Shown: positions 1 to 64,000 of the stretch, piece after piece
Layout: every line of letters starts with the position of its first letter
How positions within the stretch are numbered: position 1 is the first letter of the stretch
DNA from: Oerskovia flava
GTDB taxonomy: Bacteria > Actinomycetota > Actinomycetes > Actinomycetales > Cellulomonadaceae
Reading direction: 5' to 3'
Length of the DNA: 64,000 bases
Assembly (NCBI RefSeq): GCF_026163685.1
Contig: NZ_JAOXSR010000001.1
Span: 620,001 to 684,000, forward strand
Notes under the pieces: model-generated
Told to the model about the DNA's origin: nothing
The model's database searches: none
Seen by the model: the letters and a program-made list of their open reading frames with translations, nothing else
Position numbers and translations under genes: made by a program

Positions 1-567
1 CAGCTCGTCGACGAGCCGCGCGTGCTTCTCCGACTGCCGCAGCGCGTGCGCCACCCACACGCCCAGCCCGAGCGCGAACGCCAGCACGACCCCCATCTCG
101 GGGAGCACCAGCCAGAACCGCTCGAGGTCGATGCCGTCGTCCCACGCGAGCGCCCCCGCCGTCCCCAGCGCGAGCACGACGCAGAACGCGACCGAGACCA
201 CGAGACGCTCGGAGAGCATCCACACCTGGGTGAACGCCACGAACAGCAGCAGCGTGTTGAGCGGGGCCTGCGTGATGATGACCAGGGTGCCCGTGACCAG
301 CACCACCAGGTACGTGACGGCCAGGCGCTGGTCGCGCGAGCGCGCCGCCCGGCGGCCGACCAACGCGTAGGCCAGCATGATGACGCCGAGCACCAGGAGG
401 GTCACGGTCCGCGCCGTGCCCGTGATGCCCGCGGTGAAGAGGGCCAGGGCGCTGAGCGCCACGATCACGTAGAAAGCGACGTCCCACCACACGACGTCGC
501 GCGACCACGTGCCGTCGATCGTCTCGAGCGCCGACCCCTCGGCCGCAGGCCGCTCAGCCGTCGTCAC
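1..567 (-). CDS. Sensor histidine kinase, N-terminal membrane part (truncated at window edge)
   Basis: The reading frame opens with GTG at 567, overlaps the end of the permease gene by 14 nt and stays open to base 1, giving 189 residues. The visible part has about 20 soluble residues and then five or so hydrophobic segments separated by short charged loops. It ends in a charged stretch (ALRQSEKHARLVDEL) typical of the coiled linker that leads into a HisKA_3 dimerisation domain. The catalytic domain lies outside the window. Overlap with an ABC-2 exporter pair is the usual arrangement for LuxR-type two-component systems in Actinobacteria, so a response regulator gene probably follows. Another multipass membrane protein cannot be excluded because no kinase motif is visible. 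Confidence 0.65.
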   Translation of the reverse strand, partial: MTTAERPAAEGSALETIDGTWSRDVVWWDVAFYVIVALSALALFTAGITGTARTVTLLVLGVIMLAYALVGRRAARSRDQRLAVTYLVVLVTGTLVIITQAPLNTLLLFVAFTQVWMLSERLVVSVAFCVVLALGTAGALAWDDGIDLERFWLVLPEMGVVLAFALGLGVWVAHALRQSEKHARLVDEL

Positions 568-1429
568 GCCGCCTCCACCGGAACACCCGCACCCCCACGA
601 CCAGGCCCACCACGAGCCATGCGACCAGTACAGCAGCCGTCGCGCCGTGCTGCCACGACTCGCCTACCTCGAAGACCTTCGCCTCGTCGGGCAGGAAGAC
701 CGAGCGCATCCCCTGCGCCATCCACTTCAGGGGGAACAGCGACGCGATCGTCTGCATCCACGACGGGAGCGCGAAGAACGCGAAGAACACCCCGGAGATG
801 AACTGCAGCACCAGGACCACGGGCGTCACGACGGCGGTCGCGGACTTCCCGGAGCGCGGCACCGACGAGAACGCCACGCCGCACACGGCACCGGTCGCGG
901 TGCCCAGGACGAAGACCCAGGCGAAGGTGCCCCAGGCGGCCGCGTCGTCCGGCATCGGGACGTCGTAGGCGGTGGTGGCCAGGACCAGCAGCAGCGAGAT
1001 CTGCACGACCGTGGTGATGAGGACGAGCCCGATCTTGCCGTAGAAGTAGCTCGACGCCGGCAGGGGCGTGGCGCGCAGGCGCTTGAGCGTGCCGTCGTCG
1101 CGTTCGACCGCGATGGAGATCGCGAGCGACTGGAAGCTCGTGAGCATCACGCCCGTCGCGATCATGCCGGGCAGGAAGTACTGGGCGAACGGCACGCTGG
1201 CGTCCGCCGTGCCCTGGTCCTGCCCCGCGAAGACGGTCGCGAAGATCGCCATCATGATCAGGGGGTAGGTGAAGATGAAGATCACCGCGTCGCGCTCGCG
1301 GAAGAACGCGCGCAGCTCGACGCCCGTGCGGTCCAGGCCGAGGCGCAGCGTCCCCGGCAGGCGTACCGCCCCGGAGGTGGGTGTGCGTCCCGCGCCGGTG
1401 GTGGGGCTCGCGCCGGCCGTGGTGCTCAT
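554..1429 (-). CDS. ABC-2 type transporter permease
   Basis: A 291-residue membrane subunit of an ABC-2 exporter. A soluble N-terminal tail of about 40 residues rich in Thr, Gly and Ala is followed by six predicted membrane helices. These start at the FIFTYPLIMMAIFATVF segment and end at the VLVAWLVVGLVVGVRVF segment, and a large loop lies between the first two. This is the ABC2_membrane architecture of the drug, lipid and bacteriocin exporters of the DrrB/YadH type. It overlaps the upstream ATPase gene by 4 nt and the downstream kinase gene by 14 nt, so the three are probably translated from one mRNA. The substrate cannot be read from the sequence. Confidence 0.88.
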   Translation of the reverse strand: MSTTAGASPTTGAGRTPTSGAVRLPGTLRLGLDRTGVELRAFFRERDAVIFIFTYPLIMMAIFATVFAGQDQGTADASVPFAQYFLPGMIATGVMLTSFQSLAISIAVERDDGTLKRLRATPLPASSYFYGKIGLVLITTVVQISLLLVLATTAYDVPMPDDAAAWGTFAWVFVLGTATGAVCGVAFSSVPRSGKSATAVVTPVVLVLQFISGVFFAFFALPSWMQTIASLFPLKWMAQGMRSVFLPDEAKVFEVGESWQHGATAAVLVAWLVVGLVVGVRVFRWRRRDDG

Positions 1430-2379
1430 CGTGCGATCTCCTCGTGCGTCGGACGGGCTGCTGCGGGGGCGGGCTCCTCGGCCCGTGCGTCGACGGGAGA
1501 GGCAGCGCCGATGAGGTCGAGGTAGACCTCCTCGAGGCTGGGCCGCACGACGCGCAGGCCGGGTAGCTCGCCGTCCGGGCCGGCGAGGCGTGCAGCGAGC
1601 GAGGTCACGAGGGCCGTCGGCCGAGCGGTGCGTTCCGCACGGGGCTCGCCGTCCTCGACCCAGTGCACGACGGGTCGCCGGGCGTCGGGTCCGCCGAGCG
1701 CGTCCGGGGCGCCGAGCGCGGCGAGGGTCCCGTCCCGCACGACGGCGACCCGGTCCGCCAGGTGCGCAGCCTCGTCGAGGTAGTGCGTCGTCAGGAGGAT
1801 CGTCGTGCCGTCGTGGCGCAGGGACTCCACGAGCTCCCAGAACGAGCGCCGGGCCTGCGGGTCGAACCCGGTGGTCGGTTCGTCGAGGAACAGCAGCTCG
1901 GGGCGCCCGACGATCCCGAGCGCGACGTCGAGCCGGCGGCGCTGGCCGCCCGAGAGCTGGCGGGCGCGGGTGGAGGCCTTCTCGCGCAGCCCGGTCGCGT
2001 CGATCACCTCGTCGGGATCGCGCGGGCGGGGGTAGAACGTGGCGAAGTGCTTGACCATCTCCGCGACGGTCAGCTCGGCCTGGTCGCGGGAGTCCTGCAG
2101 GACGACGCCGATCCGGCTGCGCCAGGCGCGGCCCGCGGTCGCGGGGTCCGCGCCGAGCACGCTGACCTCACCGGCGTCGCGGTTGCGGAAGCCCTCGAGG
2201 ATCTCGACGGTCGTCGTCTTGCCGGCACCGTTCGGCCCCAGCACGGCGAAGATCTCGCCCCGCTCGACCTGCAGGTCGAGACCGTCGACGGCCTGCTTGG
2301 TGCCGTACCTCTTGCGCAGGCCGCTGACCTGGATCGCGGGGCCGTGCGCGGCGCTCGCCGGTGGCGTGGTGATGTCCAT
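1426..2379 (-). CDS. ABC transporter ATP-binding protein (DrrA/CcmA-like)
   Basis: A 317-residue ATPase that powers the neighbouring ABC-2 permease. Walker A is [10 protein letters not shown] (about residue 48), the Q-loop lies near VVLQDSRDQ, the signature is LSGGQRRRLDVA, Walker B is LLFLDEPTTGFDP, and the switch histidine is in LLTTHYLDEA. The C-terminal region of about 90 residues is the accessory domain usual in DrrA-type exporters. The start is ATG at 2379. The stop overlaps the permease start (4 nt), which suggests translational coupling. The pair could export a drug, lipid or peptide; nothing in the sequence decides among these. Confidence 0.93.
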   Translation of the reverse strand: MDITTPPASAAHGPAIQVSGLRKRYGTKQAVDGLDLQVERGEIFAVLGPNGAGKTTTVEILEGFRNRDAGEVSVLGADPATAGRAWRSRIGVVLQDSRDQAELTVAEMVKHFATFYPRPRDPDEVIDATGLREKASTRARQLSGGQRRRLDVALGIVGRPELLFLDEPTTGFDPQARRSFWELVESLRHDGTTILLTTHYLDEAAHLADRVAVVRDGTLAALGAPDALGGPDARRPVVHWVEDGEPRAERTARPTALVTSLAARLAGPDGELPGLRVVRPSLEEVYLDLIGAASPVDARAEEPAPAAARPTHEEIAR

Positions 2380-2491
2380 ACGACCAGCGTCCCGCGGGAG
2401 GCACCGGCGCCGCGACGGTCGTTCGTCCGTCCCGGGGGTCCGTCGAACGGTTGACCCCGGGACGAACGGCCGCCGCGGTGGTGCCGGGTGG

Positions 2492-3757
2492 CTACTCTGC
2501 CTCGGCGAGCAGCCGCTGGATGCGCGAGACGCCCTCGACGAGGTCGTCGTCGCCCAGCGCGTAGGACAGGCGCAGGTAGCCGCTGGGGCCGAACGCCTCG
2601 CCCGGGACCACCGCCACCTCGACCTCCTCGAGGATGATCGCCGCGAGCTCCGCGGACGTCGTCGGGGTCCGTCCGCGCAGCGTCCTGCCCAGCACCCCCC
2701 GCACGTCCGGGTACGCGTAGAAGGCGCCCTGCGGCGTCGGGCACACCACGCCGTCGATCTCCGAGAGCATCGAGACCATGGTGCGCCGGCGGCGGTCGAA
2801 CGCCGCCCGCATCTCCTCCACGGCCGCGAGCGTGCCGGAGACGGCGGCGATCGCCGCCCGCTGGGAGACGTTCGCGACGTTGGACGTGAGGTGCGACTGG
2901 AGGTTGGTCGCGGCCTTGATGACGTCGGTGGGGCCGATCATCCACCCGACCCGCCAGCCCGTCATCGCGTACGTCTTCGCGACGCCGTTGAGCACGACGG
3001 TCGTGTCCGCCAGGGCCGGGACCGCGCGCACGATCGGCGTGAAGACCGTGTGGTCGTAGACCAGGTGCTCGTAGATCTCGTCCGTGATGACCCAGATGCC
3101 GTGCTCGAGCGCCCACTGCCCGATCGCGGCGGTCTGCTCGGGGGAGTAGACCGCGCCCGTCGGGTTGGACGGCGAGCAGAACAGCAGCGCCTTCGTCCGG
3201 TCGGTGCGCGCGGCCTCGAGCTGCTCGACGGTCACCAGGTAGTCCTGGTCGGCGCCCGCGAAGACCTCGACCGGCTCGCCCCCGGCCAGGCGGATGGCCT
3301 CCGGGTAGGTGGTCCAGTACGGCGCCGGGAGCAGCACCTCGTCCCCCGGGTCGACGAGCGCTGCGAACGCCTGGTAGACCGCCTGCTTGCCGCCGTTGGT
3401 GACGAGCACCTGCGACGGGTCGACCTCGTAGCCCGAGTCGCGCAGCGTCTTCTCGGCGATCGCCGTCTTGAGCGCCGGCAGGCCCCCGGCGGGGGAGTAG
3501 CGGTGGTTCGCCGGGTCGGCCGCGGCCTTGATCGCGGCGTCCACCACGTACTGCGGGGTGGGGAAGTCGGGTTCGCCGGCACCGAAGCCGATCACGGGGC
3601 GGCCCGCAGCCTTGAGGGCCTTGGCCTTGGCGTCGACGGCCAGGGTCGCCGACGGTGCGATCGCCGCGAGGCGTGCGGACACGCGTCGTCGGTCACCGGT
3701 CCCGGGGCCGGAGGTGGTGGCGCTGACAGGGCTCTCGGAGGAGGTGGGCTGGCTCAC
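2492..3757 (-). CDS. Pyridoxal-phosphate aminotransferase, aspartate aminotransferase type
   Basis: A 421-residue class I/II aminotransferase of the AspC subgroup Ib, expected to swap amino groups between aspartate and 2-oxoglutarate in the cytoplasm. Visible motifs are [12 protein letters not shown] near residue 58, [12 protein letters not shown] for substrate and PLP contacts, [12 protein letters not shown] with the PLP-ring Asp and Tyr, and [13 protein letters not shown] with the Schiff-base lysine at about K261. The GTG start gives an N-terminal tail of roughly 25 residues rich in Ser and Thr before the family core. A weak TANNNT-like box (CACGAT, 3764-3769) sits 6 nt upstream of the GTG. 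It is divergent from tRNA-Trp and secE, as in many actinobacterial genomes. Related transaminases use prephenate or other keto acids, so the exact substrate is inferred. Confidence 0.88.
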
Positions 3758-3871
3758 CCGCCCATCGTGTCAGATGCCCCCCGACGGCGTCACGGACGTC
3801 CGCGCACGCGCCGGTCCGGGCGGGTCCCAGGTGCCGGAAACGGTGCAGCCCGAGGACGGTCTCGCTCGCGG

Positions 3872-3901
3872 TTCGACCCTGCGCCGGGTCTCGCGTACAG
3901 T
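3872..3901 (+). promoter_or_regulatory. Probable promoter for tRNA-Trp/secE-nusG
   Basis: A -35 like TTCGAC (3872-3877) and a -10 TACAGT (3896-3901) are separated by 18 nt. Transcription would start near 3908, about 70 nt before the tRNA. This is the only good match in the 221-nt divergent region before the tRNA; the rest of that region holds nothing else I recognise. Confidence 0.5.
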
Positions 3902-3978
3902 ATTCCTTCGGTGGTTGACGTCACCCTCATGGGTCGTGCCTGCGGCGCGAGTCCGGAGCGGTGGGCGTCGGTCGTCGA

Positions 3979-4051
3979 AGGGTAGTGGCGCAATTGGTAG
4001 CGCAGCGGTCTCCAAAACCGCAGGTTGCAGGTTCGAGTCCTGTCTACCCTG
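3979..4051 (+). tRNA. tRNA-Trp (anticodon CCA)
   Basis: The 7-bp acceptor stem AGGGTAG/CTACCCT encloses a D arm, an anticodon arm with stem GCGGT/ACCGC and loop CTCCAAA, and a T arm with GTTCGAGTC. The anticodon CCA is at 4012-4014 and the discriminator base is G, as expected for Trp. The 3' CCA is not encoded. It lies 85 nt before secE, the conserved place for tRNA-Trp in Actinobacteria, and may be processed from a longer transcript. Confidence 0.97.
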
Positions 4052-4136
4052 CACAGCGTTCCCGCGAGGGGGCGCGTAGTCCGGCAACGGGTTACACCAA
4101 GAGGGGTTCAGTTCCAACACCACGTGGGGAAGAACA

Positions 4137-4412
4137 GTGAGCGAATCGCCGTCCGAGGCTGTGGGTGCTGAAGGCGCACGCGCCGACGGGGTGAAGAAGG
4201 GCCGCGACGCGAAGAAGCCCAACATCTTCGCCCGGATTGCCCTGTTCGTCCGCCAGGTGATCGCCGAGCTCAAGAAGGTCGTCACCCCGACACGGTCCGA
4301 GCTCATCACCTACACGACGGTCGTCCTCGTGTTCGTGGTGGTGGTCATGGCCTTCGTGACCGTCCTGGACCTCGGGATCGGCTGGGCAGCCTTCCAGATC
4401 TTCGCGGACTGA
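4137..4412 (+). CDS. secE: Preprotein translocase subunit SecE
   Basis: A 91-residue single-span membrane protein that clamps the two halves of SecY in the translocon. A charged N-terminal tail of about 35 residues leads into the amphipathic helix IARIALFVRQVIAELKKVV, followed by the Pro-Thr turn and one membrane helix (LITYTTVVLVFVVVVMAFVT). Length and plan match the short actinobacterial SecE. It starts with GTG and is followed by nusG, the near-universal bacterial secE-nusG order. The 135-nt gap before nusG carries no clear terminator, so the two genes are probably co-transcribed. Confidence 0.96.
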   Translation: MSESPSEAVGAEGARADGVKKGRDAKKPNIFARIALFVRQVIAELKKVVTPTRSELITYTTVVLVFVVVVMAFVTVLDLGIGWAAFQIFAD

Positions 4413-4547
4413 CGTCCGTACGACGGAACTCCCGGCCCGGAGCAGGTGCGGCGCCGGTCGGCGGACGCACGGTCGAGGCCGCGGCGCGCCGAGGAGATCC
4501 CCTTCAGAAGCAGAACTCGTAGCAGTCAGCAGAAAGCAGGTTCGTTA

Positions 4548-5384
4548 GTGTCCCAGGAGTCGCTGGACCAGACGGAGAACGTCGACCCCATCGAGCCCGG
4601 CGCCGAGAGCGCCGAGGTGGAGTCCGACGCACCTGCCGACACCGAGACCGACACGTCGGTCGAGGCTGACGCCACCACGCAGGACCCTACCGAGGACGAC
4701 GCTCCCGCCGACGAGCCCGAGGGCGACGACGAGGCCGCGGAGGCCGAGGGACGTGTCGACGAGGACGGAGACGTGCTCGACGACCTCGACCCGATCGAGG
4801 AGTTCAAGCGCGAGCTGCGCACGAAGCCGGGTGACTGGTTCGTCATCCACTCGTACGCCGGCTACGAGAACCGTGTGAAGGCGAACCTGGAGAACCGCAT
4901 CCAGAGCCTCAACATGGAGGACTACATCTTCCAGATCGAGGTCCCCATGGAGGAGGTCGCCGAGATCAAGAACGCGCAGAAGAAGATCGTCCGCCGCGTT
5001 CGGATCCCCGGCTACGTCCTCGTCCGCATGGACCTCACCGACGAGTCCTGGGGCGCCGTGCGGCACACCCCGGGTGTCACGGGCTTCGTGGGCCACACCC
5101 ACCAGCCGGTGCCGTTGACCCTCGACGAGGTGTTCTCGATGCTCGCCCCGACGCTGGCGCCGAAGCCGGAGGCGGGCAAGCCCGCGACCGCCTCGCAGCG
5201 GGCGCCGCTCGAGGTCGAGTTCGAGGTCGGCGAGTCGGTCACCGTCACGGACGGGCCGTTCGACACGCTGCCCGCCACGATCTCCGAGATCAACGCCGAG
5301 GCTCAGAAGCTCAAGGTGCTGGTCTCGATCTTCGGCCGGGAGACCCCGGTCGAGCTGTCGTTCGGTCAGGTCGCCAAGATCTGA
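4548..5384 (+). CDS. nusG: Transcription termination/antitermination factor NusG
   Basis: A 278-residue NusG that binds the RNA polymerase clamp and links it to the ribosome and Rho. The start is taken at GTG 4548, which has AAAGCAGG upstream; the frame is open further upstream but without family similarity. The first 85 or so residues are a very acidic tail rich in Asp, Glu, Ala and Pro, as in other Actinobacteria. The NGN domain begins at [19 protein letters not shown] and contains the polymerase-binding region. The C-terminal KOW domain is at [19 protein letters not shown]. The ribosomal genes rplK and rplA follow, the classic secE-nusG-rplKA cluster. Confidence 0.96.
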
Positions 5385-5474
5385 GCCTGTCGCGGGGTCC
5401 CCCGCGTCGACAGCACCTGCAACCGGGTCATCGCCCACGGCGTCGGTCCACGAAACAGAGAGTCAGGAAAACGC

Positions 5475-5906
5475 ATGCCCCCCAAGAAGAAGGTCTCCGG
5501 CCTCATCAAGCTGCAGATCCAGGCCGGAGCCGCGACGCCGGCTCCGCCGATCGGCCCCGCGCTCGGTCAGCACGGTGTCAACATCATGGAGTTCTGCAAG
5601 GCGTACAACGCCGCGACCGAGGCGCAGCGCGGCAACGTCGTCCCCGTGGAGATCACGGTCTACGAGGACCGCTCCTTCACCTTCATCACGAAGACCCCGC
5701 CGGCAGCCGAGCTCATCAAGAAGGCTGCGGGCGTCGACAAGGGCTCCTCGACGCCGCACACCGTGAAGGTCGCGAAGCTCACCTCCGCACAGGTCCGCAC
5801 CATCGCGGAGACCAAGCTCGAGGACCTCAACGCGAACGACCTCGAGGCCGCCTCGAAGATCATCGCGGGCACGGCGCGCTCGATGGGCATCACCGTCGAG
5901 GGCTGA
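5475..5906 (+). CDS. rplK: 50S ribosomal protein L11
   Basis: A 143-residue L11 that binds the GTPase-associated centre of 23S rRNA and is needed for the stringent response through RelA. The proline-rich N-terminal domain motif [15 protein letters not shown] and the C-terminal rRNA-binding domain (SMGITVEG end) are intact. Pro residues around position 22-26 that matter for thiopeptide sensitivity are the usual ones. AGGAAAA precedes the ATG. The 192 nt between this gene and rplA show no convincing terminator or second promoter, so rplKA is probably one unit. Confidence 0.98.
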
Positions 5907-6098
5907 GCACAATGAACGCGGAGGTAGGACGAGCGCCAGCGAGTTCTGCCGAAGCGTGAACGTCGCTCAGACCGAGAGTGAGTGCTGGGGCTGAGCCCGA
6001 GCCCACTGAAGTATCACGCTCGACGGGATCGACCCGACGAGCGGTGGCAGGGTCCGCGCGGACCCGCAGACCACGACTGCTCGAACGAGGAGAAGCAG

Positions 6099-6815
6099 AT
6101 GGCAACGCGCAGCAAGGCCTACCGCAACGCGGCAGACAAGATCGACTTCGACCGGCTGTACACCCCTCTCGAGGCCGTGCGCCTCGCGAAGGAGACGTCG
6201 AGCATCAAGTACGACGCGACCGTCGAGGTCGCCTTCCGCCTGGGTGTCGACCCCCGCAAGGCGGACCAGATGGTTCGTGGCACGGTCAACCTGCCTCACG
6301 GCACCGGCAAGACGGCACGCGTCATCGTGTTCGCCAACGGTGCGAAAGCGGAGGAGGCCCGTGCGGCCGGTGCGGACGAGGTCGGCGGTGACGACCTCAT
6401 CGAGAAGGTGGCCGCCGGCTACACCGACTTCGACTCGGCCGTCGCGACCCCGGACCTCATGGGCAAGGTCGGTCGCCTCGGCAAGGTGCTGGGCCCCCGT
6501 GGTCTGATGCCGAACCCGAAGACGGGCACCGTGACCATGGACGTCACGAAGGCCGTCACGGACATCAAGGGCGGAAAGATCGAGTTCCGCGTGGACAAGC
6601 ACGGGAACCTGCACTTCATCATCGGCAAGGTCTCGTTCGACGAGAAGTCGCTGGTGGAGAACTACGCGTCCGCTCTCGAAGAGGTCCTGCGGCTCAAGCC
6701 GTCCTCGTCGAAGGGCCGCTACATCACGAAGGCGACCATGACGACGACGATGGGCCCCGGCATCCCGCTGGACCAGTCCAAGACGACGAAGCTCCTCGAG
6801 GAGGACGCTGCCTGA
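6099..6815 (+). CDS. rplA: 50S ribosomal protein L1
   Basis: A 238-residue L1 that forms the mobile stalk of the 50S subunit at the E site and can repress its own operon. The start is ATG 6099 ([15 protein letters not shown]), with GAGGAGAAG upstream. The frame is open for 39 more codons upstream but lacks family similarity. Family motifs [18 protein letters not shown] and [14 protein letters not shown] are present. It is the last gene of the secE-nusG-rplKA unit and is followed by a strong hairpin terminator. Confidence 0.97.
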
Positions 6816-6838
6816 CGGCAGCGCGACCTCGTACCGAC

Positions 6839-6878
6839 GCCGACGGCGCGGTTCCCGGACGGGAGCCGCGCCGTCGGC
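6839..6878 (+). terminator. Hairpin terminator after rplA
   Basis: A 13-bp inverted repeat (GCCGACGGCGCGG and its complement) encloses a 14-nt loop just after the rplA stop. A short T-containing stretch follows. It also lies 21 nt beyond the end of the minus-strand gene at 6900 and may serve both directions. Confidence 0.75.
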
Positions 6879-6899
6879 GTTCGTGCGTGCGGTCGTGCG

Positions 6900-7502
6900 T
6901 CAGCCGTGGTGGGTGCCGAGACCGGGCAGGCGGTGCTGGTCGTGGGGGACGGCGTGCTCGCCGGCCTGCGTGTCCGCGAGGCCGGCGGTCGTGAGCGTTG
7001 CGACGAGGACGGCGGCGGCGAACAGGGCCAGCACCCGTCGGCCGGTGCGGTCCGTGGTGGCGGGGGCGGCGTGGTCGGGCGCGGGCTCGGTCTCGCGGCG
7101 CAGCCAGCGGGCGACGAGCACGGCCCCGAGGACCTGCAGCGCGACGACGGCGATCACGGCCGTTCCCGCGGGGCCGGACGCGGGTGGCGTGGAGAACGCG
7201 GCGGGGGCGCTCACCGCGAGGAGTGAGCCGAGCGTCACGCGCAAGATGGCCGGACCCGTCCGGCGGAGGGCGACGATCGCCCAGAGGACCTCGGCGAGGC
7301 CGAGCGCGGCCCCCCACGCTCCGGCGGCGCTGGTGAGGTCGCCCGCGGCGACGGCGAGGTTCACCAGCCCCGCCCCGAGCACGGCGAAGGCCGCAGAGAC
7401 GGCCAGGACGTCGAGTCCGCCGCGCGGGTCCGCTTGCGGGGCACGCGGCTCGGTGGTGGCGACGGTCGGGACCGGTGCTCGGGACGAGACGGGCGACGGC
7501 AC
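6900..7502 (-). CDS. Small multipass membrane protein with His-rich tail, unknown function
   Basis: I do not recognise a family. The chosen GTG start (7502) lies 5 nt after the stop of the DUF4383 gene and gives 200 residues; the frame is open further upstream but overlaps that gene. After about 30 Pro/Ala/Thr-rich residues come four hydrophobic segments (LDVLAVSAAFAVLGAGLVN, WGAALGLAEVLWAIVAL, LGSLLAVSAPAAF and IAVVALQVLGAVLVARWL). A charged loop and a fifth hydrophobic segment (VLALFAAAVLVATLTTAGL) follow. The last 20 residues contain five histidines (EHAVPHDQHRLPGLGTHHG), which could bind a metal. Tight linkage to a DUF4383 gene suggests a shared membrane role. Confidence 0.7.
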   Translation of the reverse strand: MPSPVSSRAPVPTVATTEPRAPQADPRGGLDVLAVSAAFAVLGAGLVNLAVAAGDLTSAAGAWGAALGLAEVLWAIVALRRTGPAILRVTLGSLLAVSAPAAFSTPPASGPAGTAVIAVVALQVLGAVLVARWLRRETEPAPDHAAPATTDRTGRRVLALFAAAVLVATLTTAGLADTQAGEHAVPHDQHRLPGLGTHHG

Positions 7503-7507
7503 GGGGG

Positions 7508-7918
7508 TCAGGCCGTGACGGGCCGGCGCTCGGCGGACTTCTCGGCGCCGAGGCCCGCGCCGAGCAGGATCAGGGCGCTCGCCAGGTGCAGCACGTTGTC
7601 CGCGCCGTTCAGCGCGATGATGTTGGCGGCCGAGCCCACGAGGAAGAGCCCGACGACCCCGACGAGCAGGTAGACCGCACCGACCGTCGTGTTCACGGAC
7701 CTGGCCGCAGACACCGACCGGGTCGCCGCGAGCAGCAGCGCCGCTCCGATCGCCAGGTGGATGACGTTGTGCAGCGGGTTGACGGCGAAGACGAGGAGGT
7801 TGGCGCCCTCGGTGCCGGCGAAGCCCACACCCGAGGTCACGGCGAAGCCTGCCAGCCCGACGAGCAGGTAGACGGCGCCGAAGACGGCGCCCAGGAGTCT
7901 GTTCGGGGACGAGGTCAT
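7508..7918 (-). CDS. DUF4383 domain membrane protein
   Basis: A 136-residue protein starting MTSSPNRLLGAVFGAVYLL. It has four hydrophobic helices, with the repeated pattern of a Gly/Ala-rich helix, the motif NPLHNVIHLAIGAALLL, a second helix pair and NGADNVLHLASALILL. The paired HN(V/I)xHL motifs are the hallmark of the DUF4383 family, which is common in Actinobacteria and has no established function. The two motifs look like an internal duplication of a two-helix unit. The ATG at 7918 is preferred because family similarity begins there. It is the first gene of a two-gene minus-strand unit. Confidence 0.82.
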   Translation of the reverse strand: MTSSPNRLLGAVFGAVYLLVGLAGFAVTSGVGFAGTEGANLLVFAVNPLHNVIHLAIGAALLLAATRSVSAARSVNTTVGAVYLLVGVVGLFLVGSAANIIALNGADNVLHLASALILLGAGLGAEKSAERRPVTA

Positions 7919-8256
7919 GATGGTTCCCACTTTCTGGTTCGTGCGTGGACGGTGTTCCACGGGCGGAGACGACCGAGGTTCGGAGCGCCGACCGCGGCGG
8001 ATGGGTCAGGACCGGCTCCCCAGGTGCCGGTCCCGGCGGGGGGCGCCCGTGCACCCGCCTCACAGGGATCTCGGCGGGTCTGTATCAAACGTCCCGCCCG
8101 TCCCTCTCTTGCGGTGACGGGCCCCGCCGGAGCCCCGCGCACGACGATGCCGTGGACGGACGGAGGAGATGGCTGCCCATGCACGTGCTTGTCCCCGCTC
8201 GTTGCTCAGCCCTAGACTCGGCTGATCCGGGGGGCGCCCCGACCCGACCCGACCGA
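7919..8256. other. Divergent intergenic region before the sigma/CHAT cluster
   Basis: A 338-nt gap separates the DUF4383 gene (minus strand) from the sigma factor gene (plus strand). Apart from the promoter at 8189-8218, I see no ORF with family similarity, RNA gene or repeat in it. Both genes must take their control signals from here. Confidence 0.5.
8189..8218 (+). promoter_or_regulatory. Probable promoter of the sigma/CHAT cluster
   Basis: A -35 like TTGTCC (8189-8194) and a -10 TAGACT (8213-8218) have an 18-nt spacer. The predicted start near 8225 gives a leader of about 30 nt before the first ATG of the sigma gene. The boxes look like a housekeeping promoter rather than an ECF target, so autoregulation by the encoded sigma factor is not evident here. 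Confidence 0.45.
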
Positions 8257-8916
8257 ATGAGCGTGCTATCTCGGATGACACGAACCTCGGAGGAACTTCC
8301 ATCCGTCGACGAGCCGGCCACGAGCCTCGGTGATCGCGGCGCGATCGCGCTGCTCGAGTACCGCGAGGGCCGGCACGAGGCGCTCGGCGAGTTCGTCCGC
8401 GAGGCGACCCCGCTCCTCTGGCACACCGTGCGGGCCCAGGGCGTCGACCGCGAGGCCGCGGACGACGTCGTGCAGAACGTCTGGGTCGCGCTGGTGCGCA
8501 ACGCGCAGACCATCAAGGAACCTCACGCGGTGCTCAAGTGGCTGCTCATCACCGCGAAGCGCGCCGCGTGGGAGACCGTGCGCAAGCACCGCGACGACCA
8601 GCACAAGCGCACCGAGCTCCCGGACGACCTCGACGACGGCGCCGTCGCGCCGCTGCCGTCCGCCGCCCCCACGCCGGAGGTCGAGGTGCTGCGCAACGAG
8701 CGCGACCGTGCGCTGTGGGGCGCGCTCGAGCGGCTCCCGGAACGTTGCCGGCGCCTGCTACGACTCATCTCCTTGGCGGACCGGCCTGACTACAAGTACA
8801 TCTCGAGCGCGATCGGCATGCCGGTCGGCAGCATCGGGTCCAACCGTGGGCGGTGCCTGGCGAAGCTCCGGGACATCTTCGAGACCGAGCAGGGGGCCGA
8901 GACATGGCAGGCATGA
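8257..8916 (+). CDS. ECF-like sigma-70 family RNA polymerase sigma factor
   Basis: A 219-residue two-domain sigma factor that would direct RNA polymerase to a private promoter set. A tail of about 30 residues precedes the sigma-2 region (LLWHTVRAQGVDREAADDVVQNVWVAL, then LKWLLITAKRAAWE with core-binding and -10 recognition helices, about residues 45-120). A Pro/Ala-rich linker leads to sigma-4 (ALERLPERCRRLLRLI with helix-turn-helix YISSAIGMPVGSIGSNRGRCLAKLR, about 150-208). No sigma-1.1 or sigma-3 is present. ATG 8257 and ATG 8275 are both possible starts; neither has a strong ribosome site, although GGAGGA lies just inside the gene at 8289. The stop overlaps the next gene. The link to protease genes suggests release from a partner by proteolysis. 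Confidence 0.85.
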   Translation: MSVLSRMTRTSEELPSVDEPATSLGDRGAIALLEYREGRHEALGEFVREATPLLWHTVRAQGVDREAADDVVQNVWVALVRNAQTIKEPHAVLKWLLITAKRAAWETVRKHRDDQHKRTELPDDLDDGAVAPLPSAAPTPEVEVLRNERDRALWGALERLPERCRRLLRLISLADRPDYKYISSAIGMPVGSIGSNRGRCLAKLRDIFETEQGAETWQA

Positions 8917-9413
8917 GGAGCGCGCCGTCCGGGTACAGCCCGGACGAGCCGCTGGACGAGGTGGACCTGCGCCTCCTGGACGACCTCGCGCGCCTGACCG
9001 AGATCGTCGACCCGGTTCCGGCCGGTCTCGTCGATCGCGCGCTGTTCGCCGTGACGCTCGCCGGGCTCGAGGCGGAGGTCATGGAGCTCGAGTACGTCCG
9101 CGCACCCGCGACGTCGGTGCGGGGGGACGCGCCGCCCGTCGAGGCGCGCACCATCACCTTCACGTCGGAGGCGGTCACCGTCATGATCTCGCTGTCCCCG
9201 ACGGACGACGGCCGCATCCGCATCGACGGCTGGGCGGCCCCGGCGACGTCGCTGCGTGTCGAGCTGCACCGACCCGGTGGCGTGACCGCGACGACGAGCG
9301 ACGACGACGGCCGCTTCGTCTTCGACGCCGTCGAGCGCGGGCCCGCGAGCCTCGTCGTCCGCCGCGCCGACGGCGCCGGCGGGGCCGTGAGCACCCCCGT
9401 CGTCGAGCTCTAG
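8904..9413 (+). CDS. Small soluble protein with a carboxypeptidase-regulatory-like beta domain; possible sigma partner or protease substrate
   Basis: This 169-residue protein overlaps the end of the sigma gene by 13 nt from ATG 8904, or by 4 nt (ATGA) from ATG 8913. The N-terminal half is helical and acidic (EPLDEVDLRLLDDLARLTEIVDP, then VDRALFAVTLAGLEAEVMELE). The C-terminal half resembles a beta sandwich: an ITFTSEAVTVMISL strand, then the pattern LRVELHRPGGVTATTSDDDGRFVFD of carboxypeptidase regulatory-like domains. No membrane helix, signal peptide or catalytic motif is seen. Translational coupling to a sigma factor is typical of anti-sigma factors. In the type III-E CRISPR loci a small protein holding a sigma factor is cut by a TPR-CHAT protease. 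That analogy is the basis for the suggestion; the function is not established. Confidence 0.75.
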   Translation: MAGMRSAPSGYSPDEPLDEVDLRLLDDLARLTEIVDPVPAGLVDRALFAVTLAGLEAEVMELEYVRAPATSVRGDAPPVEARTITFTSEAVTVMISLSPTDDGRIRIDGWAAPATSLRVELHRPGGVTATTSDDDGRFVFDAVERGPASLVVRRADGAGGAVSTPVVEL

Positions 9414-9467
9414 CACGCCCGGTGCCGTGCCGCGGTCGACCCGCGGCGCCTGGGCCCTGAACAACCG

Positions 9468-9487
9468 CGCGACGGGTCCCCGTCGCG
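9468..9487. repeat. Near-perfect palindrome upstream of the S8 protease gene
   Basis: Two 9-bp arms, CGCGACGGG and CCCGTCGCG, flank a 2-bp centre. The palindrome lies in the 137-nt gap between the small protein gene and the protease gene. It could be an operator or a weak attenuator hairpin; no T-run follows. Confidence 0.6.
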
Positions 9488-9550
9488 TGCACCGGACCGT
9501 GGCGCAGCCGCACGGCCGGCGACGAGACCTTCGTCCTCGAGGAGGAGCAC

Positions 9551-11341
9551 GTGAGCGAGACCCCTGAGATCCCCGATGCCCGCACGGTCCGCGACGCCGC
9601 GGGAGGGCGTCGTCCCGTCCGGCACCTCGACCCGGAGCGCGTCCGGCGCAGCCCGGGCGCCTCCCGCGTCGAACCCACGGCCTACGTGGCGGACCGCCTC
9701 ATCGTGCGCGGTGCGCCGCCCGCGGACCTGCGGGAGCTCGCCGATCCCGCGACGCTCCGAGCCGGCGGGTCCGCGGCCGAGGTTGCCCTCCCGGTCTGGG
9801 CGGAAGGCGAGGACGCGACGACGTGGCTCGACGGTGTCCGGCGCATCGCGGCCGACCTGGGCTACCAGGTCGTGTACGACGGGCGCCTCGGCGACCTCGT
9901 GACGGAGGAGGACACGCAGGAGGACGACGACACCTTCGGCTACGCGCTGAGGTTCGTGCCTGTCCGTCCGGACGACGTCGAGGCCGACACGTGGGAGGTG
10001 CTCGAGCGCATCGGCCGCGAGCTCGGCGACCTCGTCGAGGACGACGGGCTCGAGGCGCCCGCCGTCGGTCTCGACCACGTGATGCGTGCCCAGCGCCGCA
10101 CGACCCCCCTCCCGTTCGTCCCGGTCTCCCGACCTCGCTCGACGCCGCTCCCTGTGAGCGCCGTCGACGAGTACGGCGTACCCGGCTCCGGTGGGCTCGT
10201 CCCGGTCCGACTCATCTCCCCGCCGCCGGCGCGCCGCTTCGCCGACGGCCCGAACCCCTGGGTCACGGCGGACGGGTTCTCGCGTCCCGCCGTCGCGCTC
10301 GTCGACACGGGCGTCGGCTCGCACCCCTGGTTCGGCTCGTACGTGCCGGGGGAGCCGTCGGACGGACCCGACTCGGTCGTGGTGCGGGACGCCGAGCTCG
10401 ACGGGTCGCCGATCGGCACGTTCCCGATCCCGACGATCGACTCGGAGGACGCCGAGTACGGGGGCATGAGCAAGGACCCGCTGACGGGGCCGCTCGATCC
10501 GGTCGCCGGGCACGGCACGTTCCAGGCGGGCATCGTGCACCAGCTGTGCCCGGACGCGGTGCTGCTGTCGGTCCGCGCGTTCGGGGGGTCGGGCGACGTG
10601 CCCGAGTGGGAGGTCCTCCACACGCTGTGGCGGCTCCTGCGCTTCCACCGTCGTGGCCTGCGGGGCGACGACGGCTACCACCCGGTGGACGTCGTGGTGC
10701 TCGCGATGGGTTACTACCACGAGCAGCCGGAGGACTACGGCTACGACGGCCCGCTCCGGCGGGTCCTGCGGGCGCTGCGCCGGGCAGGGATCGTGGTGGT
10801 CGTCGCCGCTGGGAACGACGGGACGACCAGGCCCATGTTCCCCGCCGCGTGGACGCCGCGGGTGGACCGGACCGACGGCGGTGCGGTGCCCCGCAAGCCC
10901 GAGGACCTCAAGCCCGAGTACACCCCGATATTCGCCGTGGGCGCGACCAACCCGGACTCGACCATCGCTGTCTTCAGCAACGACGGGCCGTGGGTGACCA
11001 CGGTGAAGCCCGGCGCGGCCGTCGTCAGCACGATGCCGACGACCATCGACGGTCCGGTGACGCCGTCCGTCCGCCTCCCCGAGCGCCTGGGCCCGGGGGT
11101 GCGCTCGTCCGTCGACCCGGACGACTTCGGCGGCGGGTTCGCATCGTGGAGCGGCACGTCGTTCTCGGCGCCGTACCTCGCCGCGGAGATCGCCCGGGAG
11201 ATCCTCGTGTCTCGCGCGCAGCAGGGCGCCCAGGAGCCCAGCTCGGGTGTCGGGGGTGCCGCCGCGCACCGTACCGCCGGGGCGTGGGATGCTGTGCGAC
11301 GTGTGCCGGGACTGTTCGCGCAGGGAGTCACCACGGTGTGA
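9551..11341 (+). CDS. Cytoplasmic subtilisin-like (S8) serine protease
   Basis: A 596-residue S8 family peptidase. The catalytic triad can be placed at D252 (ALVDTGVGSHPWF), H321 (GHGTFQAGI) and S537 (SGTSFSAPYLAAEI). The oxyanion Asn is in VVVAAGNDG, and FAVGATNPDSTIAVFSNDGPW is a further family block. About 230 residues precede the catalytic domain and match no family I know. There is no signal peptide or membrane helix, so the protease should act inside the cell. GTG 9551 has GGAGGAGCAC directly upstream. The TPR-CHAT gene starts 21 nt downstream, so the two proteases are probably made together. Subtilisin-like proteases linked to CHAT or other caspase-like genes are known in bacterial conflict systems; assignment to such a system is inference. 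Confidence 0.9.
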   Translation: MSETPEIPDARTVRDAAGGRRPVRHLDPERVRRSPGASRVEPTAYVADRLIVRGAPPADLRELADPATLRAGGSAAEVALPVWAEGEDATTWLDGVRRIAADLGYQVVYDGRLGDLVTEEDTQEDDDTFGYALRFVPVRPDDVEADTWEVLERIGRELGDLVEDDGLEAPAVGLDHVMRAQRRTTPLPFVPVSRPRSTPLPVSAVDEYGVPGSGGLVPVRLISPPPARRFADGPNPWVTADGFSRPAVALVDTGVGSHPWFGSYVPGEPSDGPDSVVVRDAELDGSPIGTFPIPTIDSEDAEYGGMSKDPLTGPLDPVAGHGTFQAGIVHQLCPDAVLLSVRAFGGSGDVPEWEVLHTLWRLLRFHRRGLRGDDGYHPVDVVVLAMGYYHEQPEDYGYDGPLRRVLRALRRAGIVVVVAAGNDGTTRPMFPAAWTPRVDRTDGGAVPRKPEDLKPEYTPIFAVGATNPDSTIAVFSNDGPWVTTVKPGAAVVSTMPTTIDGPVTPSVRLPERLGPGVRSSVDPDDFGGGFASWSGTSFSAPYLAAEIAREILVSRAQQGAQEPSSGVGGAAAHRTAGAWDAVRRVPGLFAQGVTTV

Positions 11342-11362
11342 CCCCTGCCCGGGGGTGGTCGT

Positions 11363-13939
11363 GTGAACGACGACGTGCGTCGCGCGTTCGCCGACCGCCT
11401 CCGCCGGGCGCAGGAGCTCAACGCGTTGTCGAAGGTCCGCCCTGCCTCTCGTGAGTTCCGTCGGCTCGTCCGGGACGTCGAGCAGTGGGAGGTGGAGTCC
11501 GGGGCCACTGACTGGTCCCGGGAGACCCGGGTCCGCGCACTCGTGGGCGAGGCGGCCTGCGTGTACGCGCTCACGGGGAGCATCGAGGCGGGGGGCGAGG
11601 TGCTGACGCGGGCGCAGGAGGCCGCCGGCCTGCTCGACGACCGGCTCCGCGGCCTCGTCCACGGTCAGCACGGCGTGCTGCTGCTCCGGTCGGGGGACAG
11701 CAAGGCAGCGGTCCGGCCGCTGACGGTCGCCCTCGAGCTCGCCGGTCCTGCCGATCATCGCGACCGCACGGTGCTGAGCCTGAACCGAGGCTCGGCCCTC
11801 GTCGACATCGGTGCCCTCGACGAGGCCCTCGCCGACTACGAGACGGCGCTCGAGCACGCCCGCCTGGTCCAGAACGACCACTACGTCTCGTTCGCGCTGC
11901 ACAACATCGGGTACATGCACCACGTCCGGGGCGACATGCCGGCCGCGCTGAAGTCGTTCGACGAGTCCGTGACGCTCCTGCCGGACGGTCCGGACGGGCT
12001 CGCGCTCGTGGGGCGTGCCCGTGTGCTGTACGAGGTCGGCCTGCTCTCGGAGGCCGAGGTCGCCCTCGCCGAGGCGGCGGAGCTCCTCGCCGACGACGGT
12101 CTGGCGCAGGAGCGTGCCGAGGCGCTGCTCGACCGCGCCCGCTGCCTGGTCGGCCTGCGTCGGTACGACGACGCCCGGGCGCTCGCGGGGCAGGCGCGCC
12201 GTCTGTACGCGCGATCGGGGAACACCACCTGGAGCCTGTACGCCCGCGTCGTGGAGCTCGAGGCGATGCTCGCGTCCGACCGTGCGGGCCAGGACGCGGC
12301 ACGGCGGCGGTTGCGCCGGCGCAGCGTCCTCGCGCTGGACGTGGCGCGCGAGGGCGACGCCCGGGGGGCGGTCGCGCGCTTCGGGGTCAGCGTGCCCGCC
12401 CGACTCCACGCGGCGGAGTGGGAGATCCTCGCGGGCGGGCTCGACCGGGCTCGCGACGTCCTCGCGGAGGTCCCACGGCTGCCGGGGTGGGCCCCCTTCC
12501 CGGTCCGGGTGCAGCACCAGGCGGTCCGCGCGCAGCTGGCGTTCGCGCTGGGGGACCGGCGCAGCGGCGTACGCGCGGTGCGGGGCGGCCAGCGGGCGAT
12601 CTCGGAGCACCGGGCACGGCTCGGCTCGGTGGACGCGGTGACGGCTACGGCGGTCCACGGCGTCCGGCTCGGCAACCTGGACGTCGAGGCCGCGCTCAGG
12701 ACGGGTCGTGCGGCGGACGTCTTCGACGCGGTGGAGCGCGGGCGCGCGACCTTTGCCGGATCGGGACGCGTCCGGCCACCCTCCGACGCGGCGCTCGCCG
12801 CGCTGCTCACCGCGGCCCGGCGCGAGATCGAGTCGGCACGGGACATCGGCGCGAGCGGCGCCGGCGAGGAGCAGCTCCGGCGCCAGCAGCACCTGCGCGA
12901 GGCGCGTCGTCTTCAGGACGAGGCACGGCGACGGTCCTGGCGGATCGGGGGCGAAGCTGGGACCCCGGCGCCCACGACGACCCGGGCGCTCCGTGCGGCC
13001 CTCGCGGGCGACGGGTCGGACGCGGTGGTCGCCGACCTCGTGCTGTCGGGCGGGGACGTGGTCGCCGTGCGGGTCTCGCGGGAGGGCTCGCGCCTGGTCC
13101 GCCTCGCGCCCCTCGACGCGGTCGCCGAACGGGTGCGGCGCGCGCGGGCGGACTTCGCGGTGCTCTCGAACGCTCTCATCCCAGCCCCGATGCGGGCGGC
13201 CGCAGTGTCCTCGCTGCAGCGCACGCTGACCTGGCTCGACGACGCCCTCGTCGCCCCGCTGGGTGCTGACGGAGATCTTCACGTCGCGGCGCGCAACCTC
13301 CTGCTGGCCGTGCCGTGGGCGAGCCTGCCGTCCCGCCACGGGCTGCGGACGTGGGCGAACTCGTGGGTCGACCTCCGCCACGGCTTGCCGCTCCGACGTC
13401 CGGGCGAGGCGCTCGTCGTGGCGGGACCGGGGCTGCGGTTCGCCACGGCGGAGGCGAAGCTCGTCGCGGGGGTGTGGGACGACGCCCGTGTGGTGTCGGG
13501 CTTGCAGGCGACGTGCGCCGAGGTGGTCTCGCGCCTCCCGCGGGCAGGGGTCGTCCACCTCGCCGCGCACGGCACCCATGACATCGACAACCCGCTGTTC
13601 TCGTCCCTGCGGCTCGCCGACGGCCCGCTCTTCGCCCACGAGCTCGACGGCATCGACCTCGACGGTGTGGTCGTGGTCCTCTCCGCGTGCGAGGTGGGCC
13701 TGTCGACGCCGCGCGTCGGGGGAGAGTCGCTCGGTCTGACGAGCGTCCTGCTCCGGCTCGGCGCACGAGCGGTGGTCGCGAGCGTGGCGCCGCTGCGGGA
13801 CGACGTCGCGGCACGGGTCATGCCGGCGCTGCACGCCGAGCTGCGGGACGGCGCGATGCCGGGCGTCGCCCTCGCGCGGGCCGTGGCGGACGAGCCCGAG
13901 CCCGTCCCGCTCGTGTGCTTCGGCCCGCTGGTGCTGTGA
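11363..13939 (+). CDS. TPR-CHAT protein (caspase-like cysteine protease with tetratricopeptide repeats)
   Basis: An 858-residue protein. Residues 40-320 contain repeated helical pairs with the TPR pattern (ALVDIGALDEALADYETALEHA, ALHNIGYMHHVRGDMPAALKSF and others). A middle helical region of about 250 residues rich in Arg and Ala follows. The C-terminal CHAT domain (about 620-858) has the dyad His736 (VVHLAAHGTHD) and Cys776 (VVVLSACEVGLS), both conserved. CHAT domains are clan CD proteases related to caspases and separase; TPRs usually sense a partner or substrate. GTG start. It is the last gene of the sigma/small protein/S8 cluster and is followed by a weak hairpin. The most likely role is regulated cleavage of a partner protein, perhaps the small protein or the sigma factor. 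Confidence 0.9.
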   Translation: MNDDVRRAFADRLRRAQELNALSKVRPASREFRRLVRDVEQWEVESGATDWSRETRVRALVGEAACVYALTGSIEAGGEVLTRAQEAAGLLDDRLRGLVHGQHGVLLLRSGDSKAAVRPLTVALELAGPADHRDRTVLSLNRGSALVDIGALDEALADYETALEHARLVQNDHYVSFALHNIGYMHHVRGDMPAALKSFDESVTLLPDGPDGLALVGRARVLYEVGLLSEAEVALAEAAELLADDGLAQERAEALLDRARCLVGLRRYDDARALAGQARRLYARSGNTTWSLYARVVELEAMLASDRAGQDAARRRLRRRSVLALDVAREGDARGAVARFGVSVPARLHAAEWEILAGGLDRARDVLAEVPRLPGWAPFPVRVQHQAVRAQLAFALGDRRSGVRAVRGGQRAISEHRARLGSVDAVTATAVHGVRLGNLDVEAALRTGRAADVFDAVERGRATFAGSGRVRPPSDAALAALLTAARREIESARDIGASGAGEEQLRRQQHLREARRLQDEARRRSWRIGGEAGTPAPTTTRALRAALAGDGSDAVVADLVLSGGDVVAVRVSREGSRLVRLAPLDAVAERVRRARADFAVLSNALIPAPMRAAAVSSLQRTLTWLDDALVAPLGADGDLHVAARNLLLAVPWASLPSRHGLRTWANSWVDLRHGLPLRRPGEALVVAGPGLRFATAEAKLVAGVWDDARVVSGLQATCAEVVSRLPRAGVVHLAAHGTHDIDNPLFSSLRLADGPLFAHELDGIDLDGVVVVLSACEVGLSTPRVGGESLGLTSVLLRLGARAVVASVAPLRDDVAARVMPALHAELRDGAMPGVALARAVADEPEPVPLVCFGPLVL

Positions 13940-13948
13940 CCCCGGGTG

Positions 13949-13977
13949 CCTGCCCGTCCGGGTGACGCCCGGGCAGG
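13949..13977 (+). terminator. Weak hairpin after the CHAT gene
   Basis: Arms CCTGCCCG (13949-13956) and CGGGCAGG (13970-13977) with a 13-nt loop are followed by TTT. The hairpin ends just before the -35 box of the rplJ promoter, so it could insulate that operon from read-through. Confidence 0.5.
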
Positions 13978-13978
13978 T

Positions 13979-14007
13979 TTGGACCACGCGCCGTCGTCCC
14001 GTACGAT
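13979..14007 (+). promoter_or_regulatory. Promoter of rplJL
   Basis: TTGGAC (13979-13984) and TACGAT (14002-14007) are separated by 17 nt, a good housekeeping promoter. Transcription would begin near 14014, immediately before the L10-type leader. Confidence 0.7.
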
Positions 14008-14019
14008 GTCCGAGTACCC

Positions 14020-14175
14020 AAGACCGCCGGTCGTCCGACGCTGCCCAGAGCCTTCTGTGGTGAGCGGAAGACCGAAGCTCCGTGAACAGCGGGGGCCAGC
14101 GCAGGTAGCGACATCGACGAGCAGGCCCAGGCCTGCACAACGAGCCCCGCGCCTGCGCGGGGCTCTTTCTCGTTC
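14020..14175 (+). ncRNA. Ribosomal protein L10 leader with terminator-like hairpin
   Basis: The untranslated region before rplJ carries the blocks AAGACCGCCGGTCGT, GGAAGACCGAAGC and GCGCAGGTAGCGACA seen in actinobacterial L10 leaders, where the L10(L12) complex binds its own mRNA. At 14142-14165 an 11-bp inverted repeat (GAGCCCCGCGC and complement) is followed by TTTCT. This looks like an attenuator or terminator 80 nt before the rplJ start. Family assignment is from pattern memory and would need a covariance search. The 307-nt gap 13940-14246 holds only this leader, the promoter and the upstream hairpin. Confidence 0.65.
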
Positions 14176-14246
14176 TCAGGGCCTCGCGCCCGGTCTCGTC
14201 ACGACGAGGCCGCGGAGCCGGTGGTACCACCACCGGAAGGATTGCC

Positions 14247-14774
14247 ATGGCGAGGCCGGACAAGGCAGCCGCAGTCGCAGAGCTCACGGACCAGTTCCGC
14301 GAGTCGAACGCGGCCGTGCTGACCGAGTACCGCGGGCTCACCGTCGCGCAGCTCAAGCAGCTGCGTCGGTCGCTCAGCGGCAACGCAACCTACGCCGTGG
14401 TGAAGAACACGCTGACCGCCATCGCGGCCAAGGAAGCCGGTGTCGAGATCGACGCCGACTTCAAGGGCCCGTCGGCCATCGCCTTCGTGACCGGTGACCC
14501 GGTCGAGGCAGCCAAGGGTCTGCGTGACTTCGCCAAGGCGAACCCCGCGCTGGTCATCAAGGGCGGTGTCCTCGACGGGCGCTCCCTGACCGCAGCGGAG
14601 ATCACCAAGCTCGCGGACCTCGAGTCCCGCGAGGTCCTGCTGGCCAAGCTGGCCGGCGCGTTCAAGGCGTCGCTCTACCAGGCGGCGTACCTCTTCACCG
14701 CGCCCACGGCTCAGGCCGCGCGCACCATCGATGCCCTGCGCCTGAAGCAGGAATCGGAGAGCGTCGCCGCCTGA
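14247..14774 (+). CDS. rplJ: 50S ribosomal protein L10
   Basis: A 175-residue L10, the base of the L7/L12 stalk and the usual autorepressor of this operon. The N-terminal rRNA-binding domain has [18 protein letters not shown] and VVKNTL. The C-terminal helix that carries L12 dimers runs through [27 protein letters not shown] lies upstream of the ATG. It is followed by rplL after 98 nt, the invariant rplJ-rplL pair. Confidence 0.97.
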
Positions 14775-14872
14775 CCTCCCTCGGGAGACCAGGTAGCACG
14801 CACACACCCCCTCTGCTTCCAGCAGGGCCCTGACGGGGCCGCTGCAGAGCACCAACCGAAAGGAACGCCATC

Positions 14873-15262
14873 ATGGCGAAGCTCAGCACCGAAGAGCTCA
14901 TCGAGCAGTTCAAGGGCCTCACCCTCATCGAGCTCTCCGAGTTCGTCAAGGTCTTCGAGGAGACCTTCGAGGTCACCGCCGCGGCGCCCGTCGCCGCTGC
15001 CGCTCCTGCCGCTGCCGGCGGTGGCGCTGCCGCCGAGGCCGAGGAGGAGAAGACGGAGTTCGACGTCATCCTCGAGGCCGCCGGTGACAAGAAGATCCAG
15101 GTCATCAAGGAGGTGCGTGCCCTCACGAGCCTCGGCCTGAAGGAGGCCAAGGACCTCGTCGACGGCGCCCCCAAGCCCGTTCTCGAGGGTGCTGCCAAGG
15201 ACGCTGCCGAGAAGGCCAAGGCCGCTCTCGAGGGCGCCGGCGCTACCGTCACCGTCAAGTGA
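14873..15262 (+). CDS. rplL: 50S ribosomal protein L7/L12
   Basis: A 129-residue L12. The N-terminal dimerisation domain ([21 protein letters not shown]) is followed by an Ala/Pro hinge of about 20 residues. The C-terminal domain with [20 protein letters not shown] recruits translation factors. AACCGAAAGGAA precedes the ATG. A strong terminator follows, closing the rplJL unit before rpoB. Confidence 0.98.
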
Positions 15263-15304
15263 CACCCCCGGTCCCGCGCTGACGGGACCGGACGCAGGAC
15301 CGCG

Positions 15305-15337
15305 CGAGGCCCGCACCCGTCACGGGTGCGGGCCTCG
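15305..15337 (+). terminator. Terminator after rplL
   Basis: A 15-bp perfect inverted repeat (CGAGGCCCGCACCCG and complement) has a loop of only 3 nt. It lies 43 nt after the rplL stop. There is no long T-run, as is common for actinobacterial terminators. Confidence 0.75.
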
Positions 15338-15676
15338 CCGCGTCCACGGGGCGCGGGCTTCACGGATCGGGCCCGCGTGTGCCACCATGGCCGGTGTCGA
15401 CGACGAGGTCGACAGCACGGGCGGAGCAGCCCGTGCGAGCCGAGCACCGGGTGCGCGGACGCCCAGCGCGACCGTCCGGTGGTGGCGCGCGGACCCGACT
15501 GGACGTGGGCGCGCGCGAGGGCTATGCTAACGCTTTGCGCTGTCTTGTGCCCACGATCTCAGATACCCGAGCCCCCCGACGACGTACGTGCGCGTCCGTT
15601 CGGTCGGCTCGAGGCGGGGGATCGTGCCCAGCCCGACGGTGCTGCGTGCTTTTCGATCTGCAGGGAAGGACCCCTC
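15338..15676 (+). promoter_or_regulatory. Promoter and leader region of rpoBC
   Basis: Within this gap a -35-like TGGACG (15500-15505) and a -10 TATGCT (15523-15528) are 17 nt apart. They predict a start near 15535 and a leader of about 140 nt. No ORF with family similarity or known RNA motif is seen in the rest of the region. It gives rpoBC its own promoter, separate from rplJL. Confidence 0.6.
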
Positions 15677-18600
15677 TTGGCTGCCTCGCGCATCCCTTCT
15701 GCTCCGTCCGCCGACGCTATCGCGAACCGCACCGCTTCCCGGCGCGTCTCCTTCGCCAAGATCTACGAACCGCTCGAGGTCCCCGATCTTCTCGGGCTCC
15801 AGACCGACAGCTTCGACTGGTTGCTGGGTAACGCCTCGTGGCGTGCGCGTGTGGACGCGGCCAACGCCGCCGGACGCCAGGACGTCCCCGCGACGTCCGG
15901 CCTCGAGGAGATCTTCGAGGAGATCTCCCCGATCGAGGACTTCGGATCCTCGATGTCGCTCTCCTTCTCCAACCACCGCTTCGAGCCGCCGAAGTACACG
16001 GCCGAGGAGTGCAAGGAGAAGGACTTCACCTACGCCGCGCCGCTGTTCGTCACCGCGGAGTTCGTGAACTACACCACCGGTGAGATCAAGAGCCAGACGG
16101 TCTTCATGGGCGACTTCCCGCTCATGACCGCTCGCGGCACGTTCATCATCAACGGCACCGAGCGTGTCGTCGTCTCGCAGCTCGTCCGCTCGCCGGGCGT
16201 CTACTTCGAGCGCACCGCCGACAAGACGAGCGACAAGGACATCTTCTCCGCGAAGATCATCCCCTCGCGCGGCGCCTGGCTCGAGTTCGAGATCGACAAG
16301 CGCGACGCCGTCGGCGTGCGCGTCGACCGCAAGCGCAAGCAGTCCGTCACGGTGCTGCTCAAGGCCCTCGGCCTGACCGAGTCGGAGATCCGCGAGGAGT
16401 TCGCGGCGTACCCCGCGGTCCTCGACACGCTCGAGAAGGACCACGTGCACACGGCGGAGGAGGCGCTCGTCGACCTCTACCGCAAGATCCGTCCCGGTGA
16501 GCCGCCGACGGTCGAGGCCGGCCGCTCGCTGCTCGAGAACTTCTACTTCAACCCCAAGCGCTACGACCTCGCGAAGGTCGGCCGCTACAAGGTGAACAAG
16601 AAGCTCGGCATCGACGCGCCGCTGACCGACTCCACGCTGTCCGTCTCCGACATCGTCGCGACGATCAAGCACATGGCCGCGCTGCACGCCGACCACTCGA
16701 CGATGCCCGGCAAGCGCAACGGCGAGGACATCGAGGTGCGTGTCGAGACCGACGACATCGACCACTTCGGCAACCGTCGTATCCGCGCCGTGGGCGAGCT
16801 CATCCAGAACCAGGTCCGCACGGGCCTGTCCCGGATGGAGCGCGTCGTGCGCGAGCGCATGACGACGCAGGACGTCGAGGCCATCACGCCGCAGACGCTG
16901 ATCAACATCCGCCCCGTGGTGGCGTCGATCCGTGAGTTCTTCGGTACCTCGCAGCTCTCGCAGTTCATGGACCAGAACAACCCGCTCGCCGGCCTGACGC
17001 ACAAGCGTCGTCTGTCCGCGCTGGGCCCGGGTGGTCTGTCCCGTGACCGCGCCGGCATGGAGGTCCGTGACGTCCACCCGTCGCACTACGGCCGCATGTG
17101 CCCGATCGAGACCCCGGAAGGCCCGAACATCGGCCTCATCGGCTCGCTCGCGTCCTACGGGCGGATCAACCCGTTCGGCTTCATCGAGACGCCGTACCGC
17201 AAGGTCACCGGCGGCAAGGTCACCGACGAGGTCGTCTACCTGACGGCCGACGACGAGGACCGCTACATCATCGCGCAGGCCAACCAGAGCCTGAACGCCG
17301 ACGGTGCCTTCACCGACGAGCGCGTCCTCGTGCGCACCAAGGGCGGCGAGGTCGAGATCGTCCCCGGCGCGAACGTCGACTACATGGACGTCTCGCCCCG
17401 TCAGATGGTCTCCGTCGCGACCGCGCTCATCCCGTTCCTCGAGCACGACGACGCCAACCGTGCGCTCATGGGCGCCAACATGCAGCGCCAGGCCGTGCCG
17501 CTGGTGCGCTCCGAGGCTCCGCTCGTCGGGACCGGCATGGAGCGTCGTGCGGCCGTCGACGCCGGTGACGTCATCGTCGCGACCAAGCCCGGCGTCGTCA
17601 CCGAGGTCTCCGCGGACCTCATCCTCGTGGCCAACGACGACGGCACGACCGGCAGCTACCGCGCCGCGAAGTTCCGCCGCTCCAACCAGGGCACGAGCTA
17701 CAACCAGCGTGTGCTGGTCGACGAGGGCCAGCGCATCGAGGTCGGCTCCGTCCTCGCCGACGGCCCTGCCACGGACGAGGGCGAGCTCGCGCTCGGCCGC
17801 AACCTGCTCGTGGCCTTCATGTCGTGGGAGGGGCACAACTACGAGGACGCGATCATCCTCAGCCAGCGTCTCGTCCAGGACGACGTGCTCTCCTCCATCC
17901 ACATCGAGGAGCACGAGGTCGACGCGCGCGACACCAAGCTCGGCCCCGAGGAGATCACGCGGGACATCCCGAACGTCTCCGAGGAGGTCCTCGCGGACCT
18001 CGACGAGCGCGGCATCATCCGCATCGGTGCCGAGGTCGGCGCCGGCGACGTGCTCGTCGGCAAGGTCACGCCCAAGGGCGAGACCGAGCTCACCCCGGAG
18101 GAGCGCCTGCTGCGCGCCATCTTCGGCGAGAAGGCCCGTGAGGTCCGTGACACGTCGCTCAAGGTGCCCCACGGCGAGTCCGGGACGGTCATCGGCGTCC
18201 GCGAGTTCAACCGGGAGGACGGCGACGAGCTGCCCGCCGGCGTGAACCAGCTGGTCCGCGTGTACATCGCCCAGCGCCGCAAGATCACCGACGGTGACAA
18301 GCTCGCCGGTCGCCACGGCAACAAGGGCGTCATCTCGAAGATCCTGCCCGTCGAGGACATGCCGTTCCTCGAGGACGGGACGCCGGTCGACGTCGTGCTC
18401 AACCCGCTCGGCGTCCCCGGCCGGATGAACGTCGGCCAGGTCCTCGAGACGCACCTCGGGTGGGTCGCGAAGCAGGGCTGGGACATCTCGCTCGCCGAGG
18501 ACACCGTGGGCAAGAACGGCAAGTCCTGGAAGGCGAACGTCCCTGACATCGCGGCGACGTCCGAGCCTGGACGGCCGGTCGGTACCCCGGTGTTCGACGG

Positions 18601-19201
18601 TCTGCAGGAGGACGCGCTCAGCGGTCTGCTCGGTACGACGCTCCCGAACCGTGACGGCGTGCGGACCGTGGGCCCCGACGGCAAGGCGCGTCTCTTCGAC
18701 GGCCGCTCCGGCGAGCCGTTCCCCGAGGCCGTGTCCGTGGGCTACATGTACATCCTCAAGCTCCACCACCTCGTCGACGACAAGATCCACGCGCGCTCGA
18801 CCGGCCCGTACTCGATGATCACGCAGCAGCCGCTGGGTGGTAAGGCGCAGTTCGGCGGTCAGCGCTTCGGTGAGATGGAGGTCTGGGCGCTCGAGGCGTA
18901 CGGCGCCGCGTACACGCTCCAGGAGCTCCTCACGATCAAGTCGGACGACGTCCCCGGGCGTGTGAAGGTCTACGAGGCCATCGTCAAGGGCGAGAACATC
19001 CCCGACTCGGGCATCCCCGAGTCGTTCAAGGTGCTCCTCAAGGAGATGCAGTCGCTGTGCCTGAACGTCGAGGTGCTCTCCAGCGACGGTGTCTCCATCG
19101 AGATGCGGGAGTCCGACGACGAGGTCTACCGCGCCGCGGAAGAGCTCGGGATCGACCTGTCCCGTCGCCCCAACGCAGCCTCCAGCATCGACGAGATCTG
19201 A
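15677..19201 (+). CDS. rpoB: DNA-directed RNA polymerase subunit beta
   Basis: The 1174-residue beta subunit. The start is taken as TTG 15677 with GGAAGGA upstream, giving [18 protein letters not shown]; length then agrees with other actinobacterial RpoB, while the longer open frame upstream lacks similarity. The rifampicin cluster at about residues 420-455 ([15 protein letters not shown], then [10 protein letters not shown]) has the wild-type Asp, His and Ser, so the enzyme should be rifampicin-sensitive. Other landmarks are [10 protein letters not shown] and the C-terminal [19 protein letters not shown]-type block (here [19 protein letters not shown]) that contacts beta-prime. rpoC follows after 178 nt. 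Confidence 0.98.
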
Positions 19202-19379
19202 TCTCGGGCGCTGCGGTGGTGCCGGACCAGCCGTCGGACCCCTCCGGGTCCGCGGCCCCGGCACCACCGTCACCGACCGACACCTGACACACCCCATCTC
19301 CACCGTGCCGACACCGCGCCACCTCTCGGAGCCACTCCGGACGGACGGCGCGACCGGCAGACGAAGGAAGTAGGACACC

Positions 19380-23255
<3,876 letters not shown>

Positions 23256-23262
23256 TGTCTGC

Positions 23263-23291
23263 GGGGTGCCCGGCGACCTGTCGGGCACCCC
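23263..23291 (+). terminator. Terminator after rpoC
   Basis: A perfect 10-bp inverted repeat (GGGGTGCCCG and CGGGCACCCC) with a 9-nt loop begins 8 nt after the rpoC stop. It separates rpoBC from the rpsL unit, which has its own promoter downstream. Confidence 0.75.
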
Positions 23292-23584
23292 GCACCTCCC
23301 TGCATCGTGACCGTCTTTGACTGCCCGCCCGGTGGCGGGTAGTCTTGCAACTCGTGCCCGCGCCGTCGGGCCCTCTGTGATGTTTTCCAGTGGGCCGATG
23401 TGAGTGCGCGGGCATTCCGGACCTGATCGACCTTCGCGGGCGGACAGAGCTGGACCATCGAGCCGGTGGTACGTGGCGATTGCGGCGCTTGACGCGCCGC
23501 AGGTGCCGCATGCGATCGGCGCCTGAAGCCCGAAGACCACAGCCGGGGGCTCCCCGGCACCGCTCGAGAAGACACGGAGACGTA
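23292..23584 (+). promoter_or_regulatory. Promoter and leader of the str operon (rpsL)
   Basis: TTGACT (23317-23322) and TAGTCT (23340-23345) with a 17-nt spacer form a strong housekeeping promoter. The predicted start near 23352 leaves a leader of about 230 nt before rpsL, long enough to hold structured RNA, but I recognise no known motif. No small ORF with a ribosome site stands out. Confidence 0.65.
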
Positions 23585-23959
23585 GTGCCTACGATCCAGC
23601 AGCTCGTCCGCAAGGGGCGGACCTCGAAGGTCGGGAAGTCCAAGACTCCCGCCCTCAAGGGTTCCCCGCAGCGGCGCGGTGTGTGCACGCGCGTGTACAC
23701 CACCACCCCCAAGAAGCCGAACTCGGCGCTCCGCAAGGTCGCGCGTGTCAAGCTCTCCTCCCAGGTCGAGGTCACCGCGTACATCCCCGGTGTCGGCCAC
23801 AACCTCCAGGAGCACTCCATCGTGCTCGTGCGCGGCGGTCGTGTGAAGGACCTCCCCGGTGTGCGGTACAAGATCGTGCGCGGTGCGCTCGACACCCAGG
23901 GTGTCAAGAACCGCAAGCAGGCCCGCAGCCGCTACGGCGCCAAGAAGGAGAAGAGCTAA
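23585..23959 (+). CDS. rpsL: 30S ribosomal protein S12
   Basis: A 124-residue S12 at the decoding centre. GTG 23585 begins [12 protein letters not shown]; the upstream open frame has no similarity. The streptomycin-relevant lysines ([12 protein letters not shown] and [11 protein letters not shown]) are wild type, so sensitivity is expected. The stop codon overlaps the rpsG start (TAATG), which indicates translational coupling. First gene of rpsL-rpsG-fusA-tuf. Confidence 0.98.
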
Positions 23960-24429
23960 TGCCTCGCAAGGGCCCCGCCCCGAAGCGGCCGCTCATCGTC
24001 GACCCCGTCTACGGGTCGCCGGTCGTCACGCAGCTCATCAACAAGGTCCTCATGGACGGCAAGAAGTCGACCGCCGAGGCGATCGTCTACGGCGCCCTCG
24101 AGGGTGTCCGCTCGAAGACCGACGGTGACCCCGTCGTCGTCCTCAAGCGCGCTCTGGAGAACGTGCGCCCCGCGCTCGAGGTCCGCTCCCGCCGCGTCGG
24201 TGGCGCGACCTACCAGGTGCCTGTCGAGGTCCGCCCCGTGCGCTCCACGACGCTCGCGCTGCGCTGGCTCACGGACTACTCGCGCGCCCGCCGCGAGAAG
24301 ACGATGACCGAGCGTCTGATGAACGAGATCCTCGACGCGAGCAACGGTCTCGGCGCCGCGGTCAAGCGCCGCGAGGACATGCACAAGATGGCCGAGTCCA
24401 ACAAGGCCTTCGCGCACTACCGCTGGTAG
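23959..24429 (+). CDS. rpsG: 30S ribosomal protein S7
   Basis: A 156-residue S7 that organises the 3' domain of 16S r[24 protein letters not shown] begins the protein, and the family block [16 protein letters not shown] is present. It overlaps rpsL by one base. Downstream a stem-loop at 24440-24466 separates it from fusA. Confidence 0.98.
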
Positions 24430-24439
24430 TCCGACCGAC

Positions 24440-24466
24440 CGGCCCTGGGGTGACACCCCGGGGCCG
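24440..24466 (+). terminator. Stem-loop between rpsG and fusA (possible partial terminator)
   Basis: An 11-bp inverted repeat with one G-T pair (CGGCCCTGGGG and CCCCGGGGCCG) and a 5-nt loop. No T-run follows, so it may only reduce read-through or stabilise the upstream mRNA. fusA starts 72 nt further on. Confidence 0.45.
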
Positions 24467-24538
24467 TCGGCGGGTCCGGCCGGCTTGTCGGTAGAAGCAG
24501 CGCCCCCGTCTCAACCCCACACAAGAGGGAAGTACACC

Positions 24539-26641
<2,103 letters not shown>

Positions 26642-26768
26642 GTCCCACAGGTCGAAGACCTGCTCAACCATCAACCTGTAGGAAACCGCAACGCCCCGCA
26701 GATGTAGGCTCTTCTGGTCAACAACTGCCATCGTTCGGCACATCTACCCAAGTCCCAGGAGGACCCCA

Positions 26769-27965
<1,197 letters not shown>

Positions 27966-28002
27966 TCTGACGCGTCACGTGCTGCACCGCTGAGCAGCCG
28001 GT

Positions 28003-28042
28003 CACGAGGGCCCGGGCACCGCGAGGTGCCCGGGCCCTCGTG
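28003..28042 (+). terminator. Terminator after tuf
   Basis: An 18-bp perfect inverted repeat (CACGAGGGCCCGGGCACC and complement) with a GCGA tetraloop lies 38 nt after the tuf stop. It is among the strongest hairpins in the window and closes the str operon. Confidence 0.85.
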
Positions 28043-28547
28043 CCGTGGCAGGCGGCGTGCCGGGCAGTCCGGTCCGCTGGTCCGCACGGCCGGCCAGCGG
28101 CTGGCAGAGGGTGGGCCAGCGGTGCGGAAGAGGGTGGTCGCTCCCGCGATTAGCCTTCTGCGCATCCGTGTGGCAAACTGTTCAGGTTGCCTGTTACGGG
28201 CGCGTTCTTTCATGTGTCGAACAGTGTGTTGAACCGCTTCTCGAGATCCTCGCGATCCGTCGAGATGCGTTCCCCGGACTCACCGGGGTTCTGCGGGTTG
28301 AGCTCTCTGTCGACATGGATCGAGCGCCCTGCGGAACACACGTTCCACATCACAGGCTCGACAACGTTGTGTATCGGTGCTGAGGCGTCGGGTACGGGCA
28401 CTCCGCCCGACGCGCGAGCTCTGGTTCACATATCCAACGGCCCCGCACCGTTCCTGGTGTGCGCGCTCAGGTATGTCGCTCTAGGCGACACGCCCGAACG
28501 CGGGGGTCGGACAGCTAGCGGTTCGAGAGAGAGAGTCAGACGACGCC
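28043..28547 (+). promoter_or_regulatory. Promoter and long leader of the S10 operon
   Basis: The 505-nt gap before rpsJ has no recognisable gene. A TGGCAAACTGTT block at 28171 resembles the conserved -10 and start region upstream of rpsJ in other Actinobacteria; CAAACT (28174-28179) would be the -10, with a poor TAGCCT -35 (28151-28156). This leaves about 360 nt of leader with several GC-rich hairpins, for example CCCCGG/CCGGGG near 28272-28288. Such a leader may carry feedback control by a ribosomal protein, but I match it to no known family. Confidence 0.4.
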
Positions 28548-28856
28548 ATGGCGGGACAGAAGATCCGCATCCGGCTCAAGTCCTACGACCACGAGGTGAT
28601 CGACAGCTCGGCGCGAAAGATCGTCGACACTGTCACCCGCGCTGGTGCGACGGTCGTGGGTCCGGTGCCGCTGCCGACGGAGAAGAACGTCTTCTGCGTC
28701 ATCCGGTCGCCTCACAAGTACAAGGACAGCCGCGAGCACTTCGAGATGCGCACGCACAAGCGGCTTATCGACATCATCGATCCCACGCCGAAGGCCGTCG
28801 ACTCGCTCATGCGACTCGACCTGCCTGCCGACGTGAACATCGAGATCAAGCTCTGA
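28548..28856 (+). CDS. rpsJ: 30S ribosomal protein S10
   Basis: A 102-residue S10, which also serves as NusE in antitermination complexes with Nus[20 protein letters not shown] opens the protein, and the signature [20 protein letters not shown] is intact. AGAGAGAGTC lies upstream of the ATG. First gene of the S10 operon; rplC follows after 14 nt. Confidence 0.98.
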
Positions 28857-28870
28857 GGCTGGAGGACATC

Positions 28871-29533
28871 ATGACTACCCCCCAGCAGAACGCCCGGCCG
28901 GTTACGGCCGTGCTCGGCACCAAGCTCGGGATGACACAGGTCTGGGACGAGGCCGGGCGCCTCGTGCCCGTCACCGTCGTCGCGGTGGGCACCAACGTGG
29001 TGACCCAGGTCCGCACCCAGGACGCTGACGGCTACGCCGCGGTCCAGCTGGCCTACGGCCAGATCGACCCGCGCAAGGTCACGAAGCCGCTCAAGGGGCA
29101 CTTCGAGAAGGCCGGCGTCACGCCGCGCCGTCACGTCGCCGAGGTGCGCACCACCGATGCTGGCGAGTTCGCGCTCGGCCAGGAGATCACGGCGGAGGCC
29201 TTCGAGGCCGGCACCACGGTCGACATCACGGGGACCACCAAGGGCAAGGGCACCGCCGGTGTCATGAAGCGTCACGGCTTCTCCGGCGTGGGCGCCTCGC
29301 ACGGTTCGCACCGCAACCACCGCAAGCCCGGCTCGATCGGTGGGGCTTCGACCCCGTCGCGCGTCTTCAAGGGCATGCGGATGGCAGGTCGGATGGGCAA
29401 TGTCCGTCAGACCACCCAGAACCTGACCGTCCACGCGGTCGACGTCGAGAAGGGCCTGCTGCTCGTCAAGGGCGCAGTTCCCGGCTCCAAGGGTGGCGTC
29501 GTCCTCGTGCGTAGCGCCGCGAAGGGAGCGTGA
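28871..29533 (+). CDS. rplC: 50S ribosomal protein L3
   Basis: A 220-residue L3 near the peptidyl transferase centre. The ATG at 28871 has GGAGGACATC upstream; the much longer open frame upstream crosses rpsJ and is ignored. [18 protein letters not shown] and [20 protein letters not shown] are family blocks. The stop (29531-29533) lies 5 nt before the rplD ATG. Confidence 0.98.
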
Positions 29534-29538
29534 GCCTG

Positions 29539-30252
29539 ATGGCCGCTCAGACCGTTGACGTGCTGAACCCCCAGGGCAAGAAGACCGGCACCGCCGAGCT
29601 TCCTGCCGAGGTGTTCGACGTCGAGACGAACGTCCCGCTGATCCACCAGGTCGTCGTCGCCCAGCGTGCAGCTGCACGTCAGGGCACCCATGACACCAAG
29701 TCCCGTGGCGAAGTCCGCGGTGGTGGCAAGAAGCCTTACAAGCAGAAGGGCACGGGCCGCGCCCGTCAGGGCTCGATCCGCGCGCCGCAGTTCGCCGGCG
29801 GTGGCACGGTCCACGGCCCGACGCCGCGCAGCTACGACCAGCGCACCCCGAAGAAGATGAAGGCTGCTGCCCTGCGCGGTGCCCTCTCCGACCGGGCCCG
29901 CAACGGTCGTGTGCACGTGGTGACCGGCTTCGGCGTCGACGGCCTGCCGTCGACGAGCACCGCCGTCACGACCCTCGCGCTCCTCTCGCCCCGCAAGCAC
30001 GTCCTCGTGGTCGTGGAGCGTGGCGACGAGCTGACCGTGAAGTCGCTCCGCAACGTCGAGCAGGTTCACCTGCTCGTCGCGGACCAGCTCAACACCTACG
30101 ACGTCCTCATCTCGGACGACGTGGTCTTCACGCAGGGCGCGCTCGACGCGTTCCTGGCCGGTCCGGCAACGGGCTCGTCCGCCAAGGCCGTGGCTACCGA
30201 GGCCGAAGCGGCCGAGGTCGAGGCTGCCGACACCGAGGAGGCTGCGAAGTGA
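29539..30252 (+). CDS. rplD: 50S ribosomal protein L4
   Basis: A 237-residue L4 that lines the exit tunnel. ATG 29539 is chosen over GTG 29530 because the GGAG at 29525 is well spaced for it. The tunnel loop block with [19 protein letters not shown] is present. The C-terminus has an extra tail of about 25 residues rich in Ala and Glu after the family core. It overlaps rplW by 4 nt. Confidence 0.97.
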
Positions 30253-30551
30253 GCACCCCCACCAAGGACCCTCGCGACATCCTGCTCGCGCCGGTCGTCT
30301 CCGAGAAGAGCTATGGGCTCCTGGACGAGGGGAAGTACACCTTCCTCGTCGACCCGCGAGCCAACAAGACCGAGATCAAGATCGCCGTCGAGCAGATCTT
30401 CTCGGTCAAGGTTGCCTCCGTGAACACGATCAACCGCAAGGGCAAGACCCGGCGGACGCGTTTCGGGCTGGGCAAGCGCAAGGACACCAAGCGAGCGATC
30501 ATCACCCTCCGCGAGGGCACGATCGACATCTTCGGCGGGCCGGTCGGCTGA
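30249..30551 (+). CDS. rplW: 50S ribosomal protein L23
   Basis: A 100-residue L23 at the tunnel exit, the docking site for trigger factor and [24 protein letters not shown] and [20 protein letters not shown] are family blocks. The GTG start overlaps the rplD stop, so translation is probably coupled. Confidence 0.97.
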
Positions 30552-30583
30552 GCCGGACGAGAGCAGATTGAGGACAGATCCCC

Positions 30584-31420
<837 letters not shown>

Positions 31421-31434
31421 TAGGAGCCTGACAG

Positions 31435-31716
31435 ATGCCACGCAGCCTGAAGAAGGGCCCCTTCGTCGACGACCACCTTCAGAAGAAGGTGGACGTGCAG
31501 AACGAGAAGGGGACCAAGAACGTCATCAAGACCTGGTCCCGTCGGTCGGTCATCACGCCCGACTTCCTCGGTCACACGTTTGCCGTGCACGACGGTCGCA
31601 AGCACACCCCGGTGTTCGTCACCGAGTCCATGGTCGGCCACAAGCTCGGTGAGTTCGCACCCACCCGGACCTTCCGCGGCCACGTGAAGGACGACAAGAA
31701 GGGCCGTCGCCGCTGA
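31435..31716 (+). CDS. rpsS: 30S ribosomal protein S19
   Basis: A 93-residue S19 on the head of the 30S subunit. [18 protein letters not shown] and the [17 protein letters not shown] end are typical. TAGGAGCC is upstream of the ATG, 14 nt after rplB. Confidence 0.98.
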
Positions 31717-31776
31717 CCCCCGGGTCAGCAGCGACGTGACCCCGACGGTCATAAGAGAGAAGAAGGCAGGACAGCA

Positions 31777-32148
31777 ATGGAAGCCAAGGCGCAGGCGCGG
31801 TTCGTCCGTGTCACGCCCCAGAAGGCCCGGCGCGTCGTGGACCTCATCCGTGGCAAGCAGGCCGCTGAGGCAGTCGCGGTGCTGAAGTTCGCACCGCAGG
31901 CAGCGAGCGAGCCGATCCGCAAGGTCGTGGAGAGCGCGATCGCGAACGCCCGGGTGAAGGCCGACCGCGCGAGCGTGGCGTTCGAGGAGCAGGAGCTCTT
32001 CGTCGCCGAGGCGTTCGTCGATGAGGGTCCGACCCTCAAGCGTTTCCGCCCTCGCGCACAGGGGCGCGCGAGCCGGATCCTCAAGCGGACCAGCCACATC
32101 ACCGTGGTGGTCGCTCCGCGCGAAGACACGAAGGGAAGGGCCCGATAG
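31777..32148 (+). CDS. rplV: 50S ribosomal protein L22
   Basis: A 123-residue L22 whose beta hairpin lines the exit tunnel. [17 protein letters not shown] and the hairpin region ending [17 protein letters not shown] are intact with no visible macrolide-type deletion. AGAAGGCAGGA precedes the ATG. It overlaps rpsC by one base. Confidence 0.98.
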
Positions 32149-32990
32149 TGGGACAGAAGGTTCACCCGCACGGGTACCGTCTCGGCATCACCACCGACCA
32201 CCGCTCGCGGTGGTTCGCCGACAGCACGAAGCCCGGACAGCGGTACCGCGACTACGTCCGTGAGGACGTGGCGATCCGCAAGCTCATGAGCACGGGTCTC
32301 GAGCGCGCCGGCATCTCCAAGGTCGAGATCGAGCGCACCCGTGACCGCGTCCGCGTGGACATCCACACGGCGCGCCCGGGCATCGTCATCGGCCGCCGCG
32401 GCGCCGAGGCAGACCGCATCCGCGGCGAGCTGGAGAAGCTCACCGGCAAGCAGGTGCAGCTCAACATCCTTGAGGTCAAGAACGCTGAGATCGATGCTCA
32501 GCTCGTGGCCCAGGGGATCGCCGAGCAGCTCGCGAGCCGTGTGTCGTTCCGTCGTGCGATGCGCAAGGGCATGCAGTCCGCCCAGCGCGCCGGGGCCAAG
32601 GGCATCCGTGTCCAGTGCTCCGGGCGTCTCGGCGGCGCCGAGATGAGCCGTTCGGAGTTCTACCGCGAGGGTCGTGTGCCGCTGCACACGCTCCGTGCGA
32701 ACATCGACTACGGCTTCTACGAGGCCCGCACCACCTTCGGCCGTATCGGCGTCAAGGTGTGGATCTACAAGGGCGACATGACGGAGAAGGAGTTCGCCGC
32801 ACAGCAGGCGACCGCCGCTCCTCGTCAGGGCCGTGGCGGCCCGCGCGGCGGCGAGCGCGGTGCGGACCGTCGTGGTGGTCGTCGCAACGAGCGTCCGGCC
32901 GAGCGATCGGCACCGTCGGAGGCGCCTGCCGCAGCCGCGGAGGCCCCCGCCGCCGAGAAGCCGGCTCCCGAGTCCGGAACGGAGGCCTGA
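32148..32990 (+). CDS. rpsC: 30S ribosomal protein S3
   Basis: A 280-residue S3 at the mRNA entry. The KH domain region ([18 protein letters not shown]) and the C-terminal domain with [18 protein letters not shown] are complete by about residue 220. The last 60 residues are a low-complexity tail, first Gly/Arg-rich and then Ala/Pro/Glu-rich, as in other Actinobacteria. Its GTG start overlaps the end of rplV by one base. Confidence 0.97.
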
Positions 32991-32993
32991 GCG

Positions 32994-33413
32994 ATGCTTA
33001 TCCCGCGCAGGCTCAAGCACCGCAAGCAGCACCACCCGTCGCGCTCCGGCGCGGCGAAGGGTGGCACCCAGATCTCGTTCGGTGAGTACGGCATCCAGGC
33101 TCTCGAGCCCGCGTACGTCACGAACCGGCAGATCGAGGCTGCTCGTATCGCCATGACCCGCCACATCAAGCGTGGCGGAAAGGTCTGGATCAACATCTAC
33201 CCGGACCGTCCGCTCACGAAGAAGCCTGCCGAGACCCGCATGGGTTCCGGTAAGGGTTCGCCGGAGTGGTGGATCGCCAACGTCAAGCCCGGCCGCATCA
33301 TCTTCGAGCTGGCCGGTGTCCCGGAGCCCTTGGCTCGCGAGGCCATGCGCCGCGCGATCCACAAGCTCCCGATGAAGTGCCGTTTCGTGGTGCGCGAGGG
33401 TGGTGGCAACTGA
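32994..33413 (+). CDS. rplP: 50S ribosomal protein L16
   Basis: A 139-residue L16 near the A site. [19 protein letters not shown] and [19 protein letters not shown] are family blocks. Only 3 nt separate it from rpsC, and its stop overlaps the rpmC start (TGATG). Confidence 0.98.
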
Positions 33414-33652
33414 TGGCTATCGGAACCAAGGATCTGGCGCCGAGCGAGCTCGACAAGTTCGACGACGAGAAGCTCGTCGCCGAGCTGAAGAAGTCCAAGG
33501 AGGAGCTGTTCAACCTCCGTTTCCAGTCGGCCACCGGTCAGCTGGAGAGCCACGGTCGGCTCAAGGCCGTTCGTCGCGACATCGCACGGATCTACACGAT
33601 CCTGCGTGAGCGCGAGCTCGGTATCCGTACGGCGCCGAGCGTGAGTGAGTGA
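33413..33652 (+). CDS. rpmC: 50S ribosomal protein L29
   Basis: A 79-residue L29 next to L23 at the tunnel exit. ATG 33413 overlaps the rplP stop by one base and gives [16 protein letters not shown]. Two long helices with the [12 protein letters not shown] signature follow. Confidence 0.97.
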
Positions 33653-33659
33653 GGCTGGA

Positions 33660-33956
33660 ATGAGCGACAAGACGAACGGCGTTGCCGAGACGGTGACTCC
33701 GGAGCAGCGCAGCAACCGCAAGACGCGGCGCGGCTACGTGGTCAGCGACAAGATGGACAAGACCGTCGTGATCGAGGTCGAGGACCGGGTCAAGCACCCG
33801 CTCTACGGCAAGGTCATCCGACGCACGAGCAAGGTCAAGGTGCACGACGAGCAGAACGCTGCCGGCGTCGGTGACCTGGTGCTCATCATGGAGACCCGCC
33901 CGCTGTCCGCTACCAAGCGGTTCCGCCTGGTGGAGATCCTCGAGAAGGCCAAGTAA
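33660..33956 (+). CDS. rpsQ: 30S ribosomal protein S17
   Basis: A 98-residue S17, an early 16S rRNA binder. ATG 33660 has GAGGCTGG upstream and is preferred to the in-frame GTG five codons earlier. [20 protein letters not shown] is the signature region. It ends the first block of the S10 operon; the next gap of 235 nt is unusual. Confidence 0.97.
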
Positions 33957-33960
33957 GTAC

Positions 33961-34046
33961 CTGGCGACATGTCGCCAGGGAAGGATCGTGGCGGGCGGTG
34001 CCCTCCGTCCGTCACGATCGTTCTCGTGCCGCACCGCGGTGCGGCA
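33961..34046. repeat. Cluster of three inverted repeats between rpsQ and rplN
   Basis: The 235-nt gap holds an 18-bp perfect palindrome CTGGCGACATGTCGCCAG (33961-33978). A wider inverted repeat follows with GATCGTG and CACGATC arms (33985-34020 region). A second perfect 20-bp palindrome, TGCCGCACCGCGGTGCGGCA, lies at 34027-34046. No T-run follows. They may end or pause S10 operon transcription, or shape the leader of the spc operon. Confidence 0.65.
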
Positions 34047-34191
34047 ACCAGTGAAAACAGGGTAGGCGGGTCCACCGCCCACACCTGGCCGGCTCACCCG
34101 CGAGGGACCCGGCACTGACAGCTATCCGTTCGGCAAGGCTCGCCCGGCATCGGCCGAGGTGAGAACCGGCTCGACGACAGGAGTTCATTAC

Positions 34192-34560
34192 ATGATCCAG
34201 CAGGAGTCGCGACTTCGTGTCGCCGACAACACGGGTGCCAAGGAGATCCTCTGCATCCGCGTTCTCGGTGGTTCGGGCCGTCGCTACGCCGGAATCGGCG
34301 ACGTGATCGTCGCCACCGTCAAGGACGCCATCCCGGGCGGGAACGTCAAGAAGGGCGATGTGGTCAAGGCCGTCATCGTCCGGACCGCCAAGGAGCGCCG
34401 TCGTCCGGACGGTTCCTACATCAAGTTCGACGAGAACGCCGCCGTGATCCTCAAGAACGACGGTGAGCCGCGTGGTACCCGCATCTTCGGCCCGGTGGGC
34501 CGCGAGCTGCGCGACAAGCGGTTCATGAAGATCATCTCGCTGGCTCCGGAGGTGCTCTGA
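34192..34560 (+). CDS. rplN: 50S ribosomal protein L14
   Basis: A 122-residue L14 that contacts the 30S subunit. ATG 34192 ([19 protein letters not shown]) has ACAGGAG upstream. It is the first gene of the spc part, and rplX starts 2 nt after its stop. Confidence 0.98.
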
Positions 34561-34562
34561 CC

Positions 34563-34904
34563 ATGGCAAAGATCAAGAAGGGCGACCTCGTGGTCGTCAT
34601 CTCGGGCAAGGACAAGGCGAAGCAGGGGCGTGTCCTGGAGGTCCTCAAGGACTCGGACCGTCTCATCGTCGAGGGCGTCAACCGCGTCACGAAGCACACC
34701 AAGGTCGGGCAGTCGCAGCGCGGCACCCGTACCGGTGGCATCGAGGTCGTCGAGTCCCCGATCCACGTGAGCAACGTGATGGTCGTCGACCCGGAGACCA
34801 AGAAGGGCACCCGGGTCGGGTACCGCAGCGAAGAGGTCGAGCGTGACGGTCGCCAGCGGACGGTTCGCGTGCGTGTCGCCAAGCGCTCCGGTAAGGACAT
34901 CTGA
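34563..34904 (+). CDS. rplX: 50S ribosomal protein L24
   Basis: A 113-residue L24, an initiator of 50S assembly. The KOW motif is at [18 protein letters not shown]. The last base of its stop is the first base of the rplE ATG. Confidence 0.97.
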
Positions 34905-35482
34905 TGAGCACTGAAACGACGAGCATCGAAGCACCCGCCACGCCGCGTCTCAAGGCGCGCTACCGTGACGAGATCATCGCCGGCCTCCGCGAGGAGTTCG
35001 GCCACGAGAACGTCAACCAGGTCGCGCGTCTCACGAAGATCGTCGTGAACATGGGTGTCGGGGACGCTGCGAAGGACTCCAAGCTCATCGAGGGTGCGAT
35101 CCGCGACCTCTCGGCCATCACCGGTCAGAAGCCGCAGGTCACCAAGGCCCGCAAGTCGATCGCCCAGTTCAAGCTGCGTGAGGGCATGCCGATCGGCGCG
35201 CACGTCACGCTGCGTGGCGACCGCATGTGGGAGTTCCTCGACCGCCTGCTGTCCATCGCGCTGCCGCGTATCCGCGACTTCCGCGGGCTGTCGCCGAAGC
35301 AGTTCGACGGCAACGGCAACTACACCTTCGGTCTGACGGAGCAGTCGATGTTCCACGAGATCGACCAGGACAAGATCGACCGCGTCCGCGGTATGGACAT
35401 CACGGTCGTGACGACTGCGACGACGGATGACGAGGGCCGCGCCCTGCTGCGCCTTCTCGGCTTCCCCTTCAAGGAGAACTGA
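34904..35482 (+). CDS. rplE: 50S ribosomal protein L5
   Basis: A 192-residue L5 that binds 5S rRNA and the P-site tRNA. A short Thr/Ala-rich tail precedes [39 protein letters not shown] is a family block. One-base overlap with rplX. Confidence 0.98.
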
Positions 35483-35483
35483 C

Positions 35484-35669
35484 ATGGCGAAGAAGGCCCT
35501 GATCAACAAGGCGGCCGCGAAGCCCAAGTTCGCGGTGCGCGCCTACACCCGGTGCCAGAAGTGCGGTCGCCCGCACTCCGTCTACCGCAAGTTCGGCCTG
35601 TGCCGTATCTGCGTGCGCGAGATGGCCCACCGTGGCGAGCTTCCCGGCGTCACCAAGAGCAGCTGGTAA
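35484..35669 (+). CDS. rpsZ: 30S ribosomal protein S14 type Z (zinc form)
   Basis: A 61-residue short S14. ATG 35484 has AAGGAGAACT upstream. Four cysteines in CQKC and CRIC form the zinc site, marking the C+ version in contrast to the longer zinc-free paralog some Actinobacteria keep elsewhere. Confidence 0.96.
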
Positions 35670-35741
35670 CAACTACGTCGTAGGTCCGGGCGTTCCGACG
35701 AGGAACGCCCGGATACCACGGCGAGGAAGGGCTGAAGCCCA

Positions 35742-36137
35742 ATGATGACCGACCCGATCGCAGACATGCTCACACGTCTGCGGAATGCGAACTCGGCGCA
35801 CCACGAGACGGTGACCATGCCGTTCTCCAAGCTGAAGTCGCACATTGCTGAGATCCTGCAGGCCGAGGGCTACATCTCCGGCTGGAGCGTCGAGGACGCC
35901 CGCGTGGGCAAGAACCTCACCATCCAGCTGAAGTACGGCCCGAACCGTGAGCGCTCCCTCGTGGGTGTGCGTCGCGTGTCGAAGCCCGGCCTGCGTGTGT
36001 ACGCGAAGTCCACCAACCTGCCCAAGGTGCTCGGCGGCCTCGGCGTGGCGATCCTGTCCACGTCCTCTGGCCTGCTGACGGACCGTCAGGCCGGCAAGAA
36101 GGGCGTGGGCGGAGAAGTCCTCGCCTACGTCTGGTAA
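35742..36137 (+). CDS. rpsH: 30S ribosomal protein S8
   Basis: A 131-residue S8, the repressor of the spc operon in Escherichia coli. [20 protein letters not shown] is the N-terminus; ATG 35742 and ATG 35745 are adjacent and either may be used. The C-terminal [20 protein letters not shown] block is intact. Confidence 0.98.
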
Positions 36138-36157
36138 TCGGAAAGGAGAGATACGCC

Positions 36158-36694
36158 ATGTCTCGTATCGGCAAGATCCCCGTTCCGGTTCCCGCCGGAG
36201 TGGATGTCACGATCAGCGGCGCACTGGTGACGGTCAAGGGCCCCAAGGGCGCCCTCGAGCACACCGTGCCCACCCCCATCCAGGTCTCGCAGGAGGACGG
36301 CACCCTTGTGGTGACCCGTCCCGACGACGAGCGCGCCTCGCGCTCCCTGCACGGACTGACCCGCACCCTGCTCGCCAACCTGGTGACCGGCGTGACCCAG
36401 GGTTACGAGAAGAAGCTCGAGATCGTCGGTACCGGTTACCGCGTCACGGCGAAGGGCTCGGACCTCGAGTTCGCGCTCGGCTTCAGCCACCCCGTCGTGA
36501 TCAGCGCACCCGCGGGCATCACGTTCGCGGTCGAGAGCCCGACGAAGTTCTCGGTGGCCGGCATCGACAAGCAGCAGGTCGGCGAGGTCGCTGCCAACAT
36601 CCGCAAGATCCGCAAGCCCGAGCCCTACAAGGGCAAGGGTGTGCGTTACGCCGGCGAGGTCGTCCGCCGCAAGGTCGGAAAGGCTGGTAAGTAG
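36158..36694 (+). CDS. rplF: 50S ribosomal protein L6
   Basis: A 178-residue L6 made of two related domains. [17 protein letters not shown] begins it, and the second domain ends in [29 protein letters not shown] is upstream of the ATG. rplR follows 2 nt later. Confidence 0.98.
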
Positions 36695-36696
36695 CG

Positions 36697-37068
36697 ATGG
36701 CTCTCAAGGTTCTGGGCAAGGGCAAGTCCGTCTCGCGCAAGCGGCGGCACCTGCGCCTGCGCAAGAAGATCACCGGTACCGCGGTTCGTCCGCGTCTCGT
36801 GGTCACCCGCTCCTCGCGTCACATCACGGCTCAGGTCGTGGACGACACGATCGGTCAGACCGTGGCGTCGGCGTCGTCCCTCGAGGCCGACCTGCGTGCG
36901 CTGGACGGTGACAAGAGCGCCAAGGCCCGCAAGGTCGGCGAGCTCGTCGCCGAGCGCGCCAAGGTGGCCGGCATCGACTCCGTCGTCTTCGACCGCGGGG
37001 GCAACAAGTACCACGGTCGTGTGGCGGCAGTCGCCGACGGGGCCCGCGAAGGCGGTCTGGCCCTGTGA
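36697..37068 (+). CDS. rplR: 50S ribosomal protein L18
   Basis: A 123-residue L18 that binds 5S rRNA with L5. [20 protein letters not shown] and [20 protein letters not shown] are family blocks. Confidence 0.98.
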
Positions 37069-37120
37069 CGAACTCCGTGACCACCGCCGTCCCATCGGCA
37101 CCGAAGCAAAGGATTCTCTG

Positions 37121-37777
37121 ATGGCTGCAGGGCAGCGCAGCAGCACCGGCGCCCCCACGGGCGCCACCAACGAGTCGAACGACCGCAACGACCGGCAGCG
37201 TGGCGGCGACCGCCGCGACGGTGGCCGTCGTGACGGCCGCCGTGGTGACGCAGCCGAGAAGAACGCCTTCGTCGAGCGCGTCGTCACGATCAACCGTGTC
37301 TCCAAGGTCGTCAAGGGCGGCCGTCGCTTCAGCTTCACCGCGCTGGTCGTGGTGGGCGATGGTGACGGCACCGTCGGCGTCGGCTACGGCAAGGCGAAGG
37401 AAGTTCCCGCCGCGATCGCCAAGGGTGTCGAGGAGGCCAAGAAGAGCTTCTTCAAGGTTCCTCGCATCCAGGGCACCATCCCTCACCCCATCCAGGGTGA
37501 GGCTGCCGCGGGCGTCGTCTTCCTGCGTCCGGCAGCGCCAGGTACCGGTGTGATCGCCGGCGGTCCGGTGCGTGCCGTGCTGGAGTGCGCCGGTATCCAC
37601 GACGTCCTGAGCAAGTCGCTCGGTTCGTCCAACGCGATCAACATCGTGCACGCGACGGTGGAGGCCCTGCGGAACCTGGAGCAGCCCGAGGCTGTTGCAG
37701 CGCGCCGTGGTCTGCCGCTCGAGGACGTGGCTCCGGCCGCGCTCCTGCGTGCACGCGCAGCTGGGGTAGGTGCGTGA
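37121..37777 (+). CDS. rpsE: 30S ribosomal protein S5
   Basis: A 218-residue S5 involved in decoding fidelity. ATG 37121 follows AAAGGA. The first 45 residues are a low-complexity tail rich in Arg, Asp, Asn and Gly. The double-stranded RNA-binding domain starts at [19 protein letters not shown]. The spectinomycin loop residues appear normal. It overlaps rpmD by one base. Confidence 0.97.
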
Positions 37778-37959
37778 TGGCTCGACTCAAGGTGACCCAG
37801 ACGAAGTCCGCCATCGGCGGCAAGCAGAATCAGCGCGACACGCTGCGCACTCTGGGCCTCAAGCGGATCGGCGACACCGCCGTGAAGGAGGACCGTCCGG
37901 AGATCCGCGGCATGGTCGCGACGGTGGCGCACCTCGTCGCCGTTGAGGAGGTCGAGTGA
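37777..37959 (+). CDS. rpmD: 50S ribosomal protein L30
   Basis: A 60-residue L30. ATG 37777 overlaps the rpsE stop (TGATG) and gives [19 protein letters not shown]. The [20 protein letters not shown] signature is present. Confidence 0.97.
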
Positions 37960-37961
37960 TC

Positions 37962-38549
37962 ATGGCTGAGAAGGCCAAGAAGGACGAGGCAGTGACCGCT
38001 GAGGCGGCCACGACGCCGAAGAAGAAGGCTCCCGCCAAGAAGGCACCCGCGAAGAAGGCCCCCGCGAAGACCGAGGCTCCGGCCGAGGTCGCGCAGGCCG
38101 GTGCTGGCGGGACGCTGAAGATGCACCACCTCCGTCCGGCTCCCGGCGCCAAGAAGGCCAAGACCCGTGTGGGTCGTGGTGAGGCGTCGAAGGGTAAGAC
38201 GGCAGGTCGCGGCACCAAGGGCCAGAAGGCCCGCTACCAGGTGCCCGAGCGCTTCGAGGGTGGTCAGATGCCGCTGCACATGCGTCTGCCCAAGCTTCGT
38301 GGCTTCAAGAACCCGTTCCGCACGGAGTACCAGGTCGTGAACCTGGAGAAGCTCTCCGCGCTGTACCCCGAGGGTGGCTCCGTCACCGTCGAGGACCTCG
38401 TCGCCAAGGGGGCTGTCCGCAAGGGCCAGCTCGTGAAGGTGCTGGGGACGGGCGAGCTCACCGTCAAGCTCGAGGTCGCGGTCGACGCGTACTCGGGCGC
38501 GGCCAAGGACAAGATCCTTGCTGCCGGCGGTTCGGTCTCGGAGGACTGA
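37962..38549 (+). CDS. rplO: 50S ribosomal protein L15 with a Lys/Ala/Pro-rich N-terminal extension
   Basis: A 195-residue L15. The family normally begins near [20 protein letters not shown], here at about residue 47. The preceding tail contains repeats of the type APAKK, resembling the basic tails of actinobacterial nucleoid proteins. The core blocks [11 protein letters not shown] and [18 protein letters not shown] are complete. ATG 37962 is 10 nt from GAGGAGG; GTG 37956 is an alternative. A terminator follows, separating it from secY. Confidence 0.96.
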
Positions 38550-38556
38550 CCTGACG

Positions 38557-38594
38557 GACAGGGCCGATGGCGCAGCCGCGCCGTCGGCCCTGTC
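38557..38594 (+). terminator. Terminator after rplO
   Basis: An 11-bp inverted repeat (GACAGGGCCGA and TCGGCCCTGTC) continues with GC-rich partial pairing around a short loop, 8 nt after the rplO stop. It splits the spc operon before secY. Confidence 0.65.
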
Positions 38595-38670
38595 TGCGTC
38601 CATGGACCATCCGCGCCGACAGGAGCACGGGTGGACGCGGACAGCTGGTCGCGCAGGAGCACCAGCACAG

Positions 38671-38676
38671 TAGAAT
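38671..38676 (+). promoter_or_regulatory. Possible -10 box for secY
   Basis: TAGAAT is a good -10 match in the 264-nt gap before secY, 137 nt from its start. No convincing -35 lies at 16-18 nt (GTCGCG at 17 nt), so it is only a candidate. Confidence 0.4.
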
Positions 38677-38813
38677 CACGGATCGGTTCATCGTTCGATT
38701 GCCGTCCGACACACCGCAGCGGCTAGGGTGCCCATGGCGCTCCGTGCACGGTGCGTCAGATCTCGCCGCTCCGCGGCGACACGACATCCCGCCTCGGCGG
38801 GCCAGGAGGATAG

Positions 38814-40112
38814 GTGCTCAGCGCATTCGCCCGGGCTTTCCGGACGCCTGACCTGCGGCGCAAGCTGCTGTTCACGATCGCGATCATCGTGATCTACCGG
38901 GTGGGTTCGTTCATCCCGACCCCCGGCGTGGACTTCAGCAACGTCCAGCAGTGCATCGCCGAGACGGAACAGGGCAACAACCTTCTCGGGCTGGTGAACC
39001 TGTTCAGCGGCGGAGCCTTGCTCCAGCTGTCGATCTTCGCGCTCGGCATCATGCCGTACATCACCGCGAGCATCATCACGCAGCTGTTGCGCGTCGTCAT
39101 CCCGCACTTCGAGGCCCTGCACAAGGAGGGCCAGTCGGGCACGGCGAAGCTGACCCAGTACACGCGGTACATGACCATCGCGCTGGCGGTCCTGCAGTCG
39201 ACGACGGTCATCACCACGGCCCGCAACGGGTTCCTCTTCACGGGCTGCTCCGTGAACGTCATCCCGGACGACAGCTTCGTCACGCTCGCGCTCATGGTGC
39301 TCACCATGACGGCCGGCACGGGCCTCATCATGTGGCTCGGCGAGCTCGTCACGGAGCGCGGCGTCGGCAACGGCATGTCGCTGCTCATCTTCGTCTCCAT
39401 CGCGGCGAGCTTCCCCACCGCGCTCTGGTCGATCGCGGGCGGCTCCGGTGGCATCGTGGCGTTCGCGATCATGATCGTGGTGATCGTCCTGGTCATCGGG
39501 CTCGTCGTCTTCGTCGAGCAGTCGCAGCGCCGGGTGCCCGTGCAGTACGCCAAGCGCATGGTCGGCCGCAAGATGTACGGGGGATCGAGCACCTACATCC
39601 CCATCAAGATCAACATGTCCGGTGTCATCCCGGTCATCTTCGCTGCGTCGATCCTCGCGGTCCCCGGTCTCATCGCGCAGTTCGGCGACCCGTCGGCCGG
39701 CTGGGTCATCTGGGTCTCCAGCAACTTGGCGCTGCCCGAGGCTCCGCTGCACATCGCGCTCTACGTGCTGATGATCATCTTCTTCTGCTTCTTCTACACG
39801 GCGATCACGTTCAACCCGGACGAGGTCGCGGACAACATGAAGAAGTACGGCGGGTTCATCCCGGGCATCCGCGCCGGCCGTCCCACCGCCGAGTATCTCG
39901 ACTACGTCATCACCCGCATCACGTCCGCGGGCTCCATCTACCTCGCGCTCGTCGCGCTGCTCCCCACGCTGGTCCTCATCGGCCTGGGCGTGTCCACGAA
40001 CATCCCGTTCGGCGGCAGCTCGATCCTGATCGTCGTGGGCGTCGGCCTCGAGACGGTGAAGCAGATCGACTCGCAGCTGCAGCAGCGCCACTACGAAGGG
40101 TTCCTCCGTTGA
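38814..40112 (+). CDS. secY: Preprotein translocase subunit SecY
   Basis: A 432-residue channel protein with ten predicted membrane helices. GTG 38814 has AGGAGGATAG directly upstream. The plug and helix 2 region is at [22 protein letters not shown]-like residues 60-80. The cytosolic loops 4 and 5 that contact SecA and the ribosome include [21 protein letters not shown]. Its stop overlaps the adk start (TTGA). Confidence 0.97.
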
Positions 40113-40690
40113 GCTCCGCACGACTCGTCATCATGGGCCCCCAGGGCGCCGGGAAGGGCACGCAGGCGGCCCGGCTCGCCGAGCGTTACGGTGTGCCCGC
40201 CATCTCGACCGGTGACATCTTCCGGGCGAACATCAAGGGCGGCACGGAGCTCGGGCGTCTGGCGCAGGAGTACAGCGCGAAGGGCGACCTCGTCCCGGAC
40301 TCGGTGACGAATGCGATGGTGCGAGACCGGCTCGCCGAGGCGGACGTCGCGCGCGGCTTCATCCTCGACGGCTACCCGCGCAACGCGGCCCAGGTCGTCG
40401 AGCTCGACGCGATCCTCGACGGACTCGGCGTCTCGCTGGACGCGGTGGTCGAGCTGACGGCCGACCGCGACGAGCTCCTCGCGCGGCTGAGCAAGCGGGC
40501 CGAGCTCGAAGGTCGGGAGGACGACACGGCGGAGGCGATCGCCCGTCGGCTGGACATCTACGACGAGCAGACGGCGCCGCTGACGGCGGCGTACGCGGAG
40601 CGAGGTGTGCTCGCTCAGGTCGACGGCATCGGCGCGATCGACGACGTCACCGGCCGGCTGGTGGCGGCGCTCGAGCCGCTGCTCAGCTGA
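40109..40690 (+). CDS. adk: Adenylate kinase (short-lid form)
   Basis: A 193-residue kinase that equilibrates ATP, AMP and ADP. TTG 40109 is used: it overlaps the secY stop, has GAAGGG 8 nt upstream and gives [17 protein letters not shown] with the P-loop [13 protein letters not shown] site blocks are [12 protein letters not shown] and GYPRNAAQ. The lid ([20 protein letters not shown]) is the short form without zinc cysteines. It lies between secY and map as in most Actinobacteria. Confidence 0.96.
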
Positions 40691-40708
40691 CCGTTACGGG
40701 GGCAGCGG

Positions 40709-41557
40709 GTGTTCGGCCGGGATCGGATCGAGTACAAGAGTGCGGAGCAGATCGCCACGATGCGTCGGGCGGGGCTCGTCGTCGCGCAGACCCTGCGGAC
40801 GGTGCGTGAGGCCGTCCGTCCGGGCATGACGACGGCGGACCTCGACGCCCTCGCGGCGGTGGTCATCAGCGACGCCGGCGCGACCCCGTCCTTCCTGGGG
40901 TATCACGGGTTCCCGGCGACGCTCTGCGTGTCGGTGAACGACGAGGTCGTGCACGGCATCCCGGGCCCTCGCGAGCTGCGGGCGGGTGACGTGGTCTCGG
41001 TGGACTGCGGGGCGATCGTCGACGGGTGGCACGGTGACTCCGCGATCTCGTTCGTGCTCGACGCCGCCTCCGGGGACGGTGCCGATCCCGGTGACGTCGC
41101 GCTCGTCGAGGCGACCCGCGCCGCCATGTGGGCCGGTATTGCGGCCCTCGCAACGGGGGAGCGCCTGGGCGACGTCGGGGGTGCGATCGAGGACTCGATC
41201 ACGGCCTCGTCCGCGGCCGACGGCGTGCCGTACGGGATCATCGAGGAGTACGTGGGCCACGGCATCGGTTCCGCGATGCACCAGCCGCCTGAGGTCCTCA
41301 ACTACCGGACCCGTGAGCGAGGCGCCCGGCTGCGCCCGGGGATGTGCCTGGCGATCGAGCCGATGGTCACGCGCGGCGAGCGGTTCACGCAGGTGTGCGA
41401 GGACGACTGGACCGTCGTCACCGACGACGGGTCCCGTGCCGCGCACTGGGAGCACAGCGTCGCGATCCTCGACGACGGGATCTGGGTCCTCACGGCGGAG
41501 GACGGCGGCGCGAGCGAGCTCGCACCGCTGGGTGTGCAGGTGGCGCTGCCGGTCTGA
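40709..41557 (+). CDS. map: Methionine aminopeptidase, type I
   Basis: A 282-residue metalloenzyme that removes the initiator methionine. Metal ligands are seen in SVDCGAIVDGWHGDSA (two Asp), GHGIGSAMHQPP (His), AIEPMV (Glu) and WEHSVAI (Glu). GTG start 18 nt after adk. No N-terminal zinc finger extension. Confidence 0.96.
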   Translation: MFGRDRIEYKSAEQIATMRRAGLVVAQTLRTVREAVRPGMTTADLDALAAVVISDAGATPSFLGYHGFPATLCVSVNDEVVHGIPGPRELRAGDVVSVDCGAIVDGWHGDSAISFVLDAASGDGADPGDVALVEATRAAMWAGIAALATGERLGDVGGAIEDSITASSAADGVPYGIIEEYVGHGIGSAMHQPPEVLNYRTRERGARLRPGMCLAIEPMVTRGERFTQVCEDDWTVVTDDGSRAAHWEHSVAILDDGIWVLTAEDGGASELAPLGVQVALPV

Positions 41558-41646
41558 CCGACCGCGCTCGCCACAGGTCACCACCCGCCGGGGAATGCTC
41601 CGGGCGAACGACGACCGCCGTGGTTTCATCCGGTTGTCAGATGCCG

Positions 41647-41652
41647 TAGGAT
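41647..41652 (+). promoter_or_regulatory. Possible -10 box for infA-rpmJ
   Basis: TAGGAT lies in the 246-nt gap before infA. TTTCAT (41624-41629) at 17 nt is a weak -35. The resulting leader would be about 145 nt. No known RNA motif is recognised in the rest of the gap. Confidence 0.4.
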
Positions 41653-41803
41653 AGTCCGCTGGGTGTAGTCCGTGTGCGCCGATCGGTCCGGGAAGGTTCC
41701 GGATCTGTCGCCGGTCCACGGCGCACACGACATCCACGTCCCGACTCCTCTCGCGAGGCGTCGGCGCGTGGGAACGCAGTTCAGACGAGAGTTAGCGGAG
41801 GAT

Positions 41804-42025
41804 ATGGCAAAGAAGGACGGTGTCATCGAGATCGAGGGCAGCGTGATCGAGGCCCTGCCGAACGCGATGTTCCGCGTGGAGCTGGCCAACGGTCACAGAG
41901 TTCTCGCGCACATCTCGGGCAAGATGCGGCAGCACTACATCCGGATCCTCCCCGAGGACCGGGTCGTCGTCGAGCTCAGCCCGTACGACCTGTCCCGCGG
42001 CCGGATCGTCTACCGCTACAAGTAG
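41804..42025 (+). CDS. infA: Translation initiation factor IF-1
   Basis: A 73-residue OB-fold factor that sits in the A site during initiation. ATG 41804 follows [29 protein letters not shown] and the [15 protein letters not shown] end are standard. Confidence 0.98.
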
Positions 42026-42110
42026 TCGTCGTCACGCAACCACCACTCGAGACAACTGCCGCCATGGCGCCGGGACCACCGGTGCGGCGTGCGGCGGCGG
42101 AGGAACACTG

Positions 42111-42224
42111 ATGAAGGTCAAGCCCAGCGTCAAGAAGATCTGCGACAAGTGCAAGGTGATCCGCCGGCACGGTCGCGTCATGGTGATCTGCGACAACCTG
42201 CGCCACAAGCAGCGCCAGGGCTGA
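42111..42224 (+). CDS. rpmJ: 50S ribosomal protein L36
   Basis: A 37-residue L36. [20 protein letters not shown] begins it; C11, C14, C27 and a following His form the zinc site, so it is the zinc-binding version. GGCGGAGGAA precedes the ATG. It lies between infA and rpsM as expected. Confidence 0.97.
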
Positions 42225-42450
42225 GACCCGACGCGAGACCGGTTCGCCGGTCTGCTGCTGGCAGCACGATCACCCGGTGAGCCCGCGGACCTCGTCCGCG
42301 CCAGCTCATCTCCACGCACCACCACGAACCTGACGGCCGGCCGCTGGCCGGCAGCAGGGGAACCCTCGGCTCGGAGGCCGGGGCCCGCGGACATCGCGGG
42401 AGGGTGGTGCGACAGACCTCCGAACGAAGGACAAGGGAGCCGAAAGGCAT
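42225..42450 (+). promoter_or_regulatory. Long gap before rpsM, possible leader
   Basis: A 226-nt noncoding stretch inside an otherwise compact operon. It has several GC-rich inverted repeats, such as GACCGG/CCGGTC near 42238, GGCCGGC/GCCGGC near 42341 and CCCGCGG/CGCGGG near 42387. No promoter match stands out. It may carry a regulatory RNA for rpsM-rpsK. Confidence 0.35.
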
Positions 42451-42825
42451 ATGGCACGTCTCGTCGGCGTCGACCTCCCCCGCGACAAGCGGCTCGAGGT
42501 TGCGCTCACCTACATCTACGGCGTCGGCCGTACCCGCGCCCAGCAGACGCTGGCAGCGACGGGGATCAGCCCGGACCTGCGCGTCAAGGACCTGGCCGAC
42601 ACCGAGCTCGTCGCACTCCGCGACTTCCTCGAGGGCAGCTTCAAGCTCGAGGGTGACCTCCGCCGTGAGGTGGCCGCTGACATCCGCCGCAAGGTCGAGA
42701 TCGGTTGCTACGAGGGCCTGCGTCACCGCCGCGGCCTGCCCGTCCGCGGGCAGCGCACCAAGACCAACGCGCGTACCCGCAAGGGCCCCAAGCGCACCGT
42801 GGCCGGCAAGAAGAAGGCCCGCTAA
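42451..42825 (+). CDS. rpsM: 30S ribosomal protein S13
   Basis: A 124-residue S13 in the head of the 30S subunit. [20 protein letters not shown] opens it; [20 protein letters not shown] is the basic C-terminal block. CCGAAAGG precedes the ATG. Confidence 0.98.
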
Positions 42826-42925
42826 GCAGCAGTAGTCCGCCGGACGGGGTCCGGACGGCCGACCGTCGTCGGCCGCCGCCCGTCCCTCGCGGTCCGACCA
42901 CCTCAGACCAGGAGAGAAAGAGCAC

Positions 42926-43330
42926 ATGCCTCCCAAGACTCGCGCAACCGCGGCCAGGAAGCCGCGCCGCAAGGACAAGAAGAACGTCCCTCACGGCCAG
43001 GCGCACATCAAGAGCACCTTCAACAACACCATCGTCTCGATCACGGACCCCTCGGGTGCCGTCATCGCGTGGGCGTCCGCCGGCCACGTCGGCTTCAAGG
43101 GCTCGCGGAAGTCGACCCCCTTCGCGGCTCAGCTCGCGGCGGAGTCGGCTGCGCGTCGTGCCCAGGAGCACGGCGTCAAGAAGGTCGACGTCTTCGTCAA
43201 GGGCCCGGGTTCCGGTCGCGAGACCGCCATCCGCTCCCTGCAGGCGACCGGCCTCGAGGTCGGGTCCATCCAGGACGTGACCCCTCAGGCACACAACGGC
43301 TGCCGCCCCCCCAAGCGCCGCCGCGTCTGA
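42926..43330 (+). CDS. rpsK: 30S ribosomal protein S11
   Basis: A 134-residue S11 of the 30S platform. [17 protein letters not shown] and the C-terminal [16 protein letters not shown] are family blocks. In many bacteria rpsD follows, but here rpoA does, 172 nt on. Confidence 0.98.
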
Positions 43331-43502
43331 TCCTCCGCGCTGCGCGCCGTTGCCCCGCCCGTCACGACCAGGTTCACGCCTGCTCGACGGCGCGGGGCGA
43401 CGGCGCGACCAGCCATCACCGGACGGGTGGACCGAGTCCCGCCCGGCACAGCGTCGCCCGTGATGCGTCATATAGCGGACGCACACTGAAAGGAACACAC
43501 CA

Positions 43503-44522
43503 GTGCTGATCGCACAGCGCCCCACCTTGACCGAAGAGGTCATCTCGGAGAGCCGTTCACGCTTCTCCATCGAGCCCCTGGAGCCCGGCTTCGGGTACAC
43601 GCTCGGCAACTCCCTGCGGCGCACGCTGCTGTCGTCGATCCCCGGCGCGGCCGTGACGTCCATCCGGATCGATGGTGTGCTTCACGAGTTCACCACCGTG
43701 CCCGGTGTCAAGGAGGACGTCACCGAGATCATCCTCAACATCAAGAACCTCGTCGTCTCCTCGGAGAACGACGAGCCCGTCGTGATGTACCTGCGCAAGC
43801 AGGGTGCTGGTGTCGTCACCGCTGCGGACATCGTCCCGCCGGCGGGCGTGGAGGTCCACAACCCGGACCTGCACATCGCCACCCTCAACGACAAGGGCAA
43901 GCTCGAGGTCGAGCTCACGGTCGAGCGTGGCCGTGGGTACGTCTCGGCGAACCAGAACAAGTCGTTCGACGCGGAGATCGGCCGGATCCCGGTCGACTCG
44001 ATCTACTCGCCGGTCCTCAAGGTGACCTACAAGGTCGAGGCCACCCGAGTCGAGCAGCGGACCGACTTCGACAAGCTCGTCGTCGACGTGGAGACCAAGC
44101 AGGCCATCTCGCCCCGCGACGCGCTGGCCTCGGCTGGCAAGACGCTGGTCGAGCTGTTCGGGCTCGCTCGCGAGCTGAACGTCGAGGCCGAGGGCATCGA
44201 GATCGGCCCGTCGCCGACGGACGCGGCCCTGGCCGCGGACCTGGCGCTGCCGATCGAGGAGCTCCAGCTGACGATCCGCTCGTACAACTGCCTCAAGCGC
44301 GAGGGCATCCACCAGGTGGGAGAGCTCGTCGCCCGCAGCGAGGCGGACCTGCTCGACATCCGCAACTTCGGCGCGAAGTCCATCAACGAGGTCAAGGAGA
44401 AGCTCGCTGAGCTCGGCCTGGCCCTCAAGGACTCCCCGCTGGACTTCGACCCCTCTGCCGCCGACTACTACGACGGCGACGAGGACGACGCGGCGCTCTC
44501 GGACACCGAGCAGCAGTACTGA
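43503..44522 (+). CDS. rpoA: DNA-directed RNA polymerase subunit alpha
   Basis: A 339-residue alpha subunit. GTG 43503 ([15 protein letters not shown]) has AAAGGAACACA upstream. The N-terminal domain has [20 protein letters not shown] for dimer and beta contact. The linker is followed by the C-terminal domain ([20 protein letters not shown], then [15 protein letters not shown]) that binds UP elements and activators. An acidic tail of about 25 residues ends the protein. Confidence 0.98.
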
Positions 44523-44576
44523 CCTTCCGCGCCCCGGCCCGCCGGGAGCGCGACCCGACTTCAAGGAGCACATTCA

Positions 44577-45155
44577 ATGCCTACCCCCACCAAGGGTCCG
44601 CGGCTCGGCGGTGGCCCGTCTCACGAGCGCCTGATCCTCGCGAACCTCGCGACCAGCCTCTTCGAGCACGGCCGCATCACGACCACGGTGACCAAGGCCA
44701 AGCGCCTGCAGCCGCTCGCCGAGCGTCTCATCACCAAGGCGAAGCGTGGTGACCTGCACTCGATCCGCCAGGTCGCCCGCGTCATCCACAACAAGACGCC
44801 GCGCCGCCCCGACCAGCCCGGTGACGCGAACACGGTCGTGCACCGTCTCGTCACGGAGATCGCCCCGGCGATGTCCGAGCGCAACGGTGGCTACACGCGC
44901 ATCACCAAGGTCGGCAACCGCAAGGGCGACAACGCCCCCATGGCCGTCATCGAGCTCGTGCTCGAGCCGGTGAGCCCTAAGCAGGCCGTCGTCCGCGAGG
45001 CGGAGAAGGCAGCCGAGCGGGACGCCAAGAAGCCGTCGAAGAAGACCGCGGCGAAGGCTGCTCCGGTCGAGGACGCGCCCGTCGAGGACGCTCCTGTCGA
45101 GGACAAGGCAGCAGACGCACCGGTCGAGGACAAGGACGAGGCCACCAAGGCCTGA
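44577..45155 (+). CDS. rplQ: 50S ribosomal protein L17 with acidic repeat tail
   Basis: A 192-residue L17. The core ([20 protein letters not shown] to about residue 130) is typical. The last 60 residues are an Ala/Lys-rich stretch, then repeats of the unit PVEDA or PVEDK. Similar tails occur in other actinobacterial L17 proteins. A strong terminator follows and ends the alpha operon. Confidence 0.96.
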
Positions 45156-45170
45156 CTCCTCCCGCACCGA

Positions 45171-45210
45171 CGAGCAGGGCCCGGAACCGCATGGTTCCGG
45201 GCCCTGCTCG
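45171..45210 (+). terminator. Terminator after rplQ
   Basis: An 18-bp perfect inverted repeat (CGAGCAGGGCCCGGAACC and complement) with a 4-nt loop, 15 nt after the rplQ stop. It closes the alpha operon. Confidence 0.85.
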
Positions 45211-45231
45211 CGTCCCGGGACGCCCGGACCG

Positions 45232-45237
45232 TAGATT
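45232..45237 (+). promoter_or_regulatory. -10 box 6 nt before the hydrolase start (probable leaderless promoter)
   Basis: TAGATT ends 6 nt before ATG 45244, and no ribosome site is present. This spacing places the transcription start at or next to the ATG. Confidence 0.5.
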
Positions 45238-45243
45238 GGTCAG

Positions 45244-45972
45244 ATGAGCCTCCCGTTGGTCTTCGTCCACGGCGCGAGGACGTCACGGTCCATGTGGCGT
45301 GCGCAGCTCGAGGCGGCGGACCGTGCCGGTGTGCCCGCGTTGGCGGTCGATCTTCCGGGCCACGGCGAGCGGCGGGGGGAGAGGTTCACGCTCGAGGCGG
45401 CGGTCGACGCCGTGGCGTCCGGTGTCGACGACGTCGGTGGCCGTGCGCTCGTCGTCGGGCTCTCCCTGGGAGGGTACGTCGCGATCGAGCATCGTGCGCG
45501 CCGGCCCGAGCAGGTCGCGGGCCTCGTCGCGGCCGGCTGCTGCACCCCGCCACGCTCGCCGCTGCGGGCGGGCTGGTTGGTCGTGGCGCGCCGGATCGAG
45601 CGCCTGCCCGACCACGGGGCGGCCCTCAACCAGCGCCTCGTCGACCGCACCCTGAGCGTCGAGGGTGCCCGTGACGTCGGGGCGGGTGGCTTCGCGCTCG
45701 AGGTCATGGCGGACGTCCTGGAGCAGGTCGCTGCCTGCGACCCGTTGTCGGCCCTGCGCGCGGCCACGTCGCCGGTGTGGATCGTCAACGGCCGCTGGGA
45801 CCACTTCCGGACGTCGGAGCGGGCCTACCTGCGCGCCGCGGCCGGCGTTGGGGCCCCCGCCGAGCTCGTCGTCGTGCCGCGGGCGCGTCACCTGGTGAGC
45901 CTGGACGCCCCCGTCCCGTTCAACCGGGCGGTGCTCGACGCGCGGCACACGCTCGCGAGCCGGTCAGGCTGA
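45244..45972 (+). CDS. Alpha/beta hydrolase
   Basis: A 242-residue hydrolase of the esterase/lipase fold with unknown substrate. The oxyanion region is FVHGARTSRSMWRAQ. The nucleophile elbow GLSLGG holds S74. The acid is probably the Asp of NGRWDHF, and the base the His of RARHLVSLD. There is no signal peptide. Its last 9 nt overlap tail to tail with the ROK kinase gene on the other strand. It is not part of the ribosomal operon, because a terminator lies between. Confidence 0.87.
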   Translation: MSLPLVFVHGARTSRSMWRAQLEAADRAGVPALAVDLPGHGERRGERFTLEAAVDAVASGVDDVGGRALVVGLSLGGYVAIEHRARRPEQVAGLVAAGCCTPPRSPLRAGWLVVARRIERLPDHGAALNQRLVDRTLSVEGARDVGAGGFALEVMADVLEQVAACDPLSALRAATSPVWIVNGRWDHFRTSERAYLRAAAGVGAPAELVVVPRARHLVSLDAPVPFNRAVLDARHTLASRSG

Positions 45973-46755
45973 GGACGGCAGGTCCCAGGCCCGGGCGCCG
46001 CCGACGAGGGCCGCGGAGTTCGGCACGACCACGACGTCGTCTCCGAGCCGGGCGAGCACGGTCGGGGTGATCTGCCGGGAGTTGCCTCCGCCGAGGTAGA
46101 GACGGTCCCACCAGAAGACGGGCCGCAACCCGTCGACGACGGCCAGCACACGCCGTGACCACAGCCCGTTGCCGAGGCGGCGCCGTTCCGGCTCGCCGAC
46201 GTACTCGTCGTACGTCGCGCCGCGGCGAACGGGTGCGCGGGACCACTCCAGGTGCGGCGCGAGCTGCCCGCCGTGGAACAGGGCCGACCCGAGCCCGGTG
46301 CCGAGGGTGAGGACCAGCTCGAGCCCGGAGGCGGCGATGACGCCCGCTCCGTGGACCTCCGCGTCGTTGAGCACCAGAGCGGGGATCCCGAGCCGTTCGG
46401 CGACGGCGGCCCGCACGTCGAAGCTCGTCCAGGCTTCGGCGAGGGCCGGGTCGACGCGCGAGCGGGGCCCGCTGCGGGTGATGTAGTGCGGCGTGTGCAC
46501 GACGACGCCGTGGCGGATCATGCCTGGCATCCCGACGGTGACGCGGTGCGCGGCGGGCAACCGTGCCGCGATCTCCGCGATGGTCTCGACGAGCAGCGCA
46601 GGGGCCAGCGGGTACGGGGTGGGGACCCGGACGGCGGTGGCGTGCGCCGTGCCGGCCGCATCCAGCACGTTGGCCTTGATCCCGCCGCCGCCGCAGTCGA
46701 CGGCGAGCGTGCGCCGCTCGGTGGCCGGTCCCGCTGTCGGCTCCGGAGTCGTCAT
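45964..46755 (-). CDS. ROK family sugar kinase, polyphosphate glucokinase-like
   Basis: A 263-residue ASKHA-fold kinase. The phosphate-binding motif AVDCGGGGIKANVLD near residue 18 matches the DxGGxxxK pattern of polyphosphate/ATP glucokinases. VLNDAEVHGAGV holds the catalytic Asp, and LTLGTGLGSALFHGG is the second phosphate loop. The zinc cysteine cluster of typical ROK kinases is absent, as in PpgK. Glucose phosphorylation with polyphosphate or ATP is therefore the best guess. A TACTGT box (46763-46768) lies 7 nt upstream of the ATG, which suggests a leaderless mRNA. Confidence 0.78.
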   Translation of the reverse strand: MTTPEPTAGPATERRTLAVDCGGGGIKANVLDAAGTAHATAVRVPTPYPLAPALLVETIAEIAARLPAAHRVTVGMPGMIRHGVVVHTPHYITRSGPRSRVDPALAEAWTSFDVRAAVAERLGIPALVLNDAEVHGAGVIAASGLELVLTLGTGLGSALFHGGQLAPHLEWSRAPVRRGATYDEYVGEPERRRLGNGLWSRRVLAVVDGLRPVFWWDRLYLGGGNSRQITPTVLARLGDDVVVVPNSAALVGGARAWDLPSSA

Positions 46756-46781
46756 GGCAGCAACAGTAGGCGCGGACCGGC

Positions 46782-46787
46782 TAGCGT
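46782..46787 (+). promoter_or_regulatory. -10 box 8 nt before truA (probable leaderless promoter)
   Basis: TAGCGT ends 8 nt before GTG 46796, and no ribosome site is seen. The divergent kinase gene has its own box at 46763-46768 on the other strand, so the two promoters are packed into about 40 nt. Confidence 0.45.
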
Positions 46788-46795
46788 GGGATGCC

Positions 46796-47701
46796 GTGAC
46801 GAACGACGAGAGGCTGGTCCGCGTGCGGTTGGACCTCGCCTACCAGGGGACGGACTTCGCGGGCTGGGCGGTGCAACCGGGGCTGCGGACGGTGCAGGGG
46901 ACGCTCGAGAGTGGTCTGGCGACGCTCCTGCGGGGCGCGGCGCCCCGCGTCACGGTCGCGGGACGCACGGATGCCGGCGTGCACGCTCGCGGGCAGGTGG
47001 TGCACGTCGATCTCACGCCTGCGCAGTGGGACGCACTGCCCGGCCGGTCGGGGCGTTCGTCGGGCGACGCGCTCGTCGCCCGGCTCGGGGGAGTGCTCCC
47101 GTCCGACGTCGTGGTCCACCGGGCCGGGCCGGCACCCGCGGGGTTCGACGCCCGCTTCTCAGCACTCCATCGTCGCTACACGTACCGCATCGCCGACGAC
47201 GTCACGCTCCGCGACCCGCTGCGGCGCGCGTGGGTCCTGTGGCACCGGCGCCCGCTCGACGTCGAGGCGATGGGGGAGGCGATGGCCCCGCTGCGCGGGG
47301 TGCGGGACTTCGCGGCCTACTGCAAGCCCCGGCCGGGGGCGACGACCATCCGTGAGCTCCAGGAGATGCGGTGGCACCGGCCGTCGGAGGGGGTCGACGC
47401 GGGCCTCGTCGTGGCCCACGTCCGCGCCGACGCGTTCTGCCACAACATGGTGCGCGCGCTCGTGGGTGCGGCGGTCGCGGTCGGCGAGGGCCGGCGCGAC
47501 GTGACCTGGCCGGCAGAGCTCTTGTCGGCCCGGCGACGGGACGCAGGCGCCGGCGTCGTGCCTGCCCACGGGCTCGTCCTCGAAGAGGTGATCTACCCGC
47601 CGGACGACGCGCTGGCGGAACGTGCCGGACGCGTCCGGGCCCTGCGGATGGACGAGGACGTCGACGACGCCCCCGGCGGGGCACGGGTTGCCCGCACCTG
47701 A
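46796..47701 (+). CDS. truA: tRNA pseudouridine(38-40) synthase TruA
   Basis: A 301-residue enzyme that makes pseudouridine at positions 38-40 of the tRNA anticodon stem. GTG 46796 gives VTNDERLVRVRLDLAYQGTD. The catalytic Asp is D59 in GRTDAGVHARGQV; FDARFSALHRRYTYRI and FCHNMVRALVGA are further family blocks. It commonly follows rplQ in bacteria; here two other genes intervene. The frame is open upstream, but the extension lies antisense to the kinase gene. Confidence 0.95.
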   Translation: MTNDERLVRVRLDLAYQGTDFAGWAVQPGLRTVQGTLESGLATLLRGAAPRVTVAGRTDAGVHARGQVVHVDLTPAQWDALPGRSGRSSGDALVARLGGVLPSDVVVHRAGPAPAGFDARFSALHRRYTYRIADDVTLRDPLRRAWVLWHRRPLDVEAMGEAMAPLRGVRDFAAYCKPRPGATTIRELQEMRWHRPSEGVDAGLVVAHVRADAFCHNMVRALVGAAVAVGEGRRDVTWPAELLSARRRDAGAGVVPAHGLVLEEVIYPPDDALAERAGRVRALRMDEDVDDAPGGARVART

Positions 47702-47746
47702 GGTGCGACCGGGAGCCCGGTCCTCGAGGTCAGGGCTTGCTCGAGG

Positions 47747-48148
47747 TCAGGGTTCTTCGACGATGTGGACGGCGGCCTCCTCGGCGCTCGCGCCGGCCCC
47801 GTCGATCCCGGCGTCCGCCGCGTACGTGTCGTTCTCACGGCCGTCGAGCGCGTCGGCGTCGGCGACGAGCCGGCCGGCCCTGCTCGAGTCGGGGCGGTTG
47901 AGCGGGTCGTCGTCCCAGGTCTCCGGTTCCTCCTCGGCCAGCCGCTGGTCGAGGCTCTCTCCCATGGACTCCTCGAGCGCGGTCTCGCCCCAGTGGTTGC
48001 TCCGCGGGCGTTCCGGAGGGGAGTAGCCCTCGTCGAGCACGTCGGCGACGCCTCGGTCGAGGAGCGTCTCCTCGGGCTGCAGCTGGTTCATGTCGCCCTC
48101 CGAGCCGAGCGCGGGGTCGGTCCGGGTGGCTGGTGTGTCCTCGGTCAT
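47747..48148 (-). CDS. DUF5709 domain protein
   Basis: A 133-residue very acidic soluble protein with no known function. MTEDTPATRTDPALGSEG begins it at ATG 48148, with GGAGGG upstream. The pattern LLDRGVADVLDEGYSPPERPR and the block ESLDQRLAEEEPETW are the DUF5709 hallmarks. This family is widespread in Actinobacteria. The protein is probably partly disordered. It is convergent with truA and divergent from the ABC-F gene. Confidence 0.8.
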   Translation of the reverse strand: MTEDTPATRTDPALGSEGDMNQLQPEETLLDRGVADVLDEGYSPPERPRSNHWGETALEESMGESLDQRLAEEEPETWDDDPLNRPDSSRAGRLVADADALDGRENDTYAADAGIDGAGASAEEAAVHIVEEP

Positions 48149-48267
48149 CCCTCCAGCCTGGCACCAGGTCGTGCAGGCAGCACGTCGGGGGGATCGGCCA
48201 GGTAGCGGCACGGCGGTGCTCGGCAATCAGGTGGTCTGACGGGTCTCCGGGGCGCGAGGATGGACCC

Positions 48268-49968
48268 ATGGGCCACATCGACCTCCGCGACGTCAGCTAC
48301 TACCTGCCCGACGGTCGACAGCTCCTGTCGGACGTGTCCCTGCGGGTGGCGGACGGCGCCAAGGTCGCGCTCGTCGGTCCCAACGGCGCCGGCAAGACCA
48401 CCCTGCTCTCCATCGTCGCCGGTGACCTCGACGCGCACGCCGGCACCGTCGCGCGCAGCGGCGGCCTCGGTGTGATGCGCCAGCTCATCGGACGCGTCGA
48501 CGACGAGCGCACGGTGCGTGACCTGCTCGTCGACCTCGCGCAGCCCGCGATCCGCGACGCCGCGCGCGAGCTGGCCGCGGCCGAGCTCGACATCATGACG
48601 GTCGACGACACCCCCGCGCAGATGCGCTACGCGCAGGCGCTCTCGGACTGGGCGGACGTGCGGGGCTACGAGGCCGAGGCCGCGTGGGACGAGGTGACCG
48701 ACGAGGTGCTGTCTCTGCCGTTCGACTCGGCCCAGTGGCGCGAGGTGCGCACGCTCTCCGGCGGCGAGCAGAAGCGGCTGGTGCTCACGGCGCTCCTGCG
48801 CGGTCCCGAGGAGGTGCTTCTCCTCGACGAGCCGGACAACTTCCTCGACGTGCCCACCAAGCGGTGGCTCGAGGAGGCGCTCGTCGCGTCGCCCAAGACA
48901 GTGCTCTTCGTCAGTCACGACCGCGAGCTCCTGGCCCGTACGGCGACGCACGTCGCGACCGTCGAGCCGACGGCGGCCGGTGGGACGGTCTGGGTGCACG
49001 GCGGAGGGTTCGGCTCCTACGCGACGGCTCGCACCGCACGCAGGGACCGGCTGGAGGAACTGCTGCGGCGGTGGGAGGAGGAGCGCGCCCAGCTCGTGAC
49101 GCTGGTCAACACGCTGAAGAACAAGGCGGCGTTCAACGACGGCCTGGCGAGCCGCTACCAGGCCGCGCAGACACGCCTGCGCAAGTTCGAGGCGGCGGGG
49201 CCGCCCCCGGTCATGGCCCGGGAGCAGCGGGTCACGGTTCGCCTGACCGGCGGGCGCACCGCCAAGCGCGCCGTGACGTTCGACCGGCTGGAGCTGACGG
49301 GGCTCATGCGACCGTTCGACGGCGAGGTCTTCTTCGGTGAGCGCGTCGCGGTGCTGGGGTCGAACGGGTCCGGCAAGTCCCACCTCATGCGCCTCCTCGC
49401 GAGCGGCGGGTCGGACCCCGACGTGGAGCACCAGCCGGTCGGTGGTGCGGACTCCGTGCCCACCGGTGGTCTGGCCCCGGTGGCGCACACCGGTCGGGCG
49501 GTGCTGGGCTCTCGCGTCCGGCCGGGCTGGTTCGCGCAGAACCACGTGCACCCGGACCTCGTCGGGCGCACCCTGCTGGAGATCCTGCACCGAGGAGACG
49601 GCGCGCGGTCAGGCATGGGGCGCGAGCCGGCCAGCCGCGCCTTGGACCGCTACGAGCTCGTCGGCCAGGCCGAGCAGCGCTTCGAGACGCTCTCCGGCGG
49701 CCAGCAGGCACGCCTGCAGATCCTCCTCCTGGAGCTGGGCGGGGCGACCCTCCTGCTGCTCGACGAGCCCACGGACAACCTCGACCTGCACTCGGCCGAG
49801 GCGCTCGAGGAGGGCCTGGCCGCCTTCGAGGGAACCGTCGTGGCGGTCACGCACGACCGCTGGTTCGCCCGGGGCTTCGACCGGTTCCTCGTGCTCGGCG
49901 GGGACGGCGAGGTGGTGTGGTCGACCGAGCCGGTGTGGGACGTCGAGCGGGTGCAGCGGGTGCGGTAG
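48268..49968 (+). CDS. ABC-F family ATPase
   Basis: A 566-residue soluble protein with two ABC ATPase domains and no membrane part. Domain 1 has [19 protein letters not shown] and [11 protein letters not shown]; domain 2 has [20 protein letters not shown] and [14 protein letters not shown]. The charged helical linker between them (about residues 255-320) is of the kind that in ABC-F proteins reaches into the ribosomal E site. Roles in this family include ribosome rescue, translation control and antibiotic resistance. Both Walker B loops deviate from the usual DEPTNHLD. ATG 48268 was chosen because similarity begins at [16 protein letters not shown]. Confidence 0.87.
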
Positions 49969-50008
49969 CCCTCACGGCACCGGTTCCGGCCGGGCCTGCG
50001 AGGGCTCC

Positions 50009-50014
50009 TATCCT
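50009..50014 (+). promoter_or_regulatory. -10 box 6 nt before trhO (possible leaderless promoter)
   Basis: TATCCT ends 6 nt before ATG 50021. A GGGGG run in the spacer could also act as a poor ribosome site, so leaderless initiation is likely but not certain. Confidence 0.4.
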
Positions 50015-50020
50015 GGGGGC

Positions 50021-50941
50021 ATGGCTGTCCACAAGATCGTGCTCTTCTACGCCTTCACCCCGTTGCCGGACCCGACGGCGGTCCAGCTGTGGCAGAGCGC
50101 GCTGGGCGAACGCTGGGGTCTCGTCGGCCGGGTCCTCGTCTCCGAGCACGGGATCAACGCGACGCTGGGTGGGACGGTCGAGAACCTCAAGCAGTACGTG
50201 AAGACCACCCGCCGGTACCCCGGGTTCGGGGACATCGACGTCAAGTGGTCCGACGGGACGGGCCACGACTTCCCCCGGCTGTCCGTCAAGGTCCGCCGGG
50301 AGCTGGTGAGCTTCGGCGCCGCGGACGAGCTCCGGGTGGACGGCGGCGGGGTGGTCGGCGCCGGGACGCGGCTCGCCCCCGCCGAGCTCAACGAGCTCGT
50401 GGCGCGTCGCGGCGACGACGTCGTGCTCTTCGACGGTCGGAACGCGTTCGAGGCCGCGATCGGGCGGTTCAAGGGCGCCGTCGTGCCGGACGTCGAGACC
50501 ACGCGCGACTTCGTCGCCGAGCTCGACTCAGGCCGCTACGACGACCTGAAGACCCGGCCCGTCGTCACCTACTGCACCGGTGGCGTGCGCTGCGAGGTGC
50601 TGTCCTCGCTCATGCGCTCGCGAGGGTTCGAGGAGGTCTACCAGCTCGACGGCGGGATCGTGCGCTACGGCGAGACCTTCGGCGACGCCGGGTTGTGGGA
50701 GGGCTCCCTGTACGTCTTCGACGAGCGGATGCACGTCGAGTTCGGCGAGTCCACGACGCCGCTGGGCGAGTGCCGTGAGTGCAGCGGTGCCACGGCGGGG
50801 TACGAGAACTGTGGGGACCCTGGTTGCCGCACCCTGGAGCTGTACTGCGCGGCGTGCGCACCGCTGGCCAGGGCGCGCCAGTGCGGGGAGTGCGCGCGAG
50901 CCCGACCTGGCCTGAGGACCCTGCGGTCGGCGTCACTTTGA
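50021..50941 (+). CDS. trhO: tRNA uridine(34) hydroxylase, rhodanese family
   Basis: A 306-residue TrhO (YceA type) that hydroxylates U34 of tRNA with oxygen. The N-terminal ferredoxin-like domain begins [15 protein letters not shown]. The rhodanese domain has the active cysteine C185 in [14 protein letters not shown]. The C-terminal region carries at least eight cysteines in CxxC patterns ([22 protein letters not shown]), a probable zinc site. The -35 of the rplM promoter overlaps its last codons. Confidence 0.9.
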
Positions 50942-50967
50942 CCGCCCGCGCTCCGGGAAGGTACTCT
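50938..50967 (+). promoter_or_regulatory. Promoter of rplM-rpsI
   Basis: TTGACC (50938-50943) and TACTCT (50962-50967) are separated by 18 nt. The start would be near 50974, leaving a leader of about 185 nt before rplM. No known RNA motif is recognised in that leader. Confidence 0.7.
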
Positions 50968-51158
50968 GTTGAGTCGTTGTGATTCCCTTTCGACTTTCCG
51001 TCGTCACTAGCGCGCCCACTCGCTGCATGACGCGGACGCTCGATCGATGATCAGGCTCTCGGATCGTTCCGGGACGGCAGATCCACAACGACCGACCTCG
51101 TCGGCCGCAGACTCCTGCGCCGAAGAAGACACCGAAGACAGAAACGAAGGCTACGACC

Positions 51159-51602
51159 GTGCGTACGTACACTCCGAAGCCCGGCGACGTCCAGCGCGAC
51201 TGGCACGTCGTCGACGCGACCGACGTCGTCCTGGGCCGCCTGGCCACCCACGTGGCCACCCTGCTGCGTGGCAAGCACAAGGCCACCTTCGCTCCGCACG
51301 TCGACGGTGGTGACTTCGTCATCGTCATCAACGCCGGCAAGGTCGCCCTGACCGGCAACAAGCGCGAGCAGAAGTTGGCCTACAGCCACTCCGGCTACCC
51401 GGGTGGTCTGCGTGCTGTCGCCTACGGCGACCTGCTCGAGAAGCACCCTGAGCGTGCGGTGGAGAAGGCCGTGCGCGGCATGATCCCCAAGACCTCGCTC
51501 GGCCGTGCCCAGCTCGGCAAGCTCCACGTCTACGCAGGCGCTGAGCACCCGCACGCGGCCCAGCAGCCGCAGCCGTTCGAGATCACCCAGGTCGCGCAGT
51601 AA
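51159..51602 (+). CDS. rplM: 50S ribosomal protein L13
   Basis: A 147-residue L13. GTG 51159 gives [20 protein letters not shown]; the [20 protein letters not shown] block is typical. Paired with rpsI as in nearly all bacteria. Confidence 0.98.
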
Positions 51603-51649
51603 TCGCCTTCGGGCGTAGCGGACAGAATAAGGACGCGAGGACACCACCA

Positions 51650-52138
51650 GTGGCCGAGACCACCGTCGACATCGACACGCTGGACGACGAAACCCCCAGC
51701 ACCTACACCTCTGAGACCACGGCCCCCTCGGGCCGCGGCCAGAGCATCACCGCGCCGGCCCAGGCCCTGGGACGCCGCAAGGAGGCGATCGCCCGCGTTC
51801 GCCTCGTGCCCGGCACCGGACAGTGGAAGATCAACGGCCGGACCCTCGAGGGGTACTTCCCCAACAAGGTCCACCAGCAGCTGGTCAACTCCCCGCTCAA
51901 GCTCGTCGACGTCGAGGGTCGCTTCGACGTCGTCGCCCGGATCACCGGTGGCGGCAGCTCGGGTCAGGCCGGCGCGCTGCGTCTCGGCATCGCCCGTGCG
52001 CTCAACGAGATCGACGCCGAGCACAACCGCCCGGCGCTGAAGAAGGCCGGCTTCCTGACCCGCGACGCACGCGTCGTGGAGCGCAAGAAGGCCGGGCTCA
52101 AGAAGGCCCGCAAGGCTCCGCAGTACTCCAAGCGCTGA
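51650..52138 (+). CDS. rpsI: 30S ribosomal protein S9
   Basis: A 162-residue S9 whose C-terminal tail touches the P-site tRNA. The start is GTG 51650. The first 35 residues are a Thr/Asp-rich tail before the core at [20 protein letters not shown]. The basic end [12 protein letters not shown] is intact. A long hairpin terminator follows. Confidence 0.98.
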
Positions 52139-52150
52139 CCTAGCGCTTGC

Positions 52151-52208
52151 CAGGCGGCCATCCGGTGGCGCCGTGGATCTGTTCCACGGCGCTGCGGATG
52201 GTCGCCTG
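52151..52208 (+). terminator. Long hairpin terminator after rpsI
   Basis: The outer arms CAGGCGGCCATCCG (52151-52164) and CGGATGGTCGCCTG (52195-52208) pair over 14 bp with one G-U. The inner arms GCGCCGTGGA and TCCACGGCGC (52168-52177, 52183-52192) add 10 bp around a 5-nt loop. TGTGGTTTT follows. Hairpin and T-run together make a convincing intrinsic terminator. Confidence 0.85.
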
Positions 52209-52295
52209 TGTGGTTTTCGGAGTGCCGCACGCATAGCCGTGCGTGTCGGCGGTACGGGCGCACGTTCATGGTGCGGCCGGTGAGGAAGGATGGCG

Positions 52296-53660
52296 ATGGG
52301 ACGACTCTTCGGCACAGATGGTGTGCGAGGCCTTGCGAACAAGGACGTCACGGCAGAGCTCGCGCTCGACCTCGGCGTAGCCGCCGCGCACGTGCTCGGC
52401 GCTTCGGGCGAGTTCGAGGGCCACCGGCCGCGCGCCGTCGTCGGTCGGGACCCCCGGGCATCGGGAGAGTTCCTGAGCGCCGCGGTCGCGGCGGGACTGG
52501 CCAGCGCGGGGGTGGACGTCGTCAACCTCGGTGTGGTGCCGACCCCCGCGGTCGCGTACCTCACGGGTGCGCTCGGCGTGGACCTCGGGGTGATGATCTC
52601 CGCGTCGCACAACCCGATGCCCGACAACGGGATCAAGTTCTTCGCCCGTGGCGGGGTCAAGCTCGACGACGCCGTCGAGGACGCCATCGAGCAGCGCCTC
52701 GGTGAGCACTGGGACCGGCCGACAGGTGCCGCCGTCGGCAGGATGTCCACCGACACCGGCCAGTCGGGCGCCGCCTACGTCCGCCATCTCGTCGAGAGCA
52801 TCGGCGGGAGCGACGACTCCGCCCCGCTGACCGGCCTGCGCATCGCGGTCGACTGCGCGAACGGCGCGGCGAGCGAGGTCGGCCCGGCCGCCCTGCGCGC
52901 AGCAGGCGCCGACGTCGTCGTCATCAACGCGAGCCCGGACGGTCGCAACATCAACGAGAAGTGCGGGTCGACCCACCCGGAGCAGCTGCAGGCGGTCGTG
53001 GTCGCCTCGGAGGCGGACTTCGGGGTGGCGTTCGACGGTGACGCCGATCGTTGCCTGGCCGTGGATCACGCCGGTGTCCTCGTGGACGGCGACCAGATCA
53101 TGGGCGTCCTCGCGCTCGCGCTGAAGGACGCCGGCCGGCTGGCGCAGGACACTCTCGTCGTGACCGTCATGAGCAACCTCGGGTTGCTGCTCGCGATGCG
53201 CGACGCCGGAGTCCGGACCGTCCAGGCGGGCGTCGGTGACCGGTACGTGCTCGAGGAGATGCGGGCCGGGGCGTTCACGCTCGGCGGCGAGCAGTCCGGG
53301 CACATCATCATGTCCGACTACGCGACGACAGGGGACGGCGTCCTCACGGCCCTGCACCTCGCGGCGCGCGTCCAGCAGACCGGCCAGAAGCTCGCCGACC
53401 TCGCCGCGGTCGTGCAACGTCTCCCGCAGACCTTGCAGAACGTGGCGGGCGTCGACAAGGCGCGCGCCGGCACCGACGAGGTGCTCCGCGAGGCGGTCGC
53501 GCGCGCGGAGCAGGCGCTCGGGGACACGGGGCGGGTGCTGCTGCGCCCCTCCGGGACCGAGGCGCTGGTCCGGGTCATGGTCGAGGCCTCGACGCAGCAC
53601 CAGGCCGACGAGGTCGCCGCCGACCTCGCCGGTGTCGTCCGCGAGCGACTCGCGCTGTGA
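52296..53660 (+). CDS. glmM: Phosphoglucosamine mutase
   Basis: A 454-residue enzyme that interconverts glucosamine-6-P and glucosamine-1-P for cell-wall UDP-GlcNAc. The phosphoserine is S104 in [11 protein letters not shown]. The metal loop [11 protein letters not shown] and the C-terminal phosphate-binding block [14 protein letters not shown] are present. ATG 52296 is preferred to ATG 52290 because GAGGAAGG is correctly spaced for it. The stop overlaps def by 4 nt. glmS lies 3 kb downstream. Confidence 0.96.
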
Positions 53661-54358
53661 CCGGCGGCTCTCGGCCGGCCGGTGCGGACCGAGCGCTCGG
53701 TGACGAGAGCGCCGAGCTCGGGGTCGACGTCGAGCTCCGGGATGCCGTGGCGACGTACCTGCAGGGGTTCGAGGACGGAGTGCTGCCGATCGTCCAGGCC
53801 GGCAACCCCGTCCTGCGGACGCCGTCGGTGCCCTACACCGGACAGCTCGGCGACGTGCTGGAGGACCTCCTCGAGGCGATGCGCCGGACCATGCTCGCGG
53901 CTCCGGGTGTCGGCCTGGCCGCACCGCAGATCGGCATCGGGCTGGCGATCGCGGTCGTCCAGGACCCGGGCCTGCCCGTCGAGGACCCGGACGACGAGCG
54001 TGAGCGCGTCCCGGTGCCGTACCGCGTCCTGATCAACCCGCGGTACGAGGCCGTCGGCACCGAGCAGCGTGCCTTCTTCGAGGGCTGCCTGAGCGTGCAG
54101 GGCTGGCAGGCCGTGGTCAACCGGCACCGCGCGGTCCGGCTGACAGGGCGCGACGAGCTCGGCGTCGAGATCGACGAGGTCCTCACCGGCTGGCCGGCGC
54201 GCATCGTGCAGCACGAGACGGACCACCTGCGCGGCGAGCTGTACCTCGACCACGCGGAGCTGCGGTCCCTGTCGTCCAACGACAACCTGGCGCGGTACTG
54301 GGCGGACGACCCCGACCCGTCCCGCGCCGCGCACGTGCTGGGCTTCGCGACCACCTGA
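53657..54358 (+). CDS. def: Peptide deformylase
   Basis: A 233-residue metalloenzyme that removes the formyl group from new proteins. The three motifs are [21 protein letters not shown] with C144, and QHETDHLRG with H186, E187 and H190. About 45 residues precede the usual start of the fold. The GTG start overlaps the glmM stop, suggesting coupling. It complements the methionine aminopeptidase encoded at 40709. Confidence 0.95.
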
Positions 54359-54504
54359 GCCGGCGTCCACGGTCGGCCTGGCCGTGCGACCGGCGGGGTC
54401 GCCCGGTGGCGTCCGTGGCAACCTCTGGGTGGACGGCAGGTGCTGTGAAGTCATCCGCTCGGTGGAGGACGCGGAGCCTCCTGGTCGAGCAGGCTGGTGA
54501 GGTG

Positions 54505-54531
54505 TCAGGGGTGAACCCGGGTTCTCCCTGA
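54505..54531. promoter_or_regulatory. Nested palindrome, probable operator upstream of the DedA gene
   Basis: TCAGGG (54505-54510) and CCCTGA (54526-54531) flank a perfect 12-bp palindrome GAACCCGGGTTC (54513-54524), with 2- and 1-nt gaps. It abuts the -35 of the promoter at 54532-54560, the usual place for an activator. The binding protein is unknown; TCAGGG/CCCTGA arms would fit a dimeric response regulator. Confidence 0.55.
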
Positions 54532-54560
54532 TGAACCGATCCTCCAGGGTCCGTACGCTG
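54532..54560 (+). promoter_or_regulatory. Promoter of the DedA family gene
   Basis: TGAACC (54532-54537) and TACGCT (54555-54560) are separated by 17 nt. The start near 54567 gives a leader of about 60 nt to GTG 54628, which has a GAGGGA ribosome site. The weak -35 beside a palindrome is consistent with activator-dependent expression. Confidence 0.5.
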
Positions 54561-54627
54561 GTGCAGTGGCGCCCGATCGCGCCGTCCGCCAGTCCGGCAC
54601 CCGCGCCGACCGACGAACCGAGGGACT

Positions 54628-55581
54628 GTGCTCGAAGCCTTGACGACGTTCTTGGACCACCTGGAGACGTGGATCCTTGCCCTCGCGTCGTCCGTGTGGG
54701 TCTACCCCGCCATGTACGCGTTCGCGACCATCGACGGGTTCTTCCCTCCGATCCCGAGCGAGTCCGTCGTCATCACGCTGGCTGTCTCCGCCGCGACGAC
54801 AGGCGCACCGAACCTCGCCGTCGTCCTCCTCGTGGCCTCGCTAGGAGCCTGGACGGGAGACCAGATCGCCTACTCGATCGGCCGCGCCATCGGGACCGAA
54901 CGCGTCCCGTTCCTGCGTGGTGAACGGGGTCGCAAGGCGGTCGGCTGGGCGGAACGCGCCCTGGCGAACCGTGGTGCTTCCTTTATTCTCGCGGCGCGGT
55001 ACGTCCCGATCGGACGCGTGGCGGTCAACATGACGGCCGGCGCCGTCGGGTACCCCCGCCGTCGCTTCATGGCGTTCTCGGGCATCGCCGCCGTCACCTG
55101 GGCGCTGTACTCGGTCGTCATCGGCCTGGTCGCCGCCCGCTGGCTGGGCCACGAGCCGCTGCTCGCCATGGCTGTCGGTGTCGTCTTCGGTGTGGTGCTC
55201 GGGGTCGTCATCGACCAGATCATCATGGCGCGTACGCGGCGACGCGTGGCCCAGCCGTCGCCGGCGGCGCTGAGTCCCGCGCCCGGGGTGGTCCGCCGCT
55301 CGCGGCGGACGACGGGTGATGCGGCCGCGGTCGACGGCAGCGAGCCGCAGGCGTCCAGGCGGACGAGCGAGCAGCCGGTGTCAGAGGGTCTGGACCCTGC
55401 CGGGCCGACGACCGACGGCACTGAGCCGGACGGGGTGCCGGCCGACCCGGAGCAGGGCGGTGGCCCGGAGACCTCGACCGGACGTGACCAGCGGGCGGGC
55501 TCGGCGACCGTCGTCCCGCGCGCCGAGAGCGCCGGGTCGGTCGCGAGAAGGGCGTCCGCCCGGGCCGACGGGGGATCCTGA
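54628..55581 (+). CDS. DedA family (SNARE-associated type) membrane protein
   Basis: A 317-residue integral membrane protein. Residues 1-205 carry the DedA core: a reentrant region with FATIDGFFPPIPSESVV, the conserved GAWTGDQIAYSIGRAIG, and the RYVPIGRVAVNMTAGAVGYP block with its essential Arg, followed by two helices. DedA proteins are linked to lipid flipping (undecaprenyl phosphate or phospholipids) and envelope homeostasis. The last 100 residues are a disordered Pro/Glu/Ser/Thr-rich cytosolic tail not seen in the family core. GTG 54628 has GAGGGA upstream. Its end is convergent with coaA, 17 nt apart. Confidence 0.88.
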   Translation: MLEALTTFLDHLETWILALASSVWVYPAMYAFATIDGFFPPIPSESVVITLAVSAATTGAPNLAVVLLVASLGAWTGDQIAYSIGRAIGTERVPFLRGERGRKAVGWAERALANRGASFILAARYVPIGRVAVNMTAGAVGYPRRRFMAFSGIAAVTWALYSVVIGLVAARWLGHEPLLAMAVGVVFGVVLGVVIDQIIMARTRRRVAQPSPAALSPAPGVVRRSRRTTGDAAAVDGSEPQASRRTSEQPVSEGLDPAGPTTDGTEPDGVPADPEQGGGPETSTGRDQRAGSATVVPRAESAGSVARRASARADGGS

Positions 55582-55598
55582 CGCCCGGCGTCGGCGGC

Positions 55599-56621
55599 TC
55601 AGAGCTTGCGGAGCCGGACGCGCTGCACGGAGTGGTCGGAGCCCTTCGTGAGCACGAGCGTGGCCCGGCCGCGGGTCGGCAGGATGTTCTGCTCGAGGTT
55701 CGGGGCGTTGATGGACTCCCAGATCGACAGTGCCTTGGCCGTCGCCTCTGCGTCGGACAGCGCGGCGTACCGGTGGAAGAAGGACTCCGGCCGGGCGAAC
55801 GCGGTCTGGCGCAGTGAGAGGAACCGGTCGACGTACCACTGGCGGACGTTCCGGGTGCGCGCATCGACGTAGATGGAGAAGTCGAAGAAGTCGCTGACTG
55901 CGACCGTGGACTCGTCGGTCGCGCTCGGTCGCGCAGGTTGCAGGACGTTGAGCCCTTCGACGATGAGGACGTCAGGCTTGCGGACGACCGCCTCGGCCCC
56001 CGCCACGATGTCGTAGGTGAGGTGGTCGTAGACCGGGGCCCGGACCTCGGCGTGCCCCGCCTTGATCTTCGACAGGAAGCGGATGAGTGCGCGGCGGTCG
56101 TAGGACTCCGGGAAGCCCTTGCGGTCCATCAGCCCGCGCCGGGCGAGCTCGGCGTTGGGGTGCAGGAACCCGTCCGTCGTGATGAGCTCTACGCGCGGGG
56201 TCTCGGGCCAGCGCGCGAGCATCTCCCGCAGGATGCGGGACGTCGTCGACTTGCCGACCGCGACCGATCCCGCCACCCCGATGACGTAGGGGGTGCGGGT
56301 CGAGCTCTCCCGGAGGAACGTCGACGTCGCCTCGTGCAGGCCGCCTGTCGCCGTCACGTACAGGTTGAGCAGCCGCGAGAGCGGCCGGTAGATCGCGTCG
56401 ACCTCGGCGAGGTCGATCGGGTCGCCGAGCCCTCGTAGCCGGGTGACGTCCTCGTCGGTGAGGGGCAGCGGTGTTGACTCCGAGAGCCTGCTCCAGGCGG
56501 ACCGGTCGAGATCGACGTAGGGGGACGACGGGGTGAGCGCCGCCAGGGCCGAGCCGTTCGCAGGCTCGGCGGCGTGCGCCGTCGCGCTCTCGGTCGGTGA
56601 GGCATCGCGTGTGGGGGCCAC
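55599..56621 (-). CDS. coaA: Type I pantothenate kinase
   Basis: A 340-residue kinase that phosphorylates pantothenate, the controlled step of coenzyme A synthesis. The P-loop is [12 protein letters not shown] near residue 118; [21 protein letters not shown] and the block [20 protein letters not shown] are type I hallmarks. About 30 extra residues precede the family core. The start is GTG 56621. CAGAAT (56629-56634) lies 7 nt upstream, so a leaderless mRNA is probable. Confidence 0.96.
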
Positions 56622-56727
56622 CCGGGAGATTCTGCCGGATATCCGGCCGCGCTGCGTCAGGTGATCCGCCGGGGCCCTAACAAAGAACCGCGACCTGTCG
56701 CTCCGTCCGACTGCTCGGCGAGGCGGC

Positions 56728-56733
56728 TAGAAT
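56728..56733 (+). promoter_or_regulatory. -10 box 8 nt before glmS (probable leaderless promoter)
   Basis: TAGAAT ends 8 nt before ATG 56742, and no ribosome site is present. No glmS ribozyme is visible, as expected outside Firmicutes. Confidence 0.5.
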
Positions 56734-56741
56734 CCTGGACC

Positions 56742-58607
56742 ATGTGTGGAATCGTGGGCTACGCAGGCCCCCTCGAAGCGTCGGGGCGACCCCTCGACGT
56801 CGTCCTCGAAGGACTCGCTCGGCTCGAGTACCGCGGCTACGACTCGGCAGGCGTCGCGCTCGTCGACCCTGGCCACGGCACGGTCGCCGTCGCGAAGAAG
56901 TCCGGCAAGCTCGTCAACCTCACCGACGCCATCGAGCGCGACCCGATGCCGGCCGCCACGTCCGCGATCGGGCACACCCGGTGGGCGACGCACGGTGCGC
57001 CGAACGACACCAACGCGCACCCGCACCTGGCCGACGACGGCCGCCTCGCCGTCATCCACAACGGGATCGTGGAGAACTTCGCCGTCCTCAAGGCCGAGCT
57101 CCTCGCCGACGGGGTGACGTTCGAGTCGGAGACGGACACCGAGGTCGCCGCCCAGCTCCTCGCGCGGGCCTACCGCGAGGCCGAGAACCTCACGACCGCG
57201 ATGACCCAGGTCGCGCGGCGGCTCGAGGGCACCTTCACGCTGCTCGCGGTGCACGCCTCCGCTCCGGACACGGTCGTCGGCGCGCGGCACGACTCGCCCC
57301 TCGTCGTCGGGCTGGGGTCGGGGGAGAACTTCCTGGGGTCGGACGTGGCGGCGTTCATCTCCCGCACCAAGGAGGCGCTCGAGCTCGGGCAGGACCAGAT
57401 CGTCACCATCACACCGGACGCGGTCGAGGTGATCGACTTCGACGGGAAGCCGGCCGAGGCCAAGCGCTTCACCGTCGACTGGGACGCCGCCGCGGCGGAG
57501 AAGGGCGGCTTCTCGTCCTTCATGGACAAGGAGATCCACGACCAGCCCCACGCCGTCGCCGACACCCTGCTCGGGCGGACCGATCCTTCAGGTCGTCTCG
57601 TCCTCGACGACCTGCGCATCGACGAGTCCGTGCTCCGCGCGGTCGACAAGATCATCGTCGTCGCGTGCGGCACCGCCGCGTACTCCGGGCATGTCGCGAA
57701 GTACGCGATCGAGCACTGGTGCCGCATCCCGGTCGAGGTGGAGCTCGCGCACGAGTTCCGCTACCGCGACCCGATCGTCGACGAGAAGACCCTGGTCGTC
57801 GCCGTGACCCAGTCCGGCGAGACCATGGACACGCTCATGGCCGTGCGGCACGCGCGCGAGCAGGGCGCCAAGGTCATCTCGATCGTCAACACCCACGGCT
57901 CCACGATCCCGCGCGAGTCCGACGCCGTGCTCTACACGCACGCCGGCCCCGAGATCGCGGTGGCGTCGACCAAGGCGTTCCTTTCCCAGATCACGGCCGC
58001 CTACCTCCTCGGGCTCTACCTGGCCCAGCTGCGGGGCAACAAGTTCCCGGACGAGATCACCGAGATCCTCACGGACCTGCGCGCCATGCCGGCGAAGATC
58101 CAGACCGTGATCGAGCGCGGCGAGTACGTCCGCGCGGTCGCCCGCTCGATGCGGGAGGCCGCCTCGGTGCTGTTCCTCGGCCGGCACGTCGGTTTCCCGG
58201 TCGCGCTCGAGGGGGCGCTCAAGCTCAAGGAGCTCGCGTACATCCACGCGGAGGGGTTCGCCGCCGGCGAGCTCAAGCACGGACCGATCGCGCTGATCGA
58301 CGAGGGCAAGCCGGTCTTCGTGGTCGTGCCGTCGCCGCGCGGGCGCGAGGGGCTGCACTCGAAGGTCATCTCGAACATCCAGGAGATCCGTGCGCGCGGC
58401 GCGCGGACCCTGGTCATCGCGGAGGACGGGGACGACGCCGTGCTGCCGTACGCCGACGAGATCTTCTGGATCCCGGCTTCTCCGACGCTGCTCTCGCCGC
58501 TGCTCGCGGTCGTGCCGCTGCAGATCTTCGCCTGCGCGCTCGCGACGGCCAAGGGCCTCGACGTCGACCAGCCGCGCAACCTGGCGAAGTCCGTCACGGT
58601 CGAGTAG
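56742..58607 (+). CDS. glmS: Glutamine-fructose-6-phosphate aminotransferase (isomerizing)
   Basis: A 621-residue enzyme that makes glucosamine-6-phosphate from fructose-6-phosphate and glutamine, the entry to peptidoglycan precursors. The N-terminal glutaminase has the nucleophile C2 (MCGIVGYAG) and [19 protein letters not shown]. The two SIS sugar-isomerase domains (about 300-440 and 470-610) contain [16 protein letters not shown] and the C-terminal NLAKSVTVE. acpS starts 20 nt after the stop but has its own -10-like box. Confidence 0.97.
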
Positions 58608-58615
58608 CACCGCCG

Positions 58616-58621
58616 TACAGT
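58616..58621 (+). promoter_or_regulatory. -10 box 6 nt before acpS (probable leaderless promoter)
   Basis: TACAGT ends 6 nt before ATG 58628 and no ribosome site is present. Read-through from glmS is also possible because no terminator lies between. Confidence 0.45.
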
Positions 58622-58627
58622 GACGCC

Positions 58628-58978
58628 ATGATCATCGGGGTGGGGATCGACGTCGTCGACGTCGCGCGGTTCATGCAGACCATCGAGCGCACCCCGCGGC
58701 TGCGGGAGAAGCTGTTCACCCCCGCCGAGCGGGACCTCGCGCCGTCGTCCCTCGCGGCGCGGTTCGCCGCCAAGGAGGCCATCGCCAAGGCGCTGGGCGC
58801 TCCCGGCGGGATGAGCTGGCAGGACGCGACGGTCCACCGTGTGCCCGGCGGGCCACCGCAGGTCGAGGTCAGCGGGACGGTCGCCGCCCGCGCCGATGCG
58901 CTGGGCATCTCCCGGTTCCACCTGTCCATCTCGCACGACGCCGGGATCGCCTCGGCGATGGTCGTCGCCGAGAGCTGA
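58628..58978 (+). CDS. acpS: Holo-[acyl-carrier-protein] synthase
   Basis: A 116-residue enzyme that transfers phosphopantetheine from CoA to acyl carrier protein. The magnesium motifs [13 protein letters not shown] and [12 protein letters not shown] are intact, and [15 protein letters not shown] ends the fold. It uses the product of the pathway begun by coaA nearby. Confidence 0.95.
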
Positions 58979-58983
58979 CGCGG

Positions 58984-59021
58984 CCGCCCCGTCCGCCGGA
59001 CGTGCTCGACGGGCGGGGCGG
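58984..59021. terminator. Probable bidirectional terminator
   Basis: CCGCCCCG (58984-58991) and CGGGGCGG (59014-59021) form an 8-bp stem with inner partial pairing. It lies between the convergent ends of acpS and the LLM oxidoreductase gene. Confidence 0.5.
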
Positions 59022-59028
59022 ACCGGGG

Positions 59029-60090
59029 TCAGTCCTGGAGGGCCGGGATGACCTCGCGCTCGAAGAGCTCGATGCCGCTGCGGTCGTAGGCTGCCTCGGC
59101 GAAGTACGTGATCGCGTAGGTCATGCCCAGGCCGCGCAGCGCGGTGAGCGTCTCGACGATCTGCTCGGGGGTGCCGACGAGCGGCCCGTTGCGGAACGAG
59201 TCGACGGTCTCGTCGGCCTTGGCGGGCACGGTCGCGCGGTAGTGGTCGCCGATCCAGGCGAGCCGGTCGTCGACCTCCGCCTGGGTGGCGCCGATGACGA
59301 CGTTGTAGTCCGCCGAGCGGGTGATCTCGCCGTAGTCGCGTCCATGGTCCTTGCAGTGTCCCTCGAGCACCGACGACTTGTGCGCGAAGCCCTCGAGGGA
59401 CCCATCGAAGTTCGTGTACTGGGCGTGCTGCGCGGCGATGCGCAGCGTCTTCTTCTCCCCGCCGCCGGCGATCCACAGCGGGATGCTCGGGACGGTGCCG
59501 TCCGTGCCGCTGCCCGCGGTGCCGAGCTCGAGGTGCTGCAGCGGTTGGGGGTGGCACAGCGCACCGTCGACCTGGAAGTGTGTGCCCGCCAGCGTCGCCG
59601 AGCCCTCGCGCCACATCTGCGCCATGATCTGCACGCCCTCGTCGAGCGCGGCGAGCCGCTCCCCGGCGCGCGGGAAGCCGTACCCGTAGGCGCGCCACTC
59701 GTGCTCGTACCAGCCGGCGCCGACGCCCATCTCGGTGCGGCCACCCGAGACGAGGTCCACGGACGCGGCGACCTTGGCGAGGTAGGCCGGGTTGCGGTAC
59801 GCCATGCACGTGCACATCTGCCCGAGGCGGATGCGCTCGGTCGATGCCGCGAACGCGGCCATGAGCGTCCACGCCTCGTGGGTCGCCTGGTCGGTCGGGG
59901 AGGGGACGGTATGGAAGTGGTCGTACACCCAGATCGACTCCCAGGCGTTGGCCGAGCCGGGCAGCCCGTCCCCGGCGAGCGCGGTGTCGGCGTGCCGGGC
60001 GAGGGAGCGCATGGTCTCCCACTGGTCGATGGGGTCGATGCCGACGAGGTCGAGGCGCCAGCCCTGCGGGATGAAGAGTCCGAATCGCAT
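59029..60090 (-). CDS. LLM class F420-dependent oxidoreductase
   Basis: A 353-residue TIM-barrel flavin or F420 enzyme. MRFGLFIPQGWRLDLVGIDP begins the fold, and TERIRLGQMCTCMAYRNPAYLAKVAASVD and the GGRTEMGVGAGWYEHEW block are family landmarks (given in part). Members reduce or oxidise varied small molecules using F420 or FMN; the substrate here is unknown. ATG 60090 is preferred to the TTG three codons upstream. TAGATT (60098-60103) lies 7 nt before the ATG, suggesting a leaderless mRNA. Confidence 0.87.
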   Translation of the reverse strand: MRFGLFIPQGWRLDLVGIDPIDQWETMRSLARHADTALAGDGLPGSANAWESIWVYDHFHTVPSPTDQATHEAWTLMAAFAASTERIRLGQMCTCMAYRNPAYLAKVAASVDLVSGGRTEMGVGAGWYEHEWRAYGYGFPRAGERLAALDEGVQIMAQMWREGSATLAGTHFQVDGALCHPQPLQHLELGTAGSGTDGTVPSIPLWIAGGGEKKTLRIAAQHAQYTNFDGSLEGFAHKSSVLEGHCKDHGRDYGEITRSADYNVVIGATQAEVDDRLAWIGDHYRATVPAKADETVDSFRNGPLVGTPEQIVETLTALRGLGMTYAITYFAEAAYDRSGIELFEREVIPALQD

Positions 60091-60149
60091 GGCCGCCAAT
60101 CTATCCTCCGGGCGGGGACCTCCGCGCGGCGTCGGAGGCGTCTGCGCGG

Positions 60150-60155
60150 CAGGAT
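60150..60155 (+). promoter_or_regulatory. -10-like box 6 nt before nnr (possible leaderless promoter)
   Basis: CAGGAT ends 6 nt before ATG 60162. It is a weaker match than the others. The GGGG in the spacer is poorly placed for ribosome binding. Confidence 0.35.
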
Positions 60156-60161
60156 GGGGCC

Positions 60162-61823
60162 ATGATCGAAGCCTGGTCCGTGGCCGACGTCCGCGCCGCC
60201 GAGGAGCCGCTGCTCGCGGCCGGTGTCCCCCTCATGGTGCGGGCGGCGTTCGCGCTCGCGACGATCACCGCGCGCGACCTGGCGCACCGGCGCTCGGTGG
60301 TGGCGCCCGACGGCGGACGGCGGGACGGGCGGGTGACCGGCGCCCGGGTGGTGGCGCTGGTGGGCGCCGGGAACAACGGGGGCGACACGCTGTTCGCCGG
60401 GGCGTACCTGGCTCGACGCGGGGTGCACGTCGAGGCGATCTGCACGAGCGCACGGGCTCACCGCGACGGCCTCGCGGCGCTGCGTCGGGCCGGCGGGACG
60501 GTCACGGAGCTTGTCGGAGCTCCCGACGAGCACGTCGATCAGCCGGCCTCGCAGGTGCCCTTGTCCCTGCCGGAGAGTGTGGAGCGGGTGCTCGCCGCCG
60601 ACGCGGTGCTCGACGGGTTGGTCGGCATCGGCGCCGCCGGGCCGCTGCGGGGGAGGGCCCGTGACCTGGTCGTCGCCGTGCTCGGCGCGCTGCCCGACCA
60701 CCCGCGCCGACCGTGGGTCGTCGCCGTGGACACCCCGAGCGGCATCGGCGTCGACGACGGTGCGGTCGACGGCCCGGTCCTGCCCGCGGACCGCACCGTG
60801 ACGTTCGGCGCGGCGAAGCCTGGCCTCCTGCTGCCGCCCGCCACGTACCTGGCCGGGCGGGGAGCCGTCGTCGACCTCGGGCTCGACCTCGGGTCCGGGC
60901 TCGACCGGGCAGCCGCTCCCGCGGCGGCGGTGGTCCGTCTGGAGGCCGGGGACGTCGCGCACCTCTGGGTGGTCCCCGGGACGAGCGACCACAAGTACAC
61001 GCGCGGGGTGGTCGGCGTCGTCGCCGGTACGTCGACCTTCCCGGGCGCCGCCGTGCTCGCGACCACGGCCGCGATCCGCACGGGCGCGGGCATGGTGCGC
61101 TACCTGGGTCCCGACGACGTCGCGCGCCACGTCCTCGCCGCCCGCCCGGAGGCCGTGCCCGGGCCGGGCCGGGTCCAGGCCTGGGTCCTCGGCCCGGGCG
61201 TCCCGGCGTCGGGAGATCCCGGCGCCGCCGGCGCGGACGGTGAGGACCCCGGTGTCCCGGACGACGGCGGCCAGCACGACCGCTTCCGCGCCGCGCTGTC
61301 CGGCACGGACGGCGGGCGGGTGCCCGCGGTCGTCGACGCGGGGGCGCTGTCGTTGCTGCCCGAGCGCTGCGGGCCGTGGGTGGTGCTCACCCCGCACGCG
61401 GGCGAGCTCGCGACGCTCCTGCGGACGCGCGGCGAGCAGGTGGACCGCCGCGGTGTCGAGGCCGAGCCGTTGCGGTGGGCGCGGCGTGCGCACGAGCTCA
61501 CGGGCGCCACGGTGCTGCTCAAGGGGTCGGCGACGGTCGTCGTCGGCCCGGGTGCGGTCCTCGCGCAGGCGGACGCGCCGGGCTGGTCGGCGACCGCCGG
61601 GTCGGGGGACATCCTGGCCGGGATCCTCGGGACGCTGCTCGCAGCGCACCACGACGGCGTCCTGACCGAGCCGGACCTGCCCGCGCGCCTCGCCGCGGCG
61701 GCCGCGCTCGTGCACGGGCGCGCGGCCGAGCGCGCGACGCCCGGCGGCCCGGTGGCGGCACTCGACGTCGCGCACGCCGTCCCCGCCGTGGTTGCCGACC
61801 TGCTCGCCGGAGCGGGCCGATGA
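60162..61823 (+). CDS. nnr: Bifunctional NAD(P)H-hydrate epimerase / ADP-dependent dehydratase
   Basis: A 553-residue repair enzyme for damaged NADHX and NADPHX. The N-terminal epimerase domain (1-240) has VGAGNNGGDTLFAGAYL and VDTPSGIGVDDG. The C-terminal ribokinase-like dehydratase (260-550) has VLTPHAGELATLL and the ADP-binding AGSGDILAGILGTLL. Both halves look complete. The stop overlaps the next gene by 4 nt. In many bacteria nnr lies near acpS or alr, as here. Confidence 0.93.
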   Translation: MIEAWSVADVRAAEEPLLAAGVPLMVRAAFALATITARDLAHRRSVVAPDGGRRDGRVTGARVVALVGAGNNGGDTLFAGAYLARRGVHVEAICTSARAHRDGLAALRRAGGTVTELVGAPDEHVDQPASQVPLSLPESVERVLAADAVLDGLVGIGAAGPLRGRARDLVVAVLGALPDHPRRPWVVAVDTPSGIGVDDGAVDGPVLPADRTVTFGAAKPGLLLPPATYLAGRGAVVDLGLDLGSGLDRAAAPAAAVVRLEAGDVAHLWVVPGTSDHKYTRGVVGVVAGTSTFPGAAVLATTAAIRTGAGMVRYLGPDDVARHVLAARPEAVPGPGRVQAWVLGPGVPASGDPGAAGADGEDPGVPDDGGQHDRFRAALSGTDGGRVPAVVDAGALSLLPERCGPWVVLTPHAGELATLLRTRGEQVDRRGVEAEPLRWARRAHELTGATVLLKGSATVVVGPGAVLAQADAPGWSATAGSGDILAGILGTLLAAHHDGVLTEPDLPARLAAAAALVHGRAAERATPGGPVAALDVAHAVPAVVADLLAGAGR

Positions 61824-62455
61824 CCGTGGCAGACACGCTCGTCGACCGCAGCCGAGCGGTCGTCGCCCGCGCGCACGCCGAGGGTCGTACCGCGCTGCTC
61901 GGAGTGGTCGGGCCGCCCGGTGCGGGCAAGTCGACGTTCGCCGACCGCCTCGTGGCGTCGCTGGCGGACGTACGCACCGTCGTCGTGCCGATGGACGGGT
62001 TCCATCTCGCGGACATCGAGCTGCGCCGGCTCGGGCGCCGTGAGCGCAAGGGCGCGCCGGACACGTTCGACGCCGCGGGGTACGTCGCGCTGCTGCGCCG
62101 CCTGGCCGAGCCGCGGGAGAGGCGCGGCGACGTGTACGCGCCGGAGTTCCGTCGGGAGATCGAGGAGCCCGTCGCCGGTGCCGTGCGGGTCGGCCCCGAG
62201 ACGGACCTCGTCGTCACCGAGGGCAACTACCTCCTGCTCGACGGCGCTCCGTGGGACCAGGTCCGCACCCTCCTCGACGAGGTCTGGTACCTCGACGTGC
62301 CGGACGACGTCCGACGGGCACGGCTCGAGGCCCGGCACGTGCGGCACGGCAAGTCCCCGGCAGCGGCGCGCGCCTGGACGCTGGGGCCCGACGAGGCCAA
62401 CGCCCGGCTGGTGGCCGCGGGCCGGGGGCACGCTGCCGTCGTCGTCCCGGAGTGA
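61820..62455 (+). CDS. Nucleoside/nucleotide kinase family P-loop protein
   Basis: A 211-residue protein of the uridine kinase/fructokinase-like P-loop group. Walker A is GVVGPPGAGKSTFADRLV near residue 30; VVVPMDGFHLADIEL and VVTEGNYLLLDGAPWDQVR are the substrate and lid landmarks of the YggC/FrcK-type kinases. The substrate is unknown (nucleoside, sugar or pantothenate-like). ATG 61820 overlaps the nnr stop by 4 nt (ATGA), so the two are co-translated; a role in cofactor or nucleotide salvage is possible. Confidence 0.85.
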   Translation: MTVADTLVDRSRAVVARAHAEGRTALLGVVGPPGAGKSTFADRLVASLADVRTVVVPMDGFHLADIELRRLGRRERKGAPDTFDAAGYVALLRRLAEPRERRGDVYAPEFRREIEEPVAGAVRVGPETDLVVTEGNYLLLDGAPWDQVRTLLDEVWYLDVPDDVRRARLEARHVRHGKSPAAARAWTLGPDEANARLVAAGRGHAAVVVPE

Positions 62456-62504
62456 CGCCGTCGCGCCGGCGTCACGCGGTGCGGCCGTGGACCAGGGGCA
62501 CCGC

Positions 62505-62510
62505 TACCGT
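62505..62510 (+). promoter_or_regulatory. -10 box 7 nt before the pseudouridine synthase gene (probable leaderless promoter)
   Basis: TACCGT ends 7 nt before ATG 62518, with no ribosome site between. Confidence 0.4.
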
Positions 62511-62517
62511 GGTGCGT

Positions 62518-63453
62518 ATGCCCCCCGTCGAGCCAGGCCGCCGCGCGCGCAGCCCGCTGCCCGTGCGCGACGGGCTCAACGCGACCCGGCTCGTGCTCCC
62601 GCACGACCCGGTGAGCACGGCGCGTTTCACGCGGACGCTCGACTACGTCCTGCACCGGTTCCCCGGTGACGCCGAGCGGCTCGCGGTGAAGGTCGCCGCG
62701 GGAGAGGTCGTCGACGGGCGTGGCCGCCCGGTCACGGCGCGCACGCCGTACGAGCCGCGCGGCTTCGTCTTCCTCTACCGGGACCCGCCGGTCGAGCCGG
62801 AGGTCCCGTTCGAGATCGCCGTCCTGCACCGCGACGAGAACCTGCTGGTGGTCGACAAGCCGCACTTCCTGGCGAGCATCCCGCGGGGCGCGTTCGTGGC
62901 CCGCAGCGCGCTCGTCCGGCTGCGACGCGACCTCGACCTGCCGGAGCTCAGCCCGGCGCACCGCCTCGACCGGGTGACCGCCGGTGTGCTCGTCCTCACG
63001 GTCCGGCCCGAGGTCCGCGGCGCCTACCAGGAGCTCTTCGCGCGGCGGGAGGTCCGCAAGGAGTACGAGGCGGTCGCGCCGTTCGACCCCGCGCTCGCGC
63101 TGCCGTGCACCGTTCGCAGCCGCATCCACAAGGAGCGGGGCGTCATGCGGGCCACGGAGGTGCCCGGGGAGCCCAACGCCGAGAGCCATGTTGAGCTGGT
63201 GGACGTCCGTGGGACGCTCGGGCGCTACCGGTTGCGCCCGCACACCGGCAAGACGCACCAGCTGCGGCTGCACATGAACCGCCTCGGCGTGCCGATCCTG
63301 CACGACAACTTCTACCCCGAGCCCTACGACGTCGCGCCCGACGACTACAGCCGCCCCCTGCAGCTCGTGTCGCGGTCCGTCGAGTTCACGGACCCGCTGA
63401 GCGGTCGGCCGCGCCTGTTCGCCACGGACCGCCGGCTCGACGCCTGGGGATAG
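62518..63453 (+). CDS. RluA family pseudouridine synthase
   Basis: A 311-residue pseudouridine synthase. The catalytic Asp is D151 in PAHRLDRVTAGVLVL. LVVDKPHFLASIPRG and RPHTGKTHQLRLHMNRLGVPI are family blocks. About 90 residues precede the catalytic fold, without a clear S4 domain. The target (rRNA or tRNA) is not evident. It lies between the kinase gene and alr. Confidence 0.9.
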   Translation: MPPVEPGRRARSPLPVRDGLNATRLVLPHDPVSTARFTRTLDYVLHRFPGDAERLAVKVAAGEVVDGRGRPVTARTPYEPRGFVFLYRDPPVEPEVPFEIAVLHRDENLLVVDKPHFLASIPRGAFVARSALVRLRRDLDLPELSPAHRLDRVTAGVLVLTVRPEVRGAYQELFARREVRKEYEAVAPFDPALALPCTVRSRIHKERGVMRATEVPGEPNAESHVELVDVRGTLGRYRLRPHTGKTHQLRLHMNRLGVPILHDNFYPEPYDVAPDDYSRPLQLVSRSVEFTDPLSGRPRLFATDRRLDAWG

Positions 63454-63490
63454 CCCGCTCCGGGCGGTACGGGTGAGAGAATCGGTGATC

Positions 63491-64000
63491 GTGAACCAGA
63501 GCCTGCCGAGCAGCCAGGGCGCCGGGTACTTCCCCGCGCGGGCCGTGATCGACCTCGCCGCGATCCGCGGGAACGTGCGGACGCTCGCGGAGCACGCGCC
63601 GGGCGCGCAGGTCATGGCCGTGGTCAAGGCGGACGCCTACGGGCACGGGCTCGTGCCGAGCGCGACGGCGGCGCTCGCGGGCGGCGCGACGTGGCTCGGG
63701 GCGGCGCAGGTCGCCGAGGCCCTGGCGCTGCGTGCGGCCGGCATCGGGAGCGAGCGCGCGCGCGTGCTCACCTGGCTCTACGGACCGGGCGCGCCGCTGG
63801 CCGCGCTCCTCGAGGCAGACGTCGACGTGTCCGTCGCGGCACCCTGGGCGCTGGACGAGGTGGTGGCCGCGGCCCGCGCGACCGGGCGCACCGCTCGTGT
63901 GCACCTCAAGGTGGACACCGGCCTCGGCCGCAACGGACTGATGCCGCACGAGCTGGACGCGGTCCTCGCGTCGGCCGTCGCCCAGCAGCGGGAGGGTGTG
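63491..64000 (+). CDS. alr: Alanine racemase, N-terminal part (cut by window edge)
   Basis: The first 170 residues of a PLP enzyme that makes D-alanine for peptidoglycan. The fold begins at ARAVIDLAAIRGNVRTL. The PLP lysine is K46 in VVKADAYGHGLVPSA, and LKVDTGLGRNGL is the next conserved block. GTG 63491 is preferred: GAGAAT (63477-63482) sits 8 nt upstream in the leaderless arrangement. GTG 63485 is an alternative. The catalytic Tyr and the C-terminal domain lie beyond the window. Confidence 0.93.
   Translation, partial: MNQSLPSSQGAGYFPARAVIDLAAIRGNVRTLAEHAPGAQVMAVVKADAYGHGLVPSATAALAGGATWLGAAQVAEALALRAAGIGSERARVLTWLYGPGAPLAALLEADVDVSVAAPWALDEVVAAARATGRTARVHLKVDTGLGRNGLMPHELDAVLASAVAQQREGV

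Follow-up and report, generated by a model that had tools for sequence, protein, structure and literature searches.

In the type III-E CASP systems, the protease Csx29 cuts Csx30, an inhibitor of a sigma factor (PMC10028731). The CalpL-CalpT-CalpS system follows a similar logic, with a protease that cuts an anti-sigma factor and thereby releases an ECF sigma factor; the protease is of the Lon-SAVED type, its trigger is a cyclic oligoadenylate, and the genes belong to a type III CRISPR system, as outlined in PMC11417357. In Myxococcus, a TPR-CHAT region is tied to an ECF sigma factor in the DdvA-DdvS pair (PDB 8rot/8rw5), where DdvS controls a defence island (PMC4374960, PMC12288465). The EACC2-caspase systems combine a caspase-superfamily protein with a nearby ECF sigma factor and a TPR protein, and a transcriptional response has been proposed for them (PMC8195603). 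In the literature that we found, a CHAT protease has been shown to control a sigma inhibitor by proteolysis only as a CRISPR accessory. Finally, for the mainly actinobacterial ECF54 class, PMC8999054 lists a neighbourhood of subtilase, CHAT and carboxypeptidase-domain proteins, states that the class lacks an anti-sigma factor and proposes proteolytic control.

The locus described here lies in a window of 64,000 nucleotides of Oerskovia flava DNA, the whole stretch that was analysed. As the earlier note had stated, it consists of four adjacent, co-directional genes, and all four open reading frames were confirmed. They encode an ECF-type sigma factor with sigma2 and sigma4 regions (8257-8916, + strand; alternative start 8275), a small soluble partner of 169 residues (8904-9413, +; alternative start 8913), predicted to be both anti-sigma factor and protease substrate, an S8 subtilisin-like serine protease without signal peptide and with a conserved N-terminal region (9551-11341, +), and a separase/Csx29-like TPR-CHAT cysteine protease (11363-13939, +). 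On either side of the cluster lie rplA and rplJ, two ribosomal genes recognised by reading their translations by eye, and no Cas7-11 was seen beside its genes when these flanks, with their ribosomal genes, were inspected by eye. The PADLOC 2.0 anti-phage models gave no specific match for the module: the S8 protease hit the generic subtilase model (2.4e-4), TPR-CHAT hit BovA (8.3e-4), and the sigma factor and small protein hit nothing.

The earlier note had taken this for an undescribed system, a view that must be abandoned since the neighbourhood is already listed as ECF54 in PMC8999054. The locus shares with that class an ECF sigma factor with sigma2 and sigma4 and the subtilase and CHAT neighbours. 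The carboxypeptidase-type neighbour, in contrast, is represented here only by the small protein's match to CarboxypepD_reg, which stays below threshold (residues 112-155, 44 residues; 22.6 bits against a cut-off of 32.3; 1.3e-4). Whereas the published reading dispenses with an anti-sigma factor, we take the "carboxypeptidase" to be a small protein that is no enzyme and carries an invariant arginine, and we add an upstream motif and a candidate regulon. We rate the module as belonging with the protease-controlled ECF sigma switches, a known class.

Among these switches, the type III-E CASP systems resemble the module in having an ECF sigma factor and a TPR-CHAT protease with a matching fold (Z about 25), which bears out the resemblance to Csx29 seen by the earlier note; the CASP substrate inhibits its sigma factor. 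The differences are several. The window CHAT protein does not pass the NCBIfam Csx29 model, scoring 26.7 bits where the cut-off is 300, the partner has 169 residues as opposed to the 565 given for Csx30 in PMC10028731, and there is a serine protease in addition. According to the same source, the cut in Csx30 falls at 427-429, within a loop where no residue is essential, whereas Arg73 of the small protein (codon 9120-9122, +) is invariant. In DdvA, CHAT forms part of a transmembrane anti-sigma factor (PMC4374960, PMC12288465); here it is a separate protein that keeps its catalytic histidine and cysteine and has a separate small partner. The EACC2-caspase systems differ by their EACC2 and DUF1822 domains, and the account of them in PMC8195603 mentions neither an S8 protease nor a small partner with a beta-sandwich.

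Our preferred reading, which we hold tentatively and somewhat short of probable, is that of an ECF54-type, CRISPR-free sigma switch gated by proteolysis, in which CHAT cuts the small protein, the sigma factor is freed and the operon is amplified. At rest, the N-terminal helical hairpin of the small protein would keep the sigma factor bound. The TPR superhelix would sense a signal in the cytoplasm, for which the earlier note had thought of stress or phage, and would activate the separase-like CHAT protease, which would then cut after Arg73 in the disordered linker and part the hairpin from the beta-sandwich. The freed sigma factor may recognise a TGTATCA-N16-CTC element and transcribe its own operon from it, yielding more sigma factor, small protein, S8 and CHAT. 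The S8 protease, or a trypsin-like S1 protease in some lineages, would act downstream or in a second step, and in some genomes copies of this motif stand ahead of other genes of a lytic or effector-like kind.

The small protein provides the starting point for this proposal. Its AF2 model comprises two helices (19-34 and 42-58), a linker with pLDDT below 50 (55-78) and a beta-sandwich (82-154), the hairpin part being modelled at low confidence (block means 47-75). Arg73 lies in this predicted disordered linker and is invariant in 74/74 homologues, which form 32 clusters at 50% identity; the next residue is G, S, A or T in all 74. The pair thus looks like a candidate protease site, with the predicted cut at R73/G74, and the earlier idea that the small protein is a protease target becomes a likely one on these alignment and model data. 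Arg73 could instead serve in sigma binding or folding. We also considered that S8 or CHAT might be a zymogen that is cleaved at a conserved arginine, and set this aside: where a column is filled in 85% or more of the sequences, neither family has an arginine conserved above 93%, which leaves the small protein as the best substrate candidate. In the small protein, neither Pfam nor NCBIfam detects a catalytic peptidase domain (33 homologues, 13 families listed), and 27 of the 33 match CarboxypepD_reg at E<=0.1. The "carboxypeptidase" of the ECF54 neighbourhood in PMC8999054 is probably this small protein, devoid of an enzyme domain. A Foldseek search with its fold returned nothing at E<=0.001, the best match being a carbohydrate-binding module (2.7e-3).

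Which protease would make the cut is a separate question. The TPR-CHAT protein (Pfam CHAT 2.7e-24, plus TPRs) gives an AF2 model with pLDDT 82.6 that shows the TPR-CHAT fold, with one pseudo-caspase and one active caspase half, and its closest solved folds are Csx29, separase and DdvA. Separase is the eukaryotic cohesin protease, and separases cleave after arginine; its protease domain superposes on the CHAT half with Z 23.8 (3.3 A, 305 residues), at only 16% identity. The residues H736 and C776, which the earlier note had singled out, are each present in 72/72 homologues that cover them, an invariance that argues for catalysis. The S8 protein (Pfam Peptidase_S8 3.3e-15) has kept its catalytic machinery equally well: D252, H321, N422 and S537 are conserved, the noted triad of D252, H321 and S537 in 67/67, 67/67 and 68/68 covering homologues, respectively. 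Under the same anti-sigma logic, a serine protease (S8, or S1 in some lineages) might itself cut at Arg73. TPR-CHAT would then be an upstream activator or a sensor with little proteolytic role of its own, which may also hold for the TPR-CHAT part of DdvA. We regard this as rather unlikely. In its favor, S8 and S1 proteases can be arginine-directed, an S1 gene adjoins CHAT in two loci that lack S8, and among solved CHAT structures the one nearest in sequence is DdvA (5.9e-11; fold Z 21.6), a transmembrane anti-sigma factor that includes a TPR-CHAT-like region. The invariance of the CHAT dyad speaks against it, as does the persistence of Arg73 where CHAT has no S8 beside it; this retention, in two genomes with S1 instead of S8 next to CHAT, is the sole pointer to CHAT over S8 as the cutter.

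The four families were also scanned for hydrophobic segments, defined by a 19-residue mean hydropathy above 1.6. In the first set, none of the proteins examined (40 sigma, 44 small, 43 S8 and 45 CHAT) has one within its 45 N-terminal residues, which fits the earlier view of S8 as a cytoplasmic protein without signal peptide. Elsewhere in the chain the threshold is exceeded in 3 small, 9 S8 and 24 CHAT proteins, and the window proteins stay at or below 1.53. The 24 among 45 CHAT homologues, with their segments beyond the N-terminus, raise the question of a DdvA-like membrane anchor; the window CHAT protein has no anti-sigma match in Pfam and a maximum of 1.53. One S8-labelled protein of a second, phylum-wide set (L152) shows, by eye, a signal-like N-terminal stretch.

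The small protein could also be an adaptor or effector activated by proteolysis, the released hairpin or beta-domain being the active part, with the sigma factor merely driving the operon. Its beta-domain is conserved to the same degree as the hairpin, and neither Pfam nor NCBIfam finds a significant anti-sigma domain in the window protein or 33 members (CnrY matches 1/33 at 0.044, which is chance level). Csx30, too, is drawn with a potential effector domain in a figure legend of PMC10028731. We nevertheless think this unlikely on the strength of gene order: the small gene directly follows the sigma gene in 67/69 loci, and the two overlap in 49 of 64 gene-called pairs. An overlapping order of sigma factor then partner is the usual layout of sigma/anti-sigma pairs, and this fixed arrangement, set against the varying positions of the proteases, marks the two genes as a tight pair.

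According to section 3.3 of PMC8999054, ECF54 factors would have no anti-sigma factor and would themselves be degraded by the clustered proteases. The window protein is an ECF factor: it matches Pfam Sigma70_r2 (1.2e-7) and, below the Pfam cut-off, Sigma70_r4_2 (0.0039), it passes the NCBIfam sigma70-ECF model (3.8e-18), a superfamily model covering both sigma2 and sigma4, and its best PDB matches are ECF sigma factors. Its family does carry conserved arginines followed by a small residue, R53 (39/39; small next residue in 38) and R191 (40/40; small next residue in 35), which lends the degradation proposal some support and means that such a pair alone is no proof of a cut site. Both lie within conserved sigma regions. 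It is the small protein that has an invariant site in a linker predicted to be disordered, and its sub-threshold match is to a regulatory domain and not to a peptidase. Degradation of the sigma factor itself seems to us quite improbable.

The earlier note viewed the four genes as a functional unit and named their failure to co-occur as what would count against it. All four are present in 45/45 S8-anchored stretches, a count obtained with profiles built partly from those same loci (the first pass used the window's single sequences), and among 296 genomes the small and CHAT genes occur both in 24, small only in 1, CHAT only in 12 and neither in 259 (Fisher p=2.4e-25, uncorrected for kinship); both results support a unit. 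In the phylum-wide set all four genes stand together in 18/38. Six genomes of that set have a small-protein place and a separate CHAT place, with sigma at 4/7 of the former and an S8 match at 6/7 of the latter. Counts exclude five duplicate loci (L056, L057, L092-L094), weak S8 matches in G012, G015, G019, G028 and G038 (E from 1e-8 upwards) and 7/41 CHAT places (G409, G420, G441, G463, G524 and two of G534). That the genes are mere neighbours is strongly disfavoured: one locus group always has the cluster at the rplA-rplJ place, explicable by vertical descent alone, and five other genes separate S8 from CHAT in L069, but the same four genes recur across Actinomycetota in at least five orders and several unrelated genomic places. 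Phage-borne copies were also sought, and the S8 profile yielded only 2 distant relatives on viral contigs (25-26% identity).

Upstream of the operon, at 8081-8106 (+), lies the candidate promoter TGTATCA-N16-CTC, a motif found post hoc when dyads were enumerated in the regions upstream of modules. With loci counted from profile-based gene starts, GTATCA-N16-CTC occurs within 450 bp of the first gene in 33/45 loci, as compared to 40/2250 random windows, and the form with N15-17 in 36/45. In the phylum-wide set the motif is less frequent (7/24, on crude gene starts), and control upstream regions are also enriched at spacing 16 (12), some of them being module neighbours with the motif. In the window's whole genome, GTATCA-N15-17-CTC has 16 matches, the module site among them, against 4 for a reversed-pattern control; of ten genomes searched, G007, G020 and G203 carry YGTATCA-N16-CTC once, at the module site. 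The presence of the motif ahead of its own module suggests autoregulation.

The other four GTATCA-N16-CTC sites of the window's genome were weighed as members of a regulon, a reading that we dropped. The one at C1:851614, where another copy with N17 lies at 851663, precedes a gene for a Tle1-like phospholipase, orthologues of which (E<=1e-20) are found in 6/13 genomes examined; GTATCA-N17-CTC lies upstream of the orthologue in L251 (78 bp) and L253 (51 bp) and is absent there in L249, L250, L252 and L254. The remaining three sites were treated as chance: one at window position 40900, inside an open reading frame (L191 1210-2058), one at C1:524734, ahead of a 174-residue gene, and one at C2:146606, near a Cas3 gene (Cas3_HD 2.2e-40) and pointing into a stretch without called genes. 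A small gene behind a second motif copy just after CHAT was dropped, as six regions gave no consistent open reading frame.

One could envision a self-contained caspase/subtilisin cascade in which TPR-CHAT, as a separase-like initiator, cuts the anti-sigma factor at a fixed arginine, and a regulon made up roughly of the cascade itself and lytic or effector-like genes provides a positive-feedback commitment switch. We consider this somewhat unlikely. The lytic or effector-like genes concerned are a second serine protease, the Tle1-like phospholipase and HopA1-family proteins. If true, such a cascade might serve programmed death or abortive infection, would work without CRISPR, and might predate the CRISPR versions or be more widespread than they are.

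The neighbourhood itself is already in print; what is new is a likely cut site and a control sequence, which make the mechanism directly testable and turn the ECF54 group, so far unexplained, into a testable circuit. A CRISPR-free module of Actinomycetota that unites two conserved proteases with a single invariant candidate cut site and a single candidate promoter would generalise the CHAT-sigma logic.

A gene for an ECF-type sigma factor (window positions 8257-8916), an overlapping gene for a small protein (8904-9413), and genes for a subtilisin-like S8 protease (9551-11341) and a TPR-CHAT cysteine protease (11363-13939) form a co-directional quartet on the forward strand, bounded in the window by rplA and rplJ (ribosomal genes identified by eye). 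A DUF4383 gene and an unassigned second gene (6900-7918, reverse strand) separate rplA from the module; relatives of the two recur in four loci (the window, L047, L048 and L054). The closest named relatives of the S8 protease, 76-84% identical in the best segment, come from Cellulosimicrobium. The catalytic assignments of the earlier note proved correct: among the aligned homologues covering each position, D252, H321 and S537 of S8 are retained in 67/67, 67/67 and 68/68, and H736 and C776 of CHAT in 72/72 and 72/72. No hydrophobic N-terminus was found among 40 sigma, 44 small, 43 S8 and 45 CHAT proteins from the first set of stretches described below.

The quartet is a real and widespread unit. 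S8 relatives (E<=1e-30) were sought in two overlapping sets of genomes, 39 close and 248 at order level, and occurred in 11 and 35 of them, respectively; with nine named loci added and five duplicates dropped, this gave a first set of 45 stretches, the window counted. All four genes are present in every one, S8 and CHAT being separated by five other genes in L069. Of 296 genomes sampled across the phylum, 25 gave a small-protein match (E<=1e-6), 36 a CHAT match (E<=1e-40) and 8 an S8 match (E<=1e-40, here a stringent threshold). Small protein and CHAT occurred together in 24 genomes, CHAT only in 12, small protein only in one and neither in 259 (p=2.4e-25, not a true probability as the genomes are related). 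A second set of 38 stretches, comprising every small-protein place outside the first set and 14 more CHAT places (7 of the 41 CHAT places were left out), holds the full quartet in 18. Six genomes (G302, G344, G376, G419, G446, G492) have a split arrangement, the small-protein place lying apart from the CHAT place; sigma is found at four of their seven small-protein places and an S8 match at six of their seven CHAT places. The earlier note's observation stands, with a gene order that varies. Sigma-small-S8-CHAT accounts for 32 of the 45 first-set stretches and S8-sigma-small-CHAT for 11, plus two sorted slightly differently, while the 28 second-set stretches with a small gene show CHAT< S8> sigma> small> (6), S8< CHAT> sigma> small> (5), sigma> small> CHAT> S8> (4) and others. 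Only the position of the small gene directly after sigma is nearly constant (67/69 loci), and in 49 of the 64 pairs with called genes the two reading frames overlap. Genomic places vary by group: the ribosomal operon, a cysteine-synthase-like gene, or a GTPase/proB-like region (housekeeping genes judged by eye).

Related cases include the SAVED-CHAT/PCaspase cascade. Mechanistic analogues are Csx29-Csx30-CASP-sigma (PMC10028731) and CalpL-CalpT-CalpS (PMC11417357), both CRISPR-bound in the available parts of their descriptions, and DdvA-DdvS, as far as the accessible text of its reports goes (PMC4374960, PMC12288465). Caspase or trypsin domains also feature in conflict systems, one kind of which lies near genes for a TPR protein and an ECF sigma; the present four-gene layout was not found in the available portions of their descriptions (PMC8195603, PMC7159879). 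The module had been called undescribed, a view not borne out: its neighbourhood is already listed for sigma group ECF54 in the accessible part of a review (PMC8999054), the only relevant description that a literature search on ECF54 found. The review gives this group subtilase, CHAT and carboxypeptidase-domain neighbours and proposes proteolytic control with no anti-sigma factor; its carboxypeptidase is probably the small protein. On neighbourhood alone, the window's sigma would belong to that group.

The small protein matches the regulatory domain CarboxypepD_reg below the Pfam threshold (residues 112-155). This weak match recurs in 27 of 33 homologues, among which no peptidase match was found. 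Its AlphaFold2 model (mean pLDDT 68.9, 10 sequences) has helices at 19-34 and 42-58 (block means 47-75), a linker at 55-78 (pLDDT <50) and a beta-sandwich at 82-154 (block means 70-92). The 74 homologues aligned form 68 clusters at 90% identity, 55 at 70% and 32 at 50%. Four of their columns are fully invariant: Arg73 in the linker and three sandwich positions, G109, G136 and F138. V precedes Arg73 in 59 of the 74, and a small residue follows it in all (G 35, S 24, A 11, T 4). An invariant Arg with a small next residue in a predicted disordered linker looks like a protease site. Neither the S8 nor the CHAT family has an Arg conserved above 93% in a well-occupied column; eight such Arg occur in the sigma family, with small residues mostly following two of them, R53 (38/39) and R191 (35/40), both inside conserved sigma regions. 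Because the sigma family has such pairs too, the argument for a cut site leans on the linker location as much as on the Arg-small pair.

The CHAT model (pLDDT 82.6) consists of an extended TPR superhelix and a caspase-like region in two parts. Among the 1000 top Foldseek chains, the best comparison was with Csx29 of CRISPR type III-E (Z 25.1, 497 aligned, whole-chain rmsd 7-16 A), followed by separases (Z 23.8 for the protease domain, at 3.3 A over 305 aligned residues) and DdvA, an anti-sigma of Myxococcus (Z 21.6); Foldseek itself ranked human separase first (2.6e-11). By sequence, the nearest solved CHAT protein is DdvA (5.9e-11), then Craspase TPR-CHAT (3.2e-7), and by the curated Csx29 model the protein is not a Csx29 (26.7 bits vs 300 needed). 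Separases cut after Arg, and the D813 column (66 D, 4 E and 1 A among 71 aligned) presumably lies where CHAT proteins may carry an acidic pocket residue.

Enumeration of spaced word pairs in module-gene upstreams vs 608 other upstream regions of the same loci produced a single motif family, [TC]GTATCA(G)-N16-CTC, defined post hoc from these same sequences. The window's copy (8081-8106) lies 193 bp ahead of the ATG of sigma at 8275. A relaxed version of the motif is found ahead of sigma, S8 or small at 43 of 81 loci vs 15 of 608 controls. The spacing from GTATC[AT] to CTC is 16 in 41 module cases, 17 in 7, 15 in one, 18 in 5 and 19 in 6; in controls, some of which are motif-bearing module neighbours, it is 16 in 12, 17 in 4 and 19 in 4. 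GTATCA precedes sigma in 28/48, S8 in 25/57, small in 2/14, CHAT in 1/43 and controls in 24/608. With profile-based starts and a limit of 450 bp from the first gene, the N16 form occurs in 33 of 45 loci and the N15-17 form in 36; random windows from first-set loci hold the N16 form in 40 of 2250. In the second set, for which start estimates are crude, the N15-17 form occurs in 7 of 24. An opposite-pointing second copy is present in 10 of 45 loci. Ten module-bearing whole genomes hold 25 copies of YGTATCA-N16-CTC vs 8 of the reversed control; these take in the module in eight genomes and are the sole genomic copy in G007, G020 and G203. Ten further genomes gave 44 vs 17, and the window's genome 16 vs 4 for the N15-17 form. 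If the sigma reads the motif, these counts suggest that it mainly controls its own module. In some related loci a second copy lies just past CHAT (L071:4242, L079:4556, L083:4383, L069:14838, L073:10872); no consistent ORF was found in the stretch it faces (a gene comes 247 bp further in L073), and this copy could start a small RNA or antisense transcript.

Other genes carry the motif as well. A trypsin-like (S1, NAL1-like) protease gene adjoins the module or CHAT in five loci (L088:8789-10231, L090:4576-5982, L125:10971-12452, L132:9332-10861, L154:9598-11115) and has the motif upstream in four; its Pfam and streptogrisin matches are weak and under curated cut-offs, L154 has none, and catalytic residues were assigned by eye. 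As no S8 gene passes the cut within the fetched stretches of L132 and L154, the S1 protease appears to occupy the serine-protease place there. A five-gene family including HopA1-family proteins beside the module (L125:13648-15974 and L065:5466-6398, both Pfam-checked; L068; L095) has the motif in three of five. A LanC-like gene follows in L125, and the pair might be a lanthipeptide-type cassette controlled by the same sigma. In the window's genome, at a distance from the module, a Tle1-like phospholipase gene (L180:1615-2875, contig C1:851614-852874) has two copies (N16, N17) just upstream; two of six orthologues (L251, L253) have one N17 copy and four have none. A second subtilase gene (L091:3213-4586, reverse strand; Peptidase_S8 9.7e-45) directly after CHAT has the motif, at spacing 17, 75 bp upstream. 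A LuxR-type AAA regulator gene adjoining CHAT within the CHAT< S8> sigma> small> layout (L138:11913-13886, by Pfam; L140:3320-5176) has it 33 bp upstream. A further match (L182:900-2500, contig C2:146400-148000), which faces an apparently gene-free stretch and has a divergent Cas3 gene about 190 bp away, is regarded as chance. Type III-E sigma sites also occur at cas genes (cas1), according to the available text of PMC10028731.

A scheme can be built on what was observed: four linked genes, two proteases with intact active sites, the invariant Arg73 and the motif. We rate it, taken whole, somewhat below an even chance. The trigger would be a cytoplasmic signal sensed by TPR-CHAT, which would be the cutting protease and cleave the small protein after Arg73. 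The small protein would act as an anti-sigma factor, and the cut would release the sigma, which would recognize the motif and amplify the operon; the serine protease would act downstream, in the output. One main rival makes S8 the enzyme that cuts the small protein. The other gives the small protein a role other than anti-sigma. Three points are new here: the small protein is reassigned, its linker is found to hold an invariant Arg site, and a motif that points back to the module itself is described. Together they make cleavage by TPR-CHAT with release of the sigma a specific mechanism that can be tested.
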